From Alkalibacter rhizosphaerae (GTDB taxonomy: Bacteria; Bacillota; Clostridia; Eubacteriales; Alkalibacteraceae): a DNA stretch of 64,000 nt. The notes below the pieces were generated by a model, which saw nothing but the letters and a program-made list of their open reading frames with translations, did not search any database and was not told the origin of the DNA. This document shows, piece after piece, positions 1-64,000 of the stretch. The position numbers were made by a program, and so were the translations under genes. Numbering within the stretch: the first letter of the stretch is position 1; every line of letters begins with the position of its first letter. Location: positions 2,046,001-2,110,000 of the forward strand of contig NZ_CP071444.1 of assembly GCF_017352215.1 (NCBI RefSeq), given 5' to 3'.

Positions 1-1
1 C

Positions 2-1111
2 AGATATCTTCAAATCAATGGAGTGGAAGTCGAATTTCCGGAAGATGGATACAAAGGGGAAGACATCACCATCCACATGAACGAGTTCACAAAAAAACAC
101 AAGGACAAGTATGTGGATTACGACAGCAGGGAGCGAAGAGAGGTCCTTATTGCTTACGCCCTGGAGAAAAACATCAACAAGATCAAGCAAGACTTGAAAA
201 GCTACGGCATTGAATACGATGTATGGTTTCACGAAAGCTCACTCCATGAGGAGAATGCTGTTTTGGCTGTAGTGGAAGAATTGACCCAGCGAGGTCATAC
301 CTATGAAAAAGACGGCGCCACATGGTTCAAAGCCACGGAATTCGGATGCGACAAGGACGATGTCCTGATCCGCAACAACGACATCCCCACCTATTTTGCA
401 GCGGACATCGCATACCATGTGAACAAGTTGCGTGCTCGAAAGTTTGATTGGGCCATCAATGTGTGGGGTGCGGACCATCACGGACACGTTGCCAGAGTGA
501 AAGCCGCCTTGGACGCCATCGGACTTTCCGGCGACCAGCTGGATGTGATCCTGATGCAATTGGTCCGATTGGTTCGCAAAGGGGAAACGGCCCGCATGTC
601 CAAGCGGCAGGGTAATATGGTCACCCTTTCCGACTTGATCGAAGAAGTGGGTCGGGATGCCGCACGGTTCTTCTTTAATCTGCGGGCACCGGAGAGCCAT
701 TTTGATTTCGACTTGGACCTGGCGGTGGAACAATCCAACGAAAACCCGGTTTTTTATGTTCAATATGCTCATGCAAGAATCTGCAGCATCCTGCGTCAAA
801 TGGAAGAAGATCTAAGCAAGGTGGAATTGGACTATACCCTTCTCAAGGAAAAGGAAGAGCGGGAATTGATCCGCATCCTAGCGGAGTTGCCGGTGGAGAT
901 CGACGCAGCCGTTGAAAAGATGGACCCCAGCAAGATCACCAGGTACGCCATGGATGTCGCCTCCGGTTTCCATACATTTTACAATGCCTGTCGGGTACGG
1001 ACCGATGACATGCCTTTAATGAAAGCAAGAGTAGAACTGGTTCGCAGTGTACAACGAGTATTGAAGAACGTTACAACGATTTTGGGGATCGAAGCTCCGG
1101 AACGGATGTAA
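2..1111 (+). CDS. argS: Arginine--tRNA ligase, C-terminal two thirds (partial)
   Basis: Class I aminoacyl-tRNA synthetase that charges tRNA-Arg in the cytoplasm. The frame is open from the first complete codon at base 2, so the start and the HIGH-motif region lie outside the window; about 369 residues of a usual ~560 are present. The catalytic-domain end is seen in the segment reading WGADHHGHV and in the KMSKS-type loop ARMSKRQGN (about 590-615), followed by the helical DALR anticodon-binding domain up to a family-typical C-terminus (ILGIEAPERM). The gene ends just before a hairpin terminator. Identification is secure; only the N-terminus is missing. Confidence 0.97.
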   Translation, partial: RYLQINGVEVEFPEDGYKGEDITIHMNEFTKKHKDKYVDYDSRERREVLIAYALEKNINKIKQDLKSYGIEYDVWFHESSLHEENAVLAVVEELTQRGHTYEKDGATWFKATEFGCDKDDVLIRNNDIPTYFAADIAYHVNKLRARKFDWAINVWGADHHGHVARVKAALDAIGLSGDQLDVILMQLVRLVRKGETARMSKRQGNMVTLSDLIEEVGRDAARFFFNLRAPESHFDFDLDLAVEQSNENPVFYVQYAHARICSILRQMEEDLSKVELDYTLLKEKEERELIRILAELPVEIDAAVEKMDPSKITRYAMDVASGFHTFYNACRVRTDDMPLMKARVELVRSVQRVLKNVTTILGIEAPERM

Positions 1112-1128
1112 AGCAAAGTGAAAAATAT

Positions 1129-1154
1129 GGAGAACCGCGAGGTTCTCTTTTTTC
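1129..1154 (+). terminator. Rho-independent terminator after argS
   Basis: A GGAGAACC / GGTTCTCT stem with a GCGA loop is followed by a T-run, 18 bases after the argS stop. Confidence 0.85.
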
Positions 1155-1182
1155 TGTCACCAGGATGGAATTCATGTATAAT
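1154..1182 (+). promoter_or_regulatory. Sigma-A-type promoter for pepD
   Basis: CTGTCA at 1154-1159 and TATAAT at 1177-1182 are 17 bp apart, and TG at 1175-1176 makes an extended -10. It lies between the argS terminator and the pepD ribosome binding site. Confidence 0.6.
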
Positions 1183-1212
1183 GAAAGTATAAAATTATGG
1201 AGGTGGATGACG

Positions 1213-2667
1213 ATGCGAGAACTATTTGAAGGATTGGAGCCTGGAAAGGTAATGGCTTTTTTTTACGATATATCCCAGATACCAAGAGGAAGCGGACATG
1301 AACTGAAAATCAGCAACTATCTTGTGAATTTTGCGAAAGAACGGGGATTGGAATGTCATCAGGATCGGCTGAACAACGTCTGGATCCGAAAAGAAGCCCA
1401 TGAGAGCAAGAAAGATCGCCCTGCCGTTATTCTGCAAGGTCATATGGATATGGTTTGGGAGAAAAACAACGATACGGTGTTTGACTTTATAAAGCAACCC
1501 CTGGATCTTTACGTGGAAGATGATTATATCAAAGCCAGGGGAACCACCTTGGGTGCGGACAATGGCATCGCCGTTGCCATGATCATGGCTGTGTTGGATG
1601 ATGAGACCTTGGAGCTTCCCTGCATTGAAGGAGTTTTTACCGTAGATGAGGAGAGAGGCTTGACTGGAGCCTTGGGCTTTGACGCATCTGATTTGAAAGG
1701 CCAAATTTTGATCAACCTGGATTCGGAAGACGACGACGAAATTTTAACCAGTTGCGCAGGCGGAGTTCGACTGAATTATCACTTGCCGGTCCGACCGGAT
1801 CGAAAAAAAAGGGAAGGACGCTTTTGCAGAGTCTCCGTGAAAGGATTGCTGGGAGGTCATTCCGGCATGGACATCAACAAAGGCCGGGCAAATGCCAATC
1901 ACTTGCTTGGTCGTCTTCTATATTCGATCCATGAAGAAATGGACATGGCCATCGTATCGGTGGAAGGTGGATCCAAGGACAATGCCATCCCCAGAGAAGC
2001 ACAGGCCGTTTTATTGGTGGATAAGGCGGAAATGGAAAACCTGGAGTTGACCATAAAAGCCTTCGACCGCTATATGTCCAATGAGTATGCCATTTGTGAT
2101 CCTCAAATCGATTTTGGTCTGGAGTGGCTGTTGGAAGAGAAATTTGACATACTGGACCAGGAATCCACCGACGGAATCATCGGGCTGCTGCTCACCATTC
2201 CCAATGGTGTTGTAAGCATGAGCGAGGATTTGGAAGGCATGCCGGTCAGCTCCCAAAACTTGGGTGTAGTGACTTTTCAAAATGGAGAAGTGCAGTTTTC
2301 CGTTGCGGCTCGAAGTTCATCCATCTCCAAGAAGGAAGAATTGGTTGCCATGAATATGACCTTGGGGAAACGATTTGGAGCATCCATGGAGCAGACTGGA
2401 GATTATCCCGGTTGGAGCTATGCCAAGGAATCTCCCCTTCGAGAACTGGCCATCTCCGTATATGAAAATCGATTTGGTGAAAAACCGAAGACGGTGGCTA
2501 TTCATGCAGGAGTGGAATGTGGAATTTTCGGAGACAAGATGCCAGGCTTGGACATGATCTCCATAGGGCCGAATATTTATGATGTTCATTCTCCAAGGGA
2601 GCGCTTGTCCATTTCATCGACAAAAAAACTTTGGGAATTTTTGATGGACCTGCTTCAAAAAATTTAA
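1213..2667 (+). CDS. pepD: Aminoacyl-histidine dipeptidase (M20 family, PepD-like)
   Basis: Cytosolic di-zinc M20 metallopeptidase that hydrolyses dipeptides such as Xaa-His and recycles amino acids. The predicted 484-residue protein has the family metal-site motifs: HMD (H77, D79), the bridging GADNG (D116), the catalytic DEE (E146/E147) and an aspartate in INLDSED (D170). The lid domain begins near the GGHSGMDIN motif. The ATG at 1213 is chosen because GGAGG at 1199-1203 sits 9 bases upstream; the open frame extends 16 codons further without support. The length matches the PepD group (about 480-490). It has its own promoter; the vanZ-like gene follows 16 nt later. Confidence 0.93.
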   Translation: MRELFEGLEPGKVMAFFYDISQIPRGSGHELKISNYLVNFAKERGLECHQDRLNNVWIRKEAHESKKDRPAVILQGHMDMVWEKNNDTVFDFIKQPLDLYVEDDYIKARGTTLGADNGIAVAMIMAVLDDETLELPCIEGVFTVDEERGLTGALGFDASDLKGQILINLDSEDDDEILTSCAGGVRLNYHLPVRPDRKKREGRFCRVSVKGLLGGHSGMDINKGRANANHLLGRLLYSIHEEMDMAIVSVEGGSKDNAIPREAQAVLLVDKAEMENLELTIKAFDRYMSNEYAICDPQIDFGLEWLLEEKFDILDQESTDGIIGLLLTIPNGVVSMSEDLEGMPVSSQNLGVVTFQNGEVQFSVAARSSSISKKEELVAMNMTLGKRFGASMEQTGDYPGWSYAKESPLRELAISVYENRFGEKPKTVAIHAGVECGIFGDKMPGLDMISIGPNIYDVHSPRERLSISSTKKLWEFLMDLLQKI

Positions 2668-2683
2668 GAAGGATCGCTGAAAC

Positions 2684-3205
2684 TTGAAGAAAAAAAGAAA
2701 GAAAAAGAAAAACAACATGAAATGGTGGGTAAGCGCCTATCTGCTGGTATTGGTGCTCTTGACGCTGCGTCCGTTTTCAGGAAACGTCGTTGCCGAGAAA
2801 GAGTACAACCTGGTGCTTTTTCAAAGCTTGGGCAATTATTGGACCCACATGAAAAACCATGGGTTGATCAACCTATGGGCGTGGGAATATTTCCCTGAAG
2901 ATCTTGGGGTGTTCTTTCGCAACATCTTCACCGTATCCTTTATCAACCTGGGAGGAAATATTCTGTTGTTTATGCCGCTGGGTTTCTTTTTTGGGAGATT
3001 TTTTCGCCGGCAGAAAGGAATGCGAACGCTTTTGACCAGTTTTTTTGTGTCGGCGGGAATCGAGTTGGCGCAATTTATCGGTTTGAGCAGTCGGATCGCT
3101 GATGTGGACGACGTGATCCTCAACGTGGTTGGAGGCATGTTTGGATTTGGGCTCTACATTTTGTACGACAAATGGAAAAAGGGAAGTGAAGGCTTTGAAG
3201 AATAA
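2684..3205 (+). CDS. VanZ-like membrane protein
   Basis: A small integral membrane protein of about 173 residues. After a very lysine-rich N-terminus it shows four hydrophobic segments and the VanZ-family pattern: a first helix ending in TLRPFSG, a NLGGNILLFMPLG stretch, and a conserved SAGIELAQ...ADVDDVILN...GG signature. VanZ in the teicoplanin cluster gives low-level resistance, but most chromosomal homologues have no known role, so no function is assigned. The start is uncertain: TTG 2684 with AGAAGGA upstream, or ATG 2717. It overlaps radA by 20 bases, implying co-transcription with pepD and radA. Confidence 0.75.
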   Translation: MKKKRKKKKNNMKWWVSAYLLVLVLLTLRPFSGNVVAEKEYNLVLFQSLGNYWTHMKNHGLINLWAWEYFPEDLGVFFRNIFTVSFINLGGNILLFMPLGFFFGRFFRRQKGMRTLLTSFFVSAGIELAQFIGLSSRIADVDDVILNVVGGMFGFGLYILYDKWKKGSEGFEE

Positions 3206-4583
3206 AACCGTATACGTCTGCACCCATTGTCAGGCAGAGTCCTATAAGTGGCAGGGATACTGTTCCAATTGCGGAGAATGGAACACCTTGGAAGAGCAGA
3301 GGCGCACCAAGGAACAAGAGGTCCGGAACAAAGCTGCTGCATCTACTGCAAGGAAGGCAAGGCCCTTGTCTCAGGTCCCCCAAAATACGGCCCAACGGAT
3401 CGTGACTGGCATTTCCGAATTTGACCGGGTCATGGGAGGAGGGATCGTAAGAGATTCCATTTCCATCGTGACGGCAAAACCGGGTGCCGGAAAATCCACG
3501 CTGCTGCTCCAGGTGGCAGGAGAATTGGCCAGGCAAAAATACAAAGTGTTGTATGCATCCGGAGAGGAGAGCGAAAGCCAAATCAAGAGTCGGGCGGATC
3601 GCCTTTTTCATCAAGTGGACGATGGATTGCTGGTGTACAGCGACAATAATCTGGAACATGTGCTGTACAACGTGGAGGTGGAAGATCCGGACCTGGTGAT
3701 CCTGGACAGTATCCAGACTTTTGTTTTGCCGGGACAGTCCGATGCCAGGGCGGGTTCTCCCACCCAAACCATGGAATGTGCCAATGCCATGCTGCAATTG
3801 GCTAAAGACCCCCAACGCCCCCGCAGTGTCATGATGGTTGGTCAAATGACAAAGAAGGACGAGATGGCGGGTCTTCGGGCCCTGGAGCACTTGGTGGATG
3901 TGGTTCTCTTGATCGAAGGGGAAGACACGGAGGAACTGCGCAGCTTAAGCGTTACCAAAAATCGTTTCGGCAGTACCTGGGAGCGGGGTTACTTCTCCAT
4001 GGAGGAAAAAGGCTTGGTCTCCATAACCAATCCGTCAGAGTTTTTTATGACCAAACGGGATCAACATGATTTGGTGGGAGGGAGCGGCCTGACGGTGATC
4101 CGGGATGGTTCCAGGTCCATAATCGTAGAGATCGAAAGTTTGGTTTCCCAATCATTCATGCCCTACCCCACCAGGATCTGCGAATGCATACCCAGAGATC
4201 AACTCAATACTCTTTTGTCTGTTTTGGAACAAAAGGCGGGCATGACATTTTATGATAAAAACGTGGTCTTGAAAAGCACAGGTGGTTTGAAAATGAAAGA
4301 GCAGTCCGTCAACCTGTGTGTGCTGATGAGCGTTGTCTCGTCGTTGAAAAACAAAGGGATCCCGTCGGATGTTTGTTTTGTGGCAGATGTGGGATTGACC
4401 GGAGAGTTGAAAAAGGTACCTTCTTTGGAGCAGCGCATTCGAGAATTGGATCGAATGGGCTTCAAAAAAGTGTTCGTCGCAAAAAACGATGTTCGGATCA
4501 AACAGGAATTCACCCATGTTGTTGTTGACCAATGCAAGAACATTCAGGAAGTCATCCAAAAATGCTTTGGAAAAATTGTCTAA
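3186..4583 (+). CDS. radA: DNA repair protein RadA
   Basis: RecA-like DNA-dependent ATPase that promotes branch migration of recombination intermediates. The 465-residue product has an N-terminal C4 zinc finger (C12, C15, C26, C29), a Walker A motif AKPGAGKST near residue 100, the RadA-specific KNRFG motif (DNA at about 3954-3970) and a C-terminal Lon-protease-like domain containing FVADVGLTGE. The GTG at 3186 (or TTG 3195) is preferred over the longer reading because the zinc finger of known RadA proteins begins only a few residues from the N-terminus. The start lies inside the end of the VanZ-like gene. In many Firmicutes disA follows radA; here carD follows instead. Confidence 0.95.
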   Translation: MKALKNKTVYVCTHCQAESYKWQGYCSNCGEWNTLEEQRRTKEQEVRNKAAASTARKARPLSQVPQNTAQRIVTGISEFDRVMGGGIVRDSISIVTAKPGAGKSTLLLQVAGELARQKYKVLYASGEESESQIKSRADRLFHQVDDGLLVYSDNNLEHVLYNVEVEDPDLVILDSIQTFVLPGQSDARAGSPTQTMECANAMLQLAKDPQRPRSVMMVGQMTKKDEMAGLRALEHLVDVVLLIEGEDTEELRSLSVTKNRFGSTWERGYFSMEEKGLVSITNPSEFFMTKRDQHDLVGGSGLTVIRDGSRSIIVEIESLVSQSFMPYPTRICECIPRDQLNTLLSVLEQKAGMTFYDKNVVLKSTGGLKMKEQSVNLCVLMSVVSSLKNKGIPSDVCFVADVGLTGELKKVPSLEQRIRELDRMGFKKVFVAKNDVRIKQEFTHVVVDQCKNIQEVIQKCFGKIV

Positions 4584-4597
4584 ATTTGCTTTTTTCT

Positions 4598-4663
4598 TTG
4601 ACATGGTAGGTACTCTGTGTTAAACTATTTTGTTTTGACATATTTCTTGTGCTGTACTATAAT
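4598..4663 (+). promoter_or_regulatory. Two tandem sigma-A promoters for carD
   Basis: The upstream promoter is TTGACA (4598-4603), 17 bp, TAAACT (4621-4626). The downstream one is a perfect consensus: TTGACA (4635-4640), 17 bp, TATAAT (4658-4663). They are 37 bp apart and both point at carD. Confidence 0.8.
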
Positions 4664-4690
4664 AGAGTTGTACCGGCTAGGAGGATGTTT

Positions 4691-5170
4691 ATGTTCAAAA
4701 TAGGCGACAAAATCGTATATCCGATGCATGGAGCGGGGATCATTGAAGGCATTGAGGAGAAGGAAATCTTAGGTGAGACGCTACCCTATTTCGTATTGAA
4801 ATTACCAGTGGGGAGCATGAAGATCATGGTGCCCGTGAACAATTGTTCGGATCTGGGGATCCGACCCATCGTCAGCAACGAGGAGTTGGAAAAGGCGTTG
4901 GACATTTTGCAGGAGTGTCAAAACGACATGGAAAGCAATTGGAATCGGAGATACAGGGAGAATCTTGAAAAGCTGAAAACTGGCGACATTATGGATATAG
5001 CGGAAGTGGTAAAGGACCTGTACATCATGGACAAGGAAAAAGGACTTTCCACAGGAGAGAAGAAGATGCTCAACAACGCGAAGCAGATCCTCATCAGTGA
5101 AATAGTGCTGGTTCGGGATATGGATAATGAAGAAGCGGAAGCTTTGATCAAGGATTGCTTTAAAGAATAG
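4691..5170 (+). CDS. carD: CarD/CdnL-family transcription regulator
   Basis: A 159-residue protein with an N-terminal Tudor-like RNA-polymerase interaction domain (FKIGDKIVYPMHGAGII) and a mostly helical C-terminal domain that in CarD proteins touches the upstream edge of the promoter bubble. CarD proteins bind the RNA polymerase beta subunit and stabilise open complexes, for example at stable-RNA promoters. AGGAGG at 4679-4684 abuts ATG 4685 and lies 6 bases from ATG 4691, so 4691 is chosen. Two strong tandem promoters and a terminator that overlaps the stop codon make it a short independent unit between radA and yacL. Confidence 0.93.
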   Translation: MFKIGDKIVYPMHGAGIIEGIEEKEILGETLPYFVLKLPVGSMKIMVPVNNCSDLGIRPIVSNEELEKALDILQECQNDMESNWNRRYRENLEKLKTGDIMDIAEVVKDLYIMDKEKGLSTGEKKMLNNAKQILISEIVLVRDMDNEEAEALIKDCFKE

Positions 5171-5190
5171 AGAAATCTATTCTTTTTTTT
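5162..5190 (+). terminator. Terminator overlapping the carD stop
   Basis: AAAGAATAG / CTATTCTTT form a 9-bp perfect stem with a 6-base loop, followed by a T-run. The carD TAG is inside the 5' arm. Confidence 0.85.
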
Positions 5191-5287
5191 ATATCGCGAC
5201 TAAGTTTAGTGTAAATTATAAAGCTAATCTTAATGAACTTTGATATAATATATGGTATGTATAATATTATTGAAAGGAGGTGAAAGT

Positions 5288-6391
5288 ATGGTCGTAAAAG
5301 TGATTCGATGGGTCCTGGCTTTATTGGGAGCGGTAATCGGATATCAAGTGGCGGCTGGATTGCTTCGCATGGAGTTTATAAGCAATTTTCTAGGCAGTCT
5401 GGGAGAAGGAGCAAAAAGCATCGTCATATATGTCGTTGGTGGTCTTATACTTGGTTTGTTGTTTTATATGCTGTCTCCTTCCATTATAGGGTTCGGGCTG
5501 AAAATCTCGAAAAAAATCGAATATACGTTGGCAGAATTCTCCATACCAGAATTGATCATTTCCACAATTGGTCTGATCATCGGACTGATCATAGCGGCGT
5601 TGTTGTCTTTGCCCATCAGCAATTTTCGATTGCTGCCGGGTGTGACAGAGCTGATCGTGACATTGATCTACATTTTATTCGGGTATTTGGGGATCACCCT
5701 GGCCGGAAAGAATACGGATGTGATCCTGGGACTGTTTAAAAGAAGTCCAAAGGAAGTGAAACCGCAAAAGCCGAAAATGACCTGTCCAAAAATCTTGGAT
5801 ACCAGTGTGATCATTGATGGAAGGATTTTTGACATATGCAAAACCGGCTTTGTTGAAGGAGTCTTGATCATTCCCGGGTTTGTCCTGTCGGAACTGCAGT
5901 ATATTGCAGATTCCTCCGATTCTTTGAAAAGGACCAAAGGCCGACGGGGTTTGGATATTTTGAATCGAATCCAGAAGGAACTGGATATTGAAGTGATGAT
6001 TTCCGACAAGGAGTATCCGGAAATAAGCGAAGTGGATTCCAAATTGTTGCAACTGGCCAAAGATATCAAGGGAAAAGTCGTGACCAATGACTACAACCTT
6101 AACAAAGTGGCCGAATTCCATGGCGTAGGCGTACTGAACATCAATGAGCTGTCCAATGCCGTCAAACCGGTTGTCATACCGGGTGAGGAAATGGTGGTAA
6201 CAGTGATCAAGGATGGGAAAGAATCCAATCAGGGTGTTGCCTACTTGGACGACGGAACCATGATCGTGGTGGAAAACGGGAAACGTTATGTGGGCAGTAC
6301 CATTGAGGTGGTGGTCACCAGCGTATTGCAAACAGCTGCTGGACGGATGATCTTCGCCAAACCCAAGAAAAACGGAAGCAAGACTGCGTAA
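5288..6391 (+). CDS. yacL: PIN/TRAM-domain membrane protein YacL
   Basis: A 367-residue protein. The N-terminal part holds about four transmembrane helices (residues ~5-130). It is followed by a cytoplasmic PIN-like nuclease domain beginning [15 protein letters not shown], whose acidic residues are the expected metal ligands, including the D in [11 protein letters not shown]-terminal TRAM domain (about 300-360) is predicted to bind RNA. YacL is conserved in Gram-positive bacteria but its substrate is unknown. The ATG at 5288 follows AAAGGAGGTGAA. An extended -10 element (TGATATAAT, 5241-5249) suggests its own promoter. Confidence 0.92.
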
Positions 6392-6397
6392 CTTGGA

Positions 6398-6434
6398 CCA
6401 GGACCTGTTCTTTCGAGAGGGGTCCTGTTTTTTT
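6398..6434 (+). terminator. Terminator after yacL
   Basis: CAGGACC (6399-6405) pairs with GGTCCTG (6421-6427) and is followed by a T-run. Confidence 0.8.
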
Positions 6435-6498
6435 GCTTTTTCCCAAGATTTGTTATATAATATTTTTTCTGAAGAGGAAACAAGAAAAGGGGCCGATC

Positions 6499-7197
6499 AT
6501 GGGAAAACCTTTTGTTAGTGCCATAATTGTAGCAGCCGGGAACGGAAGCCGAATGAATGCGGGAAGAAACAAACAATACCTGTATTTGAACGGAAAACCT
6601 ATTTTGGTGCACACATTAAAGGCATTCGAAAAATGCGGCAGCATCGATGAAGTGATCCTGGTCATCAGTGCGCAGGATGCAGCTTTGTGTCGGGAAGAAG
6701 TGTTGGCGACCAACGGATTCAAAAAAATAAAAGCATTGGTGTTTGGTGGACAAACCAGACAAGAATCCATGTACAACGGGTTGAGAGAAGTGTCCAAACA
6801 GGCGGAGATCGTAGTCACTCATGATGGTGCCAGGCCACTGATCCACACCAAGACCCTAACCCAGTGTGTGGAGGAAACCATAACCCATGGGGCTACCATT
6901 GTGGCTGTTCCCGTCAAGGAGACCATCAAAATGGTGGGCGATGATTTGGAAGTGATCGACACGCCAAAACGGTCTTGCTTGTGGTCGGTTCAAACACCAC
7001 AAACATTTCGCAGGGAATTGTTGGAAGAAGCCCATAAAAGCGCAAAAGAAGCCGGATTTCTTGGCACGGACGACGCCATGCTGGTGGAACGTCTGGGACA
7101 TCCCGTCAAAGTCGTTAAAGGGCATTATGAAAATATAAAAATTACAACACCGGAAGATTTGATTCTTGCAGAATCCATTTTTCAACGGTTGTTGTAA
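6499..7197 (+). CDS. ispD: 2-C-methyl-D-erythritol 4-phosphate cytidylyltransferase
   Basis: Third enzyme of the non-mevalonate (MEP) isoprenoid pathway: it couples MEP with CTP to give CDP-ME, feeding undecaprenyl and quinone precursors. The 232-residue protein starts with the nucleotidyltransferase signature AIIVAAGNGSRM and has the family motifs VTHDGARPL, VPVKETIK and the TPQTFRRELL segment. ATG 6499 has AAAAGGGG 8-12 bases upstream; the 22-codon longer reading is hydrophobic and unsupported. A promoter (TTGCTT 6433-6438, 17 bp, TATAAT 6456-6461) precedes it. ispF, the usual neighbour, is absent; glmM follows 18 bases later. Confidence 0.95.
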   Translation: MGKPFVSAIIVAAGNGSRMNAGRNKQYLYLNGKPILVHTLKAFEKCGSIDEVILVISAQDAALCREEVLATNGFKKIKALVFGGQTRQESMYNGLREVSKQAEIVVTHDGARPLIHTKTLTQCVEETITHGATIVAVPVKETIKMVGDDLEVIDTPKRSCLWSVQTPQTFRRELLEEAHKSAKEAGFLGTDDAMLVERLGHPVKVVKGHYENIKITTPEDLILAESIFQRLL

Positions 7198-7215
7198 CAG
7201 CAAATGGAGGAAATC

Positions 7216-8559
7216 ATGAGTAGATTGTTTGGAACCGACGGCGTTCGCGGCATCGCAAACAAGGAACTGACGCCGGAGTTGGCCTTCGCCCTTGGTAGAG
7301 CCGGAGCCTTTGTTTTGGCACAAAATAACCACAAACCCAAATTTGTCATCGGGAAAGACACCCGGATTTCAGGAGACCTACTGGAATCGGCGTTGATCGC
7401 TGGGATCTTGTCCATCGGTGGAGAAGTGATACGGGCTGGCGTCATACCCACTCCGGCAATTGCCGTGTTGAACCGTTTATTGCGTGCAGATGCAGGAGTT
7501 ATGATAAGCGCCTCCCACAATCCTGCAGAATTCAACGGTATCAAATTTTTTGATGGGCAAGGATTCAAATTGAAGGATGAGATAGAAGATCAAATCGAAA
7601 TGCTGATCCGATCCAAGTTCGTTTATCCGGAAATGACAGGGGATCAAGTTGGATTCATCACCGAATTGCCGGATGCCAACGAGATGTACGAGCAATTCCT
7701 GTTGAAGACCCTGCATGCAGACTTGACTGGTTTAGAGATCGTTTTGGATTGTGCCAATGGCGCCGCTTATCGCATCGGACCGGAAGTCTTTGAAAAAGCC
7801 GGAGCAAAAGTGACGGTCATCGGAAACGACCCGGATGGCATCAACATCAATTTAAATTGCGGTTCCACCCACATGGAACGATTGAAAGCGGAAGTACTGG
7901 AACAAAAAGCCCACTTTGGCCTGGCTTTCGATGGGGATGCAGATCGAATGCTGGCCGTAGACGAAAACGGCAATCTGGTGGATGGAGACAAACTGCTGAC
8001 GATTTTCGCCTGCAACATGAAAAAGCATAATCTTTTAAAAAACAATACGGTGGTCGTAACGGTCATGAGCAACATGGGCCTGGACATCGCCCTGGAAGAA
8101 AACCAGTGCCATTCCGTGAAGACCCAGGTCGGAGATCGATACGTCCTGGAAGAAATGTTGAAAAATGGCTACAATTTAGGTGGAGAACAATCGGGCCATT
8201 TGATTTTGCTGGATTACAATACGACGGGAGACGGCGTTCTCAGCGGTCTTCAATTGGCCGCCATCGTCAAGGAAGAAGGCAAAACGCTGGGGACATTGGC
8301 TTCCACCATGAAGATCATGCCTCAAGTACTGGTCAATGCCAAAGTCAACGGACAAAAGAAAATGGATTATGAAAAAGATGCCGCCATCCAGGAGGAAATC
8401 AAACGGATGGAGAACATGCTTCATAAAAAGGGCCGGGTTTTGATACGACCTTCCGGGACAGAACCTTTGGTTCGGGTCATGTTGGAAGGGGAGAACCTGG
8501 AAGAGATCCATGATATGGCCAACCGCCTGGCAGAGATGATCGCCACTAAACTGAAATAA
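7216..8559 (+). CDS. glmM: Phosphoglucosamine mutase
   Basis: Interconverts glucosamine-6-phosphate and glucosamine-1-phosphate on the way to UDP-GlcNAc for peptidoglycan. The 447-residue protein has the standard alpha-phosphohexomutase layout: the active-site phosphoserine in ISASHNP (S100), the Mg-binding loop DGDADR near residue 240 and the C-terminal phosphate-binding [12 protein letters not shown]. The start is ATG 7216 with GGAGG 5-9 bases before it. It sits directly upstream of glmS, the preceding enzyme of the pathway, with which it is not co-transcribed because a terminator and a new promoter intervene. In many Firmicutes glmM is next to cdaA; that is not so here. Confidence 0.97.
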
Positions 8560-8579
8560 GCGCTTCGGCGCTTTTTTTT
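8558..8579 (+). terminator. Terminator after glmM
   Basis: AAGCGC-TTCG-GCGCTT hairpin followed by T8; it overlaps the stop codon. Confidence 0.88.
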
Positions 8580-8616
8580 GTGGAACGTTACCATGGCAAT
8601 CTTTGGCAAATACTCC

Positions 8617-8645
8617 TTGTTAATTTGTAGATTTATCTTTATAAT
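8617..8645 (+). promoter_or_regulatory. Promoter of the glmS ribozyme-glmS transcript
   Basis: TTGTTA (8617-8622), 17 bp, TATAAT (8640-8645), about 40 nt before the ribozyme core. Confidence 0.75.
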
Positions 8646-8675
8646 GGATGTAATGAAAGGATGTGGAACAACGAA

Positions 8676-8830
8676 GCACCAGCAAGCGCCAGAACTCCGA
8701 CAGGAGTGGACGAGGTTTGGGGAGTATCGAATGTTCGGCGGATGCCCCAAAAGTGTTAAAATCCAACTTAACATATTCTTCAGGACAAAACCCAACGGGT
8801 GACCGTGGGCACAAATCCATGAATGGTTCT
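8676..8830 (+). ncRNA. glmS ribozyme (glucosamine-6-phosphate-activated)
   Basis: A self-cleaving riboswitch in the 5' leader of glmS. The conserved core AGCGCCAGAACT lies at 8685-8696, with the expected cleavage between A8685 and G8686. It is followed by GACGAGG, the GGATGCCCC segment pairing back to TTGGGGAG, and the late GGGTGACCGT element. In the family, binding of glucosamine-6-phosphate triggers cleavage and RNase J-mediated decay of the glmS mRNA, giving end-product control. The 3' boundary is approximate. With the terminator and promoter it fills the 368-base gap between glmM and glmS. Confidence 0.93.
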
Positions 8831-8927
8831 ATTCGAAATTTATTGACGAAACAAGAAAAACACACGACAAGACCCAGACATACGGGTTTCTTTTATGTTG
8901 TGCAAAAACTAAATTTGGAGGTTTATT

Positions 8928-10757
8928 ATGTGTGGTATCGTAGGATATATAGGAGAAAAACAAGCAGCACCCATCCTGGTGGAAGGTCTCAAAAAACTGG
9001 AATACCGAGGGTATGACTCTGCAGGGGTCGCCATATATGACATGGAGAAGATCCATATTCGAAAGAAAAAAGGCCGCCTGGCCATGTTGGAGGAGGAAGT
9101 AACGAAAAATGAGGCCAAAGGGGTCCTGGGAATCGGACATACCCGTTGGGCGACCCACGGTGCACCTTCTGATATCAATTCACATCCACATTGCAACGGG
9201 GATTGTTCCATCAGCATCGTTCACAACGGGATCATCGAAAACTATATGGATCTGAAAGAAGGGTTGATCGAAAAAGGGTATATCTTTCATTCTGAAACGG
9301 ATACGGAGGTCATCGCCCACTTGATCGATGATCTGTATGATACGGATCTTCTTTCCGCAGTCCAAGCCGCAGTGAAAATGTTGAAAGGTTCTTATGCTTT
9401 GGGTGTCATCAGCAGCAAGGAACCGGACAAGATCATTGCCGTGCGAAAGGATAGTCCTCTTGTCGTCGGTTTGGGGGAACGAGAAAACTTTATTGCATCG
9501 GACATTCCCGCCATTCTGAACCATACGAGAAGGGTATATCTGCTGGATGACAATGAAGTGGCGGTATTGACCAAGGACGGCGTAAAAGTACTGGACAAAT
9601 ATGGAGAAGAGTGTGGAAAACAGGTCTTTAAGGTGGATTGGGACGCAGCCGATGCGGAAAAGGGCGGCTACGATTATTTCATGCATAAGGAGATCCACGA
9701 GCAACCCAAGGCTTTGCGGGACACCATGACTTCCAGAATTTCCAGCGAAAACGACGACATCGTTCTGGATCAGATCAAATTGGGCAAAGATGAGATGGAA
9801 AAGATCAATAAAGTATATATTGTCGCTTGCGGTACGGCCTACCATGCCGGCTTGATCGGCAAATTTGCCATTGAAAAGTACGCCAGGATCCCGGTTGAGG
9901 CGGAGATCGCATCGGAATTCCGATATCGAAACCCCATCGTAGATGAAAAAACTCTGCTCATTGTTTTGAGTCAATCCGGCGAGACGGCGGATACACTGGC
10001 CGCCATGCGTCTGGTCAGGGAACGAGGCGGCAGAGTCATGGCCATCACCAATGTCATTGGGAGTACCGTATCTCGAGAAGCGGATGACGTCATGTACACC
10101 TGGGCGGGTCCGGAGATCGCGGTTGCATCTACCAAGGCCTACACGACCCAATTGGCTTGCATGTACATGATCGCCATCCATCTGGGTCTGCTGAAAGAAA
10201 CCATTACCAAGGAATATGCAGACCGGATCCGCCTGGCGTTGCTGAAGGCACCGGAGGAGATCGAATACGTCATCAAGCAGGAAGAACGGATCAAGGAATT
10301 CGCCTACAAGCATTTCAAAGTGGAAGACATGTTTTTCCTTGGAAGGGGATTGGACAACTATGTGGCCATGGAAGGGTCCCTGAAGATGAAGGAGATCTCC
10401 TACATCCATTCGGAGGCATACCCTGCCGGGGAGCTTAAACACGGCACCATTGCCCTTGTGGTGGACGACACGGTCATCATAGCACTGTGTACCCAGGAAG
10501 AGCTCTTTGAAAAAATGTTGAGCAATATCAAGGAAGTAAAGGCGCGGGGAGCCTACATCATGGCCATCGCCCAGGAAAAAAACAAGTCCATTGAACGAGA
10601 AGCAGACGAGGTATTTTACATCAAGGACACAGAGGATGATGTGGCCTCCATTGCCACCGTTGTTTATCTTCAAATTCTGGCATATTATCTGTCCGTTGCC
10701 AGAGGGTGTGATGTGGACAAACCAAGAAACCTGGCCAAGTCGGTCACGGTGGAATAA
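8928..10757 (+). CDS. glmS: Glutamine--fructose-6-phosphate aminotransferase (isomerizing)
   Basis: Makes glucosamine-6-phosphate from fructose-6-phosphate and glutamine, the committing step of amino-sugar synthesis. The 609-residue protein begins MCGIVGYIG, so Cys2 becomes the N-terminal nucleophile of the glutaminase domain (about 1-220, with GHTRWATHG). Two SIS isomerase domains follow, with VACGTAYHAG and SQSGETADTLAA motifs, and the protein ends in the family-typical NLAKSVTVE. The ribosome binding site GGAGG precedes ATG 8928. Expression is expected to be controlled by the upstream ribozyme. Confidence 0.98.
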   Translation: MCGIVGYIGEKQAAPILVEGLKKLEYRGYDSAGVAIYDMEKIHIRKKKGRLAMLEEEVTKNEAKGVLGIGHTRWATHGAPSDINSHPHCNGDCSISIVHNGIIENYMDLKEGLIEKGYIFHSETDTEVIAHLIDDLYDTDLLSAVQAAVKMLKGSYALGVISSKEPDKIIAVRKDSPLVVGLGERENFIASDIPAILNHTRRVYLLDDNEVAVLTKDGVKVLDKYGEECGKQVFKVDWDAADAEKGGYDYFMHKEIHEQPKALRDTMTSRISSENDDIVLDQIKLGKDEMEKINKVYIVACGTAYHAGLIGKFAIEKYARIPVEAEIASEFRYRNPIVDEKTLLIVLSQSGETADTLAAMRLVRERGGRVMAITNVIGSTVSREADDVMYTWAGPEIAVASTKAYTTQLACMYMIAIHLGLLKETITKEYADRIRLALLKAPEEIEYVIKQEERIKEFAYKHFKVEDMFFLGRGLDNYVAMEGSLKMKEISYIHSEAYPAGELKHGTIALVVDDTVIIALCTQEELFEKMLSNIKEVKARGAYIMAIAQEKNKSIEREADEVFYIKDTEDDVASIATVVYLQILAYYLSVARGCDVDKPRNLAKSVTVE

Positions 10758-10814
10758 GAAGCAGATGCACAGGGACGGTGAAAGCCGTCCTTGTCTCTTA
10801 AAAGGGGGAATAGC

Positions 10815-11372
10815 GTGAAGTATACTACAAAGGATATCACACTGATCGGAGTAGTGGCGGCCTTGACGGTGGTCATCGGTTATGTTTTTTACCTTGTTGG
10901 TCATTTTTTCCCAATACCCGGCTACAAGTTTGTCGTATTTGCACCATTTTTAGGTTTCATGATGTATATTCCCGTTCGAAAAGTGGGGAAAATGGGAGTC
11001 ATGACAGCTGTGAATATGGTTTTTGGACTGATCATGGCCATGGTTTCCCTGATCATGACCGTTGCCATCGTGTCTGCAGGTGTCCTTGCAGAGCTGGTGG
11101 CATGGATCCTGTTTCGCAGGTACGACACATCGAAAAAGACCATTTTGGCAGTGGGTCTTTATCCTGTGGCGGCAGTGCTTTGTGCTTCCTATGCATCTTT
11201 TTATCTGACGGGAAACGTTTTGTATCAGGTGGTAGGTGGAGGAGCATTTGTAGTGGTGCTCAGTTTGGTCATCTATCTGTTGGGGACGATGGGAGCTTAC
11301 ATGGCAGACCGGGTGGTGTATCGTCGAATCATAGAAATTCGAAATGTGGAAAATGGAAAGGACGGAGTATAG
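10815..11372 (+). CDS. Integral membrane protein, ECF-transporter S-component-like
   Basis: A 185-residue, strongly hydrophobic protein with five to six predicted helices and a GVVAALTVVIGY first helix, reminiscent of ECF-type S-components (the substrate-binding subunits of energy-coupling-factor vitamin importers). The family and substrate are not certain; no ECF ATPase or T-component is nearby. GTG 10815 is preceded by AAAGGGGG at 10801-10808. The stop codon overlaps the start of the FMN-binding protein gene by one base, which implies translational coupling and a shared role, possibly in flavin uptake or a membrane flavin redox system (inference). Confidence 0.6.
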   Translation: MKYTTKDITLIGVVAALTVVIGYVFYLVGHFFPIPGYKFVVFAPFLGFMMYIPVRKVGKMGVMTAVNMVFGLIMAMVSLIMTVAIVSAGVLAELVAWILFRRYDTSKKTILAVGLYPVAAVLCASYASFYLTGNVLYQVVGGGAFVVVLSLVIYLLGTMGAYMADRVVYRRIIEIRNVENGKDGV

Positions 11373-11761
11373 TGTCGGTAAAGAAGAAACTATTGATCGT
11401 TGTTTTTGTCATGGCAGTGGTGATTTTTGTGGCAGGACAGATTGCTGTCGATAAAATCGAGAAAAACTTTCAATCTTTGAAAAATGATCCAGTGGAAGAA
11501 GTGGATTTGACCAGGATCGGTGACGGCACCTATCCCGGGTCCTACGAAGTATTTCCCGTTGCCGTAGAATTGACCGTAGAGGTGGAAAATCACCGAATCA
11601 TCAAGGTGGATATTCTGAAGCATCAAAATGGTCAGGGAGAACCTGCAGAGGATCTGGCAGATATCATGGTAGAGGAACAGCGCATTGCTGTTGATGATGT
11701 GACTGGAGCTACTTACAGTAGTCTGGTCATCAAAAAAGCGGTAGAATCCGCATTAAAATAA
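11372..11761 (+). CDS. Membrane-anchored FMN-binding domain protein
   Basis: A 129-residue protein with an N-terminal signal anchor (about residues 6-25, positive flank VKKK) and an extracytoplasmic FMN-binding domain (PF04205-like, residues ~50-128). The C-terminal motif DDVTGATYS matches the Dxx(S/T)GAT pattern where the transferase ApbE attaches FMN to a threonine, here T114. Similar domains occur in NqrC, RnfG and the extracellular electron-transfer protein PplA. GTG 11372 overlaps the previous stop by one base. No ApbE, Rnf or Nqr genes lie in the window, so the electron donor is unknown. Confidence 0.82.
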   Translation: MSVKKKLLIVVFVMAVVIFVAGQIAVDKIEKNFQSLKNDPVEEVDLTRIGDGTYPGSYEVFPVAVELTVEVENHRIIKVDILKHQNGQGEPAEDLADIMVEEQRIAVDDVTGATYSSLVIKKAVESALK

Positions 11762-11789
11762 AATAAAATCAAAAAAATTCTCATTTTTG

Positions 11790-11817
11790 TAGACATTCGC
11801 CTCATTTGTGTTAAAAT
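11790..11817 (+). promoter_or_regulatory. Promoter for the first PTS IIB gene
   Basis: TAGACA (11790-11795), 16 bp, TAAAAT (11812-11817); about 60 bp before the start codon. Confidence 0.5.
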
Positions 11818-11879
11818 ATAAACGATAAGAATCGATAAATAATTAACGAGAATGACAATACGCATATGAGGTGAGCAAA

Positions 11880-12170
11880 ATGGCAATGAAAAAAATTTTG
11901 GTGGCATGCAGTTCTGAAATTAGTCCATCCACAACGGTGGCAAAAAAAGTGGGGTCCTTATGCAAGCAAAAGGGGATTTCCTGTGCAACAGTACAATGTA
12001 CGGCCCAGGAAGCGAAATCGAAAGTGAAAACCCTTCGTCCCGATGTCATCATCGGAGCCATGGATTTCATGGAAGAGTTTGATGTCCCTGTATTGAGTGG
12101 AGATCCATTTTTGGATGATGTGGAAAGTGAAAAGACCATGGACCAGCTGATGTCTGTATTGGGCAGCTAA
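11880..12170 (+). CDS. PTS lactose/galactitol-type IIB protein (orphan, copy 1)
   Basis: A 96-residue protein of the GatB/UlaB-like PTS IIB fold: strand KKILVAC with the phosphocysteine candidate Cys10, a P-loop that here reads CSSEISPST instead of the common CGxGxAxST, and the C-terminal PDVIIG strand. IIB proteins carry phosphate from IIA to sugar during uptake through IIC. No IIA or IIC gene is near, so it may serve a transporter encoded elsewhere or have a signalling role. ATG 11880 follows GAGGTGAG. It is monocistronic (own promoter and terminator) and paralogous to the gene at 19329. Confidence 0.85.
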   Translation: MAMKKILVACSSEISPSTTVAKKVGSLCKQKGISCATVQCTAQEAKSKVKTLRPDVIIGAMDFMEEFDVPVLSGDPFLDDVESEKTMDQLMSVLGS

Positions 12171-12184
12171 AAAACAAAGAAATC

Positions 12185-12212
12185 AAAGAATCCCCAACGG
12201 GATTCTTTTTTT
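12185..12212 (+). terminator. Terminator after the first PTS IIB gene
   Basis: AAAGAATCCC / GGGATTCTTT stem with a 4-base loop and a T-run. Confidence 0.87.
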
Positions 12213-12288
12213 GCGCTAAAAAATCAATAAGTAGCAAAAAACAGGGTATATAGAATGTGATATGTATTCAAACAAAGGAGGACGTAGA

Positions 12289-14778
12289 ATGGGATCGGAA
12301 AAGCAATTTGAGGTCGGTTTGGATCGGTTAAAAAACGTATGCGGTGAAGATCTGGAACTGGATTTTTGTCATTCATCCAAGGATGTGGCGCCTTTTGAAA
12401 GTTTTATCGGACAAGAACGGGCCATTCGGGCCATGGATTTTGGTCTTGGAATGGAGGCTACAGGCTACAATATTTTTGTTGCAGGCGCCCAGGGAACTGG
12501 AAAAAGTACCTACACGGAAAGTGCTGTTCATAAAGTGGCTGAAAAAAAAGAAGTGCCAAAGGACTGGTGTTATCTCCATAATTTCAACGACAAGGACAAT
12601 CCGCTGGCCGTATCCATGCCGGCAGGCAAGGGTCGGATCTTTAAAAAAGACGTGGAAAATTTGGTTCTGGAATTGAGGATCGCCATTCCAAAGGTATTTG
12701 AAGGGAATGAATACCAACAGCAGCGGGACAATATCATACAATCCGTCCGGGAAAAACTCATGGATCTGTACCACGAGATGGAAACGGAGGCGAAAGAAAA
12801 GGGATTCACATTACAGCAAATGCAGGGGAGAGTACTTTTTCTTCCGGTGAAAGATGGCCGCCCCATCCAGCAAAACGAATATGATACCTTCTCCATGGAA
12901 GAACGAAAACAAATCGAAGAAAAAATGCATGTGCTCCAAAGCAAGTTCAATGAAAACATGCGGGTCGGACAAAACATGGAACGACAAGCAAACATGCAGA
13001 TCTTGGATCTGGAAAGAAAAATGGCTCATAGTGTAGCAGGATCGCTGGTAGATAAAGTACGGGAAAAATACAACGGCAGCACCACTCTACAGGAATATTT
13101 TGACGGATTCCTGAAAGATGTGGTGGAAAACCACAATGTTTTTCGTATGGCAGGTCATCCAGAGGGCATGGAGCAAAACACTGGATCCGGATCGGAGGAA
13201 GGTTTTCCGGCAGGAATATTTCAAGGAAATGTTCCTTTTGACGAGAATGAAATACGTTTTGTCAAGTATCGGGTCAATTTGTTCGTCAACAATGAAAAAA
13301 CCAATGGTGCTCCAGTAGTTCTGGTTTCCAGCCCCAACTACTACAATCTTTTTGGAAAAGTGGAATATCGAAGCCAAATGATGAGCATGACCACAGATTT
13401 TACCATGATCAAGGCCGGAGCGATCCAAAAGGCCAATGGAGGATATCTGATTTTACAGGCGAAAGATCTCTTGATGGATCCTTTGGTCTGGGATTCCCTG
13501 AAGAAAGCATTGAAATATCGGGAAGCCGTTGTTGAGAATATGGGAGAACAGTATCGTCTTGTGCCCACCAATGCCTTGAAAGCACAGCCCATTCCTTTGG
13601 ATGTGAAGGTGATTTTGATCGGTACGCCCATGTTCTATGCCATATTCAGTTCGGATGAAGATTTTCAAAAACTGTTTAAAGTCAAGGTGGATTTTGATGT
13701 GGAGATGCCGCGAAACAAAGAAAACGTCTGCCAATATGTATCTTATGTCAGTGCCCTATGCGAAGAAGGAAATTTGAAACACTTTGACAAGAAGGCACTG
13801 GCCAAAATCGTCGAATATGGGTCCAGGCTGGCATCGGATCAGGAAAAACTAAGTACCCGGTTCAACGAGATCAAAGACATCGTATACGAAGCCGATGCTT
13901 TTGCCAAGATCAACGGAAGCGAAATGGTCAGTGGCGAACACGTTCGCAGAGCCATTGACGAGAGAAAATTTCGTTTGAACAAGCTGGAAGAAAAAATCCA
14001 GGAAAGCATCATTGAAGAAAGGATCCATATCCAGACAACTGGCAGGGAAGTGGGACAGATCAATGGATTGTCCGTGATCGGTCTAAGCGGATATTCTTTT
14101 GGGATCCCTACAAGGATCACTGCCAGAACCTATATGGGCCGGGGTGGCGTCATTCATATCGAACGAGAAACAGGGATGAGCGGCAGTATTCACAGCAAGG
14201 GGGTATACACCCTCGTCGGATATTTGGGAGGTACATTCGCCAAGAAAAAAACATTGGGATTGACGGCACAGATCACTTTTGAGCAAAACTACCAGGGAGT
14301 GGAAGGAGACAGCGCTTCCAGTGCCCAGCTGTATGCCATTCTTTCCAGCTTGTCGGGGGTGCCCATCAAACAACACATTGCCGTTACCGGATCTGTCGAT
14401 CAAATGGGTCGAATACAACCCATCGGAGGAGCTGTTGAAAAGATCGAAGGGTTTTACGATATTTGCAAGGCCAAGGGACTCACTGGAGATCAAGGGGTGT
14501 TGTTGCCGGAAGAAAACTTGAAAGACCTGATGCTTAAAGATGAGGTGCTGGATGCAGTGGCCCAGGGCAAGTTCCACATATATACGGTTCCTACCGTAAA
14601 AGAAGGTATTGAGTTGTTGACCGACATGCCTGCTGGCGATGAAGATGAAAAGGGAGAATATCCGGAAGCCTCTCTGTTCGGGAAAGTGGTCAAGCGATTG
14701 AAGGAATCGGAACAAAATGAAAAAAAGAATAAAACCAATGAACAGGAAAAAGCCGGTGATGAAGAAAACAACGATTAA
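12289..14778 (+). CDS. Lon-like ATP-dependent protease (AAA + S16 domain)
   Basis: An 829-residue protease distinct from the canonical Lon at 47379. It has an N-terminal segment and AAA+ domain with Walker A GAQGTGKS (residues 66-73), a long inserted helical region (about 150-260), and a C-terminal S16 peptidase domain. The catalytic serine is predicted as S675 in EGDSAS and the lysine as K718 in GAVEKIEG; the 43-residue spacing equals that of Lon S679/K722 in E. coli. The domain order resembles the archaeal LonB / AAA_32-type group. The last ~45 residues are charged and low complexity. ATG 12289 has AAAGGAGG upstream. Confidence 0.9.
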   Translation: MGSEKQFEVGLDRLKNVCGEDLELDFCHSSKDVAPFESFIGQERAIRAMDFGLGMEATGYNIFVAGAQGTGKSTYTESAVHKVAEKKEVPKDWCYLHNFNDKDNPLAVSMPAGKGRIFKKDVENLVLELRIAIPKVFEGNEYQQQRDNIIQSVREKLMDLYHEMETEAKEKGFTLQQMQGRVLFLPVKDGRPIQQNEYDTFSMEERKQIEEKMHVLQSKFNENMRVGQNMERQANMQILDLERKMAHSVAGSLVDKVREKYNGSTTLQEYFDGFLKDVVENHNVFRMAGHPEGMEQNTGSGSEEGFPAGIFQGNVPFDENEIRFVKYRVNLFVNNEKTNGAPVVLVSSPNYYNLFGKVEYRSQMMSMTTDFTMIKAGAIQKANGGYLILQAKDLLMDPLVWDSLKKALKYREAVVENMGEQYRLVPTNALKAQPIPLDVKVILIGTPMFYAIFSSDEDFQKLFKVKVDFDVEMPRNKENVCQYVSYVSALCEEGNLKHFDKKALAKIVEYGSRLASDQEKLSTRFNEIKDIVYEADAFAKINGSEMVSGEHVRRAIDERKFRLNKLEEKIQESIIEERIHIQTTGREVGQINGLSVIGLSGYSFGIPTRITARTYMGRGGVIHIERETGMSGSIHSKGVYTLVGYLGGTFAKKKTLGLTAQITFEQNYQGVEGDSASSAQLYAILSSLSGVPIKQHIAVTGSVDQMGRIQPIGGAVEKIEGFYDICKAKGLTGDQGVLLPEENLKDLMLKDEVLDAVAQGKFHIYTVPTVKEGIELLTDMPAGDEDEKGEYPEASLFGKVVKRLKESEQNEKKNKTNEQEKAGDEENND

Positions 14779-14877
14779 AGCGGAAATGATGGTCCAAACA
14801 TGTTCATGAAAAGGATCAGGCATGGTACAATAAAAAGATCAGTCCCTTAAAATTCAATGTAGATAGGAGAGAATGCA

Positions 14878-15987
14878 GTGGAACAAAGACCTTACGTTTC
14901 TTGGGAGCTCATCGATGATTTCATGACCAGCGCATTTGAAAAGCTGGGTGTTCCCAGAGATGAAGCAAAAATATGTTCGGATATATTGATGGAAAGCGAC
15001 AAGAGAGGCATCGAAAGTCATGGATGCAATCGATTCAAACCCATTTATGTGGATCGGATCCAAGCCGGGATCCAGTATCCGAAAACGGAATTTGAGATCG
15101 TCAAGGAAACACCAACGACGGCCGTTGTGGACGGACATGATGGAATGGGGATGGTCATCGGGTACAGATCCATGGAAATGGCCATCCAGAAGGCAAAAAA
15201 ATATGGGATGGGCATGGTAGCCGTGCGAAATTCCACCCACTACGGCATTGCAGGATATTATGCCACCATGGCGACCCAGGCAGGCATGATCGGAATTACA
15301 GGAACCAATGCCAGGCCTTCCATCGCCCCCACATTTGGTGTGGAAAACATGCTGGGGACCAATCCTTTGACCATCGGCTTGCCGACGGATGAGGATTTCC
15401 CATTTGTTCTGGATTGTGCCACCAGCATTACCCAACGAGGAAAGATCGAGTATTTTGCAAGAGAGGGTAAAGATACACCTGCCGGCATGGTCATCGGCCG
15501 AGACGGCAGTGCACTGACGGACAGCGATCAAATTCTGGAAGATCTGGTCAGCGGCAATGCGGCACTGGCTCCTTTGGGAGGGATCGGAGAAGAACTTGCC
15601 GGATACAAGGGATACGGCTATGCAACGGTGGTGGAGATCTTGTCGGCCGCCTTGCAAACTGGAAATTATCTGAAGATGTTGACGGGGATCGGTGCACAGG
15701 GAGAAAAGGTTCCCTATCACCTGGGTCACTTCTTCATTGCCATCGATACGGAAGCCTTCATGGGTCTGGATGCCTTTAAAAAAACAGCTGGAGACATTCT
15801 TCGAAATCTACGCAATTCACAAGTGGCGCCAGGAGAGGAACGGATCTATACGGCAGGTGAAAAGGAGTATTTGGTATGGCTGGAGCGAAAAGACAAGGGA
15901 GTTCCGGTAGGAGAAGCGGTACAGGAGGAATTGATCCACGTACGGGACATGCTGGATCTGCCCCACAAGTTTTCTTTTGAAAAATAA
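14878..15987 (+). CDS. Malate/L-lactate dehydrogenase family (Ldh2) oxidoreductase
   Basis: A 369-residue NAD(P)-dependent oxidoreductase of the type-2 malate/L-lactate/ureidoglycolate dehydrogenase family, which is unrelated to Rossmann-fold LDH. Family features are ESHGCNRF near residue 45, the VRNSTHYGIAGYY catalytic segment (H near 120), GTNPLTIGLPT and the GYKGYGYATVVEILS motif. The 2-oxoacid substrate cannot be read from the sequence. GTG 14878 follows AGGAGAG. A weak promoter (TGGTACAAT near 14824) lies in the 99-bp gap after the Lon-like protease. Confidence 0.88.
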   Translation: MEQRPYVSWELIDDFMTSAFEKLGVPRDEAKICSDILMESDKRGIESHGCNRFKPIYVDRIQAGIQYPKTEFEIVKETPTTAVVDGHDGMGMVIGYRSMEMAIQKAKKYGMGMVAVRNSTHYGIAGYYATMATQAGMIGITGTNARPSIAPTFGVENMLGTNPLTIGLPTDEDFPFVLDCATSITQRGKIEYFAREGKDTPAGMVIGRDGSALTDSDQILEDLVSGNAALAPLGGIGEELAGYKGYGYATVVEILSAALQTGNYLKMLTGIGAQGEKVPYHLGHFFIAIDTEAFMGLDAFKKTAGDILRNLRNSQVAPGEERIYTAGEKEYLVWLERKDKGVPVGEAVQEELIHVRDMLDLPHKFSFEK

Positions 15988-16002
15988 GAAAGTAGAAAGT
16001 GG

Positions 16003-16040
16003 AAAAGATCCCTTGCCGAATGGGGCGAGGGATCTTTATC
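16003..16040 (+). terminator. Terminator after the ldh2-type gene
   Basis: AAAGATCCCTTGCC pairs with GGGCGAGGGATCTTT around a short loop; the T-tail is short (TTTAT). Confidence 0.65.
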
Positions 16041-16052
16041 GATCACAAACAC

Positions 16053-16082
16053 AATAAAAAGAGCTCCGCGTGTGCGGAGCTC
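16053..16082 (-). terminator. Terminator of cspA
   Basis: GAGCTCCGC / GCGGAGCTC 9-bp stem with a 4-base loop; on the minus strand it is followed by TTTTTATT, 17 bases past the cspA stop. Confidence 0.88.
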
Positions 16083-16098
16083 CGAAAATTCGCTGTAA

Positions 16099-16299
16099 TT
16101 ACTTAACTACTTGGATGTTTTCTGCTTGTGGGCCTTTCGGTCCTTGTACGATGTCAAAAGTGACTTTTTGTCCTTCTTCCAAAGTTTTGAATCCGTCTGC
16201 TACGATTTGAGAATAGTGTGCGAAAACGTCGTTTCCGTCGTCACCTGTGATAAATCCAAATCCTTTGTCCGAGTTAAACCATTTTACTGTACCGCTCAT
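16099..16299 (-). CDS. cspA: Cold shock protein (CspA family)
   Basis: A 66-residue single OB-fold RNA chaperone that melts mRNA secondary structure. Both nucleic-acid-binding motifs are present: RNP1 KGFGFITG and RNP2 DVFAHYS. It starts [15 protein letters not shown], as is usual for the family. The ribosome binding site reads AGGAGGT on the minus strand. It is monocistronic between a strong terminator and a long leader, the arrangement used for thermosensitive cold-shock mRNAs. Confidence 0.97.
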
Positions 16300-16483
16300 A
16301 TTGAGTACCTCCTAATTTTTGATTCCTAAATCTTTTCAAAACAGATAACACACAATTTCTTGCATTCAATAATTAGGATTGCACTACATGAATATGAGCT
16401 CTAATTAAGAATAATTGATGTGAATACTATTTGGTAAAATTTAAGTTCGTCCTCATCTTATCATGCTTCTGTCAAGGTGTCAA
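16300..16483 (-). promoter_or_regulatory. cspA promoter and long 5' leader
   Basis: On the minus strand TTGACA (complement of 16478-16483) and TAAGAT (complement of 16455-16460) are 17 bp apart, with TG at the extended -10. The predicted start near 16448 gives a leader of about 150 nt, typical of cold-shock mRNAs whose leader structure controls translation. A second TTGACA overlaps the spacer. This explains most of the gene-free stretch 16300-16604. Confidence 0.72.
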
Positions 16484-16526
16484 GCGTATTGGTGAACAAT
16501 CGAACAAATTTCATCAGATTACTTCT

Positions 16527-16555
16527 TTTCTTGCAGACTGCGATTATGGTATAAT
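16527..16555 (+). promoter_or_regulatory. Extended -10 promoter for the small acidic ORF
   Basis: TATGGTATAAT ending at 16555 with a poor -35 (TTTCTT, 16527-16532) and a 17-bp spacer. Confidence 0.5.
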
Positions 16556-16604
16556 GAATATGTGTAAATCGACAAGACTAAAAATTGAAAGGCAGCGTTG
16601 ATCC

Positions 16605-16766
16605 ATGGAAAGAAATATATTCAGACAACAATTCGATTTTGAAGAAGATGATTACGACAAATGGTCCAGGATGACCAGTAAAAAGAAGAAGGACGATTGT
16701 TTCACCAACAAAAGTACGAAAAGAAAGCCGGAGTTTGATTATGAAGAGGATCCGTATGAACCTTGA
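16605..16766 (+). CDS. Small acidic protein of unknown function (53 aa)
   Basis: A 53-residue ORF, not recognised as any family. It has acidic, aromatic-rich ends (QFDFEEDDYDKW at the start, PEFDYEEDPYEP at the end) around a basic centre (TSKKKKDD). AAAGG lies about 12 bases before ATG 16605, which is a long spacing. An extended -10 promoter precedes it and the alcohol dehydrogenase gene begins 80 bases after its stop. The two similar FDxEEDxY ends could be an ancient duplication or an interaction motif (inference). It may be a spurious ORF, but the promoter, start and charge pattern favour a real gene. Confidence 0.5.
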   Translation: MERNIFRQQFDFEEDDYDKWSRMTSKKKKDDCFTNKSTKRKPEFDYEEDPYEP

Positions 16767-16846
16767 GCTTTTCAGACAGGTCTTTCGCTAAAAGTGGCAA
16801 CGATTACAAATCGACATAACATGAACCAGTATAAAGGAGGATGAAC

Positions 16847-17989
16847 ATGGCAAGATACGGACAGATCACACCCATCGTATTTGGAGAAGGAACCATTCAT
16901 CAATTAGGAGAAGAAACAAAAAATTTCGGATGCAGCAAAGTGTTGCTCATCAGCGACGAAGGCGTGGCAAAGACCCAAGCCTACGAACTTGGTAAAGCCA
17001 GTTTGATGAAAGCCGGCGTTGAAGTGGTTGAATTCACCAAGGTACTTCCAGATCCTCCGGACCACATCGTTAATGATGGTGGCGCTCTGGCTAGAGCGGA
17101 AAAAGTGGACGGCTTGGTTGCCATTGGCGGAGGAAGTCCCATTGACGCTGCAAAGGCAATCAACATATTGGTCCATAACGAGCCTCCAATCAACCGATAT
17201 TTCGGAAATCCGGTGTACGAACCGGGTCTGCCCTTGATCGTGGTCCCCACCACATCAGGAACCGGCAGCGAGGTGACCATGATCGGGGTGTTGACAGACA
17301 CCGTAAATGACGTTAAAACGTCCATCATCGGCAAGGCAGACCTTGGGATCTTGGATCCCATGATCACCGTGTCCGTACCCAGACGTGGAACGGTCAGTAC
17401 CGGAATGGATGCCTTCGCCCATGCATGTGAATCCATAACAACGAAAGATCCGAATCCGAAAAGTCAATTGTTGGCGGAAGATGCCATTCGCCGGATCTGC
17501 AAATACCTGGAACGTGCAGCAGAAGACGGCAGTGACGTGGAAGCCAGAAGCAATCTAATGTTGGCCAGCAATTTTGCCGGGATCGCATTCAATGATGCAT
17601 TGGTTCATTTGGGCCATGCCATCGCCCATTCTGTCGGTGCCAAATTTCACTTTGTTCACGGAAACATATGTGCTGTCGCGTTGCCGGAAGTCATGATCTA
17701 TGCTGCGTCCATTGTACCGGAACGGGTGAAGATCGTTGGAGAGGCAATGGGCATTGAGTATGAAGACGACATGATCCCCCAACGGATCGGAGAAAAAACG
17801 GCACAAGCCATTCGCGATTTTTTAAGAAGGTTGGAAGTACCTTCTCTTAAAGAGGAGGGGTTGGACCGGGCTGAGCTGATCGGCATCGCAGACATGGTTC
17901 TGACAGATCCCACCTATCATTTTGTTCCAAAACAATTAACCAAAAAAGAAGTGGAAGTCATCTTGGGAAAAGTATACGACAATTATTAA
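16847..17989 (+). CDS. Iron-containing alcohol dehydrogenase
   Basis: A 380-residue group III (Fe2+-dependent) alcohol dehydrogenase that interconverts aldehydes or ketones and alcohols with NAD(P)H, as in fermentation. It shows the NAD-binding GGGSPIDAAKA, PTTSGTGSEVT, and the iron-ligand region DAFAHACES plus HLGHAIAHSVGAKFHFVHG. The substrate is unclear (1,3-propanediol, butanol and lactaldehyde enzymes share these motifs). GGAGG at 16836-16840 abuts ATG 16841, so ATG 16847 is the likelier start. A strong terminator overlaps the stop. Confidence 0.93.
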   Translation: MARYGQITPIVFGEGTIHQLGEETKNFGCSKVLLISDEGVAKTQAYELGKASLMKAGVEVVEFTKVLPDPPDHIVNDGGALARAEKVDGLVAIGGGSPIDAAKAINILVHNEPPINRYFGNPVYEPGLPLIVVPTTSGTGSEVTMIGVLTDTVNDVKTSIIGKADLGILDPMITVSVPRRGTVSTGMDAFAHACESITTKDPNPKSQLLAEDAIRRICKYLERAAEDGSDVEARSNLMLASNFAGIAFNDALVHLGHAIAHSVGAKFHFVHGNICAVALPEVMIYAASIVPERVKIVGEAMGIEYEDDMIPQRIGEKTAQAIRDFLRRLEVPSLKEEGLDRAELIGIADMVLTDPTYHFVPKQLTKKEVEVILGKVYDNY

Positions 17990-18011
17990 AAACGGCTTCG
18001 GCCGTTTTTTA
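17988..18011 (+). terminator. Terminator after the alcohol dehydrogenase
   Basis: AAAACGGC-TTCG-GCCGTTTT hairpin with a T-tail. Confidence 0.88.
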
Positions 18012-18099
18012 AATGGAGCCGGATCGCCATTCTCGGAGATTAATTTTTGAAAAGACGGGTAAAAAAAGTACTAGATGAAAAATGAAGGAGGCTAATTTC

Positions 18100-18405
18100 A
18101 TGACACAATATCATGAACCAGTAGAAATTTTGGATGAAAAAACGAGAAATATCACCAGGGCGATCAACAGTCTGAAGGAAGAACTGGAAGCCGTGGATTG
18201 GTACAATCAACGAGTCAATGCCACCAGTGATACGGAATTGAAAGAGATCATGGCCCACAACAGGGATGAAGAGATCGAGCATGCTTGCATGACTTTGGAG
18301 TGGCTTCGCCGCAACATGGACGGTTGGGATGAGGAACTGCGTACCTATCTCTTTGCGGAAGGATCCATTCTGGAAGCAGAAGAAGCGGCAGAAGGTGCAG
18401 AGTAA
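18100..18405 (+). CDS. Encapsulated-ferritin-type (EncFtn) protein
   Basis: A 101-residue two-helix ferritin-like protein closely resembling Rhodospirillum rubrum EncFtn: HEPVEIL at the start, EELEAVDWY, then AHNRDEEIEHA and LEWLRRN. The di-iron ligands are conserved with constant offset: E27, E30, W34 on helix 1 and E58, H61 on helix 2. EncFtn forms a ring decamer with ferroxidase activity and normally works inside an encapsulin shell. No encapsulin gene is adjacent and the tail (after TYLFAEGS) is an alanine/glutamate-rich stretch rather than an obvious loading peptide. AAGGAGG 8 bases before ATG 18100 fixes the start. Confidence 0.9.
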   Translation: MTQYHEPVEILDEKTRNITRAINSLKEELEAVDWYNQRVNATSDTELKEIMAHNRDEEIEHACMTLEWLRRNMDGWDEELRTYLFAEGSILEAEEAAEGAE

Positions 18406-18430
18406 CGTAAGAAAACTGCATATGGAAAGT

Positions 18431-18465
18431 AAAAGGCTTCGAGGTCAACTCGAAGCCTTTATTTC
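18431..18465. terminator. Bidirectional terminator between encFtn and the liaF-like gene
   Basis: AAAGGCTTCGAG and CTCGAAGCCTTT form a 12-bp perfect stem with T-rich tails on both strands. It contains the last codons of the minus-strand gene. Confidence 0.85.
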
Positions 18466-19155
18466 TATGCCACCCATGACGGCTCTGCAATGAAAGATCA
18501 ATTTTTTTGTGGTGGGTTCCGATGGCGTATAAGAAGTGGATGCACTGGAAATGATCCCGCCGGCAGATTTGTCCAGCATTTCCACACCGCCTAAAAGTGC
18601 GAAGCCGTCACATTCCAGTTCAATGTTTTTAGGGACTTTGATTTCGATGCCACCCATGACCGCGATCAAATCGATGACAGTTGTTCCTTCAGGGATTTCC
18701 GCCAATGAAAAATCCAGTTCAATGCCGCCCATGACCGCATAAAAAGCCGTTTCATCCAAGGCCCAGGGCATTTTTGTTCGCTCGACGCCACCCATCAGGG
18801 CGATATTGGATTTGCCGTTGGAATGGCGACCTGTCAAAATGATCAAGCCGACGAGGATGAGCAGAACCGGCCAGAACAGTTTGAAAAGGCTGGACAGATC
18901 GAAGTGGATATACCCTAAATTTCGTAGTAGTAATGCAATACCCAAAATGGATACGAGGATGCCGGAAATGACCTCTCCCCTGTTTCTGTGGTTGAGAAGC
19001 AATCCCACTCCGCCGACGATGATAAAGACCGGCCAGTAGCGAAAGAGCAAAGCCAACACGGAAACTCTGGTAAAACCAAGACTGTTGGTGAGCAGCACAA
19101 TGCCGATAGCAAGGACCAGCAAACCAAACAATAAATCACCGCGATTTCTTTTCAT
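18445..19155 (-). CDS. LiaF-like membrane protein (cell-wall stress response type)
   Basis: A 236-residue protein. The first ~110 residues hold four hydrophobic helices with repeated LFRYWPVFII / LFKLFWPVLLI pairs (LiaI/DUF5668-like). The C-terminal half is a predicted beta-helix with five copies of a (A)xMGGxE motif at about residues 119, 140, 166, 186 and 225, as in LiaF-type domains. LiaF proteins inhibit LiaS-type sensor kinases that respond to cell-wall antibiotics; no liaRS pair is near. ATG on the complement of 19153-19155 follows GGGAGGTG. The end overlaps a bidirectional terminator. Confidence 0.82.
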   Translation of the reverse strand: MKRNRGDLLFGLLVLAIGIVLLTNSLGFTRVSVLALLFRYWPVFIIVGGVGLLLNHRNRGEVISGILVSILGIALLLRNLGYIHFDLSSLFKLFWPVLLILVGLIILTGRHSNGKSNIALMGGVERTKMPWALDETAFYAVMGGIELDFSLAEIPEGTTVIDLIAVMGGIEIKVPKNIELECDGFALLGGVEMLDKSAGGIISSASTSYTPSEPTTKKLIFHCRAVMGGIEIKASS

Positions 19156-19328
19156 GCAATACACCTCCCGATTATGTACAATGTCATTATACAACACCTG
19201 ACATGTATTGCACAGCAATGTGAAAGAAGAGCAGTGAAATTTGTTTTCAAAAAAGGTATAATGGGTAAACAAAATGTATTATAATATGGAAGGCGATAAG
19301 CCGGTATAGAAATCAAGGAGGATCGATT

Positions 19329-19616
19329 ATGACAAAAAAAATCTTGGTAGCATGCGGAACCGCTATAGCTACTTCAACAGTTGTGGCGAAAAAAATAGAA
19401 AAATTGTGCAAGGATCAGGGGATCCCTTGCATGTTGGTACAGTGCAAAGCAACAGAAGCACTTTCAAAGTCAAAAACACTGCAGCCGGACGTGATCGTCA
19501 GCACTATTGAATTGCCGGAAATCACAGAGATCCCGGTGATCAACGGAAGACCTTTTTTGACCGGCGTGGAACTGGATGAAACAGTGGAAGCGTTATTGGC
19601 AACGATCAAGGATTAA
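19329..19616 (+). CDS. PTS galactitol-type IIB protein (orphan, copy 2)
   Basis: A 95-residue GatB-type phosphocarrier. It begins KKILVACGTAIATST, keeping the phosphocysteine Cys9 and a near-canonical P-loop, and shares with the 11880 gene the middle pattern VQCxAxEAxSKxKTLxPDVI. Differences in the active-site loop (CGTAIATST versus CSSEISPST) suggest the copies have diverged. No IIA or IIC lies nearby. The start ATG 19329 follows CAAGGAGG; a terminator follows directly. Confidence 0.9.
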   Translation: MTKKILVACGTAIATSTVVAKKIEKLCKDQGIPCMLVQCKATEALSKSKTLQPDVIVSTIELPEITEIPVINGRPFLTGVELDETVEALLATIKD

Positions 19617-19640
19617 ACCAAGGTTAAAACCAAAGAAGAA

Positions 19641-19678
19641 AGCGGTCTCTTTCTCAAGGAAAGGACCGCTGTTTTTTT
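19641..19678 (+). terminator. Terminator after the second PTS IIB gene
   Basis: AGCGGTC...GACCGCT stem (19641-19670) and T7. On the minus strand it may also end the tRNA-Thr transcript, though the T-run there is interrupted. Confidence 0.8.
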
Positions 19679-19679
19679 C

Positions 19680-19755
19680 TGGAGCTACCCACCGGATTCG
19701 AACCGGTGACCTGCTCATTACGAGTGAGCTGCTCTACCTTCTGAGCCAGGGTAGC
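19680..19755 (-). tRNA. tRNA-Thr (anticodon CGT)
   Basis: The minus strand folds as a 76-nt cloverleaf: acceptor GCTACCC/GGGTAGC, anticodon stem GCTCA/TGAGC with loop CTCGTAA (anticodon CGT), TTCGAAT T-loop, discriminator T and an encoded CCA. It reads ACG codons. It begins 5 nt after the htpG stop codon on the same strand. Confidence 0.96.
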
Positions 19756-19760
19756 TGGTG

Positions 19761-21578
19761 TTACATCAATCGGGACACTTTATCCGCAAAATCCACCGGA
19801 TCTTCCATTGGCAAACCTTCGATGAGAAGAGCCTGACCGTAAAGAATGTCCGTATAGAGATGGAATTTTTCCCTGTCATTATTATAAGACATTTTTAGCG
19901 ATTTGTACACGGTATGATCCGGATTGATCTCAAGAATTTTTTGTGCTGCCACATTTTGCCCTTCCGGCATGGACCGAAGTATTTTTTCCATTTCTATGGA
20001 TAGCTCTCCTTCGAATATGAGGCAAACAGGATGTTTGCGCAGTCGTTTGGAGAGGCGAACATCCTGGACCTTGTCATTCAAGTGCTCCTTCATGGCTGCC
20101 AGCATATCCGCACTTTCTTCTTCCAGATCCTTGTCCAGTTCTTTTTCTTCCGATTCCAGCCCGGTGTCGTTGCCTGCAAGGGAACGGAATTCCTTTTCCT
20201 CATAGGTTCCCAACATGTTGATGGCGAACTCGTCCACTTCTTCTGTCAGGTAGAGGAAAGGGTATCCTTTTTCCACGGCAGCTTCCACTTGGGGGGATTT
20301 GTCGATCTTCTCTGCAGATTCCCCGGCGGCATAATAGATGTAAGATTGGTCTTCTGGCATGTTTTCCACGTATTCTTTGAGTGTCACCAGTTTTTTGTCC
20401 TTGGACCATTGGAAGAGCAGTAGATCCTGGATTTCTTCCTTGTTGACGCCATAGTCTGTGTAGACGCCGTATTTCAACTGGCGGCCAAAGGCGTCATAAA
20501 AAGCTTCATAACGTTCTCGATTTTCATTCAAAAGATTCAGCAACTCATTTTTTATTTTGTTTCTGATGTTCTTTGCAATAAACTTCAATTGGCGGTCATG
20601 CTGCAGCATTTCCCTGGAGATATTCAGAGAGAGATCTTCCGAGTCCACCAAGCCTTTGACAAAACTGAAATGATCCGGCAGAAGATCGGCGCTTTTTTCC
20701 ATGATCAAAACACCATTGGAATACAATTCCAATCCCTTTTCATAATCCCTGGTGTAATAATCGAAGGGGCGGCTTTCAGGAATGTACAGCAAGGCTCTGT
20801 AACGGATGGAACCATCAACGTTGGTATGGATATATTTGATCGGTTCATCGAAGCCGTAATGTTTTTCTGAATAAAAATTATTGTAATCTTCGGTCGTCAA
20901 TTCCGATTTGTTCTTTCGCCAAATGGGGACCATGCTGTTGACGGTTTCTTCCTCCAAACGGATGGGATACCGAATGAAATCCGAATATTTTTTGATGATT
21001 TGTCGGATCCGATCGTTTTCCAAATAGTCGTCGTAGGATTCTTCTTCGTCGTTCTCTTTAATGATCAGGGTGATCTCGGTTCCATGGGCGTCCTTATGTG
21101 TTTCTTCAATCGTGTATCCGTCGGTCCCCTCCGATTCCCACCGATAGGCGGTTTCGCTGTCGGGTGATTTAGTAAGTACGGTCACCTTGTCGGCCACCAT
21201 GAATGCACTGTAGAAACCTACACCGAATTGGCCGATGATGTCGTATCCGTCTCGGATCTCATTGGTTTCCTTGAAGGACTGGGATCCGCTTTTGGCGATG
21301 GTCCCCAAATTTTCTTCCAGTTCTTCCTTGGTCATACCGATGCCGTGATCCACGATCCGCAGGGATCGATTCTCCTTGTCGATATGGATATCGATCAAAT
21401 AGTCATCTTTATGAAAAGGGATCTGGTCGTCGGTCAGGGCCCGATAGTACATTTTGTCCATGGCATCGCTGGCGTTGGAGATCAATTCCCGTAAAAAAAT
21501 CTCCCGATGGGTGTAAATGGAATGAATCATTAGATCCAACAGGCGCCTGGACTCTGCTTGAAATGCTTTTTTTGTCAT
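19761..21578 (-). CDS. htpG: Molecular chaperone HtpG (Hsp90)
   Basis: ATP-dependent Hsp90-type chaperone, 605 residues (family about 610-640). The N-terminal GHKL ATPase domain shows [26 protein letters not shown] and [15 protein letters not shown]; the middle domain has the catalytic-arginine loop region (LNISREMLQ) and the C-terminal dimerisation domain follows. The start at 21578 has AGGAGCGAG upstream. A sigma-A promoter and a perfect CIRCE operator lie 28-87 bp upstream, predicting HrcA control; in Bacillus subtilis htpG is not in the HrcA regulon, so this wiring differs. Confidence 0.98.
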
Positions 21579-21605
21579 TCTTATCTCGCTCCTTGTGATC
21601 TCATA

Positions 21606-21632
21606 TTAGCACTCGAGTGACTAGAGTGCTAA
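21606..21632 (-). promoter_or_regulatory. CIRCE operator (HrcA binding site)
   Basis: TTAGCACTC, nine bases, GAGTGCTAA: a perfect match to the CIRCE consensus. It sits just downstream of the htpG -10 element, where bound HrcA would block transcription. Confidence 0.97.
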
Positions 21633-21636
21633 TATT

Positions 21637-21665
21637 TTTATACCATAATTTTTTTTTGGTGTCAA
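21637..21665 (-). promoter_or_regulatory. htpG promoter
   Basis: On the minus strand TTGACA (complement of 21660-21665), 17 bp, TATAAA (complement of 21637-21642) with an extended TGG before the -10. Confidence 0.85.
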
Positions 21666-21719
21666 TCCATTGTCGTTTTGATAAAATAAAAGTGTTGGAC
21701 AACAGTGGAGGTGGCTTTG

Positions 21720-22172
21720 TTGGGAGAAAAGAAAAATTCATTTGATAAATCAAAATTGGATTGGTTTTTCGTGATTGCGTGGATGACGTTGATTTTTATA
21801 TTTTCCGCCCAGCCTGCGACGGAATCTGCAGCCATGAGTGGACAGATCCTGCAGGCCGTACAGGCAATGATCCAGCGGATCCTGCCAGGTCGGGATTTTG
21901 ATCCTGGATGGGTCCATTTTCTGATCCGCAAGGGAGCACATTTATTTGTCTACGCTGTATTGGGCGTTTTGACCATGCGCGCATTGATAAAAAGCGGACA
22001 TTTCACGAAGCATGCCTGGTTCACCGCATTTTTGATCTGCATTCTCTACGCAGCCGGTGATGAGTGGCACCAGATCTACGTTCCAGGAAGGGCCGGACAA
22101 ATCACCGATGTCATGGTGGACGGTTTTGGCAGTATGGGTGGCATATTTCTGGTATTGTCAAGGAACCGGTGA
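21720..22172 (+). CDS. VanZ-like membrane protein (second copy)
   Basis: About 150 residues with four predicted helices and the VanZ-family pattern: FSAQPATES near the first helix, LIRKGAHLFVYAVLGVL, and DEWHQIYVPGRAGQITDVMVDGFG. It belongs to the subgroup with an RKxAHxxxY motif rather than the subgroup at 2684. Function unknown. The start is uncertain: GGAGGTGG at 21707-21714 supports TTG 21720 or TTG 21717; GTG 21705 would precede the ribosome binding site. It is divergent from htpG. Confidence 0.78.
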   Translation: MGEKKNSFDKSKLDWFFVIAWMTLIFIFSAQPATESAAMSGQILQAVQAMIQRILPGRDFDPGWVHFLIRKGAHLFVYAVLGVLTMRALIKSGHFTKHAWFTAFLICILYAAGDEWHQIYVPGRAGQITDVMVDGFGSMGGIFLVLSRNR

Positions 22173-22241
22173 AACTTGTAGGATATGAAGGGCTTTTCTG
22201 ATAAAATGACCGTAAAGGTCTTAACAGGCAAGAGGTGAAAC

Positions 22242-22979
22242 GTGTTGGGGATTTTCAAGGGCATATTTGGCAAAAAAGAGGATAATAAAATATTGCCAGG
22301 CGGAAGCGGGAAAGTGATCTTCATCAACCGGAACAATTTTTTTGACGCATTGATGGAGGCTCTCCCCCAAAAAAACGCCGGCTCCGTTTTGGAATGGAAA
22401 GAAACAGACCAGGAACCATTGTTGGATGAACCCTTGGATCTGGTGGTTTTTGCTTATCCGAACACGAAAACAGGGTTGACGGAAGAAACCGCTGCTGACT
22501 TTGTCCGGGAACGAATTTTTTCACTGCTGGATTGGCTGGAATATTTTCGAAGGAATCCTCCCGCACAATTTTTGTTTATCTCCTCCTGGAAAGCGGGAGA
22601 TCCGGATAGCGTCATGGGTGCCATTTACCGTAACGGAGAAGTGCTGGTGGAAGGGTATGCAAACGGCACCGGGAACAAGGCAAAAAGCCTGAGACGAATG
22701 CATGCTACTGCAGAGACCCTGGAACAAATGAAATCTTGGGATAAGAATACGGAAAAGCTGCTCATGAACTGGTTGTCGGAAAACACACCCTCCGGCACCT
22801 ATAAAATGACTTTGCAGGAGCCAAAGGCAGTCCTTGCCATAGAACGACTGGCCGACAGCGAAACGGATTATGCCGTTTCCAAAAAAATAATGACCAACAT
22901 GAAGGAATACTTTGCATCGGATCAAGTGGTGGAAGGGTTGCTGTATTTAAAACAACTGCATACCAGAAAGCAAGAATAA
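22242..22979 (+). CDS. Uncharacterised protein with a CapD-like SDR segment
   Basis: A 245-residue soluble protein I do not recognise as a named family. Residues ~65-140 resemble the core of CapD/PglF-type nucleotide-sugar epimerase/dehydratases: LDLVVFAYP, then QFLFISSWKAGDPDSVMGA followed by RNGEVLVEGYA, compared with the usual FxxISTDKAVxPxNVMGAxKRxAE. The N-terminal glycine-rich NAD-binding motif is not visible and the catalytic lysine position (MGAxK) is occupied by IY, so it is probably not an active epimerase. GTG 22242 follows AGAGGTGAA. It lies between VanZ-like and coiled-coil membrane genes, all poorly characterised. Confidence 0.55.
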   Translation: MLGIFKGIFGKKEDNKILPGGSGKVIFINRNNFFDALMEALPQKNAGSVLEWKETDQEPLLDEPLDLVVFAYPNTKTGLTEETAADFVRERIFSLLDWLEYFRRNPPAQFLFISSWKAGDPDSVMGAIYRNGEVLVEGYANGTGNKAKSLRRMHATAETLEQMKSWDKNTEKLLMNWLSENTPSGTYKMTLQEPKAVLAIERLADSETDYAVSKKIMTNMKEYFASDQVVEGLLYLKQLHTRKQE

Positions 22980-23010
22980 CCATTCTACTGCTCAGAAAAT
23001 GATGAATTTA

Positions 23011-23019
23011 TGGTATAAT
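23011..23019 (+). promoter_or_regulatory. Extended -10 promoter for the coiled-coil membrane protein
   Basis: TGGTATAAT 35 bp before ATG 23054; no good -35. Confidence 0.5.
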
Positions 23020-23053
23020 TAAATCTACAGTTTTTCTTGGGGGTATTTTGATA

Positions 23054-24184
23054 ATGAAAAATCCATTCCGTTTGTCCGTACTTTTTCTATTGGGATCCGC
23101 AATCCTTGCAGGATCTTATTTCGCAGGTCTGCAGATCAATGAATATTTGGCATTGGATGGTTTTTTTGAAGAATTGACCCAACCCTGGGTATTCCACATC
23201 ATCAGCTTGAAGATCATCGTCATGGCTTTTTTCATTTTTTTTCACGGGAACCGATTTCGATATCTCTTGAATACGGTCGGTCTGATCTTGGCCAATAGTG
23301 CTGCATTTGCTTTTCTGGACTATCACCGTTCCATCAGCGACGAGTATGGGGTCTACCTTGTTATTTTCGGAGTGGAGTTGATCCTCTTTCTCTTGGTGGG
23401 TGCGGTTTATAATGCTACATTGCTACATGAGGAAAAACAAGAAGAATCAATTCCGGAAACACCTGAAGTGATGATGGAAGAAGCGCCGGTTGAAACAAAA
23501 GAAGAACCGCCAGTCGCAATGTCCGATCTGGAAGAAAAGCTTGAAAACAGAGATTTAGACGTTGACCTTGAAGCAGTCAAGTATGAAGATCGGGAGCCGA
23601 CCATATTCCACATAGCCAACGACGCCGAGGACGAAAAAGAATATCAGAACGTTACGGAAATCAACGAAAAACCGAATTCCTGCCCAATCCGAGTCGATAT
23701 CGACATGGGGGACTTGAAGCGATATTTTGAACAGTATAATCGATTGAACGGCAAAGAAGAAGAGATTCGGTTTGAAAGCAAAGAAAATGAGATCCAAATC
23801 AAGATGGAAGCACTGAGTAAAAAAGAAAAAGAATTGAACGATCGAATTTCTGTGGTAAAAAGCAAAGAGAAAATCATTGAAAAAACCATCGACAATTTGG
23901 AACAGATCTCCAAAACCATAAAAGATCGAACCAACATGCTGGAGGAGAAGGAAGAGTACATCAAGAAACAAATGGATTGGATCGAACAGCGGGAAGACGG
24001 ATACAATGCCGTTGTTCAAAATAAGATTTACGATCTGTTTTTTGAAGACCTGGATCTTATGGATAACGAAGTTTTGCTGAAAGATGAAAAGCGGGAGATC
24101 ATCATCGATCAAAGCGACTTGTCGGAGATTCGTCGCTCCATTGAAGAAACCATGGAAGCGGCAAGAAAAGGGATGGAACAATGA
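23054..24184 (+). CDS. Membrane protein with long cytoplasmic coiled coil, unknown function
   Basis: A 376-residue protein. Four hydrophobic segments at about residues 5-25, 45-65, 70-88 and 98-120 are followed by an acidic linker (EESIPETPEV...MEEAPVETKEE) and then a long, highly charged helical region (about 225-320) with heptad-like EKE/KEK patterns, e.g. SKKEKELNDRI. The layout is that of a membrane-tethered scaffold or a divergent structural protein; no enzymatic motif is seen. ATG 23054 follows GGGGGT. The stop overlaps the next gene by four bases (ATGA). Confidence 0.68.
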   Translation: MKNPFRLSVLFLLGSAILAGSYFAGLQINEYLALDGFFEELTQPWVFHIISLKIIVMAFFIFFHGNRFRYLLNTVGLILANSAAFAFLDYHRSISDEYGVYLVIFGVELILFLLVGAVYNATLLHEEKQEESIPETPEVMMEEAPVETKEEPPVAMSDLEEKLENRDLDVDLEAVKYEDREPTIFHIANDAEDEKEYQNVTEINEKPNSCPIRVDIDMGDLKRYFEQYNRLNGKEEEIRFESKENEIQIKMEALSKKEKELNDRISVVKSKEKIIEKTIDNLEQISKTIKDRTNMLEEKEEYIKKQMDWIEQREDGYNAVVQNKIYDLFFEDLDLMDNEVLLKDEKREIIIDQSDLSEIRRSIEETMEAARKGMEQ

Positions 24185-24378
24185 TGTTTCCATTTCTCTT
24201 TATTGGGTTGTTGCAAGCAGAAAACAATCCGTTTACAGAAGCCATCGCGTCTTATAAGATGAACTTCAGTCAATATTTGGGCAATGCCATCGGGGCCATG
24301 ATCGTCATCCTTTTGGCGTTTGTGGTGATCGGTGTTGTACATAAAATCAGTCAATGGTTGAAAAAATCCCGCAGATGA
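24181..24378 (+). CDS. Small single-pass membrane protein (65 aa), unknown function
   Basis: A 65-residue protein with one clear transmembrane helix (about residues 36-54, IGAMIVILLAFVVIGVVHK) and a basic tail (KISQWLKKSRR), preceded by an N-terminal hydrophobic patch. Its ATG overlaps the stop of the coiled-coil membrane protein, so the two are probably translationally coupled and may form a complex (inference). No family recognised. Confidence 0.65.
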   Translation: MMFPFLFIGLLQAENNPFTEAIASYKMNFSQYLGNAIGAMIVILLAFVVIGVVHKISQWLKKSRR

Positions 24379-24432
24379 TCATCATCTTGGGGTAAAAAAG
24401 ACCGCAAGGTCTCATATTGGAGGAGGAAACAA

Positions 24433-25590
24433 ATGGATCAACTACAAATTGCCAAGGACCATTTTGCGAAGCTGATCGAGGACCAACTGGTTCGCATCGA
24501 AAAAATGAAGGAAACAAAAGAATTTTTGAATTATGACGATTTGGATAAAATCGTGATCGGTGTTGTGGGTGGAGACGGCATTGGGCCCTTCATCACTGCC
24601 CAGGCTCAACGTGTTTTGGAATACCTTTTGCAAGAGGAAGTGAAATCTGGAAAGGTGGAGTTTCGAACCATCGATGGACTGACCATCGAAAACCGTGCTG
24701 CACAAAATAAGGCCATTCCGGATGATGTGCTGGAAGAGCTGAAGAAGTGCCATATTATTTTGAAAGGGCCAACGACTACGCCGAGAGCGGGAGATCCCTG
24801 GCCAAACATTGAAAGCGCCAACGTAGCCATGCGTAAAGAATTGGATCTCTTTGCCAATGTTCGTCCCGTTAAGGTACCGGAGCAGGGCATCGACTGGATC
24901 TTCTATCGGGAAAATACAGAAGGAGCCTATGCACTGGGAAGCCAGGGAATCCATGTCAATGACGATCTAGCCATCGATTTTACCGTAACGACCCAGGAAG
25001 GATCCTATCGGATCATCAAAGCGGCATTTGATTATGCCCACAAGTCCGGAAAAAACAAGGTTACTGTCGTAACAAAGGCAAATGTGGTCAAGGCGACGGA
25101 CGGAAAATTTCTGGATGTGGCCAAAGAAGTGGCCAAAGAATATCCTGGCGTAGAATGGGATGACTGGTATATTGACATCATGACCGCCAAGCTTATTGAT
25201 GAAAAGAGAAGAAAAGACTTCAAAGTCATGGTATTGCCAAACCTGTATGGTGATATTTTGACGGATGAAGCTGCAGAGTTTCAAGGCGGTGTGGGAACGG
25301 CAGGCAGTGCCAACATCGGCAAAAGATACGCCATGTTTGAAGCCATTCACGGTTCCGCACCTCGAATGGTGGAAGAAGGTCGGGGCAACTATGCCGATCC
25401 GAGCAGCATCATACGTGCAGGGGTCATGTTGCTGGAACACATGGGCAAAAATGAAAAGGCGGCAGCGCTGGCGAGAGCATTGGACATCTGCGGCAACGAG
25501 GAGAAGCGCCTGATCGTCACCGGACGCACCAACGGTGCCAGCAGTGATGCTTATGCCGACTACATAATGGAGACCCTGGAAAAACTATAA
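24433..25590 (+). CDS. Isocitrate/isopropylmalate dehydrogenase family protein (probably NAD-isocitrate dehydrogenase)
   Basis: A 385-residue beta-decarboxylating dehydrogenase. It has GGDGIGP, the substrate loop ESANVAMRKELDLFANVRP (serine, asparagine and arginine arranged as in isocitrate dehydrogenases rather than LeuB), IDWIFYRENTEGAYA, the metal ligands in NLYGDILTDEAAE and the nucleotide loop HGSAPRMV. A ~40-residue N-terminal extension precedes the Rossmann-like core. Likely it converts isocitrate to 2-oxoglutarate for glutamate synthesis; a homoisocitrate- or tartrate-type role cannot be excluded. GGAGGAGG precedes ATG 24433. Confidence 0.85.
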   Translation: MDQLQIAKDHFAKLIEDQLVRIEKMKETKEFLNYDDLDKIVIGVVGGDGIGPFITAQAQRVLEYLLQEEVKSGKVEFRTIDGLTIENRAAQNKAIPDDVLEELKKCHIILKGPTTTPRAGDPWPNIESANVAMRKELDLFANVRPVKVPEQGIDWIFYRENTEGAYALGSQGIHVNDDLAIDFTVTTQEGSYRIIKAAFDYAHKSGKNKVTVVTKANVVKATDGKFLDVAKEVAKEYPGVEWDDWYIDIMTAKLIDEKRRKDFKVMVLPNLYGDILTDEAAEFQGGVGTAGSANIGKRYAMFEAIHGSAPRMVEEGRGNYADPSSIIRAGVMLLEHMGKNEKAAALARALDICGNEEKRLIVTGRTNGASSDAYADYIMETLEKL

Positions 25591-25596
25591 AAGCAA

Positions 25597-25625
25597 AAGA
25601 AGGGCCCTGGGGCCCTTCTTTTTTG
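25597..25625 (+). terminator. Terminator after the isocitrate-dehydrogenase-family gene
   Basis: AAGAAGGGCCC and GGGCCCTTCTT form a long GC-rich stem followed by T's. Confidence 0.9.
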
Positions 25626-25641
25626 AGCAAAGGGGAAAACG

Positions 25642-26082
25642 ATGAAGCATTTTATGGAAGTCGCCATCCAAGAAGCGAAAAAAGCCGCATCCGAAGGAGA
25701 AGTCCCTGTTGGAGCCGTCGTGGTTTTGAACGATAAGATCGTAGGCACCGGTCGTAATCAGATGGAGCAAAAGAAAGATGGGACTGCTCATGCAGAGATC
25801 CTTGCCATACAAGAAGCTTCCGCCAATCTGGGCCGTTGGCGGCTGGATGACTGCCACTTGTACGTTACATTGGAGCCTTGTCTCATGTGCATGGGAGCGA
25901 TCATCAACAGCCGGGTGAAGCGTTTGATCATTGGAGCCTCCGATCTCAAGGGCGGAGGATTGGATCTGCTGCGTTTTAAGGACCATGGCCATCAGATCCG
26001 TCATTTGGAAGTCTACGAGGGGATCCTGGAAGAAGACTGTGCCCGGATGCTCCAAGAATTTTTCAAAGAAAAAAGGAACTGA
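25642..26082 (+). CDS. tadA: tRNA-specific adenosine deaminase
   Basis: A 146-residue zinc deaminase that converts A34 to inosine in tRNA-Arg(ACG), needed to read CGU/CGC/CGA codons. Zinc and catalytic residues are in HAE (about residue 51) and PCLMC (about 81-85). ATG 25642 has AAAGGGGAAA upstream. It is flanked by terminators, so it is probably a single-gene transcript. Confidence 0.95.
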   Translation: MKHFMEVAIQEAKKAASEGEVPVGAVVVLNDKIVGTGRNQMEQKKDGTAHAEILAIQEASANLGRWRLDDCHLYVTLEPCLMCMGAIINSRVKRLIIGASDLKGGGLDLLRFKDHGHQIRHLEVYEGILEEDCARMLQEFFKEKRN

Positions 26083-26108
26083 AATCTCACGATTTCCGTT
26101 CCTTTTTG
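26069..26108. terminator. Terminator between tadA and the DUF1015 gene (convergent)
   Basis: GGAAC-T-GAAATC pairs with GATTTC-C-GTTCC around TCAC; A- and T-runs on either side would let it act in both directions. Confidence 0.85.
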
Positions 26109-26110
26109 TA

Positions 26111-27358
26111 TTAGTCTACCAAACTGTGAATGAACAGGCCGCTTCTCAATTTTGGCTCGAACCAGGTGGATTTGGGCGGCATCAGAAGGCCCGCATCGGC
26201 AATATCCATCAATTCCTCGATGCTGGTGGGAAACATGGCAAAAGCCACTTTCATATCCGTCTGACAGCGACGTTCCAGTTCATCCAATCCTCGAATTCCC
26301 CCGATGAAGTCGATACGGTGGTCCCGGCGTATGTCTTTGATGCCGAGAAGTCCTTCCAGTACAAATTCTTGAAGAATGGAAACATCCAACCGGGAAACGG
26401 GGTCGTCCTTCAAGTCCACTGCATCGACTAGGGACATGGAATACCAGTTCCCATCCAGATACATTCCCATTTCTCCCTTTTTTGAAGGCCGATGGGGCAC
26501 TGGACCGACTTTATGTACGTGAAAATGGTTTCTTAAGGCAGTGATGAATTCGGACGTTTTCATACCGTTCAAATCCTTCACCACCCGGTTGTAATCCAGG
26601 ATCTTCAGTTGTTCATCCGGGAAAAGAACACTTAAAAAATAGTTGTAGGCCTCTTCACCTGTGTGATCGGGATTTTCACTTCTTCGCTGCAAGCCGACTT
26701 TTACTGCCGAAGCCGTGCGATGGTGTCCGTCTGCAATATAGGTATACGGCACTTGTTGAAAGGAGCGTGTTAAAAATTCCGTCACTTGCGGATCATTCAA
26801 AAGCCACACCTGATGACGAATGCCGTCTTCTGTCTCAAAATCGTTTTCCGGATCGTGATCCACGATCCATTGGTCTATTTTTTCCTGGATGGACGGAATG
26901 GCGCGATAGGTCAGAAATATAGGTCCAGTGTTGGCGTCACAGGCGTCAACATGACGGATCCGATCCATCTCCTTGTCTTCCCGAGTCAGTTCATGGCGCT
27001 TGATGATTCCCTTTTCGTAATCGTCCACCAGGCTGCAACATACCAGTCCCGTTTGTCGACGACCTTCCATGGTCAATGCATAAATGTAGTAGCCGGGTTC
27101 TTCATCTTTTTTCAAGATCTCATCCTGCAGGAAACGATCCAGATTGGCTTTGGCTTTTTCATAAACTGCGGGATCGTAAGGATCCATGTTGTCCGGTAGG
27201 TCGATCTCCGGTTTATCGATGTGCAGAAAAGAATAAGGGTTTCCTTCTGCGGCTTTCGCTGCTTCGTCCCGGTTATAAACATCATAAGGCAGTGCCGCCA
27301 CCTTTGGTGCAAGAGCGGCAGATGGACGAATGGAAGCAAATGGTCTGATGGTTGCCAT
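26111..27358 (-). CDS. DUF1015 family protein
   Basis: A 415-residue protein of the DUF1015 family (PF06245), recognised by the start RPFASIRPS..VAALPYDV, the HELT..DKEMDR motif and YIADGHHRTASA. Members commonly sit next to serA and serC in Clostridia and related bacteria, as here, where it follows serA by 13 bases. The conserved HHR-like motif resembles the Ser/PLP-proximal region of ParB-like serine kinases such as SbnI and SerK, suggesting a serine-metabolism role (inference; not shown for this group). Ribosome binding site GGAGGGAC. Confidence 0.88.
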   Translation of the reverse strand: MATIRPFASIRPSAALAPKVAALPYDVYNRDEAAKAAEGNPYSFLHIDKPEIDLPDNMDPYDPAVYEKAKANLDRFLQDEILKKDEEPGYYIYALTMEGRRQTGLVCCSLVDDYEKGIIKRHELTREDKEMDRIRHVDACDANTGPIFLTYRAIPSIQEKIDQWIVDHDPENDFETEDGIRHQVWLLNDPQVTEFLTRSFQQVPYTYIADGHHRTASAVKVGLQRRSENPDHTGEEAYNYFLSVLFPDEQLKILDYNRVVKDLNGMKTSEFITALRNHFHVHKVGPVPHRPSKKGEMGMYLDGNWYSMSLVDAVDLKDDPVSRLDVSILQEFVLEGLLGIKDIRRDHRIDFIGGIRGLDELERRCQTDMKVAFAMFPTSIEELMDIADAGLLMPPKSTWFEPKLRSGLFIHSLVD

Positions 27359-27371
27359 GGGTCCCTCCTGT

Positions 27372-28544
27372 CTAATTCTCGTTTTTTATGATTCGAACCT
27401 TCAAAACACCAGCAATTTTTTCCAAACGGTCGATGGAATCTAAAGTGACCTTGGAATCTACATCCAACAGGGTGTATGCAAATTCTCCCTTGGATTTGTT
27501 GAGCATGTCTCCGATATTGATGTTGTCCTTAGCCAGGCTGCTGGTGATCTGACCTACCATGTTGGGGATATTTTTATGAGTAATGCCGATCCTTGCCGGA
27601 GTGCTGCTGATCCCCATGTAGCAATCCGGATAGTTGACGCTGTTGACGATGTTTCCGTTTTCCAGGTATTCCTTGATCTCGTGGACGGCCATTCTGGCGC
27701 AATTCTCTTCCGATTCTGCAGTGGAAGCGCCCAGATGGGGAATGCCGATGACATTGTCCAGCTGAAGAAGCTCCTGGTCCGGGAAATCGGTGACGTAGCA
27801 CGCCAGATCACCGGATTCCATGGCGGCCTTGATATTGTCATTGCTGACCAGGGCACCTCTGGCGAAGTTCAACAATCGTAGTCCGGGTTTGGCTTTCTTG
27901 AGTCGTTCTGCATTGATCATATTCTTCGTTTGGTCGATGAGGGGGACGTGCAATGTGATATAGTCGCATTCTCCGATGATCTCGTCCAGACTTAGGGCTC
28001 TTTTCACGTCACAGCTCAAACCCCAGGCGGATTCGACGGACACAAACGGATCATATCCGTAGACTTCCATACCCAAGGACAAGGCCGCATTGGCCACCAG
28101 TACGCCGATGGCACCCAGACCGATGACGCCGATCTTTTTACCAGTCAGTTCCTGTCCTGCAAACTTGGCTTTTTCCTTCTCAATGAGCTTGTCCACTTCC
28201 GGATTGTCCTGTTGCGATTTGGCCCAGTTGATGCCGGAGATCACTTTCCGGGAAGACAAGAGCAATCCCAAAATGACCAGTTCTTTTACGGCATTGGCAT
28301 TGGCGCCGGGTGTGTTGACTACAACCACCCCTTGAGCCGCGTACTCTTCGATGGGGATGTTGTTGACACCGGCCCCTGCACGTCCGATGATCTTGACGCT
28401 TTCCGGCAGTTCCATGTCGTGCATTTTAAAGCTGCGCAGTAAAATGGCATCGGGATTTGGATCTTCGGCTGTAATGATGTAATTTCCACCAAGAAGGGAA
28501 AGCCCTTCCTGGGAAATGTTGTTCAGTGTTTTAACTTTAAACAT
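27372..28544 (-). CDS. serA: D-3-phosphoglycerate dehydrogenase
   Basis: First enzyme of the phosphorylated serine pathway: it oxidises 3-phosphoglycerate with NAD+. The 390-residue protein contains the D-2-hydroxyacid dehydrogenase fold with the NAD motif GLGAIG, the catalytic arginine in LNFARGALV, the glutamate region and the histidine of IPHLGAST, plus a C-terminal ACT domain (about 320-390) that may bind serine. The start at 28544 follows GGAGG; a six-codon longer frame lacks support. It is 14 bases downstream of serC on the same strand. Confidence 0.96.
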   Translation of the reverse strand: MFKVKTLNNISQEGLSLLGGNYIITAEDPNPDAILLRSFKMHDMELPESVKIIGRAGAGVNNIPIEEYAAQGVVVVNTPGANANAVKELVILGLLLSSRKVISGINWAKSQQDNPEVDKLIEKEKAKFAGQELTGKKIGVIGLGAIGVLVANAALSLGMEVYGYDPFVSVESAWGLSCDVKRALSLDEIIGECDYITLHVPLIDQTKNMINAERLKKAKPGLRLLNFARGALVSNDNIKAAMESGDLACYVTDFPDQELLQLDNVIGIPHLGASTAESEENCARMAVHEIKEYLENGNIVNSVNYPDCYMGISSTPARIGITHKNIPNMVGQITSSLAKDNINIGDMLNKSKGEFAYTLLDVDSKVTLDSIDRLEKIAGVLKVRIIKNEN

Positions 28545-28558
28545 GGATGAACCTCCAA

Positions 28559-29650
28559 TCATTTGTTTTTTGCTTCAAATTCCTTCATGAATGCAACCAG
28601 GGTTTCCACGCCTTCCATGGTCATGGCGTTGTAAATGCTGGCGCGCATGCCACCCACGGATCGATGCCCCTTCAAGTTGACCAGGCCCTTTGCCGTGGAC
28701 TCCTTCACAAAAGCCCCATCCAGTTCGTCATTTCCGGTCACGAAAGGAATGTTCATCAACGACCTGTCTTTTTCCTCCACGGTGGCTTTGAACAGGCTGC
28801 TCTCGTCCAGATAGTTGTAAAGCAATGCTGCCTTTTCCTTGTTCGTTTTTTCCATGGCTTCCACACCACCCTGGTTTTTCAACCACCGGAAGATCAGCAT
28901 GGCGATATAGATGGAATAGCAAGGCGGCGTGTTGTAGAGGGAATCCGCGTCCACATGTATTTTATAGTTCAGCATGGTAGGGGTCAGATCCATGGCCTGC
29001 CCTACAAGGTCTTCCCGAATGGCGACCATGGTCAATCCAGATGGTCCCATGTTCTTTTGGGCGCCGGCGTAGATCAATCCAAATTTGTTGATGTCGTATA
29101 CCTCCGACAAAATGTTGGAGGACATGTCGCCGACCAGGGGGACCCCATTGGTGTCCGGCAAAAGATCCGGTGCGAAACGGGTGCCGTAGATGGTGTTGTT
29201 CACAGTGATGTGAAAATAATCCGCATCCTTGGTAAAGCTTGCTGGATCCAATTCCGGGATATAAGAATAGGTTTTGTCTTTGGAACTGGCCAAAACGTTG
29301 ACGTTGCCGTACCGTTTTGCCTCTTTGATGGCTTTGGAAGCCCAAGATCCGGTATCCACATAGTCGGCTTTCCCCGTCTTTGTCATCAGGTTCATGGGAA
29401 TCATGGAAAACTGGGTGGAGGCGCCGCCTTGGAGAAATAGTACCTTGTAGCGGTCATGAATGCCAAGCAAATCTCGAAATAGGGACTCTGCCTCCTGGAT
29501 GATCTCTTCGAAGACTTTTGATCTATGACTCATTTCCATGACGGACATACCACTGCCCTTGTAATTGAGCATATCTTTAGATGCTTCCATCAAGACCGAT
29601 TCCGGCAACGCAGAAGGGCCGGCAGAAAAGTTGTAGACGCGTTGGTTCAT
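28559..29650 (-). CDS. serC: Phosphoserine aminotransferase
   Basis: PLP-dependent class V aminotransferase, 363 residues, making phosphoserine from 3-phosphohydroxypyruvate and glutamate. Motifs are NFSAGPSALPESVL at the start, FLQGGAST for cofactor phosphate binding, and the Schiff-base lysine in AGAQKNMGPSG. First gene of the serC-serA-DUF1015 operon; serB (the phosphatase) is not in the window. Ribosome binding site AAGGAGG precedes the start at 29650. Confidence 0.97.
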   Translation of the reverse strand: MNQRVYNFSAGPSALPESVLMEASKDMLNYKGSGMSVMEMSHRSKVFEEIIQEAESLFRDLLGIHDRYKVLFLQGGASTQFSMIPMNLMTKTGKADYVDTGSWASKAIKEAKRYGNVNVLASSKDKTYSYIPELDPASFTKDADYFHITVNNTIYGTRFAPDLLPDTNGVPLVGDMSSNILSEVYDINKFGLIYAGAQKNMGPSGLTMVAIREDLVGQAMDLTPTMLNYKIHVDADSLYNTPPCYSIYIAMLIFRWLKNQGGVEAMEKTNKEKAALLYNYLDESSLFKATVEEKDRSLMNIPFVTGNDELDGAFVKESTAKGLVNLKGHRSVGGMRASIYNAMTMEGVETLVAFMKEFEAKNK

Positions 29651-29884
29651 GTTTTTTCCTCCTTGTTTTATATTTTAGCTGTGGGACCAGCTTGTAAAAT
29701 CGATTGAATATTCTGACAAGCAAGATCGAAGGGATCTCATGGTTGTACAAGAACGATAGTTATTATAGTATTCTAAATTATTTCACTTGGTTTATCAAGC
29801 AATTTGAAGGTTCCATTGATTTTTAGCGGTTTTTGAAATAGAATAGAAACGTATATATCGGTGGAAATTAGATACACTATACAT

Positions 29885-29906
29885 CATTGATATTAATTTA
29901 TCAATG
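29885..29906. repeat. Perfect 22-bp inverted repeat in the serC / PH-ABC intergenic region
   Basis: CATTGATA-TTAATT-TATCAATG: 8-bp arms around an AT-rich 6-bp centre, 53 bp upstream of the PH-domain gene. It could be an operator. The rest of the 309-base gap 29651-29959 is AT-rich; on the minus strand a possible -10 (TATAAT, complement of 29762-29767) would serve serC. No riboswitch was recognised. Confidence 0.6.
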
Positions 29907-29959
29907 CATTTTTATGAGTTTGTGAAAACTGCACATCGATTACAAAAGGAGGAGTCAAG

Positions 29960-30490
29960 TTGTATCCAGTATCGGTTGATTGGGGCGGAGGTTCGATTTT
30001 CCTGGTTATTTTTGGTGGCCTGTTCATTTACATGGTGGTTCGGATCGTATGGATCCTGCGAAAAAAGGATCGGGTCAAAAAAGACGTGGTGGATGTGGTG
30101 GTCCTGGCTGTGGTTGTTCTGGTCATGGGTGGACTGGTGTTTGGGATCAATGGCTTCAATTCCATTGCATTGAAGGATGGGGAATTGGAGGTCCGCTTTC
30201 TCACAGGATTTAAAAAGGTGGAGATCACTGCAGAAGAGATCTCGGAAGCCCGGATCCTGGACTGGACGGAAGAGTCCGAGTATCGTCCGGCCCGGAGAAC
30301 CATGGGGACGGCTATTGGGGCATTCAGGGAAGGTCGCTTTACCTTGGAGAATGAAGAAAAAGCGTACTTGCTGACCAATTCCAGCCGAGTCGTTTTTCTG
30401 GATACGGCGGAGGGTTGGTTTCTATTGGGGCCTGATGATCTGGATGGCTTTTATGCAGAAATCAACCAGCAAATGAACGGATCAGACTAG
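29960..30490 (+). CDS. Membrane protein with bacterial PH-like domain
   Basis: A 176-residue protein with two transmembrane helices (about residues 12-33 and 45-66) and a C-terminal extracytoplasmic or cytoplasmic beta-rich domain (about 75-170) with GTAIGAFREGRFTLE...YLLTNSSRVVFLDT, the pattern of the bPH_5-type bacterial PH domain. The function is unknown; such proteins often accompany ABC exporters or stress systems. TTG 29960 follows AAAGGAGGAG. It is 13 bases upstream of the ABC ATPase and is probably the first gene of that operon. Confidence 0.72.
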   Translation: MYPVSVDWGGGSIFLVIFGGLFIYMVVRIVWILRKKDRVKKDVVDVVVLAVVVLVMGGLVFGINGFNSIALKDGELEVRFLTGFKKVEITAEEISEARILDWTEESEYRPARRTMGTAIGAFREGRFTLENEEKAYLLTNSSRVVFLDTAEGWFLLGPDDLDGFYAEINQQMNGSD

Positions 30491-30503
30491 AGGGGGAAAA
30501 GAC

Positions 30504-31226
30504 ATGTTGAAAATCGAAAAATTGACAAAATCTTATGGTTCCGGAAAAGTGAAGGCGGTGGATCACATCGACTTTCACGTAAAACCGGGGGAGATCTTTG
30601 GGTTTCTCGGTCCCAACGGAGCCGGCAAGACCACGACCATCAAAATGATCGTGGGTCTTCTCAAACCGGATGAGGGGACCATACGGATCAATGATGTAGA
30701 CAATCAGGAGGATCCTTTGGAGGCAAAGCGTCAGTTCAGTTATGTCCCGGACGATCATGAAATATTCGAAAAGCTGAAGGGGATGGAGTATCTTCATTTC
30801 ATGGCGGATGTATACGGTGTTGGCACGGAGGAACGTAAAGCTGCAATGGAACGCTACTTGAAGCTCTTTGAGATGGAAAAGGCGGCTAACGACCCCATCT
30901 CCAGTTATTCCCATGGTATGAAGCAGAAGATCGTCCTCATAGGTGCCCTCCTTCACGATCCCCAGGTTTTCATACTGGATGAGCCCATGGTTGGATTGGA
31001 TCCAAAGTCTTCCTATAATCTGAAAGAACTGATGAAAGAGCGATGCGCCCAGGGAAAAAGCGTTTTCTTCTCCACACACGTGCTGGAAGTGGCGGAAAAA
31101 CTTTGCGACAGGATCGCCATCATCAACAAGGGCAAGATCATTGCCCAAGGGACCATGGTAGAATTGAAAGGGGACGCCAAGGAGAAGGAAAGTTTGGAGA
31201 AAATATTTCTGGAGTTGACGGAATGA
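30504..31226 (+). CDS. ABC transporter ATP-binding protein
   Basis: A 240-residue ABC-2-type ATPase with Walker A GPNGAGKTT, signature SYSHGMKQK, Walker B VFILDEP and the switch histidine in STHVLEVAE. The glutamine-poor signature (SHGMKQK) is of the drug/bacteriocin-export type. It shares a four-base ATGA overlap with the permease gene. AGGGGG precedes ATG 30504. Substrate unknown. Confidence 0.95.
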   Translation: MLKIEKLTKSYGSGKVKAVDHIDFHVKPGEIFGFLGPNGAGKTTTIKMIVGLLKPDEGTIRINDVDNQEDPLEAKRQFSYVPDDHEIFEKLKGMEYLHFMADVYGVGTEERKAAMERYLKLFEMEKAANDPISSYSHGMKQKIVLIGALLHDPQVFILDEPMVGLDPKSSYNLKELMKERCAQGKSVFFSTHVLEVAEKLCDRIAIINKGKIIAQGTMVELKGDAKEKESLEKIFLELTE

Positions 31227-32881
31227 TGAAAGAGACCTTGTTACTGACAAAAACGTTGTTGAAAGCAAACTTTGGCGTATCCAAACTCATGTATGAGATC
31301 AAAAACGATCCAAAAAAACTGGGGATCCCCCTTTTGATGGTGGTGGTTTTTGCTTCTTTGGCACCGGTCTACATCCTCTATATCAACATGTTGGAGTCCG
31401 TGTATTTGCAGCTCTTTGTGTTGGGACAGGAAGGTACCTTGTTTGCCATGCTCTTTAGCGGGGCTTCCATTGTCGTATTGTTCTTCGGCGTGATCTATGC
31501 CATGTCCACTTTTTACTTTTCGAAAGATTTGGAAAGACTCTTGTATTTGCCGTTGCAGGAGGGAAGTATCGTAGGCGCCAAGTTTTTGAATATGGTGTTT
31601 TACGAATATCTGATCGTCCTGCCCTTGCTCATCCCTGCATTTTTCATCCCATTTCCCGATATGGGCGGGCCCTTGTACGTGGTTTACTTTATTGTGGGCA
31701 TGTTTCTGGTACCGGTCATTCCCTTGGCCATCGGAACCATCCTGGTCATGACCATTATGAAATTTGTCAATGTGGATGGGAAAAAAGACATGTTTCGCAC
31801 CATCAGTTTGTTTTTGTTTTTGTTTGTCATGATCGGGATCCAGGTCCTGGTCAGCCGTACGGCCACCAGCCTGCCGCCAGGAAGCGAAGCGGAATTTTTG
31901 GCAGCACTTTTGCGCGATCAAAACAGTCTGGTGAACATCGTTGGTCGATCCTATCCACCTGCCGTCTGGATCAGTAAAGCACTGTACTTGAAAGAAGCGG
32001 GATCGGGACTTTTCTACTTTGTCTTGTTTGCCGGTTCTTCCCTGATCTTCTTCCTGGCTACCATCCGCATCGGCAAAGCCTTGTATGTCCAGGGTTACTT
32101 CAACAAGGTGGAATCCGTCAAGAAAGTGACAAAAGTGGACTACGAAAAGGGTTTCGATCAAAAGAGCGTCTGGAAAGCCGTGTTCATCAATGATTTTCGC
32201 GTCGTCATGCGGACGCCGGTGTATATGTTCAACTGTGTCAGCATCGTGGTCCTGTTGCCGGTCATTTTGTTTTTGATGCCGGTGATGACGGGAGGAGCGG
32301 AGCTGGGATTTTTGCAGCAGGTCCCCCAGGAGTATCAACCATTCATTGGCTTGGGACTTATTGGCTTGTTCGTATTCATGGCAGGGGTCAACCCAACCCA
32401 ATCTACCACCATATCCAGGGAAGGCAATAGTGCATGGGTGCAGCAGGTCCTGCCCATTTCCAAGCGGGATGCTTTTATCGGGCGGATGGCTTTCCCATTG
32501 GTTCTCCAGGTCTTTTCCATGGTTTTCATTTTGGTTGGGATGGTATTTTTCATGAAACCGGATCCATCCATTCTGTTGATGGCGTTTTTTGGCGGATTTT
32601 TCACGTCCCTGCCCATTTTGGCATTGGGCATTCTGGTGGACACCATTCGGCCCAAATTGGACTGGGATGATCCTCAAAAGGCGGTCAAACAAAATTTCAA
32701 CGTGTTTATCAACATGTTGTTGGGAATAGGTTATGCGGTCTTGCTGGGATTTTTGGTGTACCTGGGCATGGATCGATTGAACTTGGCATGGCAGGCGGCA
32801 ACCATTTTCCTTGTTTTGGTTGGAGTGGTCATGACCTGGGTATTATACGGAGTATACCTGAAAACGGACACGAGGAGGTGA
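31223..32881 (+). CDS. ABC transporter permease
   Basis: A 552-residue integral membrane protein with roughly 12-14 hydrophobic segments. It is the permease partner of the ATPase: its ATG lies inside the ATPase stop codon. It resembles the large bacterial ABC-exporter permeases of Firmicutes, with a cytoplasmic linker after the first half (KVTKVDYEKGFDQKSVWK) preceding a second membrane domain. The long extra 5' frame is inside the ATPase gene and is not translated. Substrate not identifiable. Confidence 0.85.
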   Translation: MMKETLLLTKTLLKANFGVSKLMYEIKNDPKKLGIPLLMVVVFASLAPVYILYINMLESVYLQLFVLGQEGTLFAMLFSGASIVVLFFGVIYAMSTFYFSKDLERLLYLPLQEGSIVGAKFLNMVFYEYLIVLPLLIPAFFIPFPDMGGPLYVVYFIVGMFLVPVIPLAIGTILVMTIMKFVNVDGKKDMFRTISLFLFLFVMIGIQVLVSRTATSLPPGSEAEFLAALLRDQNSLVNIVGRSYPPAVWISKALYLKEAGSGLFYFVLFAGSSLIFFLATIRIGKALYVQGYFNKVESVKKVTKVDYEKGFDQKSVWKAVFINDFRVVMRTPVYMFNCVSIVVLLPVILFLMPVMTGGAELGFLQQVPQEYQPFIGLGLIGLFVFMAGVNPTQSTTISREGNSAWVQQVLPISKRDAFIGRMAFPLVLQVFSMVFILVGMVFFMKPDPSILLMAFFGGFFTSLPILALGILVDTIRPKLDWDDPQKAVKQNFNVFINMLLGIGYAVLLGFLVYLGMDRLNLAWQAATIFLVLVGVVMTWVLYGVYLKTDTRR

Positions 32882-32885
32882 CCGG

Positions 32886-33824
32886 GTGGATGTTGAAAAA
32901 AAGACGTTGATCAAAAATCACAAAACCGGATTATGGCTCTTTGCGTTGATGTTTGTCATGTACCTGATGGGAAATGTTTTGATCGGCATATACCTGTTTG
33001 ACACCATTGGGTTGTATCACCAGCTGATCGATGTACTGATCCCTTGCATCCTCTACTTTATCGCAACAAGACAACCGGTCTTGTCCACGTTGAAATTGAA
33101 CAAGGGATTGAACGGAAAGAACATGTGGAGGATCTTTCAACTGTTTCTGGCCAGCTTTCTCGTCAAATATGGTGTAAATTATTTGGTAGGCGCCATCGGC
33201 AACATCGATTCCGGTGAAGTGACCATGCAGATCTTTGACATGGTCCCTGACTTGCTTACGTTTTTCATCGCCGTAGCGGTGATCCCTGTTGTTTTGGAGG
33301 AAGTCTTTATCCGGGGAGTCATTCTGGATCATTTTCGTGATGTGAACCTCTTGCAGGCTTCGGTGGCGACGGGAGTGCTTTTCGGGATCATGCATGTGGA
33401 CATCGGTCAGTTCGGCTATGCTACCGCTCTGGGGATCGTCATGGCGGCCATCGTGTTGATCACGGGTTCTCTTTGGGCCGGGATCTGGTTCCACTTTCTT
33501 AACAATTTTTTCTCCTTTGCCGTATTGGGAAGCTTGAGAAAACTGGAAGAATGGTATCCGGACCTCTATCAGCTGGAAGATGTATTGGTAGAGGCCCAGC
33601 CGGTGGAACTTGGTTTGGCGGACCGGGTGGTGTTCATAGCTGTGGCATTGTTGGTGCTGTACCTTGGAGTCCGTTTGACGATTCGATACGTGCGCAAAAT
33701 GAAAAGGGAAAACGGATACCAGGATACCCCGAGTCAGGTTGGATGGATCCGGCTCTTTGTGAATTTCCCCATGGGGACCATTTTGTTGATCTACCTGTTT
33801 ATCAACGTATTTTTGAGATATTGA
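32886..33824 (+). CDS. CPBP family intramembrane metalloprotease
   Basis: A 312-residue membrane protein of the CAAX-protease/bacteriocin-processing (Abi/CPBP) family. The three glutamate/histidine motifs are present: EEVFIRG, FGIMHVDIGQF and WFHFLNN, all in or next to transmembrane helices. Members act in protein maturation, bacteriocin self-immunity or signalling. GTG 32886 starts four bases after the permease stop (AGGAGGTG inside the permease end), so it is the last gene of the PH-ABC operon and may process a substrate of that transporter (inference). Confidence 0.88.
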   Translation: MDVEKKTLIKNHKTGLWLFALMFVMYLMGNVLIGIYLFDTIGLYHQLIDVLIPCILYFIATRQPVLSTLKLNKGLNGKNMWRIFQLFLASFLVKYGVNYLVGAIGNIDSGEVTMQIFDMVPDLLTFFIAVAVIPVVLEEVFIRGVILDHFRDVNLLQASVATGVLFGIMHVDIGQFGYATALGIVMAAIVLITGSLWAGIWFHFLNNFFSFAVLGSLRKLEEWYPDLYQLEDVLVEAQPVELGLADRVVFIAVALLVLYLGVRLTIRYVRKMKRENGYQDTPSQVGWIRLFVNFPMGTILLIYLFINVFLRY

Positions 33825-33830
33825 AAGAAG

Positions 33831-33870
33831 AAAAGCGCTGGCCTTTGGGCCAACGCTTTTTTCTTTTTTT
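33831..33870. terminator. Bidirectional terminator between the CPBP gene and the aldo/keto reductase gene
   Basis: AAAAGCG-CTGGCC pairs with GGCCA-ACGCTTTT around TTTG, with T-rich sequence on the plus strand and AAAAG on the other side. Confidence 0.87.
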
Positions 33871-33874
33871 GATG

Positions 33875-35008
33875 TTATGCCAAAGCTTCGTGGCAGGTTT
33901 TCAGGTACTCGATGATGGTCAGGTTTTGCGGGCAAACGGATTCGCACAACCCGCATTCGATGCAGGCGTCCGCCCTGCGGTCGGCCGGAGTCCGGCTGTA
34001 CCCCATTCGGGATCCCTGCAGGTCGTCGTAGATCTTGTAGTTGTTGTAATTGGTGAACACATCCCAGATCTTGATGTTTTGCGGGCAGTCGCTGCAGTAC
34101 TTGCAGGCAGTACAGTCGATCTCGGTTTTCTGGATCAGGTAGGTTCGAACCTCATTGATCAAAGCCGACTCTTCTTCTGTTAGAGCGCCAATGTCAAAAC
34201 GACTGGCGCTATCCAGGTTTTCTACGACCTGGTCCATGGTGGACATGCCGCTTAGGATGATGCCCACTTCCGGTCGATTCCACAAGTATTTGAGAGCCAG
34301 CTGAGCGGGACTCAGTTCCACTCCGTACTTGTCCCAAATGTTCTTCAGCTCGCCCTTGAGGTCAAAGGCAAGTTTACCCCCTTTGATGGGCTCCATGACG
34401 ATGACCGGGATCCCCAACTTATTGGCATATTCCAAACCTTCCAGTCCTGCCTGGAAGTTCTCATCCATGTAGTTGAGTTGGATCTGACAGAAATCGAAGA
34501 CGCCGCTGTCACAGATATTTTTGAAAGTTTCCAGGTTGTCGTGGAAGGAAAAGCCCAGATTTCGCACTTTGCCGTTTTCCTTGACGTTTTTGATAAAATC
34601 AAAAACGTTCATCTCTTGAACGGTATTCCATTTCCACTCGTCCAAACCGTGGAGCATGTAGAAATCGATGTAGTCGGTCTTCAATTTCTTCAGCTGGGTG
34701 TCCAGGATGTCGTAGAAGTTGGTGGTTTCATCCAATCCGAACAAGGGCAGCTTGGTGGCCAGGAACACGTCTTTTCGCTGTCCCGTCTTCTCCAGAAAAT
34801 CACCGACGAAAAGCTCGCTGTTTCCATCGTGGTAAGGCCAGGCCGTATCCAGGTAGTTCACACCGGAATCAATGGCCTTCTGGACCATTTCCGCTGCATA
34901 GTCCGTATCGATCTTGCTGAAATCTCCGTCCAAAATGGGCAATCGCATGCAGCCAAATCCCAATTGGGAGATTTTTAAGTTGTCTTTTCCTATGTTTCGA
35001 TACAACAT
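33875..35008 (-). CDS. Aldo/keto reductase with C-terminal 4Fe-4S domain
   Basis: A 377-residue protein. The N-terminal (beta/alpha)8 barrel has the AKR pattern QLGFGCMRLPI and the catalytic tetrad region YLDTAWPYH (D and Y), and ends near residue 290. A C-terminal ferredoxin-like part carries two cysteine clusters (CTACKYCSDCPQNI and CIECGLCESVCPQNL), predicting iron-sulfur clusters and thus ferredoxin-linked electron transfer, which is common in anaerobes. Substrate unknown. The start at 35008 has AAAGGAGATG upstream; 13 extra upstream codons are ignored. Confidence 0.92.
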   Translation of the reverse strand: MLYRNIGKDNLKISQLGFGCMRLPILDGDFSKIDTDYAAEMVQKAIDSGVNYLDTAWPYHDGNSELFVGDFLEKTGQRKDVFLATKLPLFGLDETTNFYDILDTQLKKLKTDYIDFYMLHGLDEWKWNTVQEMNVFDFIKNVKENGKVRNLGFSFHDNLETFKNICDSGVFDFCQIQLNYMDENFQAGLEGLEYANKLGIPVIVMEPIKGGKLAFDLKGELKNIWDKYGVELSPAQLALKYLWNRPEVGIILSGMSTMDQVVENLDSASRFDIGALTEEESALINEVRTYLIQKTEIDCTACKYCSDCPQNIKIWDVFTNYNNYKIYDDLQGSRMGYSRTPADRRADACIECGLCESVCPQNLTIIEYLKTCHEALA

Positions 35009-35135
35009 GATTTCATCTCCTTTTTTCAAATCAGTTTTCATATACAATATTTATTATACATCAATATGAAAAAAGTTTCCATAATCCTTTGTCATTTGAG
35101 ATGTGAAGGTTGAAGATTGGACGAATTATAATTGT

Positions 35136-35164
35136 AAAAAAAAGAGCCCGACAAAGGCTCTTTA
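35136..35164 (-). terminator. Terminator of tRNA-Ser
   Basis: AAAGAGCC / GGCTCTTT stem with a 7-base loop followed on the minus strand by TTTTT. Confidence 0.85.
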
Positions 35165-35182
35165 AAATTTCTTGAATTATAA

Positions 35183-35273
35183 TGGCGGAGAGAGAGGGAT
35201 TTGAACCCTCGGTACGCTTGTGACGCACACACGCTTTCCAGGCGTGCTCCTTCGGCCGCTCGGACATCTCTCC
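35183..35273 (-). tRNA. tRNA-Ser (anticodon GGA)
   Basis: A 91-nt class II tRNA on the minus strand: acceptor GGAGAGA/TCTCTCC, anticodon stem CACGC/GCGTG with loop CTGGAAA (anticodon GGA), a long variable arm, T-loop TTCAAAT, discriminator G and an encoded CCA. It reads TCC/TCT codons. Confidence 0.96.
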
Positions 35274-35293
35274 ACGTAGGCTTGCAGAATATT

Positions 35294-35322
35294 ATTATAC
35301 AGATGGATATTCCATCTGTCAA
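35294..35322 (-). promoter_or_regulatory. Consensus tRNA-Ser promoter with a palindromic spacer
   Basis: On the minus strand TTGACA (complement of 35317-35322), 17 bp, TATAAT (complement of 35294-35299), a perfect sigma-A match. The spacer contains CAGATGGA-TAT-TCCATCTG (35300-35318), a perfect inverted repeat. Confidence 0.88.
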
Positions 35323-35452
35323 TCCATAATGATATAATATTTCCTGGAAAGAAATACAACAACATAGGAACCATCCATCTATTGACGGGTATTGGATCGC
35401 CATTCAATGTGTGGTCCTTCAGTCCGTCAACGGACTTCATGTGTTGTTTTTC

Positions 35453-35480
35453 TTGCAATTCCAGTTTTATGTGGTACAAT
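35453..35480 (+). promoter_or_regulatory. Promoter of the SRP RNA gene
   Basis: TTGCAA (35453-35458), 16 bp, TACAAT (35475-35480) with TGG extending the -10; about 55 bp before the mature RNA. Confidence 0.65.
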
Positions 35481-35536
35481 TCTAATGTGGCTTTGGCCAA
35501 ATGTGTTTGCAACCCTTTTGGGTTGACATAAACTTT

Positions 35537-35803
35537 TGCCGCGCTGGATGGGGAGTTAGCGGTGCCCTGTACCTGCAATCCGCTATAGCAGGATCGATCT
35601 CCCGACCGAGGCTGCTGCTGCAAATGTTGGTTTCGTCTCAAGCGGTGTTGAGAGCCGGGCCCTGTGCAATAGATACTTGTGAACCCCGTCAGGTCCGGAA
35701 GGAAGCAGCGGTAAGCGAGGACGCTATGTGCCGCAGGTATACCTGGTTTGAGCTGGCTGTTGCGAGGCAGTTTGTGGTGGTCGTCGACGTTGGGTGCGCG
35801 GCA
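35537..35803 (+). ncRNA. ffs: Signal recognition particle RNA (large, Gram-positive type)
   Basis: A 267-nt RNA with terminal complementarity TGCCGCGC (35537-35544) to GTGCGCGGCA (35794-35803) and the universal apical core GTCAGGTCCGGAAGGAAGCAGC at about 35689-35710, which binds the Ffh M domain. It has the Alu-like 5' domain of Bacillus and Clostridium scRNA (about 270 nt). SRP RNA directs co-translational targeting of membrane proteins. Directly upstream of dnaX, the conserved Firmicutes order. Ends are inferred from the terminal helix; flanking bases to 35481 are the precursor leader. Confidence 0.96.
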
Positions 35804-35930
35804 TCTATTTTAAAGAAGGACTGAATAAGTTCTTTTTTTGTATTTCAGCAAGAATACAAGAAAAGTTTAATGTAGGAATGATATAATATATACGCTGTTA
35901 TCAGTAGATGAATTTATTAGGAGCGAGTCC

Positions 35931-37487
35931 ATGGATTATATCGCATTGTATCGCAAATACCGTCCAAGAAATTTTTCCGACGTCATCGGACAGGAAAATG
36001 TGGTGTCGATTCTGAAAAATCAAATCGTCATGAAAAAGATCGCCCACGCCTACCTGTTCAGCGGAACTCGGGGGACCGGAAAAACCTCCGTGGCAAAAAT
36101 ATTTGCCCGTGGCGTCAATTGTACCGAATCTGTTGATGGAGAACCCTGCAACAAATGCAAGGCATGCCTGGAAATGGAATCTTCCAGTGTCATGGACATC
36201 ATTGAGATCGATGCGGCCAGCAACCGGGGAGTAGACGAGATCCGGGAATTGAGGGACAAGGTAAAATACATGCCTGTCGTTGGAGAATACAAGGTGTACA
36301 TCATTGACGAGGTCCACATGTTGACGACGGAAGCATTCAACGCCCTGTTGAAAACACTGGAAGAACCACCCAAGCACGTCATCTTTATTTTGGCCACAAC
36401 AGAGCCCAACAAGTTGCCGGCCACCATATTGTCCCGTTGTCAGCGGTTTCATTTCAAACGATTGACGCCGGAACAGATCATAAGTCGCATGACATTTGTT
36501 GCAGATGACATCGACCTGAAAGTGGAAGAAGCAGCCCTGCAACTTATTGCAAAAAATGCCGATGGGGCCATGCGGGATGCACTGAGCATCCTGGACCAAT
36601 GCATTGCCATCAGCAACGATGACGTGATCACCTACGAAGAGGTTCGGGACACCCTGGGGATCACAGACAATGAGATCGTCTTTTCCTTGATGGAATCCAT
36701 CCTGGAACAAGACGTTGGCCGCGCCCTGGCGGAATTGGAAAATGCCTATGCCGCTGGCAAGGAGATGACCCAGTTGATCCATCAGCTCATTGGAGGATTT
36801 CGTGACCTGCTCATTTATGACATAACAGGAAACATGGCCATGCTGATGGAGATCAAGGATGAGTCCATGGAATTGCTGCAACGGACAAGCAAAAAGGATC
36901 GATCCAGGATCGCAGCCATCATCGACATATTGGCAGACCGGGAAGTTAAATTGAAATTCACCACCCTGCCGAAAGTACTCATGGAAGTTACTCTGGTGTA
37001 CTTGTGCAGTTTGAGCATGGAAGGCTCGCAACCCCAGATCCGGCAGAAGGAACCGGAGGTGGGGACCCGGGAGACGCCGAAGACCTACGACGCTTCCAAC
37101 AACAATAAGCAGACCGGTTCGGAAACCAAACCAAAGGAGACGGCGCCGAGACCACCGACCAAACCGGAAGATGAAAGTGGATTGGACGGGGGGAAAGCTT
37201 TCGGCACCTTGAGCAAGCAGGTATTAAAGGAAAAGAAAGTGACGGGTAGTGCCCTGATTTCTGCAGAAGGGGCCATGAAAGGCAATACCTTGACCATCTT
37301 CTTTCCTAAAGGGGAAGAATTCGCCCACCAGCTGGTGCAGGATGATCTGGAATACCTGGAAAGTGTGGCCCGCAAACTCTTTGGCGAAGAAGCGAAGATC
37401 CGTCTGCAGATGAAAGAAGGAGATTCCGACTTCATGAAGACGCTTCCCCTGGAGTTGTTTGGGGAAGACAAGGTGGAGTTCAAGTAA
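35931..37487 (+). CDS. dnaX: DNA polymerase III subunits gamma/tau
   Basis: Clamp-loader ATPase of the replisome, 518 residues. N-terminal domain: YRKYRPRNFSDVIGQ, Walker A GTRGTGKTS, a four-cysteine zinc module (CTESVDGEPCNKCKAC), Walker B IIDEVHML and the sensor-1 SRCQRF. After about residue 370 comes a low-complexity hinge (PKTYDASNNNKQTGSET) and a tau-type C-terminal domain. No A-rich slippage site for gamma production was spotted. ATG 35931 follows TTAGGAGCGAG. Likely operon with ybaB and recR. Confidence 0.97.
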   Translation: MDYIALYRKYRPRNFSDVIGQENVVSILKNQIVMKKIAHAYLFSGTRGTGKTSVAKIFARGVNCTESVDGEPCNKCKACLEMESSSVMDIIEIDAASNRGVDEIRELRDKVKYMPVVGEYKVYIIDEVHMLTTEAFNALLKTLEEPPKHVIFILATTEPNKLPATILSRCQRFHFKRLTPEQIISRMTFVADDIDLKVEEAALQLIAKNADGAMRDALSILDQCIAISNDDVITYEEVRDTLGITDNEIVFSLMESILEQDVGRALAELENAYAAGKEMTQLIHQLIGGFRDLLIYDITGNMAMLMEIKDESMELLQRTSKKDRSRIAAIIDILADREVKLKFTTLPKVLMEVTLVYLCSLSMEGSQPQIRQKEPEVGTRETPKTYDASNNNKQTGSETKPKETAPRPPTKPEDESGLDGGKAFGTLSKQVLKEKKVTGSALISAEGAMKGNTLTIFFPKGEEFAHQLVQDDLEYLESVARKLFGEEAKIRLQMKEGDSDFMKTLPLELFGEDKVEFK

Positions 37488-37535
37488 CAATTTTATGGAT
37501 GGAAAATATAGAAAGAAAACATAGGAGGGCTAAAC

Positions 37536-37880
37536 ATGGCACGAAACAAATTCCCCGGCGGGGGCGGAATGGGAAACATGAACAACATGATGAAACAAAT
37601 GCAAAAGATGCAGCAGGAGATGCAGCGGGTCCAGGAAGAGGTTCAAAAGAAGGAAGTGGAAGCCACTTCCGGCGGCGGAGCCGTGACGGCCATCGCCACT
37701 GGAAAGAAAGAACTGGTATCCATCAAGATCGATCCGGAAGTAGTGGATCCGGACGACGTGGAAATGATGGAAGACCTGGTATTGGCTGCCGTCAACGAAG
37801 CCCTTCGCAAGGCGGAGGAAATGGTGGCGGAGGAAATGGGCAAAGTGACCGGAGGCATGAACGTACCGGGGCTCTTTTAG
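37536..37880 (+). CDS. ebfC: YbaB/EbfC family nucleoid-associated protein
   Basis: A 114-residue DNA-binding protein with the family pattern: glycine-rich N-terminus [22 protein letters not shown], then [42 protein letters not shown]. It binds DNA as a dimer and lies between dnaX and recR in the standard order. AGGAGGG precedes ATG 37536. Confidence 0.96.
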
Positions 37881-37913
37881 AGAAACCACCATTCGAAAGA
37901 ACTGAGGTGCATC

Positions 37914-38513
37914 ATGGAGTATTACTCGGAATCCCTGTCAAAATTGATCAACGAGCTGGCCAGACTGCCTGGCATCGGCCATAAAACCGCCCAGCGGCTG
38001 GCTATGCACATATTGAAAGTACCAAAAGAAGAATCCAGCGCTTTGGCACAGGCCATCGTGGAAGCCAAGGAAAAAATACGCTACTGCAAGGTTTGCTTTA
38101 ACATCACCGACCAGGATGTCTGCCGGTTTTGCAGCGATCCTCGACGGGACGACAAGTTTTTATGCGTCGTCCAGGAACCAAAAGACATTGTTGCCATCGA
38201 AAAAACCAGGGATTACAGGGGACGATATCACGTTCTCCAGGGTGCAATATCCCCCATGGAGGGGATCGGTCCCAACGATATACGGATCAAGGAATTGTTG
38301 CTGCGTCTGCAGCAAATGGACGTGGAGGAAGTGATCATCGCCACCAACCCGACCATTGAAGGGGAGGCGACCGCCATGTATCTGGCGAAATTGATCAAAC
38401 CTTCCGGAATCAAAGTCACGCGAATCGCCCACGGGATCCCTGTAGGTGGAGACTTGGAGTATGCTGACGAGGTGACGCTGGCCAAGTCTTTTGAAGGACG
38501 ACATGAAATCTAA
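37914..38513 (+). CDS. recR: Recombination protein RecR
   Basis: A 199-residue clamp-like protein that loads RecA with RecF/RecO at gaps. It has the helix-hairpin-helix [13 protein letters not shown], a C4 zinc finger ([16 protein letters not shown]), a Toprim domain starting [14 protein letters not shown], and the C-terminal Walker B-like [22 protein letters not shown]. It is the final gene of the dnaX operon; a weak inverted repeat (about 38521-38573) follows. Confidence 0.98.
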
Positions 38514-38600
38514 TCGAAGAAACGACCATCATCCGGGTGCGGCTCCGTCTCAACATGAGAATGGGGTCGTCCTGTTTTACGGAAAAAGAGGTGAATTAGG

Positions 38601-40574
38601 ATGATGAACAATACCTTTACCGTCACATCCGAATACGAACCAAAGGGAGATCAGGTTACCGCCATCGAGGAACTGGCAGAAGGTCTGAACAAGGGGTTGC
38701 GCTATCAGACACTGCTTGGCGTCACCGGTTCCGGGAAGACCTATACCATGGCGAAAGTCATTGAAAAGGTCCAAAAACCCACCTTGATCCTGGCCCACAA
38801 CAAGACCCTGGCGGCTCAGCTCTACAGCGAGTTCAAAACCTTTTTTCAAGACAACGCCGTAGAATACTTCGTCAGTTACTATGATTATTATCAACCGGAG
38901 GCCTACGTACCCCAATCGGATTTGTATATTGAAAAAGATTCTTCCGTCAACGACGAGATCGACAAGTTGCGTCACTCCGCCACGGCGTCTCTTTTTGAGC
39001 GCAATGATGTGATCATCGTCGCCAGTGTATCCTGCATTTATGGTTTGGGTAGTCCCATCGATTATGAGAATCTGGTGGTTTCTCTCCGGCCAGGAATGGA
39101 AAAAGATCGAGACGACGTCATTCGAAAATTAGTGGATATCCAATATGCGAGAAACGACTTCAATTTCACCCGGGGTACCTTCCGGGTCCGGGGAGATGTG
39201 GTGGAAATATTTCCTGCCGCATCCAGCGACCATGCAGTACGGGTGGAATTTTTTGGCGACGAGATCGACCGGATCACGGAGATCGATGTGGTCACCGGCG
39301 AGATCAAAGGCGTTCGCCAACACATCTCCATCTTTCCTGCATCCCACTATGCCACCACGGAAGAAAATCTGGAACGGGCCATCGATTCCATTCGAAAGGA
39401 ACTGGCTCTCCGTCATGAACAACTGTTGGAAGAGAACAAGCTGGTGGAGGCCCAACGGCTTCTTCAACGCACCAACTACGATATGGAAATGCTCAAGGAA
39501 ATGGGTTTTTGCAACGGCATCGAAAATTACTCCCGTCATATTACGGGACTGCCGCCGGGCCATCCTCCGTTTACCTTGATCGATTACTTTCCAAAGGACT
39601 TTCTCTTGATCGTGGATGAATCCCACGTCACCATCCCTCAAGTCCGGGGAATGTATGCCGGGGATCGATCCCGAAAAGAGAACCTGGTGGAATACGGTTT
39701 TCGACTGCCGTCCGCCATGGACAACCGGCCCTTGAACTTTGACGAATTTGAAGAAAAAACCGGACAGACCATTTTCACCACGGCGACGCCGGGGCCTTAC
39801 GAAAAGGAAAAAAGCCAGCAGGTGGTGGAGCAGATCATTCGTCCCACCGGTTTGGTGGATCCGGATGTGATCGTTCGGCCGACGAAACATCAGATCGACG
39901 ACTTGATTGGAGAGATCCACGAAAAGATCAAAAAAGGGCAGCGGATCCTGGTGACCACCCTGACAAAAAAAATGTCGGAGGATCTGACCAATTATCTGAA
40001 GAGCGTCGGGATCAAGACAGAATATCTCCACTCGGACATCGATACCCTGGAGCGGATCAAGATCATCCGACAGCTGAGGATGGGAGATTTTGACGTTCTT
40101 GTGGGAATCAATCTTCTCCGAGAGGGACTGGATATTCCGGAGGTGGGACTTATCGGCATATTGGATGCCGACAAGGAAGGCTTCCTTCGATCAGAAACAT
40201 CATTGATCCAGACCATCGGCCGGGCTGCTCGTAATGTAGACGGAAAAGTTATTCTTTATGGGGACAAGATCACCCCGTCCATGGAAAAGGCCCTTCGGGA
40301 AACGGATCGACGGCGAGCCATCCAGGAAGAATACAACAAGGAACACAACATCACGCCCATGTCCATTATCAAGCGGATCCATGAAGAAATTTCTGCGACG
40401 AAAGCTGCGGAAGAAGGAGCAGACTACCAAAGTGTTCAGGATGTCCTGGAATGGGGAGACCGAACCTTGGAAGAGTTGCAAGAAGAAATGATGATGGCGG
40501 CGGAGAATCTGGAGTTTGAAAAAGCGGCCAAGATCCGGGATCAGATCATAAAAATAACCAAGTCAAACAAATAG
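38601..40574 (+). CDS. uvrB: Excinuclease ABC subunit UvrB
   Basis: Damage-verifying helicase-like subunit of nucleotide excision repair, 657 residues. Helicase motif I is [12 protein letters not shown], the beta-hairpin region reads [15 protein letters not shown], and motifs V-VI are [14 protein letters not shown] and [11 protein letters not shown]-terminal UVR motif (about 620-655) binds UvrC. ATG 38601 (or 38604) follows AGAGGTGAATTAGG. It is 12 bases upstream of uvrA. Confidence 0.98.
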
Positions 40575-40586
40575 AAGGGAACGCAA

Positions 40587-43433
40587 ATGGATCGAATCAA
40601 CATAGTAGGTGCCAAAGAGCACAATTTGAAAAATATAAATATCACATTGCCCAGAGACGAGTTCATTGTCTTTACCGGACTTTCCGGTTCGGGAAAATCT
40701 TCCCTGGCTTTTGATACCATCTATGCCGAAGGACAACGCAGGTATGTGGAGTCCCTGTCTTCCTATGCAAGACAGTTTTTGGGCCAGATGAGCAAGCCGG
40801 ATGTGGATTACATTGAAGGCTTGTCCCCGGCAATTTCCATTGATCAGAAGACCACCAACCGAAATCCCCGGTCCACTGTGGGAACGGTGACAGAGATCTA
40901 TGATTATTTTCGTTTGCTTTTTGCCCGGATCGGCGTTCCCCACTGCCCTTCCTGCGGGAAGGAAATATCCGCCCAGACGGTGGACCAGATCGTGGAAAGC
41001 GTGGAGAGCCTGCCGGAAGGGACCCGTTTTTTGGTCCTGTCGCCTGTCGTCCGGGGAGAAAAAGGGCAGCATAAAAAGCTTCTGGAAGCCATCAAAAGAG
41101 ACGGATTCGTCCGGGTGGTGGTGGACGGGGAAACTTTTGATCTGAACGAAGAAACCATCGAATTGGATAAAAACAAAAAACATTCCATCGACATCGTGGT
41201 GGATCGGCTCATTCGTCGGGAAGGCATGGCCAAGCGCCTCACCGATTCCGTGGAAACGGCCCTGAAGCTGGGAGACGGCATGGTCTACATCGATGAAATG
41301 GACGGGCAGCGGCATCTCTACAGTGAAAAATTTGCCTGCGGGGAATGCGGCATTGCCATGGACAAACTGGAGCCGCGCATGTTTTCCTTCAACAATCCTT
41401 TTGGCATGTGCATGCACTGCAACGGTCTGGGAAGCCACAAACAGGTGGATCCGGATCTGCTGATCCGGGACCGAAGCCTGTCCTTCAACAAGGGCGCCTT
41501 GAATTTCTTCGGGGCCAAGGAAGACAGCACCTATTACAACTCCATTGTTTCCGCCTTGGCGGACTTGTACGATTTCTCCATGGACCAGCCACTGGAAGAG
41601 GCGCCGGAAACCTTTATGGACGCTCTTTTTTACGGAGAGGACCGACCCCTGCAGATCACCTTCAATTCCTATTTTGGCGGGTGGAAAGAGCGGGAAGTGG
41701 TCTTTGAAGGGTTGATCAACAACATGGAGCGCCGACACAAGGAGACCTCTTCGGACTATATGCGAAGCAACATCGAAAAATATATGTCGGATATCCCATG
41801 CAACGTCTGCAAGGGAAAACGACTCAACGACAACAGTCTGGCGGTGACGGTCAAGGGCCGCAACATCATCGAGCTGACGGATTTGGCCATCAACGACTGC
41901 CTTGACTTTTTCGACACCATGGAATTGACGGATCGGGAGTCCGCCATTGCGGTCCAAGTCCTCAAGGAGATCCGTAGCCGCCTGCAGTTTTTGATCGACG
42001 TGGGTTTGGATTATCTCACCTTGTCGCGAAATGCCGGCACCTTGTCCGGAGGGGAATCCCAGCGGATCCGACTGGCCACCCAGATCGGTTCCGCATTGGT
42101 AGGGGTCCTATACGTACTGGATGAACCCAGCATCGGACTTCACCAGCGGGACAACAGCATGCTGCTTGCCACTCTTCGAAACTTGACCAATCTGGGGAAC
42201 ACCCTTATTGTGGTGGAACATGATGAAGACACCATCAGGGCGGCAGATCATGTGGTGGACATCGGACCCGGCGCCGGGATCCACGGAGGCCATGTCATCG
42301 CCCAGGGTCATTGGGAAGAGATCGTGGAAGTGGAGGAATCCGTTACCGGTCAGTACCTGAGCGGGAAACGGGAGATCCCCGTTCCACAGCAACGCCGGGA
42401 GGGTACCGGAGAAGAGGTCGTCATTCGCGGCGCAGCGGAAAACAATCTGAAGAACATCGATGTAGCCATTCCCCTGGGGAAATTTGTCGCCATCACCGGT
42501 GTTTCCGGTTCTGGAAAGAGCACCCTGATCAACGAGATCCTGTACAAGGGAGTCAACAAGAAAGTCAACCGATCCTGGAACAAAGTGGGAAAACACAAGA
42601 CCATCGAAGGGATCGAACATCTGGACAAGGTCATCGACATCGACCAGTCCCCCATCGGACGAACCCCCCGATCCAATCCGGCCACCTATACCGGTGTTTT
42701 TGACCATATTCGGGATCTGTTTGCACAAACGCCGGAGGCCAAGATGAGAGGGTACAAGAAGGGACGGTTCAGCTTCAACGTAAAAGGCGGCCGCTGCGAA
42801 AACTGCAAGGGAGACGGGATCATTCAAATCGAAATGCATTTTCTACCCGACGTGTACGTACCCTGTGAAGTGTGCAAAGGTAAACGGTACAACAAGGAGA
42901 CTTTGCAAGTGAAATACAAGGGAAAAAACATTTCCGACGTTTTGGAGATGACCGTGGAAGAAGGGGTGGAGTTCTTTCAAAACATCACCCGGATCCACAA
43001 CAAGCTGGCGACCTTGTACGATGTAGGTTTGGGCTATATCAAACTGGGACAGCCCTCCACTCAACTTTCCGGCGGGGAAGCGCAGAGGATCAAACTGGCC
43101 ACCGAACTGAGCAAGAGGGGAACGGGGAAAACCCTGTATATTTTGGATGAACCCACCACCGGTCTTCACATGGCAGATGTGGACAAACTGATCAGCGTAC
43201 TGAACCAGCTGGCAGACAGCGGGAACACCATTGTGGTCATCGAACACAATCTGGATGTGATCAAGGTGGCGGACCATGTCATCGACCTGGGACCGGAAGG
43301 AGGATTTCGAGGCGGAACCGTCATCGCACAGGGGACGCCGGAAGAGATCGCCCAAGTTCCAAGATCCTTTACGGGACAATTTTTGAAACGGGTCTTGCAT
43401 CAAACGGATGAAGGAGGATCCCGTCATGGCTGA
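40587..43433 (+). CDS. uvrA: Excinuclease ABC subunit UvrA
   Basis: Damage-recognition ATPase, 948 residues with two ABC cassettes. Walker A motifs: GLSGSGKSS (about residue 31) and GVSGSGKST (about 640); signature motifs are [12 protein letters not shown] and [12 protein letters not shown]. Zinc modules include CPSCG...C and [19 protein letters not shown]. It overlaps the next gene by eight bases. SOS control is plausible for uvrBA but no LexA box was seen upstream of uvrB. Confidence 0.98.
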
Positions 43434-43920
43434 ACGGATGGATAAAGCCAAAAGCTGGATCAAGCGCCACTATAAATGGTTGGTTCCGGTCCTCGTGGCC
43501 CTCGCTTTGATCATCGGTCTTGCAGTGCCCTTGGTACGCAATAATCTGGCATTCAACAAACTGCCCTTGGAGAAGACCACGTACATCACCCTGGTCCATT
43601 ATGTAGAGGAACCCTACCGGTCTTCCGTGGACCGGGTCCGGGAATCCAGGGATCCCAAAGTCAACAAAGAGTTTCTAGAGCGCATCCGACAGGGCAAGAA
43701 GCCATTGTATGAAAAAGGAGAAGCCGGCAGGGAGGTATTGTTTTTTCATCTGGACAACGGTGAAGTATTACCGGCCTACGTAGATGACAACCAACTTGGA
43801 TTTCAATACGGCGGACTGTGGGTGGTTTTGGAAGATTTCAGCGATTTTACCGATGCCATGGAAGAAGTGGAACTGGTGGAAGTGAAAGACCTGGTACCGG
43901 AAGAGAATACAGAGGAATGA
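43426..43920 (+). CDS. Single-pass membrane protein of unknown function downstream of uvrA
   Basis: A 164-residue protein with a basic N-terminus ([13 protein letters not shown]), one transmembrane helix (about residues 18-38), and a predicted extracellular domain ending in an acidic tail. No family recognised. ATG 43426 lies inside the uvrA stop region (8-base overlap) with AAGGAGGATC upstream, so it is translated from the uvrBA mRNA. No link to DNA repair is visible in the sequence itself. Confidence 0.7.
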
Positions 43921-43923
43921 CGT

Positions 43924-43953
43924 TTGATTTAAGGCGTCTCTTTATGATATAAT
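43924..43953 (+). promoter_or_regulatory. Promoter for tig-clpP-clpX
   Basis: TTGATT (43924-43929), 18 bp, TATAAT (43948-43953) with TGA extending the -10. No CtsR tandem heptad repeat was seen. Confidence 0.65.
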
Positions 43954-44022
43954 AATCAGGTTCACGTTATAGAAGAATGAAACAATAAATGATAAATCAA
44001 AAAAAGATGTAGGAGGATGAAC

Positions 44023-45306
44023 ATGGGTTCAAATGTAGAAAAGATCGAAAAGAACGTTGCGACCATAAAAATAGAGGTTTCCGGAGAGGATTTCAAAAAA
44101 GCGGTGACCCAAGCCTATCAGAAAAACAAAAGCAAGTTCAACATTGACGGATTTCGAAAGGGGAAGGTGCCGCAGAAGATCATCGAGCAGCGGTTTGGAA
44201 AGAATGTCTTCTATGAAGACGCCATCGATATTGCATTTCCGGAAGCATACCTGCAGGCCATTCGCGACAATGATTTGGAGCCGGTCGCAAGACCCAGCAT
44301 GGAATCCATCGAAAAAATCGGAGATGATGGCTTGACATTGATCATTTCCGTTGCCATCATGCCGGAAGTGGAACTTGGCGAGTACAAGGGAGTGGAAGTG
44401 GGTTCTCTGGAGTACGACCCGACAGATGAAGACGTGGATGCAGAATTGACCCAAATGCAGGAACAAAATTCCCGACTGGTATCCATTGCAGACGCGAAAG
44501 CGAAATCCGGCGATACGATCGTCATCGACTTTGAAGGTTTCATGAACGATGTGGCTTTTGAAGGAGGCAAGGCAGAAGATCATTCATTGGTTTTGGGAAG
44601 CGGCATGTTCATTCCCGGTTTCGAAGACCAGTTGATCGGAGCAGCCAAAGGAGATGAGGTGGATGTTACGGTCACCTTCCCGGAAGAATACCAGGCAGAA
44701 GACCTGGCAGGCCAGGAAGCCCTGTTCAAAGTTGCGGTCAAAGACGTAAAAGTCAAGGAAATGGCGGATCTGGACGATGAGTTTGCTAAAGACGTCAGCG
44801 AGTTTGACACCTTGGAAGAATTGAAAGCCGACCTGAAAGCGAAAGCAAAGGAAAAAAGAGAGAATGCCTTGTTGGAAGAAGCAAAAGTAAAAGTGATCGA
44901 CGCCGCTGTAGAATCAGCAACGTTTGAGATCCCGGATGAAATGGTCCAGGAAGAGGTGGACAAATCTTTAAGGGATTTTGAATACCAACTGCAGATGCAG
45001 GGTATAAGTATGGCAGACTACTTTAATTACACCAACATGAGCGAAGAAGACTTGATGGGTCAGATCAAAGAAGATGTGAATACTCGTTTGTCCAGAGATC
45101 TGGTACTGAGCAAGATCACGGAAGTGGAAAACATCGAAGCCGGCGACGAAGACGTTGCAAAAGAGATCGAGGACCAGGCCAAGATGTACAACATGGACGT
45201 GGAGAAGTTCAAGTCCACCATGACGGAAGACCAGAGAGAATACTTTGCAAATGCAGTGAAGCGCAGAAAAACCATCGACTTGTTGTTGGAAGAAGCAAAA
45301 AAGTAG
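44023..45306 (+). CDS. tig: Trigger factor (peptidyl-prolyl isomerase chaperone)
   Basis: A 427-residue ribosome-bound chaperone for nascent chains. The N-terminal ribosome-binding domain has GFRKGKVP, the TF signature region; the PPIase domain (about 150-240) begins VSIADAKAKSGDTIVIDFEGF; and the C-terminal helical domain ends RRKTIDLLLEEAK. GGAGG at 44012-44016 abuts ATG 44017, so ATG 44023 is the start. First gene of the tig-clpP-clpX unit. Confidence 0.97.
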   Translation: MGSNVEKIEKNVATIKIEVSGEDFKKAVTQAYQKNKSKFNIDGFRKGKVPQKIIEQRFGKNVFYEDAIDIAFPEAYLQAIRDNDLEPVARPSMESIEKIGDDGLTLIISVAIMPEVELGEYKGVEVGSLEYDPTDEDVDAELTQMQEQNSRLVSIADAKAKSGDTIVIDFEGFMNDVAFEGGKAEDHSLVLGSGMFIPGFEDQLIGAAKGDEVDVTVTFPEEYQAEDLAGQEALFKVAVKDVKVKEMADLDDEFAKDVSEFDTLEELKADLKAKAKEKRENALLEEAKVKVIDAAVESATFEIPDEMVQEEVDKSLRDFEYQLQMQGISMADYFNYTNMSEEDLMGQIKEDVNTRLSRDLVLSKITEVENIEAGDEDVAKEIEDQAKMYNMDVEKFKSTMTEDQREYFANAVKRRKTIDLLLEEAKK

Positions 45307-45342
45307 ACTGGTTGAACAATAAATTGAAGAAGGAGTGATTTT

Positions 45343-45933
45343 ATGGAAATGAATTTGGTACCGATGGTTGTCGAACAGACGGGCAGAGGAGAACGATCCT
45401 ACGATATTTACTCCAGGTTGCTGAAGGAAAGAATCATTTTTCTAAATGGAGAAGTCAATGATGTGACGGCCAGTTTGACCGTGGCACAGTTGCTGTTTCT
45501 GGAAGCGGAAGATCCGGACAAGGACATTCAGATCTATATCAATAGCCCCGGCGGATCCATTACAGCCGGCATGGCCATTTTCGACACCATGAATTTCATC
45601 AAATGTGATGTATCCACCATTTGTGTAGGCATGGCTGCTTCCATGGGAGCTTTCCTGCTGGCAGCAGGAGCAAAAGGAAAAAGGTTTGCTTTGCCCAATA
45701 GCGAAGTAATGATCCATCAACCGCTGGGCGGTGCACAGGGACAATCCGTCGATGTGCAGATCTATGCAAACCGTCTTATCAAAACAAGAGAAAAAATCAA
45801 TGAAATTTTAAGTGAAAGAACCGGTCAACCCATTGAGGTCATCGACAAGGACACGGATCGAGATTACTTTATGTCGGCGGAAGAAGCCAAGAAATATGGC
45901 ATCATCGACAATGTGATCACCTCCAGAAAATAG
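45343..45933 (+). CDS. clpP: ATP-dependent Clp protease proteolytic subunit
   Basis: A 196-residue serine peptidase that forms a tetradecameric chamber and partners ClpX (next gene). Catalytic Ser in [11 protein letters not shown], His in [13 protein letters not shown] and Asp downstream near DRDYF. N-terminal sequence [27 protein letters not shown] matches ClpP1-type proteins after propeptide removal. GAAGGAG precedes ATG 45343. Confidence 0.98.
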
Positions 45934-45959
45934 GGACTCGGTTATAAAGAGGTGAAAAG

Positions 45960-47249
45960 ATGACAAAAACAGATGAAGGAAAGCAACAGATCCGTTGTTC
46001 TTTCTGCGGTAAAACGCAAAACCAGGTAAAGCGGATGGTTGCAGGTCCTGGCGTGTACATATGCAACGAATGCATCGACTTGTGCCAGGAGATCATCGAA
46101 GAAGAGTTTTTGCCGGAGCAGTTTGAAGAATTGACGGACATACCAAAACCGGAAGAAATCAAATCCTACCTGGATGAGTACGTCATCAGCCAGGAACGGG
46201 CAAAAAAATCATTGGCGGTTGCAGTATACAACCACTACAAGCGAATCAACATATCGGAACAAACCGACGACGACGTGGAGATCCAAAAGAGCAACATCCT
46301 GTTGCTTGGACCTACGGGATCCGGGAAGACATTGCTGGCCCAAACCCTGGCAAGGATGCTCAATGTGCCTTTTGCCATTGCAGACGCCACTTCCCTGACG
46401 GAGGCAGGCTATGTGGGAGAGGACGTGGAGAACATCCTTCTCAAACTGATCCAGGCTGCCGATTACGATATCGAACGGGCCCAACGGGGGATCATCTATA
46501 TCGATGAGATCGACAAGATCGCAAGAAAAAGCGAAAATCCTTCGATTACCAGGGACGTCAGCGGAGAAGGTGTGCAACAAGCACTGCTGAAGATCCTGGA
46601 AGGGACGACAGCCAACGTTCCGCCCCAGGGAGGTCGGAAGCATCCTCATCAGGAGTTTCTGCAGATCGACACCACCAACATCCTCTTCATTTGCGGAGGA
46701 GCCTTCGATGGGATCGAGCGGATCATATCCAAACGGACCGGAAGCAAGGCCATGGGGTTCAATGCAGAAATCAAAAGCAAGAACAATGGCGGCATGAGCC
46801 AACTGCTCAAAGAGATCCAGCCAAGAGACTTGCTCCAGTTTGGTTTGATCCCGGAATTTGTAGGACGTATTCCGGTAATCACCACACTGGAACCATTGGA
46901 TGAAGATGCCTTGATGCGGATCCTGACGGAGCCACGAAACGCCTTGGTCAAACAATATAAAAAGATGTTGGATGTGGACGACGTGGAGCTGGTTTTTGAA
47001 ACGGAAGCACTGGAAGCCATTGCGAAGAAAACCATCAAGCATGAAACGGGAGCCCGAGGTCTTCGTGGAATTTTGGAGAACATCATGCTAGATGTCATGT
47101 ACGATATTCCATCCAAACGCAATATCGAAAAATGCATCATCACCAAGGAAACGGTGATCGATGACAAGGCGCCGATCCTGGTATACAAAGACATCAAGGA
47201 AGACAAGGAAATGACGAAAGAAGACAAAAGCGAAGAGAGTGCGTCTTAA
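45960..47249 (+). CDS. clpX: ATP-dependent Clp protease ATPase subunit ClpX
   Basis: AAA+ unfoldase, 429 residues. The N-terminal C4 zinc-binding domain ([18 protein letters not shown]) binds adaptors; Walker A is GPTGSGKT and Walker [10 protein letters not shown]. The pore loop lies in the GYVGEDVE segment, and ClpP-binding is provided by the IGF-type loop, probably VGRIP-adjacent. The start is ATG 45960 with AGAGGTGAAA. A strong terminator ends the tig-clpP-clpX transcript. Confidence 0.98.
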
Positions 47250-47260
47250 ATAGAAATGCA

Positions 47261-47293
47261 AAAAAGCAATCATGAATATGATTGCTTTTTCTT
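47261..47293 (+). terminator. Terminator after clpX
   Basis: AAAAAGCAATCAT / ATGATTGCTTTTT, a 13-bp perfect stem with a 4-base loop and T-tail. Confidence 0.9.
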
Positions 47294-47306
47294 TCGAAGG
47301 TTCGTG

Positions 47307-47334
47307 TTGAATTATGATCAATGAATGATATAAT
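47307..47334 (+). promoter_or_regulatory. Promoter for lon-yihA
   Basis: TTGAAT (47307-47312), 16 bp, TATAAT (47329-47334) with TGA extending the -10. Confidence 0.7.
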
Positions 47335-47378
47335 GATATGACCATAAAAAACCTTAGCGTTTGCAAGGAGGAGATAGA

Positions 47379-49781
47379 ATGAGCAATAATGATTGGGAAA
47401 ATATAGCAAAAAATATCACGAAAAACATGAGCGAAGATATGGAAATCGACATGGAGGCCCTGGCGGAGTTGGATGGAACGCCGTTGATCCCGTTGCGGGG
47501 TCTGATTTTGTTTCCCGGAATGATCATGCACTTTGATGTAGGACGGGAAAAATCCATTTTGGCCCTGGAAGCAGCCATGGCAAAGGACCAGCAGGTGATC
47601 CTGGTGGCACAAAAGGAAATGATGGTGGATGACCCGCAAATCGAGGACATCTATAATGTAGGGACAAGGGCATTGATCAAACAATTGCTCAAAATGCCCG
47701 GAAACTTGACCAGGGTATTGGTGGAAGTCCAGGACCGGGTTGTAGTGGATGAAGTTTACAAGGAAGATCCATATTTCCTGGTGGGTGTGATCACGGTCCG
47801 TCCCAGCTCCGTGTCCAGCAAGCAGTCCACCGCATTGATGCGGATGGTCAAGCAGGCTTTCTTGGAGTATGTGAATTTGACGAGAAAAGCCACTCCTGAT
47901 CTGCTTATGAGCATCGAAGACATGACAGAGATCGACGAACTGGTGGATCTGGTGGGTGCCAACCTGTTACTGGATGTGGAAGAGAGCCAGGACATGCTGG
48001 AGGAAACTCATCCGGTGACCAGGCTGGAAAAAACCTATGAATATCTGGTGAAAGAACTGGAACTCTTGGAGATCGAGAAAGACATCGACGACAAGGTAAA
48101 AAACCAGATGGACAAGCAACAAAAGGAATACTTTTTGCGGGAACAGATCCGTGTGATCCAGGAAGAGTTGGGGGAAGGCCACGGTGGAAGCGGTGGTATG
48201 GTGGAAAACTACCTGAAGAAACTTTATTCCCTGCAACTACCGGACGAGATCCAGAAGAAGATGGAAGACGAGATCTTTAAATTGAACAAAGTGCCTTCAG
48301 GAAGTTCGGAAGCCGGTGTGATTCAAACCTACATCGAGTGGATTCTGGAATTGCCGTGGAACGAAGAGACGGAACAAACCATCGACATCAAAAAAGCCAG
48401 AGAAATTTTGGATGCAGACCATTATGCCCTGGAAAAGGTAAAGGAACGGGTACTGGAATATTTGGCCGTCCTGAAGCTTTCCAACCAAATGAAAGGACCC
48501 ATCCTTTGCCTGGTGGGACCTCCTGGAGTAGGCAAGACCTCTATTGCAAAATCCATTGCACGAGCAGTTGGACGGAAATTTGCCAGAATGAGCCTTGGAG
48601 GCATGCGGGACGAAGCGGAGATCCGCGGCCACCGACGCACCTACGTTGGCAGTATACCCGGTCGGATCATTTACAACATCAAACAGGCCGGGACCAAGAA
48701 CCCCTTGTTTTTGCTGGATGAGATCGACAAGATGAGCCAAGATTTCCGTGGAGATCCGGCATCGGCCCTCCTTGAGGTTTTGGATCCGGAACAAAATGCC
48801 ACATTTACGGACAACTACCTGGAAGTACCCTTTGACTTGTCCAAGGTCATGTTCGTTACTACGGCCAATACGGTGTCCACCATACCAAGACCATTGCTGG
48901 ACCGGATGGAGATCATCGAAGTTTCCGGCTATATCGAAGAAGAAAAGCTCCACATCGCCACGAAATACCTGTTGCCCAAGCAGCTGAAAAATCACGGATT
49001 GAAAAAGGGCAACATCAACATATCCGAACAGACCATCCGAGACGTGATCAATTATTACACCAGAGAATCCGGTGTTCGAGAGTTGGAGCGTCAATTAGCA
49101 AGAATCTGCAGGGTCCTGGCCAAGGAGATCGTGGAAGAAGAGAAAAAGCGGATCACTGTCAGTCCCAGAAATATCGAAAAGTTTTTGGGATTGAAGAAAT
49201 ATCGATACGAGAAAGTGGAAGGGGAGCAGGAGATCGGTCTGGTAAACGGACTGGCCTGGACCAGTGTGGGTGGAGAAACACTACAAATCGAAGCAGTATC
49301 CATGCCTGGGAAAGGAACCCTGGATCTGACGGGTCAGTTGGGAGATGTGATGAAAGAATCTGCCAAAGCCGGGATCAGCTACATCCGGTCCAAAGCGGAG
49401 GAATTCGAATTGGATCCTGATTTTCACAAAACCCTGGACATTCATCTTCATGTACCGGAGGGAGCCATACCGAAAGATGGACCTTCGGCAGGAATCACCA
49501 TGACGACGGCATTGATGTCCCTGCTGACCAAGAAACCGGTTCCCCAGAATTTGGCCATGACCGGGGAGATCACCTTGCGTGGTCGGGTACTGCCCATTGG
49601 CGGGGTCAAGGAAAAACTTCTGGCCGCACATCGGGCGGGAATTCGAAACATCATCATTCCCAAAGATAATGAAAAAGACTTGCAGGAGATCCCCAACGAG
49701 ATCCTGGAAGAATTGACCATATATACAGTAAGCACCATGGAAGAAGTTCGGGACATCGTATTCGGCGGTAAAATCAAATGA
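47379..49781 (+). CDS. lon: ATP-dependent protease La (Lon)
   Basis: An 800-residue AAA+ serine protease. The N-terminal substrate domain (about 28-230) starts with [13 protein letters not shown], the AAA module has Walker [10 protein letters not shown] and Walker [10 protein letters not shown], and the C-terminal S16 domain has the catalytic Ser in PKDGPSAGI and Lys in [11 protein letters not shown]. This is the canonical Lon, separate from the Lon-like gene at 12289. ATG 47379 follows AAGGAGGAGATAG; the stop overlaps the yihA start by four bases. Confidence 0.98.
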
Positions 49782-50374
49782 GGATCCATCAAGTACATTT
49801 GATCACCAGTGCTGTCAGTCCGGCTCATTATCCGGAACACGATCTACCAGAGTTTCTTCTGCTGGGTCGCTCCAACGTGGGTAAATCTTCTTTCATCAAC
49901 ACCATCATCAATAGAAAAGCGCTGGCCAGAACCAGTTCCCAGCCGGGAAAGACCCGTACCGTAAATTTTTACAATGTAGAGGATCAGTTCAGTTTTGTGG
50001 ATATGCCAGGCTATGGGTATGCGAAAGTTTCCAAATCCGAGCGGCAGCAATTTCGAAAAATGATCCAGGATTACATTGAAAATCGGGACAATTTGGTCAT
50101 GGTCATCCAACTTATCGATTTTCGACACAAACCGTCGGAGGATGACGTAGCCGTCCATGGATGGCTCATGGAACATGGCATCATTCCCATGGTGGTTGCC
50201 ACAAAAGTGGATAAAATAAGTAAAAATCAGCGGCCGAAAAACATCAAGGATATTTTGAACACCTTGAAACTGGAGCGGGAAGATCTGATCCTCTTTTCTG
50301 CAGAGACCAAGGACGGAAAAGAAGAAGTGGAAACCGTGCTGGACGAGGTTCTTCAGATCCTTGAGCAAGAGTAG
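49778..50374 (+). CDS. yihA: Ribosome-biogenesis GTP-binding protein YihA/YsxC (EngB)
   Basis: A 198-residue GTPase needed for 50S subunit assembly. G1 is [10 protein letters not shown]2 the SQPGKTRT loop, G3 DMPGYGYA and G4 TKVDKI. ATG 49778 overlaps the lon stop by four bases (ATGA), as in many Firmicutes where lon and ysxC form one operon. A terminator follows. Confidence 0.97.
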
Positions 50375-50383
50375 AAACAATCT

Positions 50384-50424
50384 AGTTCCTGCAAACCCTA
50401 GGGATGCAGGAACTGTTTGTTTTA
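50384..50424 (+). terminator. Terminator after yihA
   Basis: AGTTCCTGCA / TGCAGGAACT perfect 10-bp stem; T-rich tail TGTTTGTTTT. Confidence 0.8.
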
Positions 50425-50473
50425 CCCGAAAAACGGTATAATGGAATCAACAAATCCGGACGAGGGAGAACAA

Positions 50474-51565
50474 ATGGAATTTCAAGAAATTGCCACACGA
50501 TCAGCTTTGGAGTTGGGATTTACCCTGGTCGGGGTTACCGTGCCCAACCCAAGGGAAGAATTGCAGCAGCGGGTCAAAAACAGAAACGAAGAGGGGGGCT
50601 TGACTCCCTTTACACCTAATGGCGGAGCAGACCTTATGTCGGTGGAAAAGCAGTGGCCCTTTTGCAGATCCGTCTTGTCCTTGGGTCTGTCTTATAACAG
50701 TACAAACATTCCCGTTGCCGGACCGGGCGAAGGGGTCGTTGCCAGAATAGGTCTCGGACGAGATTATCATTTGGTGATCCAGGAAAAAATATGGATGCTG
50801 ATGGATGAGCTGAAAAAGATGTTTCCCGATCTGGTGTATGAATACCAGGTGGACAACGGACCTTTGAGTGACCGGGCCAGTGCCTGGGAGGCGGGTTTGG
50901 GCTTTTTTGGGAAAAACAGTTTCATCATCCATCCCGACAAGGGCAGCTACATCAACCTGGCCCAGGTCTTCACCAATCAGCCGGTGTCGGCGGTGACAAA
51001 GCCTCTGGAAAGTCGTTGCGGGACATGCACCAAATGCATGGACGCCTGCCCCACCCATGCCATCGGATCCAACGGTTCACTCCATGGGGATCGGTGCATC
51101 TCCTATTTGACCCAAAAAAAGGGAGTATTGATGCAAAGGGAGCGGACCGCCATGGGAAGGCACCTTTATGGGTGCGATATCTGCCAGGAAGTTTGCCCCT
51201 TCAATAAAAGCGCATCTTTAAGCAGCGCGGCAGAGTTGCGTTGGGATGGCAACAGGGAGATCTTTCAATTGGACAAGATCTTGTCCATGACGAAAAGGGT
51301 CTTCAAAGATCGCTTCGGGCAACGTGCCGCCGGATGGCGGGGGAAAAGTCTGTTGCAACGAAATGCATTGATCGTTTGCGGCAACGAACAAACTCCAGGA
51401 AATAGAGACCTTTTGCTTCAATATTTAAGTGCACCGGGAGAGTTGTTGCGGATCCATGCCTTGTATTCCCTGGAGAAATATGGGGAAAAAGAACGAAAAT
51501 GGGTACAAAAAGCATTGGAGACGGAATCGGAGTCCTTTCGCAATACTTATGAAGAATATCGTTAG
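50474..51565 (+). CDS. queG: Epoxyqueuosine reductase
   Basis: A 363-residue cobalamin- and iron-sulfur-dependent enzyme that reduces epoxyqueuosine to queuosine in tRNA (last step of the pathway). Features: NGPLSDRASAWEAGLGFFGKN (catalytic Asp region) and two ferredoxin-type 4Fe-4S motifs, CGTCTKCMDACPT and CDICQEVCPFN. The C-terminal HEAT-like repeat region resembles QueG. ATG 50474 follows GAGGGAG; 19 extra upstream codons overlap a promoter-like TATAAT (50438-50443) and are not used. queA/tgt are not in the window. Confidence 0.93.
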   Translation: MEFQEIATRSALELGFTLVGVTVPNPREELQQRVKNRNEEGGLTPFTPNGGADLMSVEKQWPFCRSVLSLGLSYNSTNIPVAGPGEGVVARIGLGRDYHLVIQEKIWMLMDELKKMFPDLVYEYQVDNGPLSDRASAWEAGLGFFGKNSFIIHPDKGSYINLAQVFTNQPVSAVTKPLESRCGTCTKCMDACPTHAIGSNGSLHGDRCISYLTQKKGVLMQRERTAMGRHLYGCDICQEVCPFNKSASLSSAAELRWDGNREIFQLDKILSMTKRVFKDRFGQRAAGWRGKSLLQRNALIVCGNEQTPGNRDLLLQYLSAPGELLRIHALYSLEKYGEKERKWVQKALETESESFRNTYEEYR

Positions 51566-51575
51566 GAGGATACCC

Positions 51576-53036
51576 ATGAGTAGCATCGTTATCGAAAACC
51601 TGCTTGGTCAAAATCGAATCGCCGTAGTAGGCCATGGAGCGGATGCGCCATTGGACCACTTTTTCATAGAACGCCATAGCGATTGGAATAGTTATGGGGA
51701 GATCTACATCGGGAGAGTGGACCAGATCAAGGCCGGCATGCAGGTGGCTTTTTTGGATATCGGAGCAGACAAGAACGGCCTTCTTCATGCCAGTGACATC
51801 CTGCCCAATCCCGACAAGCTGCCTATTGAGAAGTTGTTGAAAAACGGTCAGGAGGTTTTGGTGCAGGTCAAGAAGGAAGCAGTAGGTACCAAAGGAGCCA
51901 GGTTGACCACCAAGTTTTGGTTGACGGGACACTATCTGGTCTTGCTTCCAACGGAAGATCGGATCTTTGTATCGAAAAAGATCAAGAGCAAGAAGCAGGT
52001 CGAAGTGTTTGAGGAGTTGCTGGCTGATCCGATCCAAGACAGATACGGCGTCATCGTGCGTACGGAAGCAAAAGAAGCGGATCCGGAAGCGGTACTTCGG
52101 GAATTGGCCTACCTGATCCGGCAATGGGAGAAGATCTCCCGTCCGATCCACAAGGCACCGAAACTTTTGTTCAAGGATCAGGGCCCTATCATCAACACCA
52201 TAAGAGACTACTATTCATCAGCGGAAACGGAAGAGATCATCCTCAACAACAATACTCACCTGGAAGAGATCCAGACCTATTTTCGAAGCTATTTCCCAGA
52301 CGATCTGGACAAGATCCGAATGGCAGGACAACTCAATGTGTTTGAAGAGTTGAATCTGGAAAAAAAGATCAGTGAGCTGTATGCCAGGAAAGTCTGGTTG
52401 AAAAGCGGCGGTTCTGTTGTCATCGATACTACAGAGGCTTGTACGGTGGTGGATGTGAACAGCGGTAAATATACGGGCAAAAAAGATCCGGAAGAAACCA
52501 TTCTGAAAATCAATCTGGAAGCCACGGAGACCATAGCCAATCAGATCCGATTGCGAAACATCAGCGGGATCATTCTCATCGATTATATCAACATCGAACG
52601 GGAAGACCACAAAAATGCCGTGATCAAACGTTGGAAAGAGCTGTCCTACAAAGACAAGGTCCGTTTTCAAGTGGTCGGTTTTACAGAACTCAGCATTTTA
52701 CAGATCACCCGGAAGCAGCAGGGAAAATCCGTAGCCGACTTGAACCGGCAGATCTGCCCCATGTGCAACGGGACAGGCGACATCTACAGCCAAGAAGCAT
52801 TTTTTTATAAATGCCTTTCGAAAATCGAGCACGACATGAGTTTGCTGGAACACAATCGCTATCGGATCGTCATCAGCCCCCATCTGTATCAGGTGGTGAA
52901 AGAGATGAACTATTTCCAAGCCGGCAAAACCTTCGACCGGATGCTGGAGGAGTATTATAAAGTGAAAGTTTATCTGGAAGTGGATCTAAGCAATGAGTTT
53001 GATCAAGTTTTCATTCTTCCCGTAATTGACAATTGA
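51576..53036 (+). CDS. rng: Ribonuclease G/E family endoribonuclease
   Basis: A 486-residue single-strand-specific endonuclease that processes rRNA and mRNA. An S1-like domain (about 35-110) contains GEIYIGRVDQIKAGMQVAFLDIG. The DNase I-like catalytic domain has the Mg-binding aspartates in VDVNSGKYTGK and LIDYINIERE, and a zinc-link CPMCNGTG (about 400). The length matches RNase G rather than RNase E. ATG 51576 follows TTAGGAGGAT; the gene starts 10 bases after queG. Confidence 0.94.
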   Translation: MSSIVIENLLGQNRIAVVGHGADAPLDHFFIERHSDWNSYGEIYIGRVDQIKAGMQVAFLDIGADKNGLLHASDILPNPDKLPIEKLLKNGQEVLVQVKKEAVGTKGARLTTKFWLTGHYLVLLPTEDRIFVSKKIKSKKQVEVFEELLADPIQDRYGVIVRTEAKEADPEAVLRELAYLIRQWEKISRPIHKAPKLLFKDQGPIINTIRDYYSSAETEEIILNNNTHLEEIQTYFRSYFPDDLDKIRMAGQLNVFEELNLEKKISELYARKVWLKSGGSVVIDTTEACTVVDVNSGKYTGKKDPEETILKINLEATETIANQIRLRNISGIILIDYINIEREDHKNAVIKRWKELSYKDKVRFQVVGFTELSILQITRKQQGKSVADLNRQICPMCNGTGDIYSQEAFFYKCLSKIEHDMSLLEHNRYRIVISPHLYQVVKEMNYFQAGKTFDRMLEEYYKVKVYLEVDLSNEFDQVFILPVIDN

Positions 53037-53061
53037 CATCTTGCCGGGTGGGTGTTATACT
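53033..53061 (+). promoter_or_regulatory. Promoter for the L21-L27-Obg operon
   Basis: TTGACA (53033-53038), 17 bp, TATACT (53056-53061); it starts inside the rng stop region. Confidence 0.82.
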
Positions 53062-53149
53062 GTTACGGTGTATGAAGCCGCACTTCACAGGGTAAAACAT
53101 CCTACGGGAGACCTTGTAAGGCGAGACTGGTTTGAGGAGGTGTAAGAAT
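53062..53149 (+). promoter_or_regulatory. Ribosomal protein L21 leader
   Basis: The 88-nt stretch between promoter and rplU contains ATGAAGCCGCACTTC near its start and the ACGGGAGACC segment, resembling the L21 leader motif used for autoregulation in Firmicutes. The exact structure and boundaries were not computed. Confidence 0.6.
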
Positions 53150-53473
53150 ATGTATGCAGTGATTAAAACAGGTGGCAAGCAGTATTGTGTAAAAGAAGGC
53201 GACGTGATCCAGGTGGAGAAATTGCATTTGGCAGAAGGTCAGAGCACGGTGGACTTTACCGATGTACTGGCTGTCAACAATGGTTCCATGGTCGTTGGTA
53301 CTCCGACGGTGGAAGGCGCAGTAGTTCAAGGGGAAGTTTTGAGCAACGGCAAAGGCAAGAAGATCGTCATCTACAAGTATAAGTCTAAAAAAGACTATAG
53401 AAGAAAGCAAGGCCATAGACAACCGTTTACAGAAGTAAAAATTACCGGTATTCAGGCTGGAAAAGCAGAATAA
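53150..53473 (+). CDS. rplU: 50S ribosomal protein L21
   Basis: A 107-residue 23S rRNA-binding protein: [18 protein letters not shown] at the start and [21 protein letters not shown] at the end match bL21. ATG 53150 follows GAGGAGGTGTAAG; six extra upstream codons belong to the leader. First gene of the operon rplU-prp-rpmA. Confidence 0.98.
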
Positions 53474-53475
53474 TC

Positions 53476-53799
53476 ATGATCGAGTGCACTTTTCAGCGGG
53501 AAGATGGAATGATCAAGTCTTTGGTGGTGAACGGACACAGCGGGTATGACGATATCGGGAAAGATATTGTTTGCGCAGCCGTGTCGACATTGACCATTGC
53601 AGCGATCAATGGGTTGTCGGAATATGTGAAATTGGATTTCTACTATAAAGTCAACGAAGATGGATTTGCGGAGTTTCGCATACCGGAAATTTATGATGAA
53701 AAGCAATTTACGAAAGCGAAAGCCATACTGGAAACCTTGTATTTGGGGCTTAAAAGTGTGGAAGAAGAATACGATCGTTATGTGAAAGTGATAGGTTGA
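53476..53799 (+). CDS. prp: Ribosomal-processing cysteine protease Prp
   Basis: A 107-residue cysteine protease that cuts the N-terminal extension of L27 in Firmicutes. The catalytic His is in VNGHSGY (H20) and Cys in DIVCAAVST (C34). Its position between rplU and rpmA is the conserved one, and the rpmA product does carry the cleavable extension, so the pair is functionally consistent. Confidence 0.95.
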   Translation: MIECTFQREDGMIKSLVVNGHSGYDDIGKDIVCAAVSTLTIAAINGLSEYVKLDFYYKVNEDGFAEFRIPEIYDEKQFTKAKAILETLYLGLKSVEEEYDRYVKVIG

Positions 53800-53814
53800 A
53801 TGGAGGTGGAACCT

Positions 53815-54102
53815 ATGTTGAAAATGAATCTTCAATTGTTTGCCCACAAAAAAGGGGTAGGTAGTTCTAGAAACGGACGGGACAGCGAATCAAAACGTCT
53901 GGGAGTCAAGAGAGCAGACGGACAGTTCGTTTTGTCCGGGAATATATTGGTTAGACAAAGAGGTACGAAAATTCACGCCGGAAACAACGTAATGAGAGGC
54001 GGGGATGATACCCTGTTTGCCGTATCCGACGGGATCGTCCGATTCGAAAGAAAAGGCAAAGACAAAAAACAAGTCAGTGTGTATCCTAAAGATGCCATGT
54101 AA
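53815..54102 (+). CDS. rpmA: 50S ribosomal protein L27 (precursor with N-terminal extension)
   Basis: A 95-residue protein with the Firmicutes-type leader MLKMNLQLF followed by [21 protein letters not shown]. Prp is expected to cut between F9 and A10, freeing the new N-terminus that reaches the peptidyl-transferase centre. The GGAGGTGG at 53802-53809 selects ATG 53815; the upstream ATG 53800 would place the ribosome binding site inside the gene. Confidence 0.97.
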
Positions 54103-54108
54103 TCCTAT

Positions 54109-54138
54109 GACCACCTTTTCTAAGGTGGTTGTTTTTTT
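54109..54138 (+). terminator. Possible terminator between rpmA and obgE
   Basis: ACCACCTT-TTCT-AAGGTGGT stem with a T-run. It may attenuate rather than stop transcription into obgE. Confidence 0.8.
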
Positions 54139-54159
54139 AAAAAGAAAGAGTGATGGAAA

Positions 54160-55434
54160 ATGTTTGTAGATCGAGTGGAAATATCCATCAAGGCCGGTAA
54201 CGGAGGCCACGGTTTGGTAGCCTTTCGGCGGGAAAAATATGTACCCAATGGTGGGCCGGCGGGAGGCGACGGAGGCGATGGAGGCAACGTCATCTTCCGC
54301 GTGGACAACAACTTGCGGACCTTGATCGATTTTCGATACAAAAGAAAACACGTCGCCCTGAACGGGGATGACGGAGGAACCAATAGAAGAAGTGGAAAAA
54401 GCGCACAGGATCTGATCATCGGCGTTCCTCCCGGTACCATAGTAAAAGAAAAGGAAACGGGCCGGGTCTTGGCGGATTTGACGGAAGTAGGGGAAGAGTA
54501 CATCGCCGGAAAAGGCGGCAAAGGCGGACGTGGAAATCAACACTTCGCCACACCTACCAGGCAGGCACCCCGCTTTGCCGAGGGCGGTACTAAAGGCGAA
54601 GAAAAAAACGTGGTACTGGAATTGAAGATGATGGCGGACGTTGGACTCCTTGGATACCCCAATGTGGGCAAGTCTACCTTGCTCTCCGTTGTATCCAAGG
54701 CCAAACCGAAGATCGCCGATTATCCCTTTACCACCCTGGTTCCGAACTTGGGTGTGGTATCCTTTGCAGAAGGGAAAAGCTTTGTCATGGCGGACATACC
54801 AGGCCTGATCGAAGGTGCCAATGAAGGCGCCGGTTTGGGACATCGTTTTCTTCGCCATGTGGAACGCACGAAAATGCTCCTCCATCTGCTGGATGTATCC
54901 GGTATGACGGAACGAGATCCTTTGGAAGATTTTCGTACGATCAACGAAGAACTGCGAAAGCACAATGAGATCTTGGCGAAAAGGACCCAATTGGTGGTCT
55001 TGAACAAGGTGGACCTGGCGGCCGATGAAACAACATATGAGGAATTGAAGAATACACTGGAAAAAGAGGGGTATGAAGTATTTATCATCTCTGCTGCTAC
55101 AAGAGAAGGTGTGGACGACTTGATGAATCGTACGGTGAACCTGCTGGATGAGATCGGTGAAGTGGAACCCATATTCGAGGCGGAAACCTTGCAGGAGTAT
55201 GTATTTGAAGATGAAAAAGGATTTACGGTTCGAAGAGAAAATGAAGATTTCGTCGTGGAAGGCGCTTTTCTGGAAAAATTGCTGGATTCCGTCAATTTCG
55301 ACGATTACGATTCCGTAGCTTTCTTCCAGCGGGTCTTGAAGGACCGTGGCGTTTTTGAAGCATTGGAAGAGAAGGGGATCCAGGAAGGACAAACCGTACG
55401 GATCCTGGATATTCAGTTTGATTATATACGGTAG
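54160..55434 (+). CDS. obgE: GTPase Obg (CgtA)
   Basis: A 424-residue GTPase involved in 50S assembly and stress responses. Glycine-rich Obg fold (GGNGGHGLVAFRREKYVPNGGPAGGDGG), G domain with GYPNVGKST, DIPGLIEGA and NKVDLA, and a C-terminal OCT domain from about residue 345. ATG 54160 has AAAGAGTG upstream, a weaker site than most neighbours. Confidence 0.98.
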   Translation: MFVDRVEISIKAGNGGHGLVAFRREKYVPNGGPAGGDGGDGGNVIFRVDNNLRTLIDFRYKRKHVALNGDDGGTNRRSGKSAQDLIIGVPPGTIVKEKETGRVLADLTEVGEEYIAGKGGKGGRGNQHFATPTRQAPRFAEGGTKGEEKNVVLELKMMADVGLLGYPNVGKSTLLSVVSKAKPKIADYPFTTLVPNLGVVSFAEGKSFVMADIPGLIEGANEGAGLGHRFLRHVERTKMLLHLLDVSGMTERDPLEDFRTINEELRKHNEILAKRTQLVVLNKVDLAADETTYEELKNTLEKEGYEVFIISAATREGVDDLMNRTVNLLDEIGEVEPIFEAETLQEYVFEDEKGFTVRRENEDFVVEGAFLEKLLDSVNFDDYDSVAFFQRVLKDRGVFEALEEKGIQEGQTVRILDIQFDYIR

Positions 55435-55458
55435 ATATACCCCGGGAGGTGAACAAGT

Positions 55459-55764
55459 ATGCTGACAAGCAAACAACGAAGTTATTTTCGGTCCCTGGCA
55501 GTAGGGGAACCGGACATATTGCACGTAGGAAAAGAAGGCCTTAACGCCAACCTGGTGGTCCAGGCAAAGGACGCCCTGAAAAGCAGGGAATTGATCAAGG
55601 GAAAAGTGCAGCAAAATTGCATGGAAGATGTGGCCACTGTGGCGGAGGATCTGGCAAGATCCACGGATTCCGATGTGGTCCAGGTCATTGGAAGCAAGTT
55701 TGTTTTATACAAGCGAAACCACATGGATCCAAAAATAGAATTGCCGAAAAAGGCGAAAAAATAA
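55459..55764 (+). CDS. yhbY: YhbY family RNA-binding protein (CRM domain)
   Basis: A 101-residue protein with a single CRM fold (LTSKQRSYFRSLA...LHVGKEGLNANL.. ALKSRELIKGKVQ.. VQVIGSKFVLYKR), associated with pre-50S ribosomes. GGGAGGTG precedes ATG 55459. It sits between obgE and nadD, as in other Clostridia. Confidence 0.95.
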   Translation: MLTSKQRSYFRSLAVGEPDILHVGKEGLNANLVVQAKDALKSRELIKGKVQQNCMEDVATVAEDLARSTDSDVVQVIGSKFVLYKRNHMDPKIELPKKAKK

Positions 55765-55779
55765 AGCGAGGGATGCGTC

Positions 55780-56388
55780 ATGGATCGATTGAAGATCGGC
55801 GTGCTGGGAGGCACGTTCAATCCCATTCATAACGGTCATTTGCTGTTGGCGGAATCCGCCAGGGATCGTCTGGGGCTGGACAAGGTATTGTTCATTCCCA
55901 CCGGCAACAATCCCCTGAAAACGACGGATTGGGACATCGATGCCAACTTAAGGTATGAAATGACCAAAAGAGGAATCGACGGAAATGAATTTTTTGAGGT
56001 ATCGGATATCGAGATCAAGCGGGAAGGATACACATACACCATCGATACCCTGGAAGAGCTGGAAAAGATCTATCCTGGAGACGAGATCTATTTCATCGTC
56101 GGTGCAGACATCGTTTTTGAAATAGATTCCTGGAAGCGGGCAGACGAAGTACTCCGTAAAATAAACCTGGTCACTACATTTCGACCCGGATACGACCAGG
56201 ATCGTTTGGACCGGCGGGTGGAAGAACTTCGGGAGTTTTACGGGGCCCGGATCCTAAAGCTTTTTGCACCGGAAATGGACATATCCTCCTCGGAGATCCG
56301 CTCCAGGGTAAAACACGGATATTCCATTCGGTATCTGCTTCCCCGCAGCGTGGAAACCTATATTTATGAGAAAGAGTTGTACAGGTAG
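55780..56388 (+). CDS. nadD: Nicotinate-nucleotide adenylyltransferase
   Basis: A 202-residue enzyme that makes deamido-NAD from nicotinate mononucleotide and ATP. The nucleotidyltransferase motif GGTFNPIHNGHL (residues ~9-20) and the ISSSEIRSRV motif near the C-terminus are present. AGCGAGGG lies before ATG 55780. The yqeK gene follows without a gap. Confidence 0.97.
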   Translation: MDRLKIGVLGGTFNPIHNGHLLLAESARDRLGLDKVLFIPTGNNPLKTTDWDIDANLRYEMTKRGIDGNEFFEVSDIEIKREGYTYTIDTLEELEKIYPGDEIYFIVGADIVFEIDSWKRADEVLRKINLVTTFRPGYDQDRLDRRVEELREFYGARILKLFAPEMDISSSEIRSRVKHGYSIRYLLPRSVETYIYEKELYR

Positions 56389-56964
56389 ATGACAATGGAT
56401 TACGATACTTTGGCAGCTGCAGTGAAAAAAAGAATATCAAAGAAACGATTTGCCCATTCCCTGGGTGTGATGGAAGTGGCGGTACAGCTGGCGAAACGCT
56501 ACGGATGCGACGTGGAAAAAACACGCATTGCAGCGATCTGCCATGATTGTGCAAAAAATGAAAGCAGGGAACAATTGTTGCAAAAGGCAGACCAGTATGG
56601 AATGATACTGGACGATGTTGTCTATTACGAGACCCAATTGATGCATGGACCGGTGGGAAGCCTCATCGCCAGGCATGAGCTGGGTGTAGAGGACGAAGAG
56701 ATCCTTGCGGCCATTGCCCATCATACGACAGGAATAAAAGAGATGAGTTTGTTGGACAAGATCATTTATTTGTCCGATTTTGTAGAACCGGGAAGAAATT
56801 ACCCCGGAGTAGAAATTTTGCGGGAACTGGCTTTTGTGGATCTGGACCGGGCCCTGATCCAGGCTTTTGACAATACCATTCGGTATGTACTCAGTCTGGA
56901 CAGCGTGCTTCACCCCAATACCATAGAAGCAAGAAATCAGTTGATCATGAGAATAGGAGGATAA
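56389..56964 (+). CDS. yqeK: HD-domain hydrolase YqeK (Ap4A-type)
   Basis: A 191-residue HD-superfamily metal hydrolase; YqeK proteins are symmetrical bis(5'-nucleosyl)-tetraphosphatases. Metal-binding motifs: FAHSLGV, CHDCAKNE (the HD pair) and a downstream HHTTG, with a final D in LSDFVEP. The start is ATG 56389 or 56395; 56389 follows the nadD stop directly. Its place between nadD and rsfS is the conserved Firmicutes one. Confidence 0.94.
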   Translation: MTMDYDTLAAAVKKRISKKRFAHSLGVMEVAVQLAKRYGCDVEKTRIAAICHDCAKNESREQLLQKADQYGMILDDVVYYETQLMHGPVGSLIARHELGVEDEEILAAIAHHTTGIKEMSLLDKIIYLSDFVEPGRNYPGVEILRELAFVDLDRALIQAFDNTIRYVLSLDSVLHPNTIEARNQLIMRIGG

Positions 56965-56967
56965 AAC

Positions 56968-57306
56968 TTGGAAAAAAACGCACAAGCATTTGCATTGCAG
57001 ATCAAAGATTGGATCGAAGACAAAAATGGCACCGATGTTGAGATCATTGACGTCAGTGACTTGACGCCCATGACGGATGCCTTTGTCATCGCCAGCGGAT
57101 CATCGACATTGAACGTCAAAGCGATCGCTGAACATGTGGAGGACATGGGATCAAAAACCGGAACGGAGCCTCTCAGCTACGAAGGTCGACAAGGCGGACG
57201 TTGGATCCTGATCGATTTCAATAGTGTCGTCGTTCATATATTTTTGGAGGAAGAACGGGCATTTTACAATCTGGAGCGACTTTGGCAGGATGGAAAACGA
57301 GTCTGA
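56968..57306 (+). CDS. rsfS: Ribosomal silencing factor RsfS
   Basis: A 112-residue protein that binds L14 and keeps 50S from joining 30S in starvation. Family pattern: VEIIDVSDLTPMTDAFVIASGSST and EGRQGGRWILIDFNSVVVHIF. TTG 56968 follows AGGAGGATAAAAC and is three bases after the yqeK stop. Confidence 0.97.
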   Translation: MEKNAQAFALQIKDWIEDKNGTDVEIIDVSDLTPMTDAFVIASGSSTLNVKAIAEHVEDMGSKTGTEPLSYEGRQGGRWILIDFNSVVVHIFLEEERAFYNLERLWQDGKRV

Positions 57307-57315
57307 AGGGACAAC

Positions 57316-57344
57316 TTGACAGAAAAAGACGAATACACTATAAT
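57316..57344 (+). promoter_or_regulatory. Consensus promoter of the leuS T-box transcript
   Basis: TTGACA (57316-57321), 17 bp, TATAAT (57339-57344): a perfect sigma-A promoter. Confidence 0.9.
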
Positions 57345-57350
57345 TATGAG

Positions 57351-57567
57351 ATAATTTGACATGGTCTCTGCAGTGGAGTAGTAAGGACATGCGTATCCAG
57401 AGAGTCGGTGGCAGCTGCGAACCGATTGCGCAAAACCTGAACTTGCCACCAAACATATGCAGAAAGGGTAATGCCTTTAACCGTTAGAAGAGGGCTTTTT
57501 AAGCCAACTAGGGTGGTACCGCGGAAGCCTTTCCGTCCCTTGCGCAAGCAGGGGATTTTTTTGCGCG
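57351..57567 (+). promoter_or_regulatory. T-box leader (tRNA-Leu-sensing) with terminator
   Basis: A regulatory leader that reads uncharged tRNA. Seen directly: AGAGAGTCGGTGG in the distal Stem I, the T-box core AACTAGGGTGGTACCGCGG (57506-57524), and a terminator TCCCTTGC-GCAA-GCAGGGGA plus T7 (57535-57567). Pairing of the core with the NCCA end of uncharged tRNA would form the antiterminator. A CTT at 57442-57444 is a possible leucine specifier codon; its position was not confirmed by folding. The 217-nt leader and the repeat stretch after it make up most of the 505-base gap before leuS. Confidence 0.92.
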
Positions 57568-57589
57568 AAAAACCGAGCATCTGCGGTCC

Positions 57590-57639
57590 GTTCCGGGGGC
57601 CGCTTCCCAAGCTTGCTTGAGGGAAGAGGACGGCGGAAT
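57590..57639 (+). repeat. 50-bp hairpin repeat, copy 1
   Basis: Begins GTTCCGGGGG and ends GACGGCGGAAT; identical to copy 2 at 49 of 50 positions. Each copy can fold: TTCCG with CGGAA outside and CTTCCC with GGGAAG inside. Around copy 1 the stem extends by GGTCC (57585-57589) with GGACC (57640-57644). Confidence 0.85.
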
Positions 57640-57723
57640 GGACCATAGGGCGAAGCCCGCGACGAAGCCTTGCAGAAGGCAAGGCGGAGTGGCAGATGGT
57701 AGTGACGGTTGTCATCAGGATTT

Positions 57724-57773
57724 GTTCCGGGGACCGCTTCCCAAGCTTGCTTGAGGGAAGAGGACGGCGGAAT
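57724..57773 (+). repeat. 50-bp hairpin repeat, copy 2
   Basis: Direct repeat of 57590-57639 (one G/A difference at position 10), start-to-start distance 134 bp, ending 38 bp before the leuS start. Between the copies are two more hairpins: GGGC-GAA-GCCC (57648-57658) and GCCTTGC-GCAAGGC (57667-57685). Confidence 0.85.
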
Positions 57774-57811
57774 AAGATCGCAGGATATTCAAAAATTTGA
57801 GGAGGCAGTCT

Positions 57812-60222
57812 ATGAAACCTTACAATTACAAAGCCATCGAAGAAAAATGGCAAACGATTTGGGAAGAAAAAGAATTGTTCAAAGCACGAGATTTTTCCGA
57901 GAAACCCACTTTTTACGGGTTGGTGGAGTTTCCATATCCCTCCGGTGTGGGTCTGCATGTGGGACATGTACGGGCCTATACTTCCTTGGAAGTCATTTCC
58001 AGAAAACGTCGATTGGAAGGATACAATGTCCTTTATCCCATAGGTTGGGACGCTTTCGGATTGCCGACGGAAAACTACGCCATCCAAACCGGGCGCCACC
58101 CCGAGCGGTGACGGATGAGAACATCAAGGTCTTTACGGAACAATTGAAAGAGATCGGATACTCCTTCGACTGGGATCGAACGGTGGATACGACGGATCCC
58201 GGCTATTATAAATGGACCCAGTGGATCTTTTTGAAACTGTTTCAACACGATCTGGCGTATAAAAACAAAACCTACGTCAATTTCTGCAATGACTGCAAAG
58301 TTGTTTTGGCCAATGAAGAATCCCAAGACGGAGTTTGCGACCGGTGCGGCAGCGAAGTGGTCCAAATGGAAAAAGACGTGTGGTTTTTGAAAATTCGCGC
58401 GTACGCAGAAAAGCTTCTGGAAGGTTTGGAGCAGGTGGATTTCCTTCCTCGCATCAAATTGGAGCAGGAGAATTGGATCGGTAGATCCACCGGTGCGGAG
58501 GTGGACTTTATCGTAGCGGACACCCAGGATAAGCTCACTGTCTTTACCACCAGACCGGATACCCTTTATGGCGTTACTTTCATGGTCGTTGCGCCGGAAC
58601 ATCCCCTGGTGGAAAAATACAGGGACCGCATTGAAAACATGGATGAGATCCGGGCGTATCAGGAACAGGCAAAAAAGAAAACCGAATTTGAACGGGTCCA
58701 GTTGGCCAAGGAAAAGACCGGAGTGGAAATAAAAGGGCTGCAGGTCAAAAATCCGGTCAGTGGAGAATTGGTTCCCCTCTGGGTGGCGGATTACGTCATG
58801 ATGGGGTATGGAACCGGCGCCATTATGGCCGTACCGGGTCATGATGAACGGGACTGGGAGTTTGCCGACAAATTCGGCATTCCCATCGTGGAAGTCATTC
58901 AAGGCGGCAATGTGGCGGAAGAAGCATACACGGACATCGACAAGGGAATCTTGGTGAACTCTCCGTTGATCGATGGTCTGGCAGTTGCCGACGCCAAGGA
59001 AAAGATCATGGACTATCTGGAGAAGGAAGGGATCGGAGAGCGGACCATCAATTACCGGATGAAAGATTGGGCATTTAACCGACAGCGGTATTGGGGAGAG
59101 CCCATTCCCATCGTCCATTGTTCTTCCTGCGGAATGGTTGGTGTGCCGGAAGAAGAGCTTCCAGTCACCCTTCCTGTTGTGGACAATTATAAACCCACAG
59201 AAACGGGAGAATCCCCATTGGCACTCATTGAGGAATGGGTCCAGACCACTTGCCCGTCCTGCGGCGGACCGGCCAAAAGAGAAACGGACACCATGCCCCA
59301 GTGGGCCGGATCCAGCTGGTATTTCCTTCGATATATGGATCCGAAAAACGAAGAGCGATTTGCAGGCAAGGACAAGTTGGACTACTGGCAGAGAGTGGAC
59401 TGGTATAACGGCGGGATGGAGCATGTCACCCGACACTTGATCTATTCCCGATTTTGGCATCGATTCCTCTATGATTTGGGAGAAGTACCCACACCGGAAC
59501 CATATGCAAAACGGACGGCCCAAGGTCTCATTCTAGGTGCTGATGGAGAAAAAATGAGCAAGTCCAGAGGGAATGTCATCAATCCAAGAGACATCATTGG
59601 AGAATATGGCGCGGATACCCTGCGAACCTACATCATGTTTATCGGAGATTATGAAAAGCCGGCACCATGGTCCGATAACGGAGTTAAAGGTTGCAAGCGA
59701 TTTCTGGACCGGGTCTGGAAGCTTCAGGAAGTGGTCACAGAGGGGGATGTTTACCGCAAGGAAAATGAAGTGCTGATGAACAAAACCATAAAAAAAGTGA
59801 CGGAAGATTATGAAAACCTGAAGTTCAATACGGCCATCGCTGCCATGATGAGCCTGCTCAATGAATTTAACGGGAAAGGATCCATCAACCGTAAAGAGTA
59901 CGAGGATCTGTTGTTGCTGCTCAATCCGGTCGCGCCGCATATCACAGAAGAATTGTGGGAGATCATAGGATCCGATGAGAAATTGCACATGCGGTCCTGG
60001 CCGAGCTTCGATGAAGAAAAAACAATGGAAGATATCATTGAAATGGCGGTCCAGGTCAATGGAAAGGTGCGAGGAAAGATCCAAATCCCTGCGAAAGCAG
60101 ACCAGCAGCAAGCGCATGATGCAGCATTTGAAGAAGCAAGCATCATGGCCTATGTAGAAGGAAAGACTGTAGTAAAGGAGATCTTTGTCCCCGGCAGGAT
60201 CTACAACATTGTTGTAAAATAG
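57812..60222 (+). CDS. leuS: Leucine--tRNA ligase, interrupted by a one-base frame change
   Basis: Class Ia synthetase charging tRNA-Leu. From ATG 57812 (TGAGGAGGCAG upstream) the first frame reads [13 protein letters not shown], the HIGH-type VGLHVGHV and [17 protein letters not shown], then meets TGA at 58109-58111. The conserved text resumes in the -1 frame as [24 protein letters not shown] and runs on through the editing domain ([13 protein letters not shown]), the KMSKS loop [10 protein letters not shown] and the anticodon-binding C-terminus to 60222. Joined, the length (about 803 aa) is normal. One missing base at about 58099-58105 would explain it: a C-run error, a real mutation or frameshifting. 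leuS is usually essential, so an error is the simplest reading. Confidence 0.88.
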
Positions 60223-60242
60223 TCGAAATAATCAAAAACAAA

Positions 60243-60293
60243 AGAAGCGGAGACAAGCCTACAAGCTTGAAAACTCTCGTTTCTTTTTTGTTG
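60243..60293 (+). terminator. Probable terminator after leuS
   Basis: AAAGAAGCGGAGA and TCTCGTTTCTTT can pair imperfectly around a ~20-base loop and are followed by T6. Confidence 0.6.
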
Positions 60294-60407
60294 GGCGAAA
60301 AATATTTGCTTAAAAAAGCAAAAAAATAGTTAAATAAATAACAAAAAGGTTTTGGGTGGATTATGATATAATCTAAGCATATACTGGAACGGAAAGGAAA
60401 CACATTC

Positions 60408-60872
60408 ATGAATATCGTGTTATTTGAACCGGAGATCCCACAGAATACCGGAAACATCAGTAGAACTTGCGTGGTCACCGGCACCCGTCTACATTTGATC
60501 GAGCCCATGGGTTTTTCGGTCAGCGACAAGCAGGTCAAACGGGCGGGACTGGACTATTGGAGTTTGCTGGACCTGGAAGTTCATCGGGATTTTCCGAGTT
60601 TTGAAGAAAAATACGGCAACCATCCCTTTTATTTTCTCAGTACAAAAGGGGAAAAGCGATACGATGAAATAGAATTTGAGGAAGACGCCTTTCTGATTTT
60701 TGGCAAAGAATCAGCTGGATTCCCAAGCTATATTCATGAGAAGTATGCTCCACAACGATTTCGGATCCCCATGATCCCCAATGAAAAAGCCAGATCCTTG
60801 AATTTGTCCAACAGCGTTGGCATTGTTCTATATGAAGCACTACGGCAACAGGGCTTTCATGACTTGGTATGA
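60408..60872 (+). CDS. trmL: tRNA (cytidine/uridine(34)-2'-O)-methyltransferase TrmL
   Basis: A 154-residue SPOUT-fold enzyme that methylates the wobble ribose of tRNA-Leu. Motifs: NIVLFEPEIPQNTGNISRTC at the start, FGKESAGFP, and the trefoil-knot motif IPMIPNEKARSLNLSNSVGIVLYEA. An extended -10 (TGATATAAT, 60364-60372) precedes it. Following leuS, it adds a second tRNA-Leu-related gene, though adjacency may be chance. Confidence 0.96.
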   Translation: MNIVLFEPEIPQNTGNISRTCVVTGTRLHLIEPMGFSVSDKQVKRAGLDYWSLLDLEVHRDFPSFEEKYGNHPFYFLSTKGEKRYDEIEFEEDAFLIFGKESAGFPSYIHEKYAPQRFRIPMIPNEKARSLNLSNSVGIVLYEALRQQGFHDLV

Positions 60873-60981
60873 TCGTTAAAAGCGAGACAAATCCACCCAA
60901 AAAACCATTAAATTTTTCTTTATATTTTTCATAAATTTGATATCATAAGGAACTGTACGAATATGAACTTGGAGGTTGTTT

Positions 60982-62658
60982 ATGACAACGGAAATGATTT
61001 TTAGTCTGGTAGGAGGATTGGGCCTTTTTATTTACGGCATGAATGTCATGTCGGATGGACTTAAGGCTGTTGCCGGAGACCGGGTCAAACGGCTGTTGGA
61101 AATTTTGACGAACAATCGTTTTTTAGCCATTTTAGTAGGTACTGTAGTGACCGTTATTGTACAAAGTTCCAGTACGACCACGGTCATGGTCGTAGGATTT
61201 GTCAATGCAGGGATCATGAATTTGTTTCAAGCGGCGGGAGTGATCCTTGGAGCCAATGTGGGGACCACCATCACGGCACAAATGGTAGCATTGAAAGTGG
61301 ATCATTTTGCACCGATTTTCATCGGTATTGGAATGTTGATGATGCTGACAGCGAAAAAGAAAAAAACCAAGCAGTTGGCCACTGTTATTTTGGGATTTGG
61401 TATTTTGTTTTTGGGGATCAGCCTGATGTCGGATGCGTTGAAACCTTTGAGAGGGAATCAAGTATTTGTGGATACCCTCATATCTTTCGGAAACAATCCG
61501 GTTCTTGGTTTGCTGGCCGGTCTTGGCATCACTGCCATCATCCAAAGCAGCAGCGCCACCATCGGCTTGCTGCAAGCCATTGCCTTGTCCGGTACCTTTA
61601 ATGCAGTAGACGGCATTTCCACCTTGGCGATCATTGTTCCCATTTTGCTGGGTATGAACATAGGGACATGCGTTACTGCATTGATTTCCAGTATTGGAGC
61701 AAACACGAATGCAAGAAAAGCGGCCTTGATCCACCTGGTAGTCAACATAGCAGGTTCCATCTGGGTCATGATCCTGTTGTTGATCGTAGATTTTGTTTCG
61801 AAAGGCAATAATCCCATCTATTACTTTATACAAGATATTTCCGGTTATACCATGATCGAAGGTGTCCGGGTCCATGATGTAACAAAGGAGATCGCCAACA
61901 CCCACACCCTCTTCAATGTGGCCAATACCCTGATTTTGTACCCATTCATGAATCCCATCGTTCGATTCATCGACCGGTTGATCCCGGACAAGACAGAACT
62001 GGACGAAAAAGGGCCTCATTTGGACAAACGACTATTGGGCAATCCTGCAGTGGCCATGGGTCAGGTTGTAAAGGAAATTACCCGAATGGGGAGACTTGCA
62101 AACAAAAACCTTCATTCCTCCATCGAAGCCATTCTCCACAAGGATGAAGCTTTGGTTGAAAAAGTCTTTCGGCGGGAGAAATTGATCAATGACTTTGCAA
62201 AGGAGATCACCCAGTTTTTGGTTTTGCTATCCAACGAACAAACAGCAGATCTTCGTCAAGGTAGAGTTATGGATCTGTTCAGCTGTGTTCACGACATCGA
62301 AAGGATCGGCGACCATGCAGAAAATCTGGCGGAATTGGCCCAGTATCGGATCGACAACAAAGTCAGTTTCAGCGATTTGGCGGTAGATGATCTAAAAATC
62401 ATGATGGATCTGGTAGAAAAGGTTTGTTATGACGTCATTGAAGGATTTGAACAGGAAGATTCCAAAGCGGCTCTCAGCACTATCAAGATCGAAGACGAGA
62501 TCGACGCCATGGAAGAGAAACTTCGAACCAGTCACATTGCCAGACTTAATGAAGGGGTATGCAATGCACCATCCGGGATCATTTTTCTGGATGTCATCAG
62601 CAATCTTGAAAGAGTCGGCGATCATGCAACCAACATCGCAGAATATATTCTTAATTGA
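60982..62658 (+). CDS. Na/Pi cotransporter family protein with PhoU-like domain
   Basis: A 558-residue sodium:phosphate symporter-family protein (NptA/YjbB-like). Two inverted repeats carry the QSSS signatures QSSSTTT and QSSSATI in re-entrant loops, with about eight helices up to residue ~315. The C-terminal half (about 345-555) is a helical PhoU-like domain with ERIGDHAEN and ERVGDHATN, typical of phosphate regulation. GGAGG at 60971-60975 selects ATG 60982. May import or export phosphate; direction is not readable from sequence. Confidence 0.93.
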   Translation: MTTEMIFSLVGGLGLFIYGMNVMSDGLKAVAGDRVKRLLEILTNNRFLAILVGTVVTVIVQSSSTTTVMVVGFVNAGIMNLFQAAGVILGANVGTTITAQMVALKVDHFAPIFIGIGMLMMLTAKKKKTKQLATVILGFGILFLGISLMSDALKPLRGNQVFVDTLISFGNNPVLGLLAGLGITAIIQSSSATIGLLQAIALSGTFNAVDGISTLAIIVPILLGMNIGTCVTALISSIGANTNARKAALIHLVVNIAGSIWVMILLLIVDFVSKGNNPIYYFIQDISGYTMIEGVRVHDVTKEIANTHTLFNVANTLILYPFMNPIVRFIDRLIPDKTELDEKGPHLDKRLLGNPAVAMGQVVKEITRMGRLANKNLHSSIEAILHKDEALVEKVFRREKLINDFAKEITQFLVLLSNEQTADLRQGRVMDLFSCVHDIERIGDHAENLAELAQYRIDNKVSFSDLAVDDLKIMMDLVEKVCYDVIEGFEQEDSKAALSTIKIEDEIDAMEEKLRTSHIARLNEGVCNAPSGIIFLDVISNLERVGDHATNIAEYILN

Positions 62659-62681
62659 TTGTGGAAAGAAGGGAGAAACTC

Positions 62682-63602
62682 ATGGATTACGATATGATCA
62701 TCATCGGAGGAGGCCCGGCCGGATTGAGTGCAGGTCTGTACGCATCTCGGGCAAACTTAAAGAATCTGGTGTTGGAGAAAGCGGAAGCCGGCGGTCAGAT
62801 CGCCACTACAAGCGAAGTGGATAATTATCCTGGTTCTCCTAAGGACGCTACCGGTCCAGTACTTTCTCAACGGATGAAAGACCAATGCGAAGCCTTCGGC
62901 ACCGAGTTTCGAAAAGAAGAGTGTAAAGAGATCGTAAAAGAAGGGGACTACTTTAAGATAGTAACCAATAAGGAAACCTACAAAACCAAGACCGTTATCG
63001 CAGCCATGGGTGCCAATCCCAGAGAGATCGGATGCAAAGGTGAAAATGAGTTTCGCGGAATGGGAGTGTCCTATTGTGCCACTTGCGACGGTTTCTTTTT
63101 TCGGGATCTGGATGTAGCGGTGGTAGGTGGAGGAGATTCCGCATTGGAAGAAGGAATTTTTCTTACCAAATTTGCCAAGAAAGTGTACATCATCCATCGA
63201 CGAGATGAGCTCCGAGCCGTACCGTCCATTCAGGACAAGGCAAAAGCCAATCCGAAAATAGAGTTCATTTTGGATTCGGTGGTGGAAGAAATCAAAGGAG
63301 ACGGACTGGTGCAATCCGTACGGATCAAAAACGTTAAATCCGGAGAAGAATCCGATTTGCCGGTAGATGGAGTTTTTGTATTTGTCGGATACTATCCCAG
63401 CACGGAACTGATCAAGGACATGGCGACCTTGGATGAATCCGGATACGTCCTGGCCGGGGAAGACATGAAAACGAATGTACCCGGTTTGTTTGTTGCCGGA
63501 GACATTCGCAAAAAAGTGGTGAAACAGGTCATCACCGCCGCAGCGGATGGTGCCATTGCAGCAGTCCTGGGTGAAAAGTATATATCGGAACATTTTGAAT
63601 AA
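62682..63602 (+). CDS. trxB: Thioredoxin reductase (NADPH)
   Basis: A 306-residue FAD flavoprotein that reduces thioredoxin. N-terminal FAD motif GGGPAGLSAGLYA, redox-active CATC in the segment SYCATCDGFFF, NADPH motif VVGGGDSALEEG and the FAD C-terminal motif GLFVAGDIRKK. ATG 62682 follows AAGGGAG; nine extra codons are unsupported. The 24-base gap to the Na/Pi-type gene suggests read-through. Thioredoxin itself is not in the window. Confidence 0.97.
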   Translation: MDYDMIIIGGGPAGLSAGLYASRANLKNLVLEKAEAGGQIATTSEVDNYPGSPKDATGPVLSQRMKDQCEAFGTEFRKEECKEIVKEGDYFKIVTNKETYKTKTVIAAMGANPREIGCKGENEFRGMGVSYCATCDGFFFRDLDVAVVGGGDSALEEGIFLTKFAKKVYIIHRRDELRAVPSIQDKAKANPKIEFILDSVVEEIKGDGLVQSVRIKNVKSGEESDLPVDGVFVFVGYYPSTELIKDMATLDESGYVLAGEDMKTNVPGLFVAGDIRKKVVKQVITAAADGAIAAVLGEKYISEHFE

Positions 63603-63604
63603 TC

Positions 63605-63651
63605 AAACGCTCGTCAACATTCCATATTGAGAATGTGGGATGGGCGTTTTC
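63605..63651 (+). terminator. Possible terminator after trxB
   Basis: AACGC..CATTC and GAATG..GCGTT can form a long imperfect hairpin followed by TTTTCC. Confidence 0.6.
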
Positions 63652-63690
63652 CATGTGAGTTGTCGAATTGAACAAAAGGAGGATATGACC

Positions 63691-64000
63691 GTGCGTTTGG
63701 AAGTGGGAACAACGATCAACCAGCAGCAAAAGCAACAACTAAGCGCCAATGTGATCCATTCCATTCGTCTGCTGACTTACAATACGCTGGAATTGTCCAA
63801 GTATTTGGAAGAACAACTCCTGGACAATCCCATGTTGGAAATGGTGGAGGAAAGGCAAGAAGAAGAGCGCGAAGACGAGATCAACTGGGTGGAATTCATT
63901 AAAAACACGTATTCTTATGATGAAACCACTTTTCTACCGGGGAAAGATCCATTGGATGTATCGGTACAACCTCAAACGTTGAAGGATGTACTCTTGGAAC
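63691..64000 (+). CDS. rpoN: RNA polymerase sigma-54 factor, N-terminal part (partial)
   Basis: The first 103 residues of a sigma-54 family protein. Region I (activator-interacting domain) is recognisable: glutamine-rich QQQKQQL, then IRLLTYNTLELSKYLEEQLLDNPMLE, followed by an acidic region II. AAAGGAGG at 63675-63682 places GTG 63691 at normal spacing; ATG 63685 would be too close. The gene runs off the window end. Sigma-54 directs enhancer-dependent transcription; no -24/-12 promoter was noticed in the window. Confidence 0.92.
   Translation, partial: MRLEVGTTINQQQKQQLSANVIHSIRLLTYNTLELSKYLEEQLLDNPMLEMVEERQEEEREDEINWVEFIKNTYSYDETTFLPGKDPLDVSVQPQTLKDVLLE

Follow-up and report, generated by a model that had tools for sequence, protein, structure and literature searches.

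Introduction

Several described systems resemble the locus reported here in part. Group IIC (bacterial-C) introns insert directly after rho-independent terminators (PMC8919778). REP/BIME elements with RAYT transposases are small, intergenic, palindromic repeats present in many copies, whereas miniature elements (MITEs) such as pneumococcal RUP and BOX are non-coding, with terminal complementarity and a patchy presence. The unexplained Clostridiales-1 RNA (Rfam RF01699) combines a closing stem, a long variable arm and further hairpins.

We analysed a 64,000-nucleotide stretch of the Alkalibacter rhizosphaerae genome (NZ_CP071444.1, positions 2,046,001 to 2,110,000, forward strand; hereafter the window). 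An initial annotation had singled out the interval 57568-57811, between the T-box terminator of leuS and the leuS start codon, as an inserted small repeat of the REP or MITE kind or an extra layer of RNA control. On balance, we read it as one copy of a dispersed, non-coding and probably mobile structured element docked at RNA 3' ends, together with a partial copy of its arm.

Results

Layout of the leuS leader

The features of the locus, all on the + strand, are as follows.

57316..57344, +: sigma-70-type promoter of the leuS leader, TTGACA-17-TATAAT, with a 12/12 consensus match, 5' of the T-box
57358..57543, +: T-box leader RF00230 (87.3 bits, just below the gathering score of 93; E 1.5e-19; full length 1-219)
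57535..57562, +: T-box intrinsic terminator (stem 57535-57556, T-run ending at 57562)
57563..57700, +: whole terminator-docked multi-arm element (model R3 52.9 bits, E 8.7e-11, a rough value; fold z -3.88)
57563..57572, +: conserved 5' tag GCGCGAAAAA adjoining the T-run, common to copies across genera
57578..57584, +: 5' strand of the closing stem, CATCTGC, paired with 57692-57698 in the fold
57585..57644, +: long variable arm in the fold, with loop AAGCTTGCTT at 57609-57618; includes repeat copy 1 (57590-57639)
57648..57658, +: conserved hairpin GGGC-GAA-GCCC within the core ATAGGGCGAAGCCCGCGACGA, nearly invariant in 24 copies
57667..57685, +: third hairpin in the fold, GCCTTGC/GCAAGGC
57692..57698, +: 3' strand of the closing stem in the fold, GCAGATG
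57718..57779, +: extra partial copy, an arm without core; includes repeat copy 2 (57724-57773)
57812..60222, +: leuS, the T-box-controlled gene, its reading frame broken near 58100

The leader has the fold and antiterminator of a T-box and lies 5' of an aminoacyl-tRNA synthetase gene; its specifier would be CUU (Leu), as we infer from the Rfam alignment, where these letters come after the conserved GAA of stem I. The leuS start codon lies 112 bases 3' of the end of the element at 57700. Between 58090 and 58110 the first frame stops at ...QTGRHPER* and the remainder continues in another frame. LeuS is a single frame of about 800 aa in relatives, and since this is the sole LeuS match of such quality in the genome, the break is likely a base error in the assembly. 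The window also holds a glmS ribozyme (8674-8834, + strand) and a bacterial large SRP RNA (35539-35801, + strand).

Much of what the initial annotation had seen here is borne out. The terminator lies directly 5' of the repeat interval, the two 50-bp direct repeats are 49/50 identical with starts 134 apart, the CATCTGC and GCAGATG strands are present and close the element in the predicted fold, and G+C is higher in the interval (about 0.57-0.64) than in its flanks (0.38-0.54). The boundaries need redrawing: the repeats are real, but the natural unit is 57563-57700, which starts 5 bases before 57568, and the 50-bp unit is a copy of the long arm of the element rather than the whole of it. At the base of the extra arm the sequence differs (GATTT/AAGATC) and the pairing is kept; partial tandem copies of this kind occur at other family loci as well. 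The interval 57568-57811 folds with z = -4.06 against shuffles, and its minimum-energy fold shows an alternative to separate hairpins, in which one arm pairs with the other. A further alternative comes from the RNAalifold consensus, in which the CGCG of the 5' tag pairs with the CGCG of the core.

A dispersed family in Clostridia

Searching relatives for ATAGGGCGAAGCCCGCGACGA returned short exact matches at loci that share a layout: a terminator T-run, a GCGYGAAA tag, a closing stem, a long arm with loop AAGCTYGCTT, the core, a short hairpin and the second strand of the closing stem. The alignment set of one covariance model, R2, included the window copy, so its match to the window arises by construction. 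A second model, R3, was built from 21 copies of the Acetobacterium group, leaving out the window and the Lachnospiraceae copies; it matches the window at 52.9 bits (E 8.7e-11 over 146 kb, covariance-model E-values being rough after a short calibration), and it also finds the Lachnospiraceae copies and four copies in two congeners (50-64 bits). Across copies the element measures about 120-155 nt, and that of the window comprises about 140 nt without coding capacity.

Family matches occur in 37/67 genomes of the order, most richly in Acetobacterium (37 in G012), with 18 in G019, and more sparsely at class level (18/291 genomes). Copies are known from Acetobacterium, Eubacteriaceae and Lachnospiraceae. 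Viral contigs gave no exact core match, and plasmids and phages gave no similarity.

The genome of the window holds only one intact copy. No second copy of the 50-bp unit or of the core was found there at up to 3 mismatches, bar one 3-mismatch core match at 2207873, which was set aside because, to judge from its flanking sequence, it lies inside a gene. An 81% match from the first search (L004, in G038) was judged by eye to be chance. The initial annotation had looked to many dispersed copies of the 50-bp unit as a sign of a mobile repeat; taken literally this fails, since nearly every locus has an arm sequence of its own, and that at leuS is single-copy in the genome of the window. That genome holds four further, identical weak matches (16.7 bits, E 0.24), at positions 320490, 499417, 1216968 and 1223569 of contig C1 of G000 (L276, L277, L279 and L281). 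These are near-identical structures, with loop GGAAAGCTTGCTTTCC and hairpin TTGGGCGCAGCCC, just upstream of 16S rRNA genes and antisense to them. One of them scores 24.9 bits with R3 (E 0.0007) and has a fold of like shape (z -5.6); relationship of the four to the family is probable but unproven.

The element matches no family in Rfam 15 at cut-off, its Clostridiales-1 match falling below, and a literature search of incomplete coverage found no description of the family, which is apparently previously undescribed.

Docking at terminators and RNA 3' ends

In a first count, a T-run and hairpin lay upstream of 53% of 90 copies, compared with 1.6% of random positions. Under a stricter test a terminator adjoins the 5' end at 31/67 distinct sites, against 49/1340 control positions (3.7%), and a terminator on the other strand lies at the 3' end of 4/67; roughly half of the sites do not pass, several of which look like terminators by eye. 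Energy limits, T-run length and cluster thresholds were our choice and were not varied systematically. Other copies follow the 3' ends of 5S rRNA or tRNA, within 2 nt in L252 and L253. These counts show that copies dock at the 3' ends of intrinsic terminators and stable RNAs in one orientation. After 5S genes we also observed a second type of module, GGAGCCATCTGGCGACTGACGCGACGAGG...GTGCCGCATGG, often in tandem with the first (L014, L015, L077, L131 and L190).

Of the roughly 75 loci scanned with Rfam, the window included, 19 have a regulatory RNA no more than about 100 nt upstream on the same strand: T-boxes at six (the window, L065, L099, L112, L162 and L186), cobalamin riboswitches at seven (L005, L007, L008, L101, L107, L125 and L141), c-di-GMP-I at three (L009, L111 and L142, of which L142 belongs to a congener of the window), FMN at two (L067 and L164) and the M-box at one (L176). 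Independent docking events are fewer than 19, because L099 and L112 represent one locus seen in a pair of species, and the proteins encoded after L007, L008 and L125 are similar. Regulatory terminators make up about 1/20 of intergenic terminator-like sites, a rough base rate from one window, and enrichment after regulatory RNAs is therefore indicated rather than established. Where an ORF could be called at these loci, it usually starts 16-200 nt 3' of the element on the same strand, placing the element in the 5' leader; the exceptions are two c-di-GMP cases, with the ORF at 313 and 996 nt.

Pairing kept while arm sequence changes

In an alignment of 24 copies, 91.5% of cells are paired, as against 69.4% after shuffling and 38-46% when slid, the slid control being favourable by construction because the structure was drawn from the same sequences. 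Double changes number 224 against 71, and 0/500 shuffles did as well; they affect all 20 of the 20 modelled pairs of the long arm and 11/17 of the closing stem. An arm-swap test, independent of this alignment, gave 47.3 for own arms, 13.8 for arms swapped between copies and 11.8 for random ones. Together, these comparisons strongly support the view that arm pairing is kept by covariation while the sequence changes between copies. Capture of the arms from flanking DNA was ruled out, as only tandem copies match.

The arms are also asymmetric between strands. Among 78 elements, G-U type pairs outnumber A-C type pairs by 70 to 26, and counted per 48 arm clusters by 43 to 21 (p = 0.008). This excess points to the strand colinear with the terminator as the one that folds, whether in RNA or in single-stranded DNA, between which it does not discriminate, and it speaks for selection on a single folded strand more than for pure parasitism.

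Occupied and empty leaders

One T-box leader of Acetobacterium carries the element in 2/9 species, and in the other seven the terminator is followed by the start codon within tens of bases; the element thus comes or goes. The two occupied orthologous leaders carry unrelated arms. Nor is the element conserved at leuS: the gene has neither T-box nor element in G001 and G002, both congeners, and in G005 it has the T-box only. In the leuS leader of G003 (L025), the T-box terminator runs directly into a long hairpin (loop AGCTCGCT), with a second partial copy further downstream; none of the models matches them.

Discussion

Our preferred reading, that of a dispersed and probably mobile element docked at RNA 3' ends, retains the earlier suggestion of an inserted small structured repeat, which agrees with the covariance-model family in relatives and with the occupied and empty orthologous leaders; membership in REP is the part that is not supported. 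Such an element would move as a non-autonomous unit, its insertion guided by a terminator or RNA 3' end; tolerance at such sites would follow from its being transcribed only on read-through. For the same reason the copy before leuS would stay silent while charged tRNA-Leu keeps the T-box terminating. Upon antitermination it would form a very stable block in the leuS 5' UTR, which may be cut, the long arm being a plausible substrate for a double-strand RNase; alternatively, the element may merely ride along in the leuS transcript. Several points speak against this reading: our searches found no mobiliser for the element and no copies on plasmids, phages or viral contigs, the genome of the window holds a single intact copy, the sequence of the arm is locus-specific, unlike that of an ordinary MITE burst, the arms show the G-U excess, and some half of the sites do not pass the strict terminator test.

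The competing reading that survives best, to which we give roughly one chance in four, is that of a functional leader or 3'-end module beside riboswitch and T-box terminators, tRNAs and 5S, whose role would be in fail-safe termination, in mRNA stability or in processing, for example through RNase III-type cutting of the long arm. Pairing that is kept despite sequence change, the asymmetry of G-U over A-C, and the 19 of some 75 loci that follow a T-box or riboswitch, usually with an ORF shortly downstream on the same strand, all speak for it. It sits poorly with the seven of nine orthologous T-box leaders that lack the element, with the element-free leuS of congeners, with the unrelated nature of the downstream genes, and with copies that also follow 5S, tRNA and plain terminators. 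The extra layer of RNA control that had been proposed for leuS may exist, since the wobble pairs are strand-asymmetric and copies often lie after riboswitch and T-box terminators. A bolder version, which we hold tentatively and no more firmly than the functional module, would make the family a class of modular RNA element not described before, with RNA 3' ends (the conditional terminators of T-boxes and riboswitches, 5S and tRNAs) as its address, with a long arm rewritten at each locus yet paired, and working on read-through transcripts.

We think it quite improbable that the element is a member or direct derivative of Clostridiales-1 RNA. The layouts are alike, both families occur in Eubacteriaceae, and RF01699 does match weakly at 57710-57807; that match, however, reaches 21.9 bits against a gathering score of 48 and covers the extra arm rather than the core. 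Moreover, R2 recovered no RF01699 loci bar a fragment at E 0.51, and a terminator lies upstream of only 5/30 RF01699 copies.

Still less credit is due to an element of REP-like or IS200/IS605 derivation moved by a Y1 tyrosine transposase. The hairpins, the fixed orientation and the placing of insertions 3' of a T-run do resemble single-strand transposition, and the genome of the window (G000) encodes three Y1 proteins of 254-278 aa, but the element flanks none of the 18 Y1 loci tested, and copies occur in several genomes that have no Y1 match (G050, G056 and G016). Those three proteins, at 803516, 924006 and 1774134 of C1, are longer than typical IS200 TnpA. A chance repeat or assembly artefact, which the leuS frameshift near 58100 might bring to mind as a sign of base errors, is refuted for the element by independent homologues in other assemblies and species and deserves almost no weight.

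If the placement holds in a full survey, the family would represent a structured repeat with docking sites at RNA 3' ends, regulatory terminators among them. Its insertion between a riboswitch or T-box and the controlled gene would then be a natural experiment on leaders gaining parts, and the locus-specific, nearly perfectly paired arm raises a concrete question: how are such arms rewritten?

Comparison with known systems

With group IIC introns the element shares insertion directly after an intrinsic terminator (31/67 sites, against 3.7% of controls); no Rfam match to a group II intron core (domain V) reached the gathering score in the window or the scanned loci. Small size and multiple intergenic palindromic copies recall REP/BIME, from which the element differs as a larger, multi-arm unit that showed no association with Y1 genes in our tests. 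Like the MITE type, it is short (120-155 nt) and non-coding, patchy in its presence, with the closing stem as terminal complement; it differs from RUP and BOX in that we found no parent transposase or target duplication and in that its long arm is locus-specific in sequence, yet paired.

Clostridiales-1 RNA shares with the element the closing stem, the long variable arm with a GCUUGC-type loop, hairpins near the 3' side, and dispersed, sometimes tandem copies in Eubacteriaceae. In G025 and G055 (L221-L237) it forms a dispersed, partly tandem repeat with up to 29 matches per genome, and genome-wide in G000 it gives no match at E 0.001. The core of Clostridiales-1 differs, being a UGAGcAuGaAGc hairpin without GGGCGAAGCCCGCGACGA, and its arms are more alike between copies and mostly not docked at terminators. 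The family described here offers a comparison set for that unexplained RNA.
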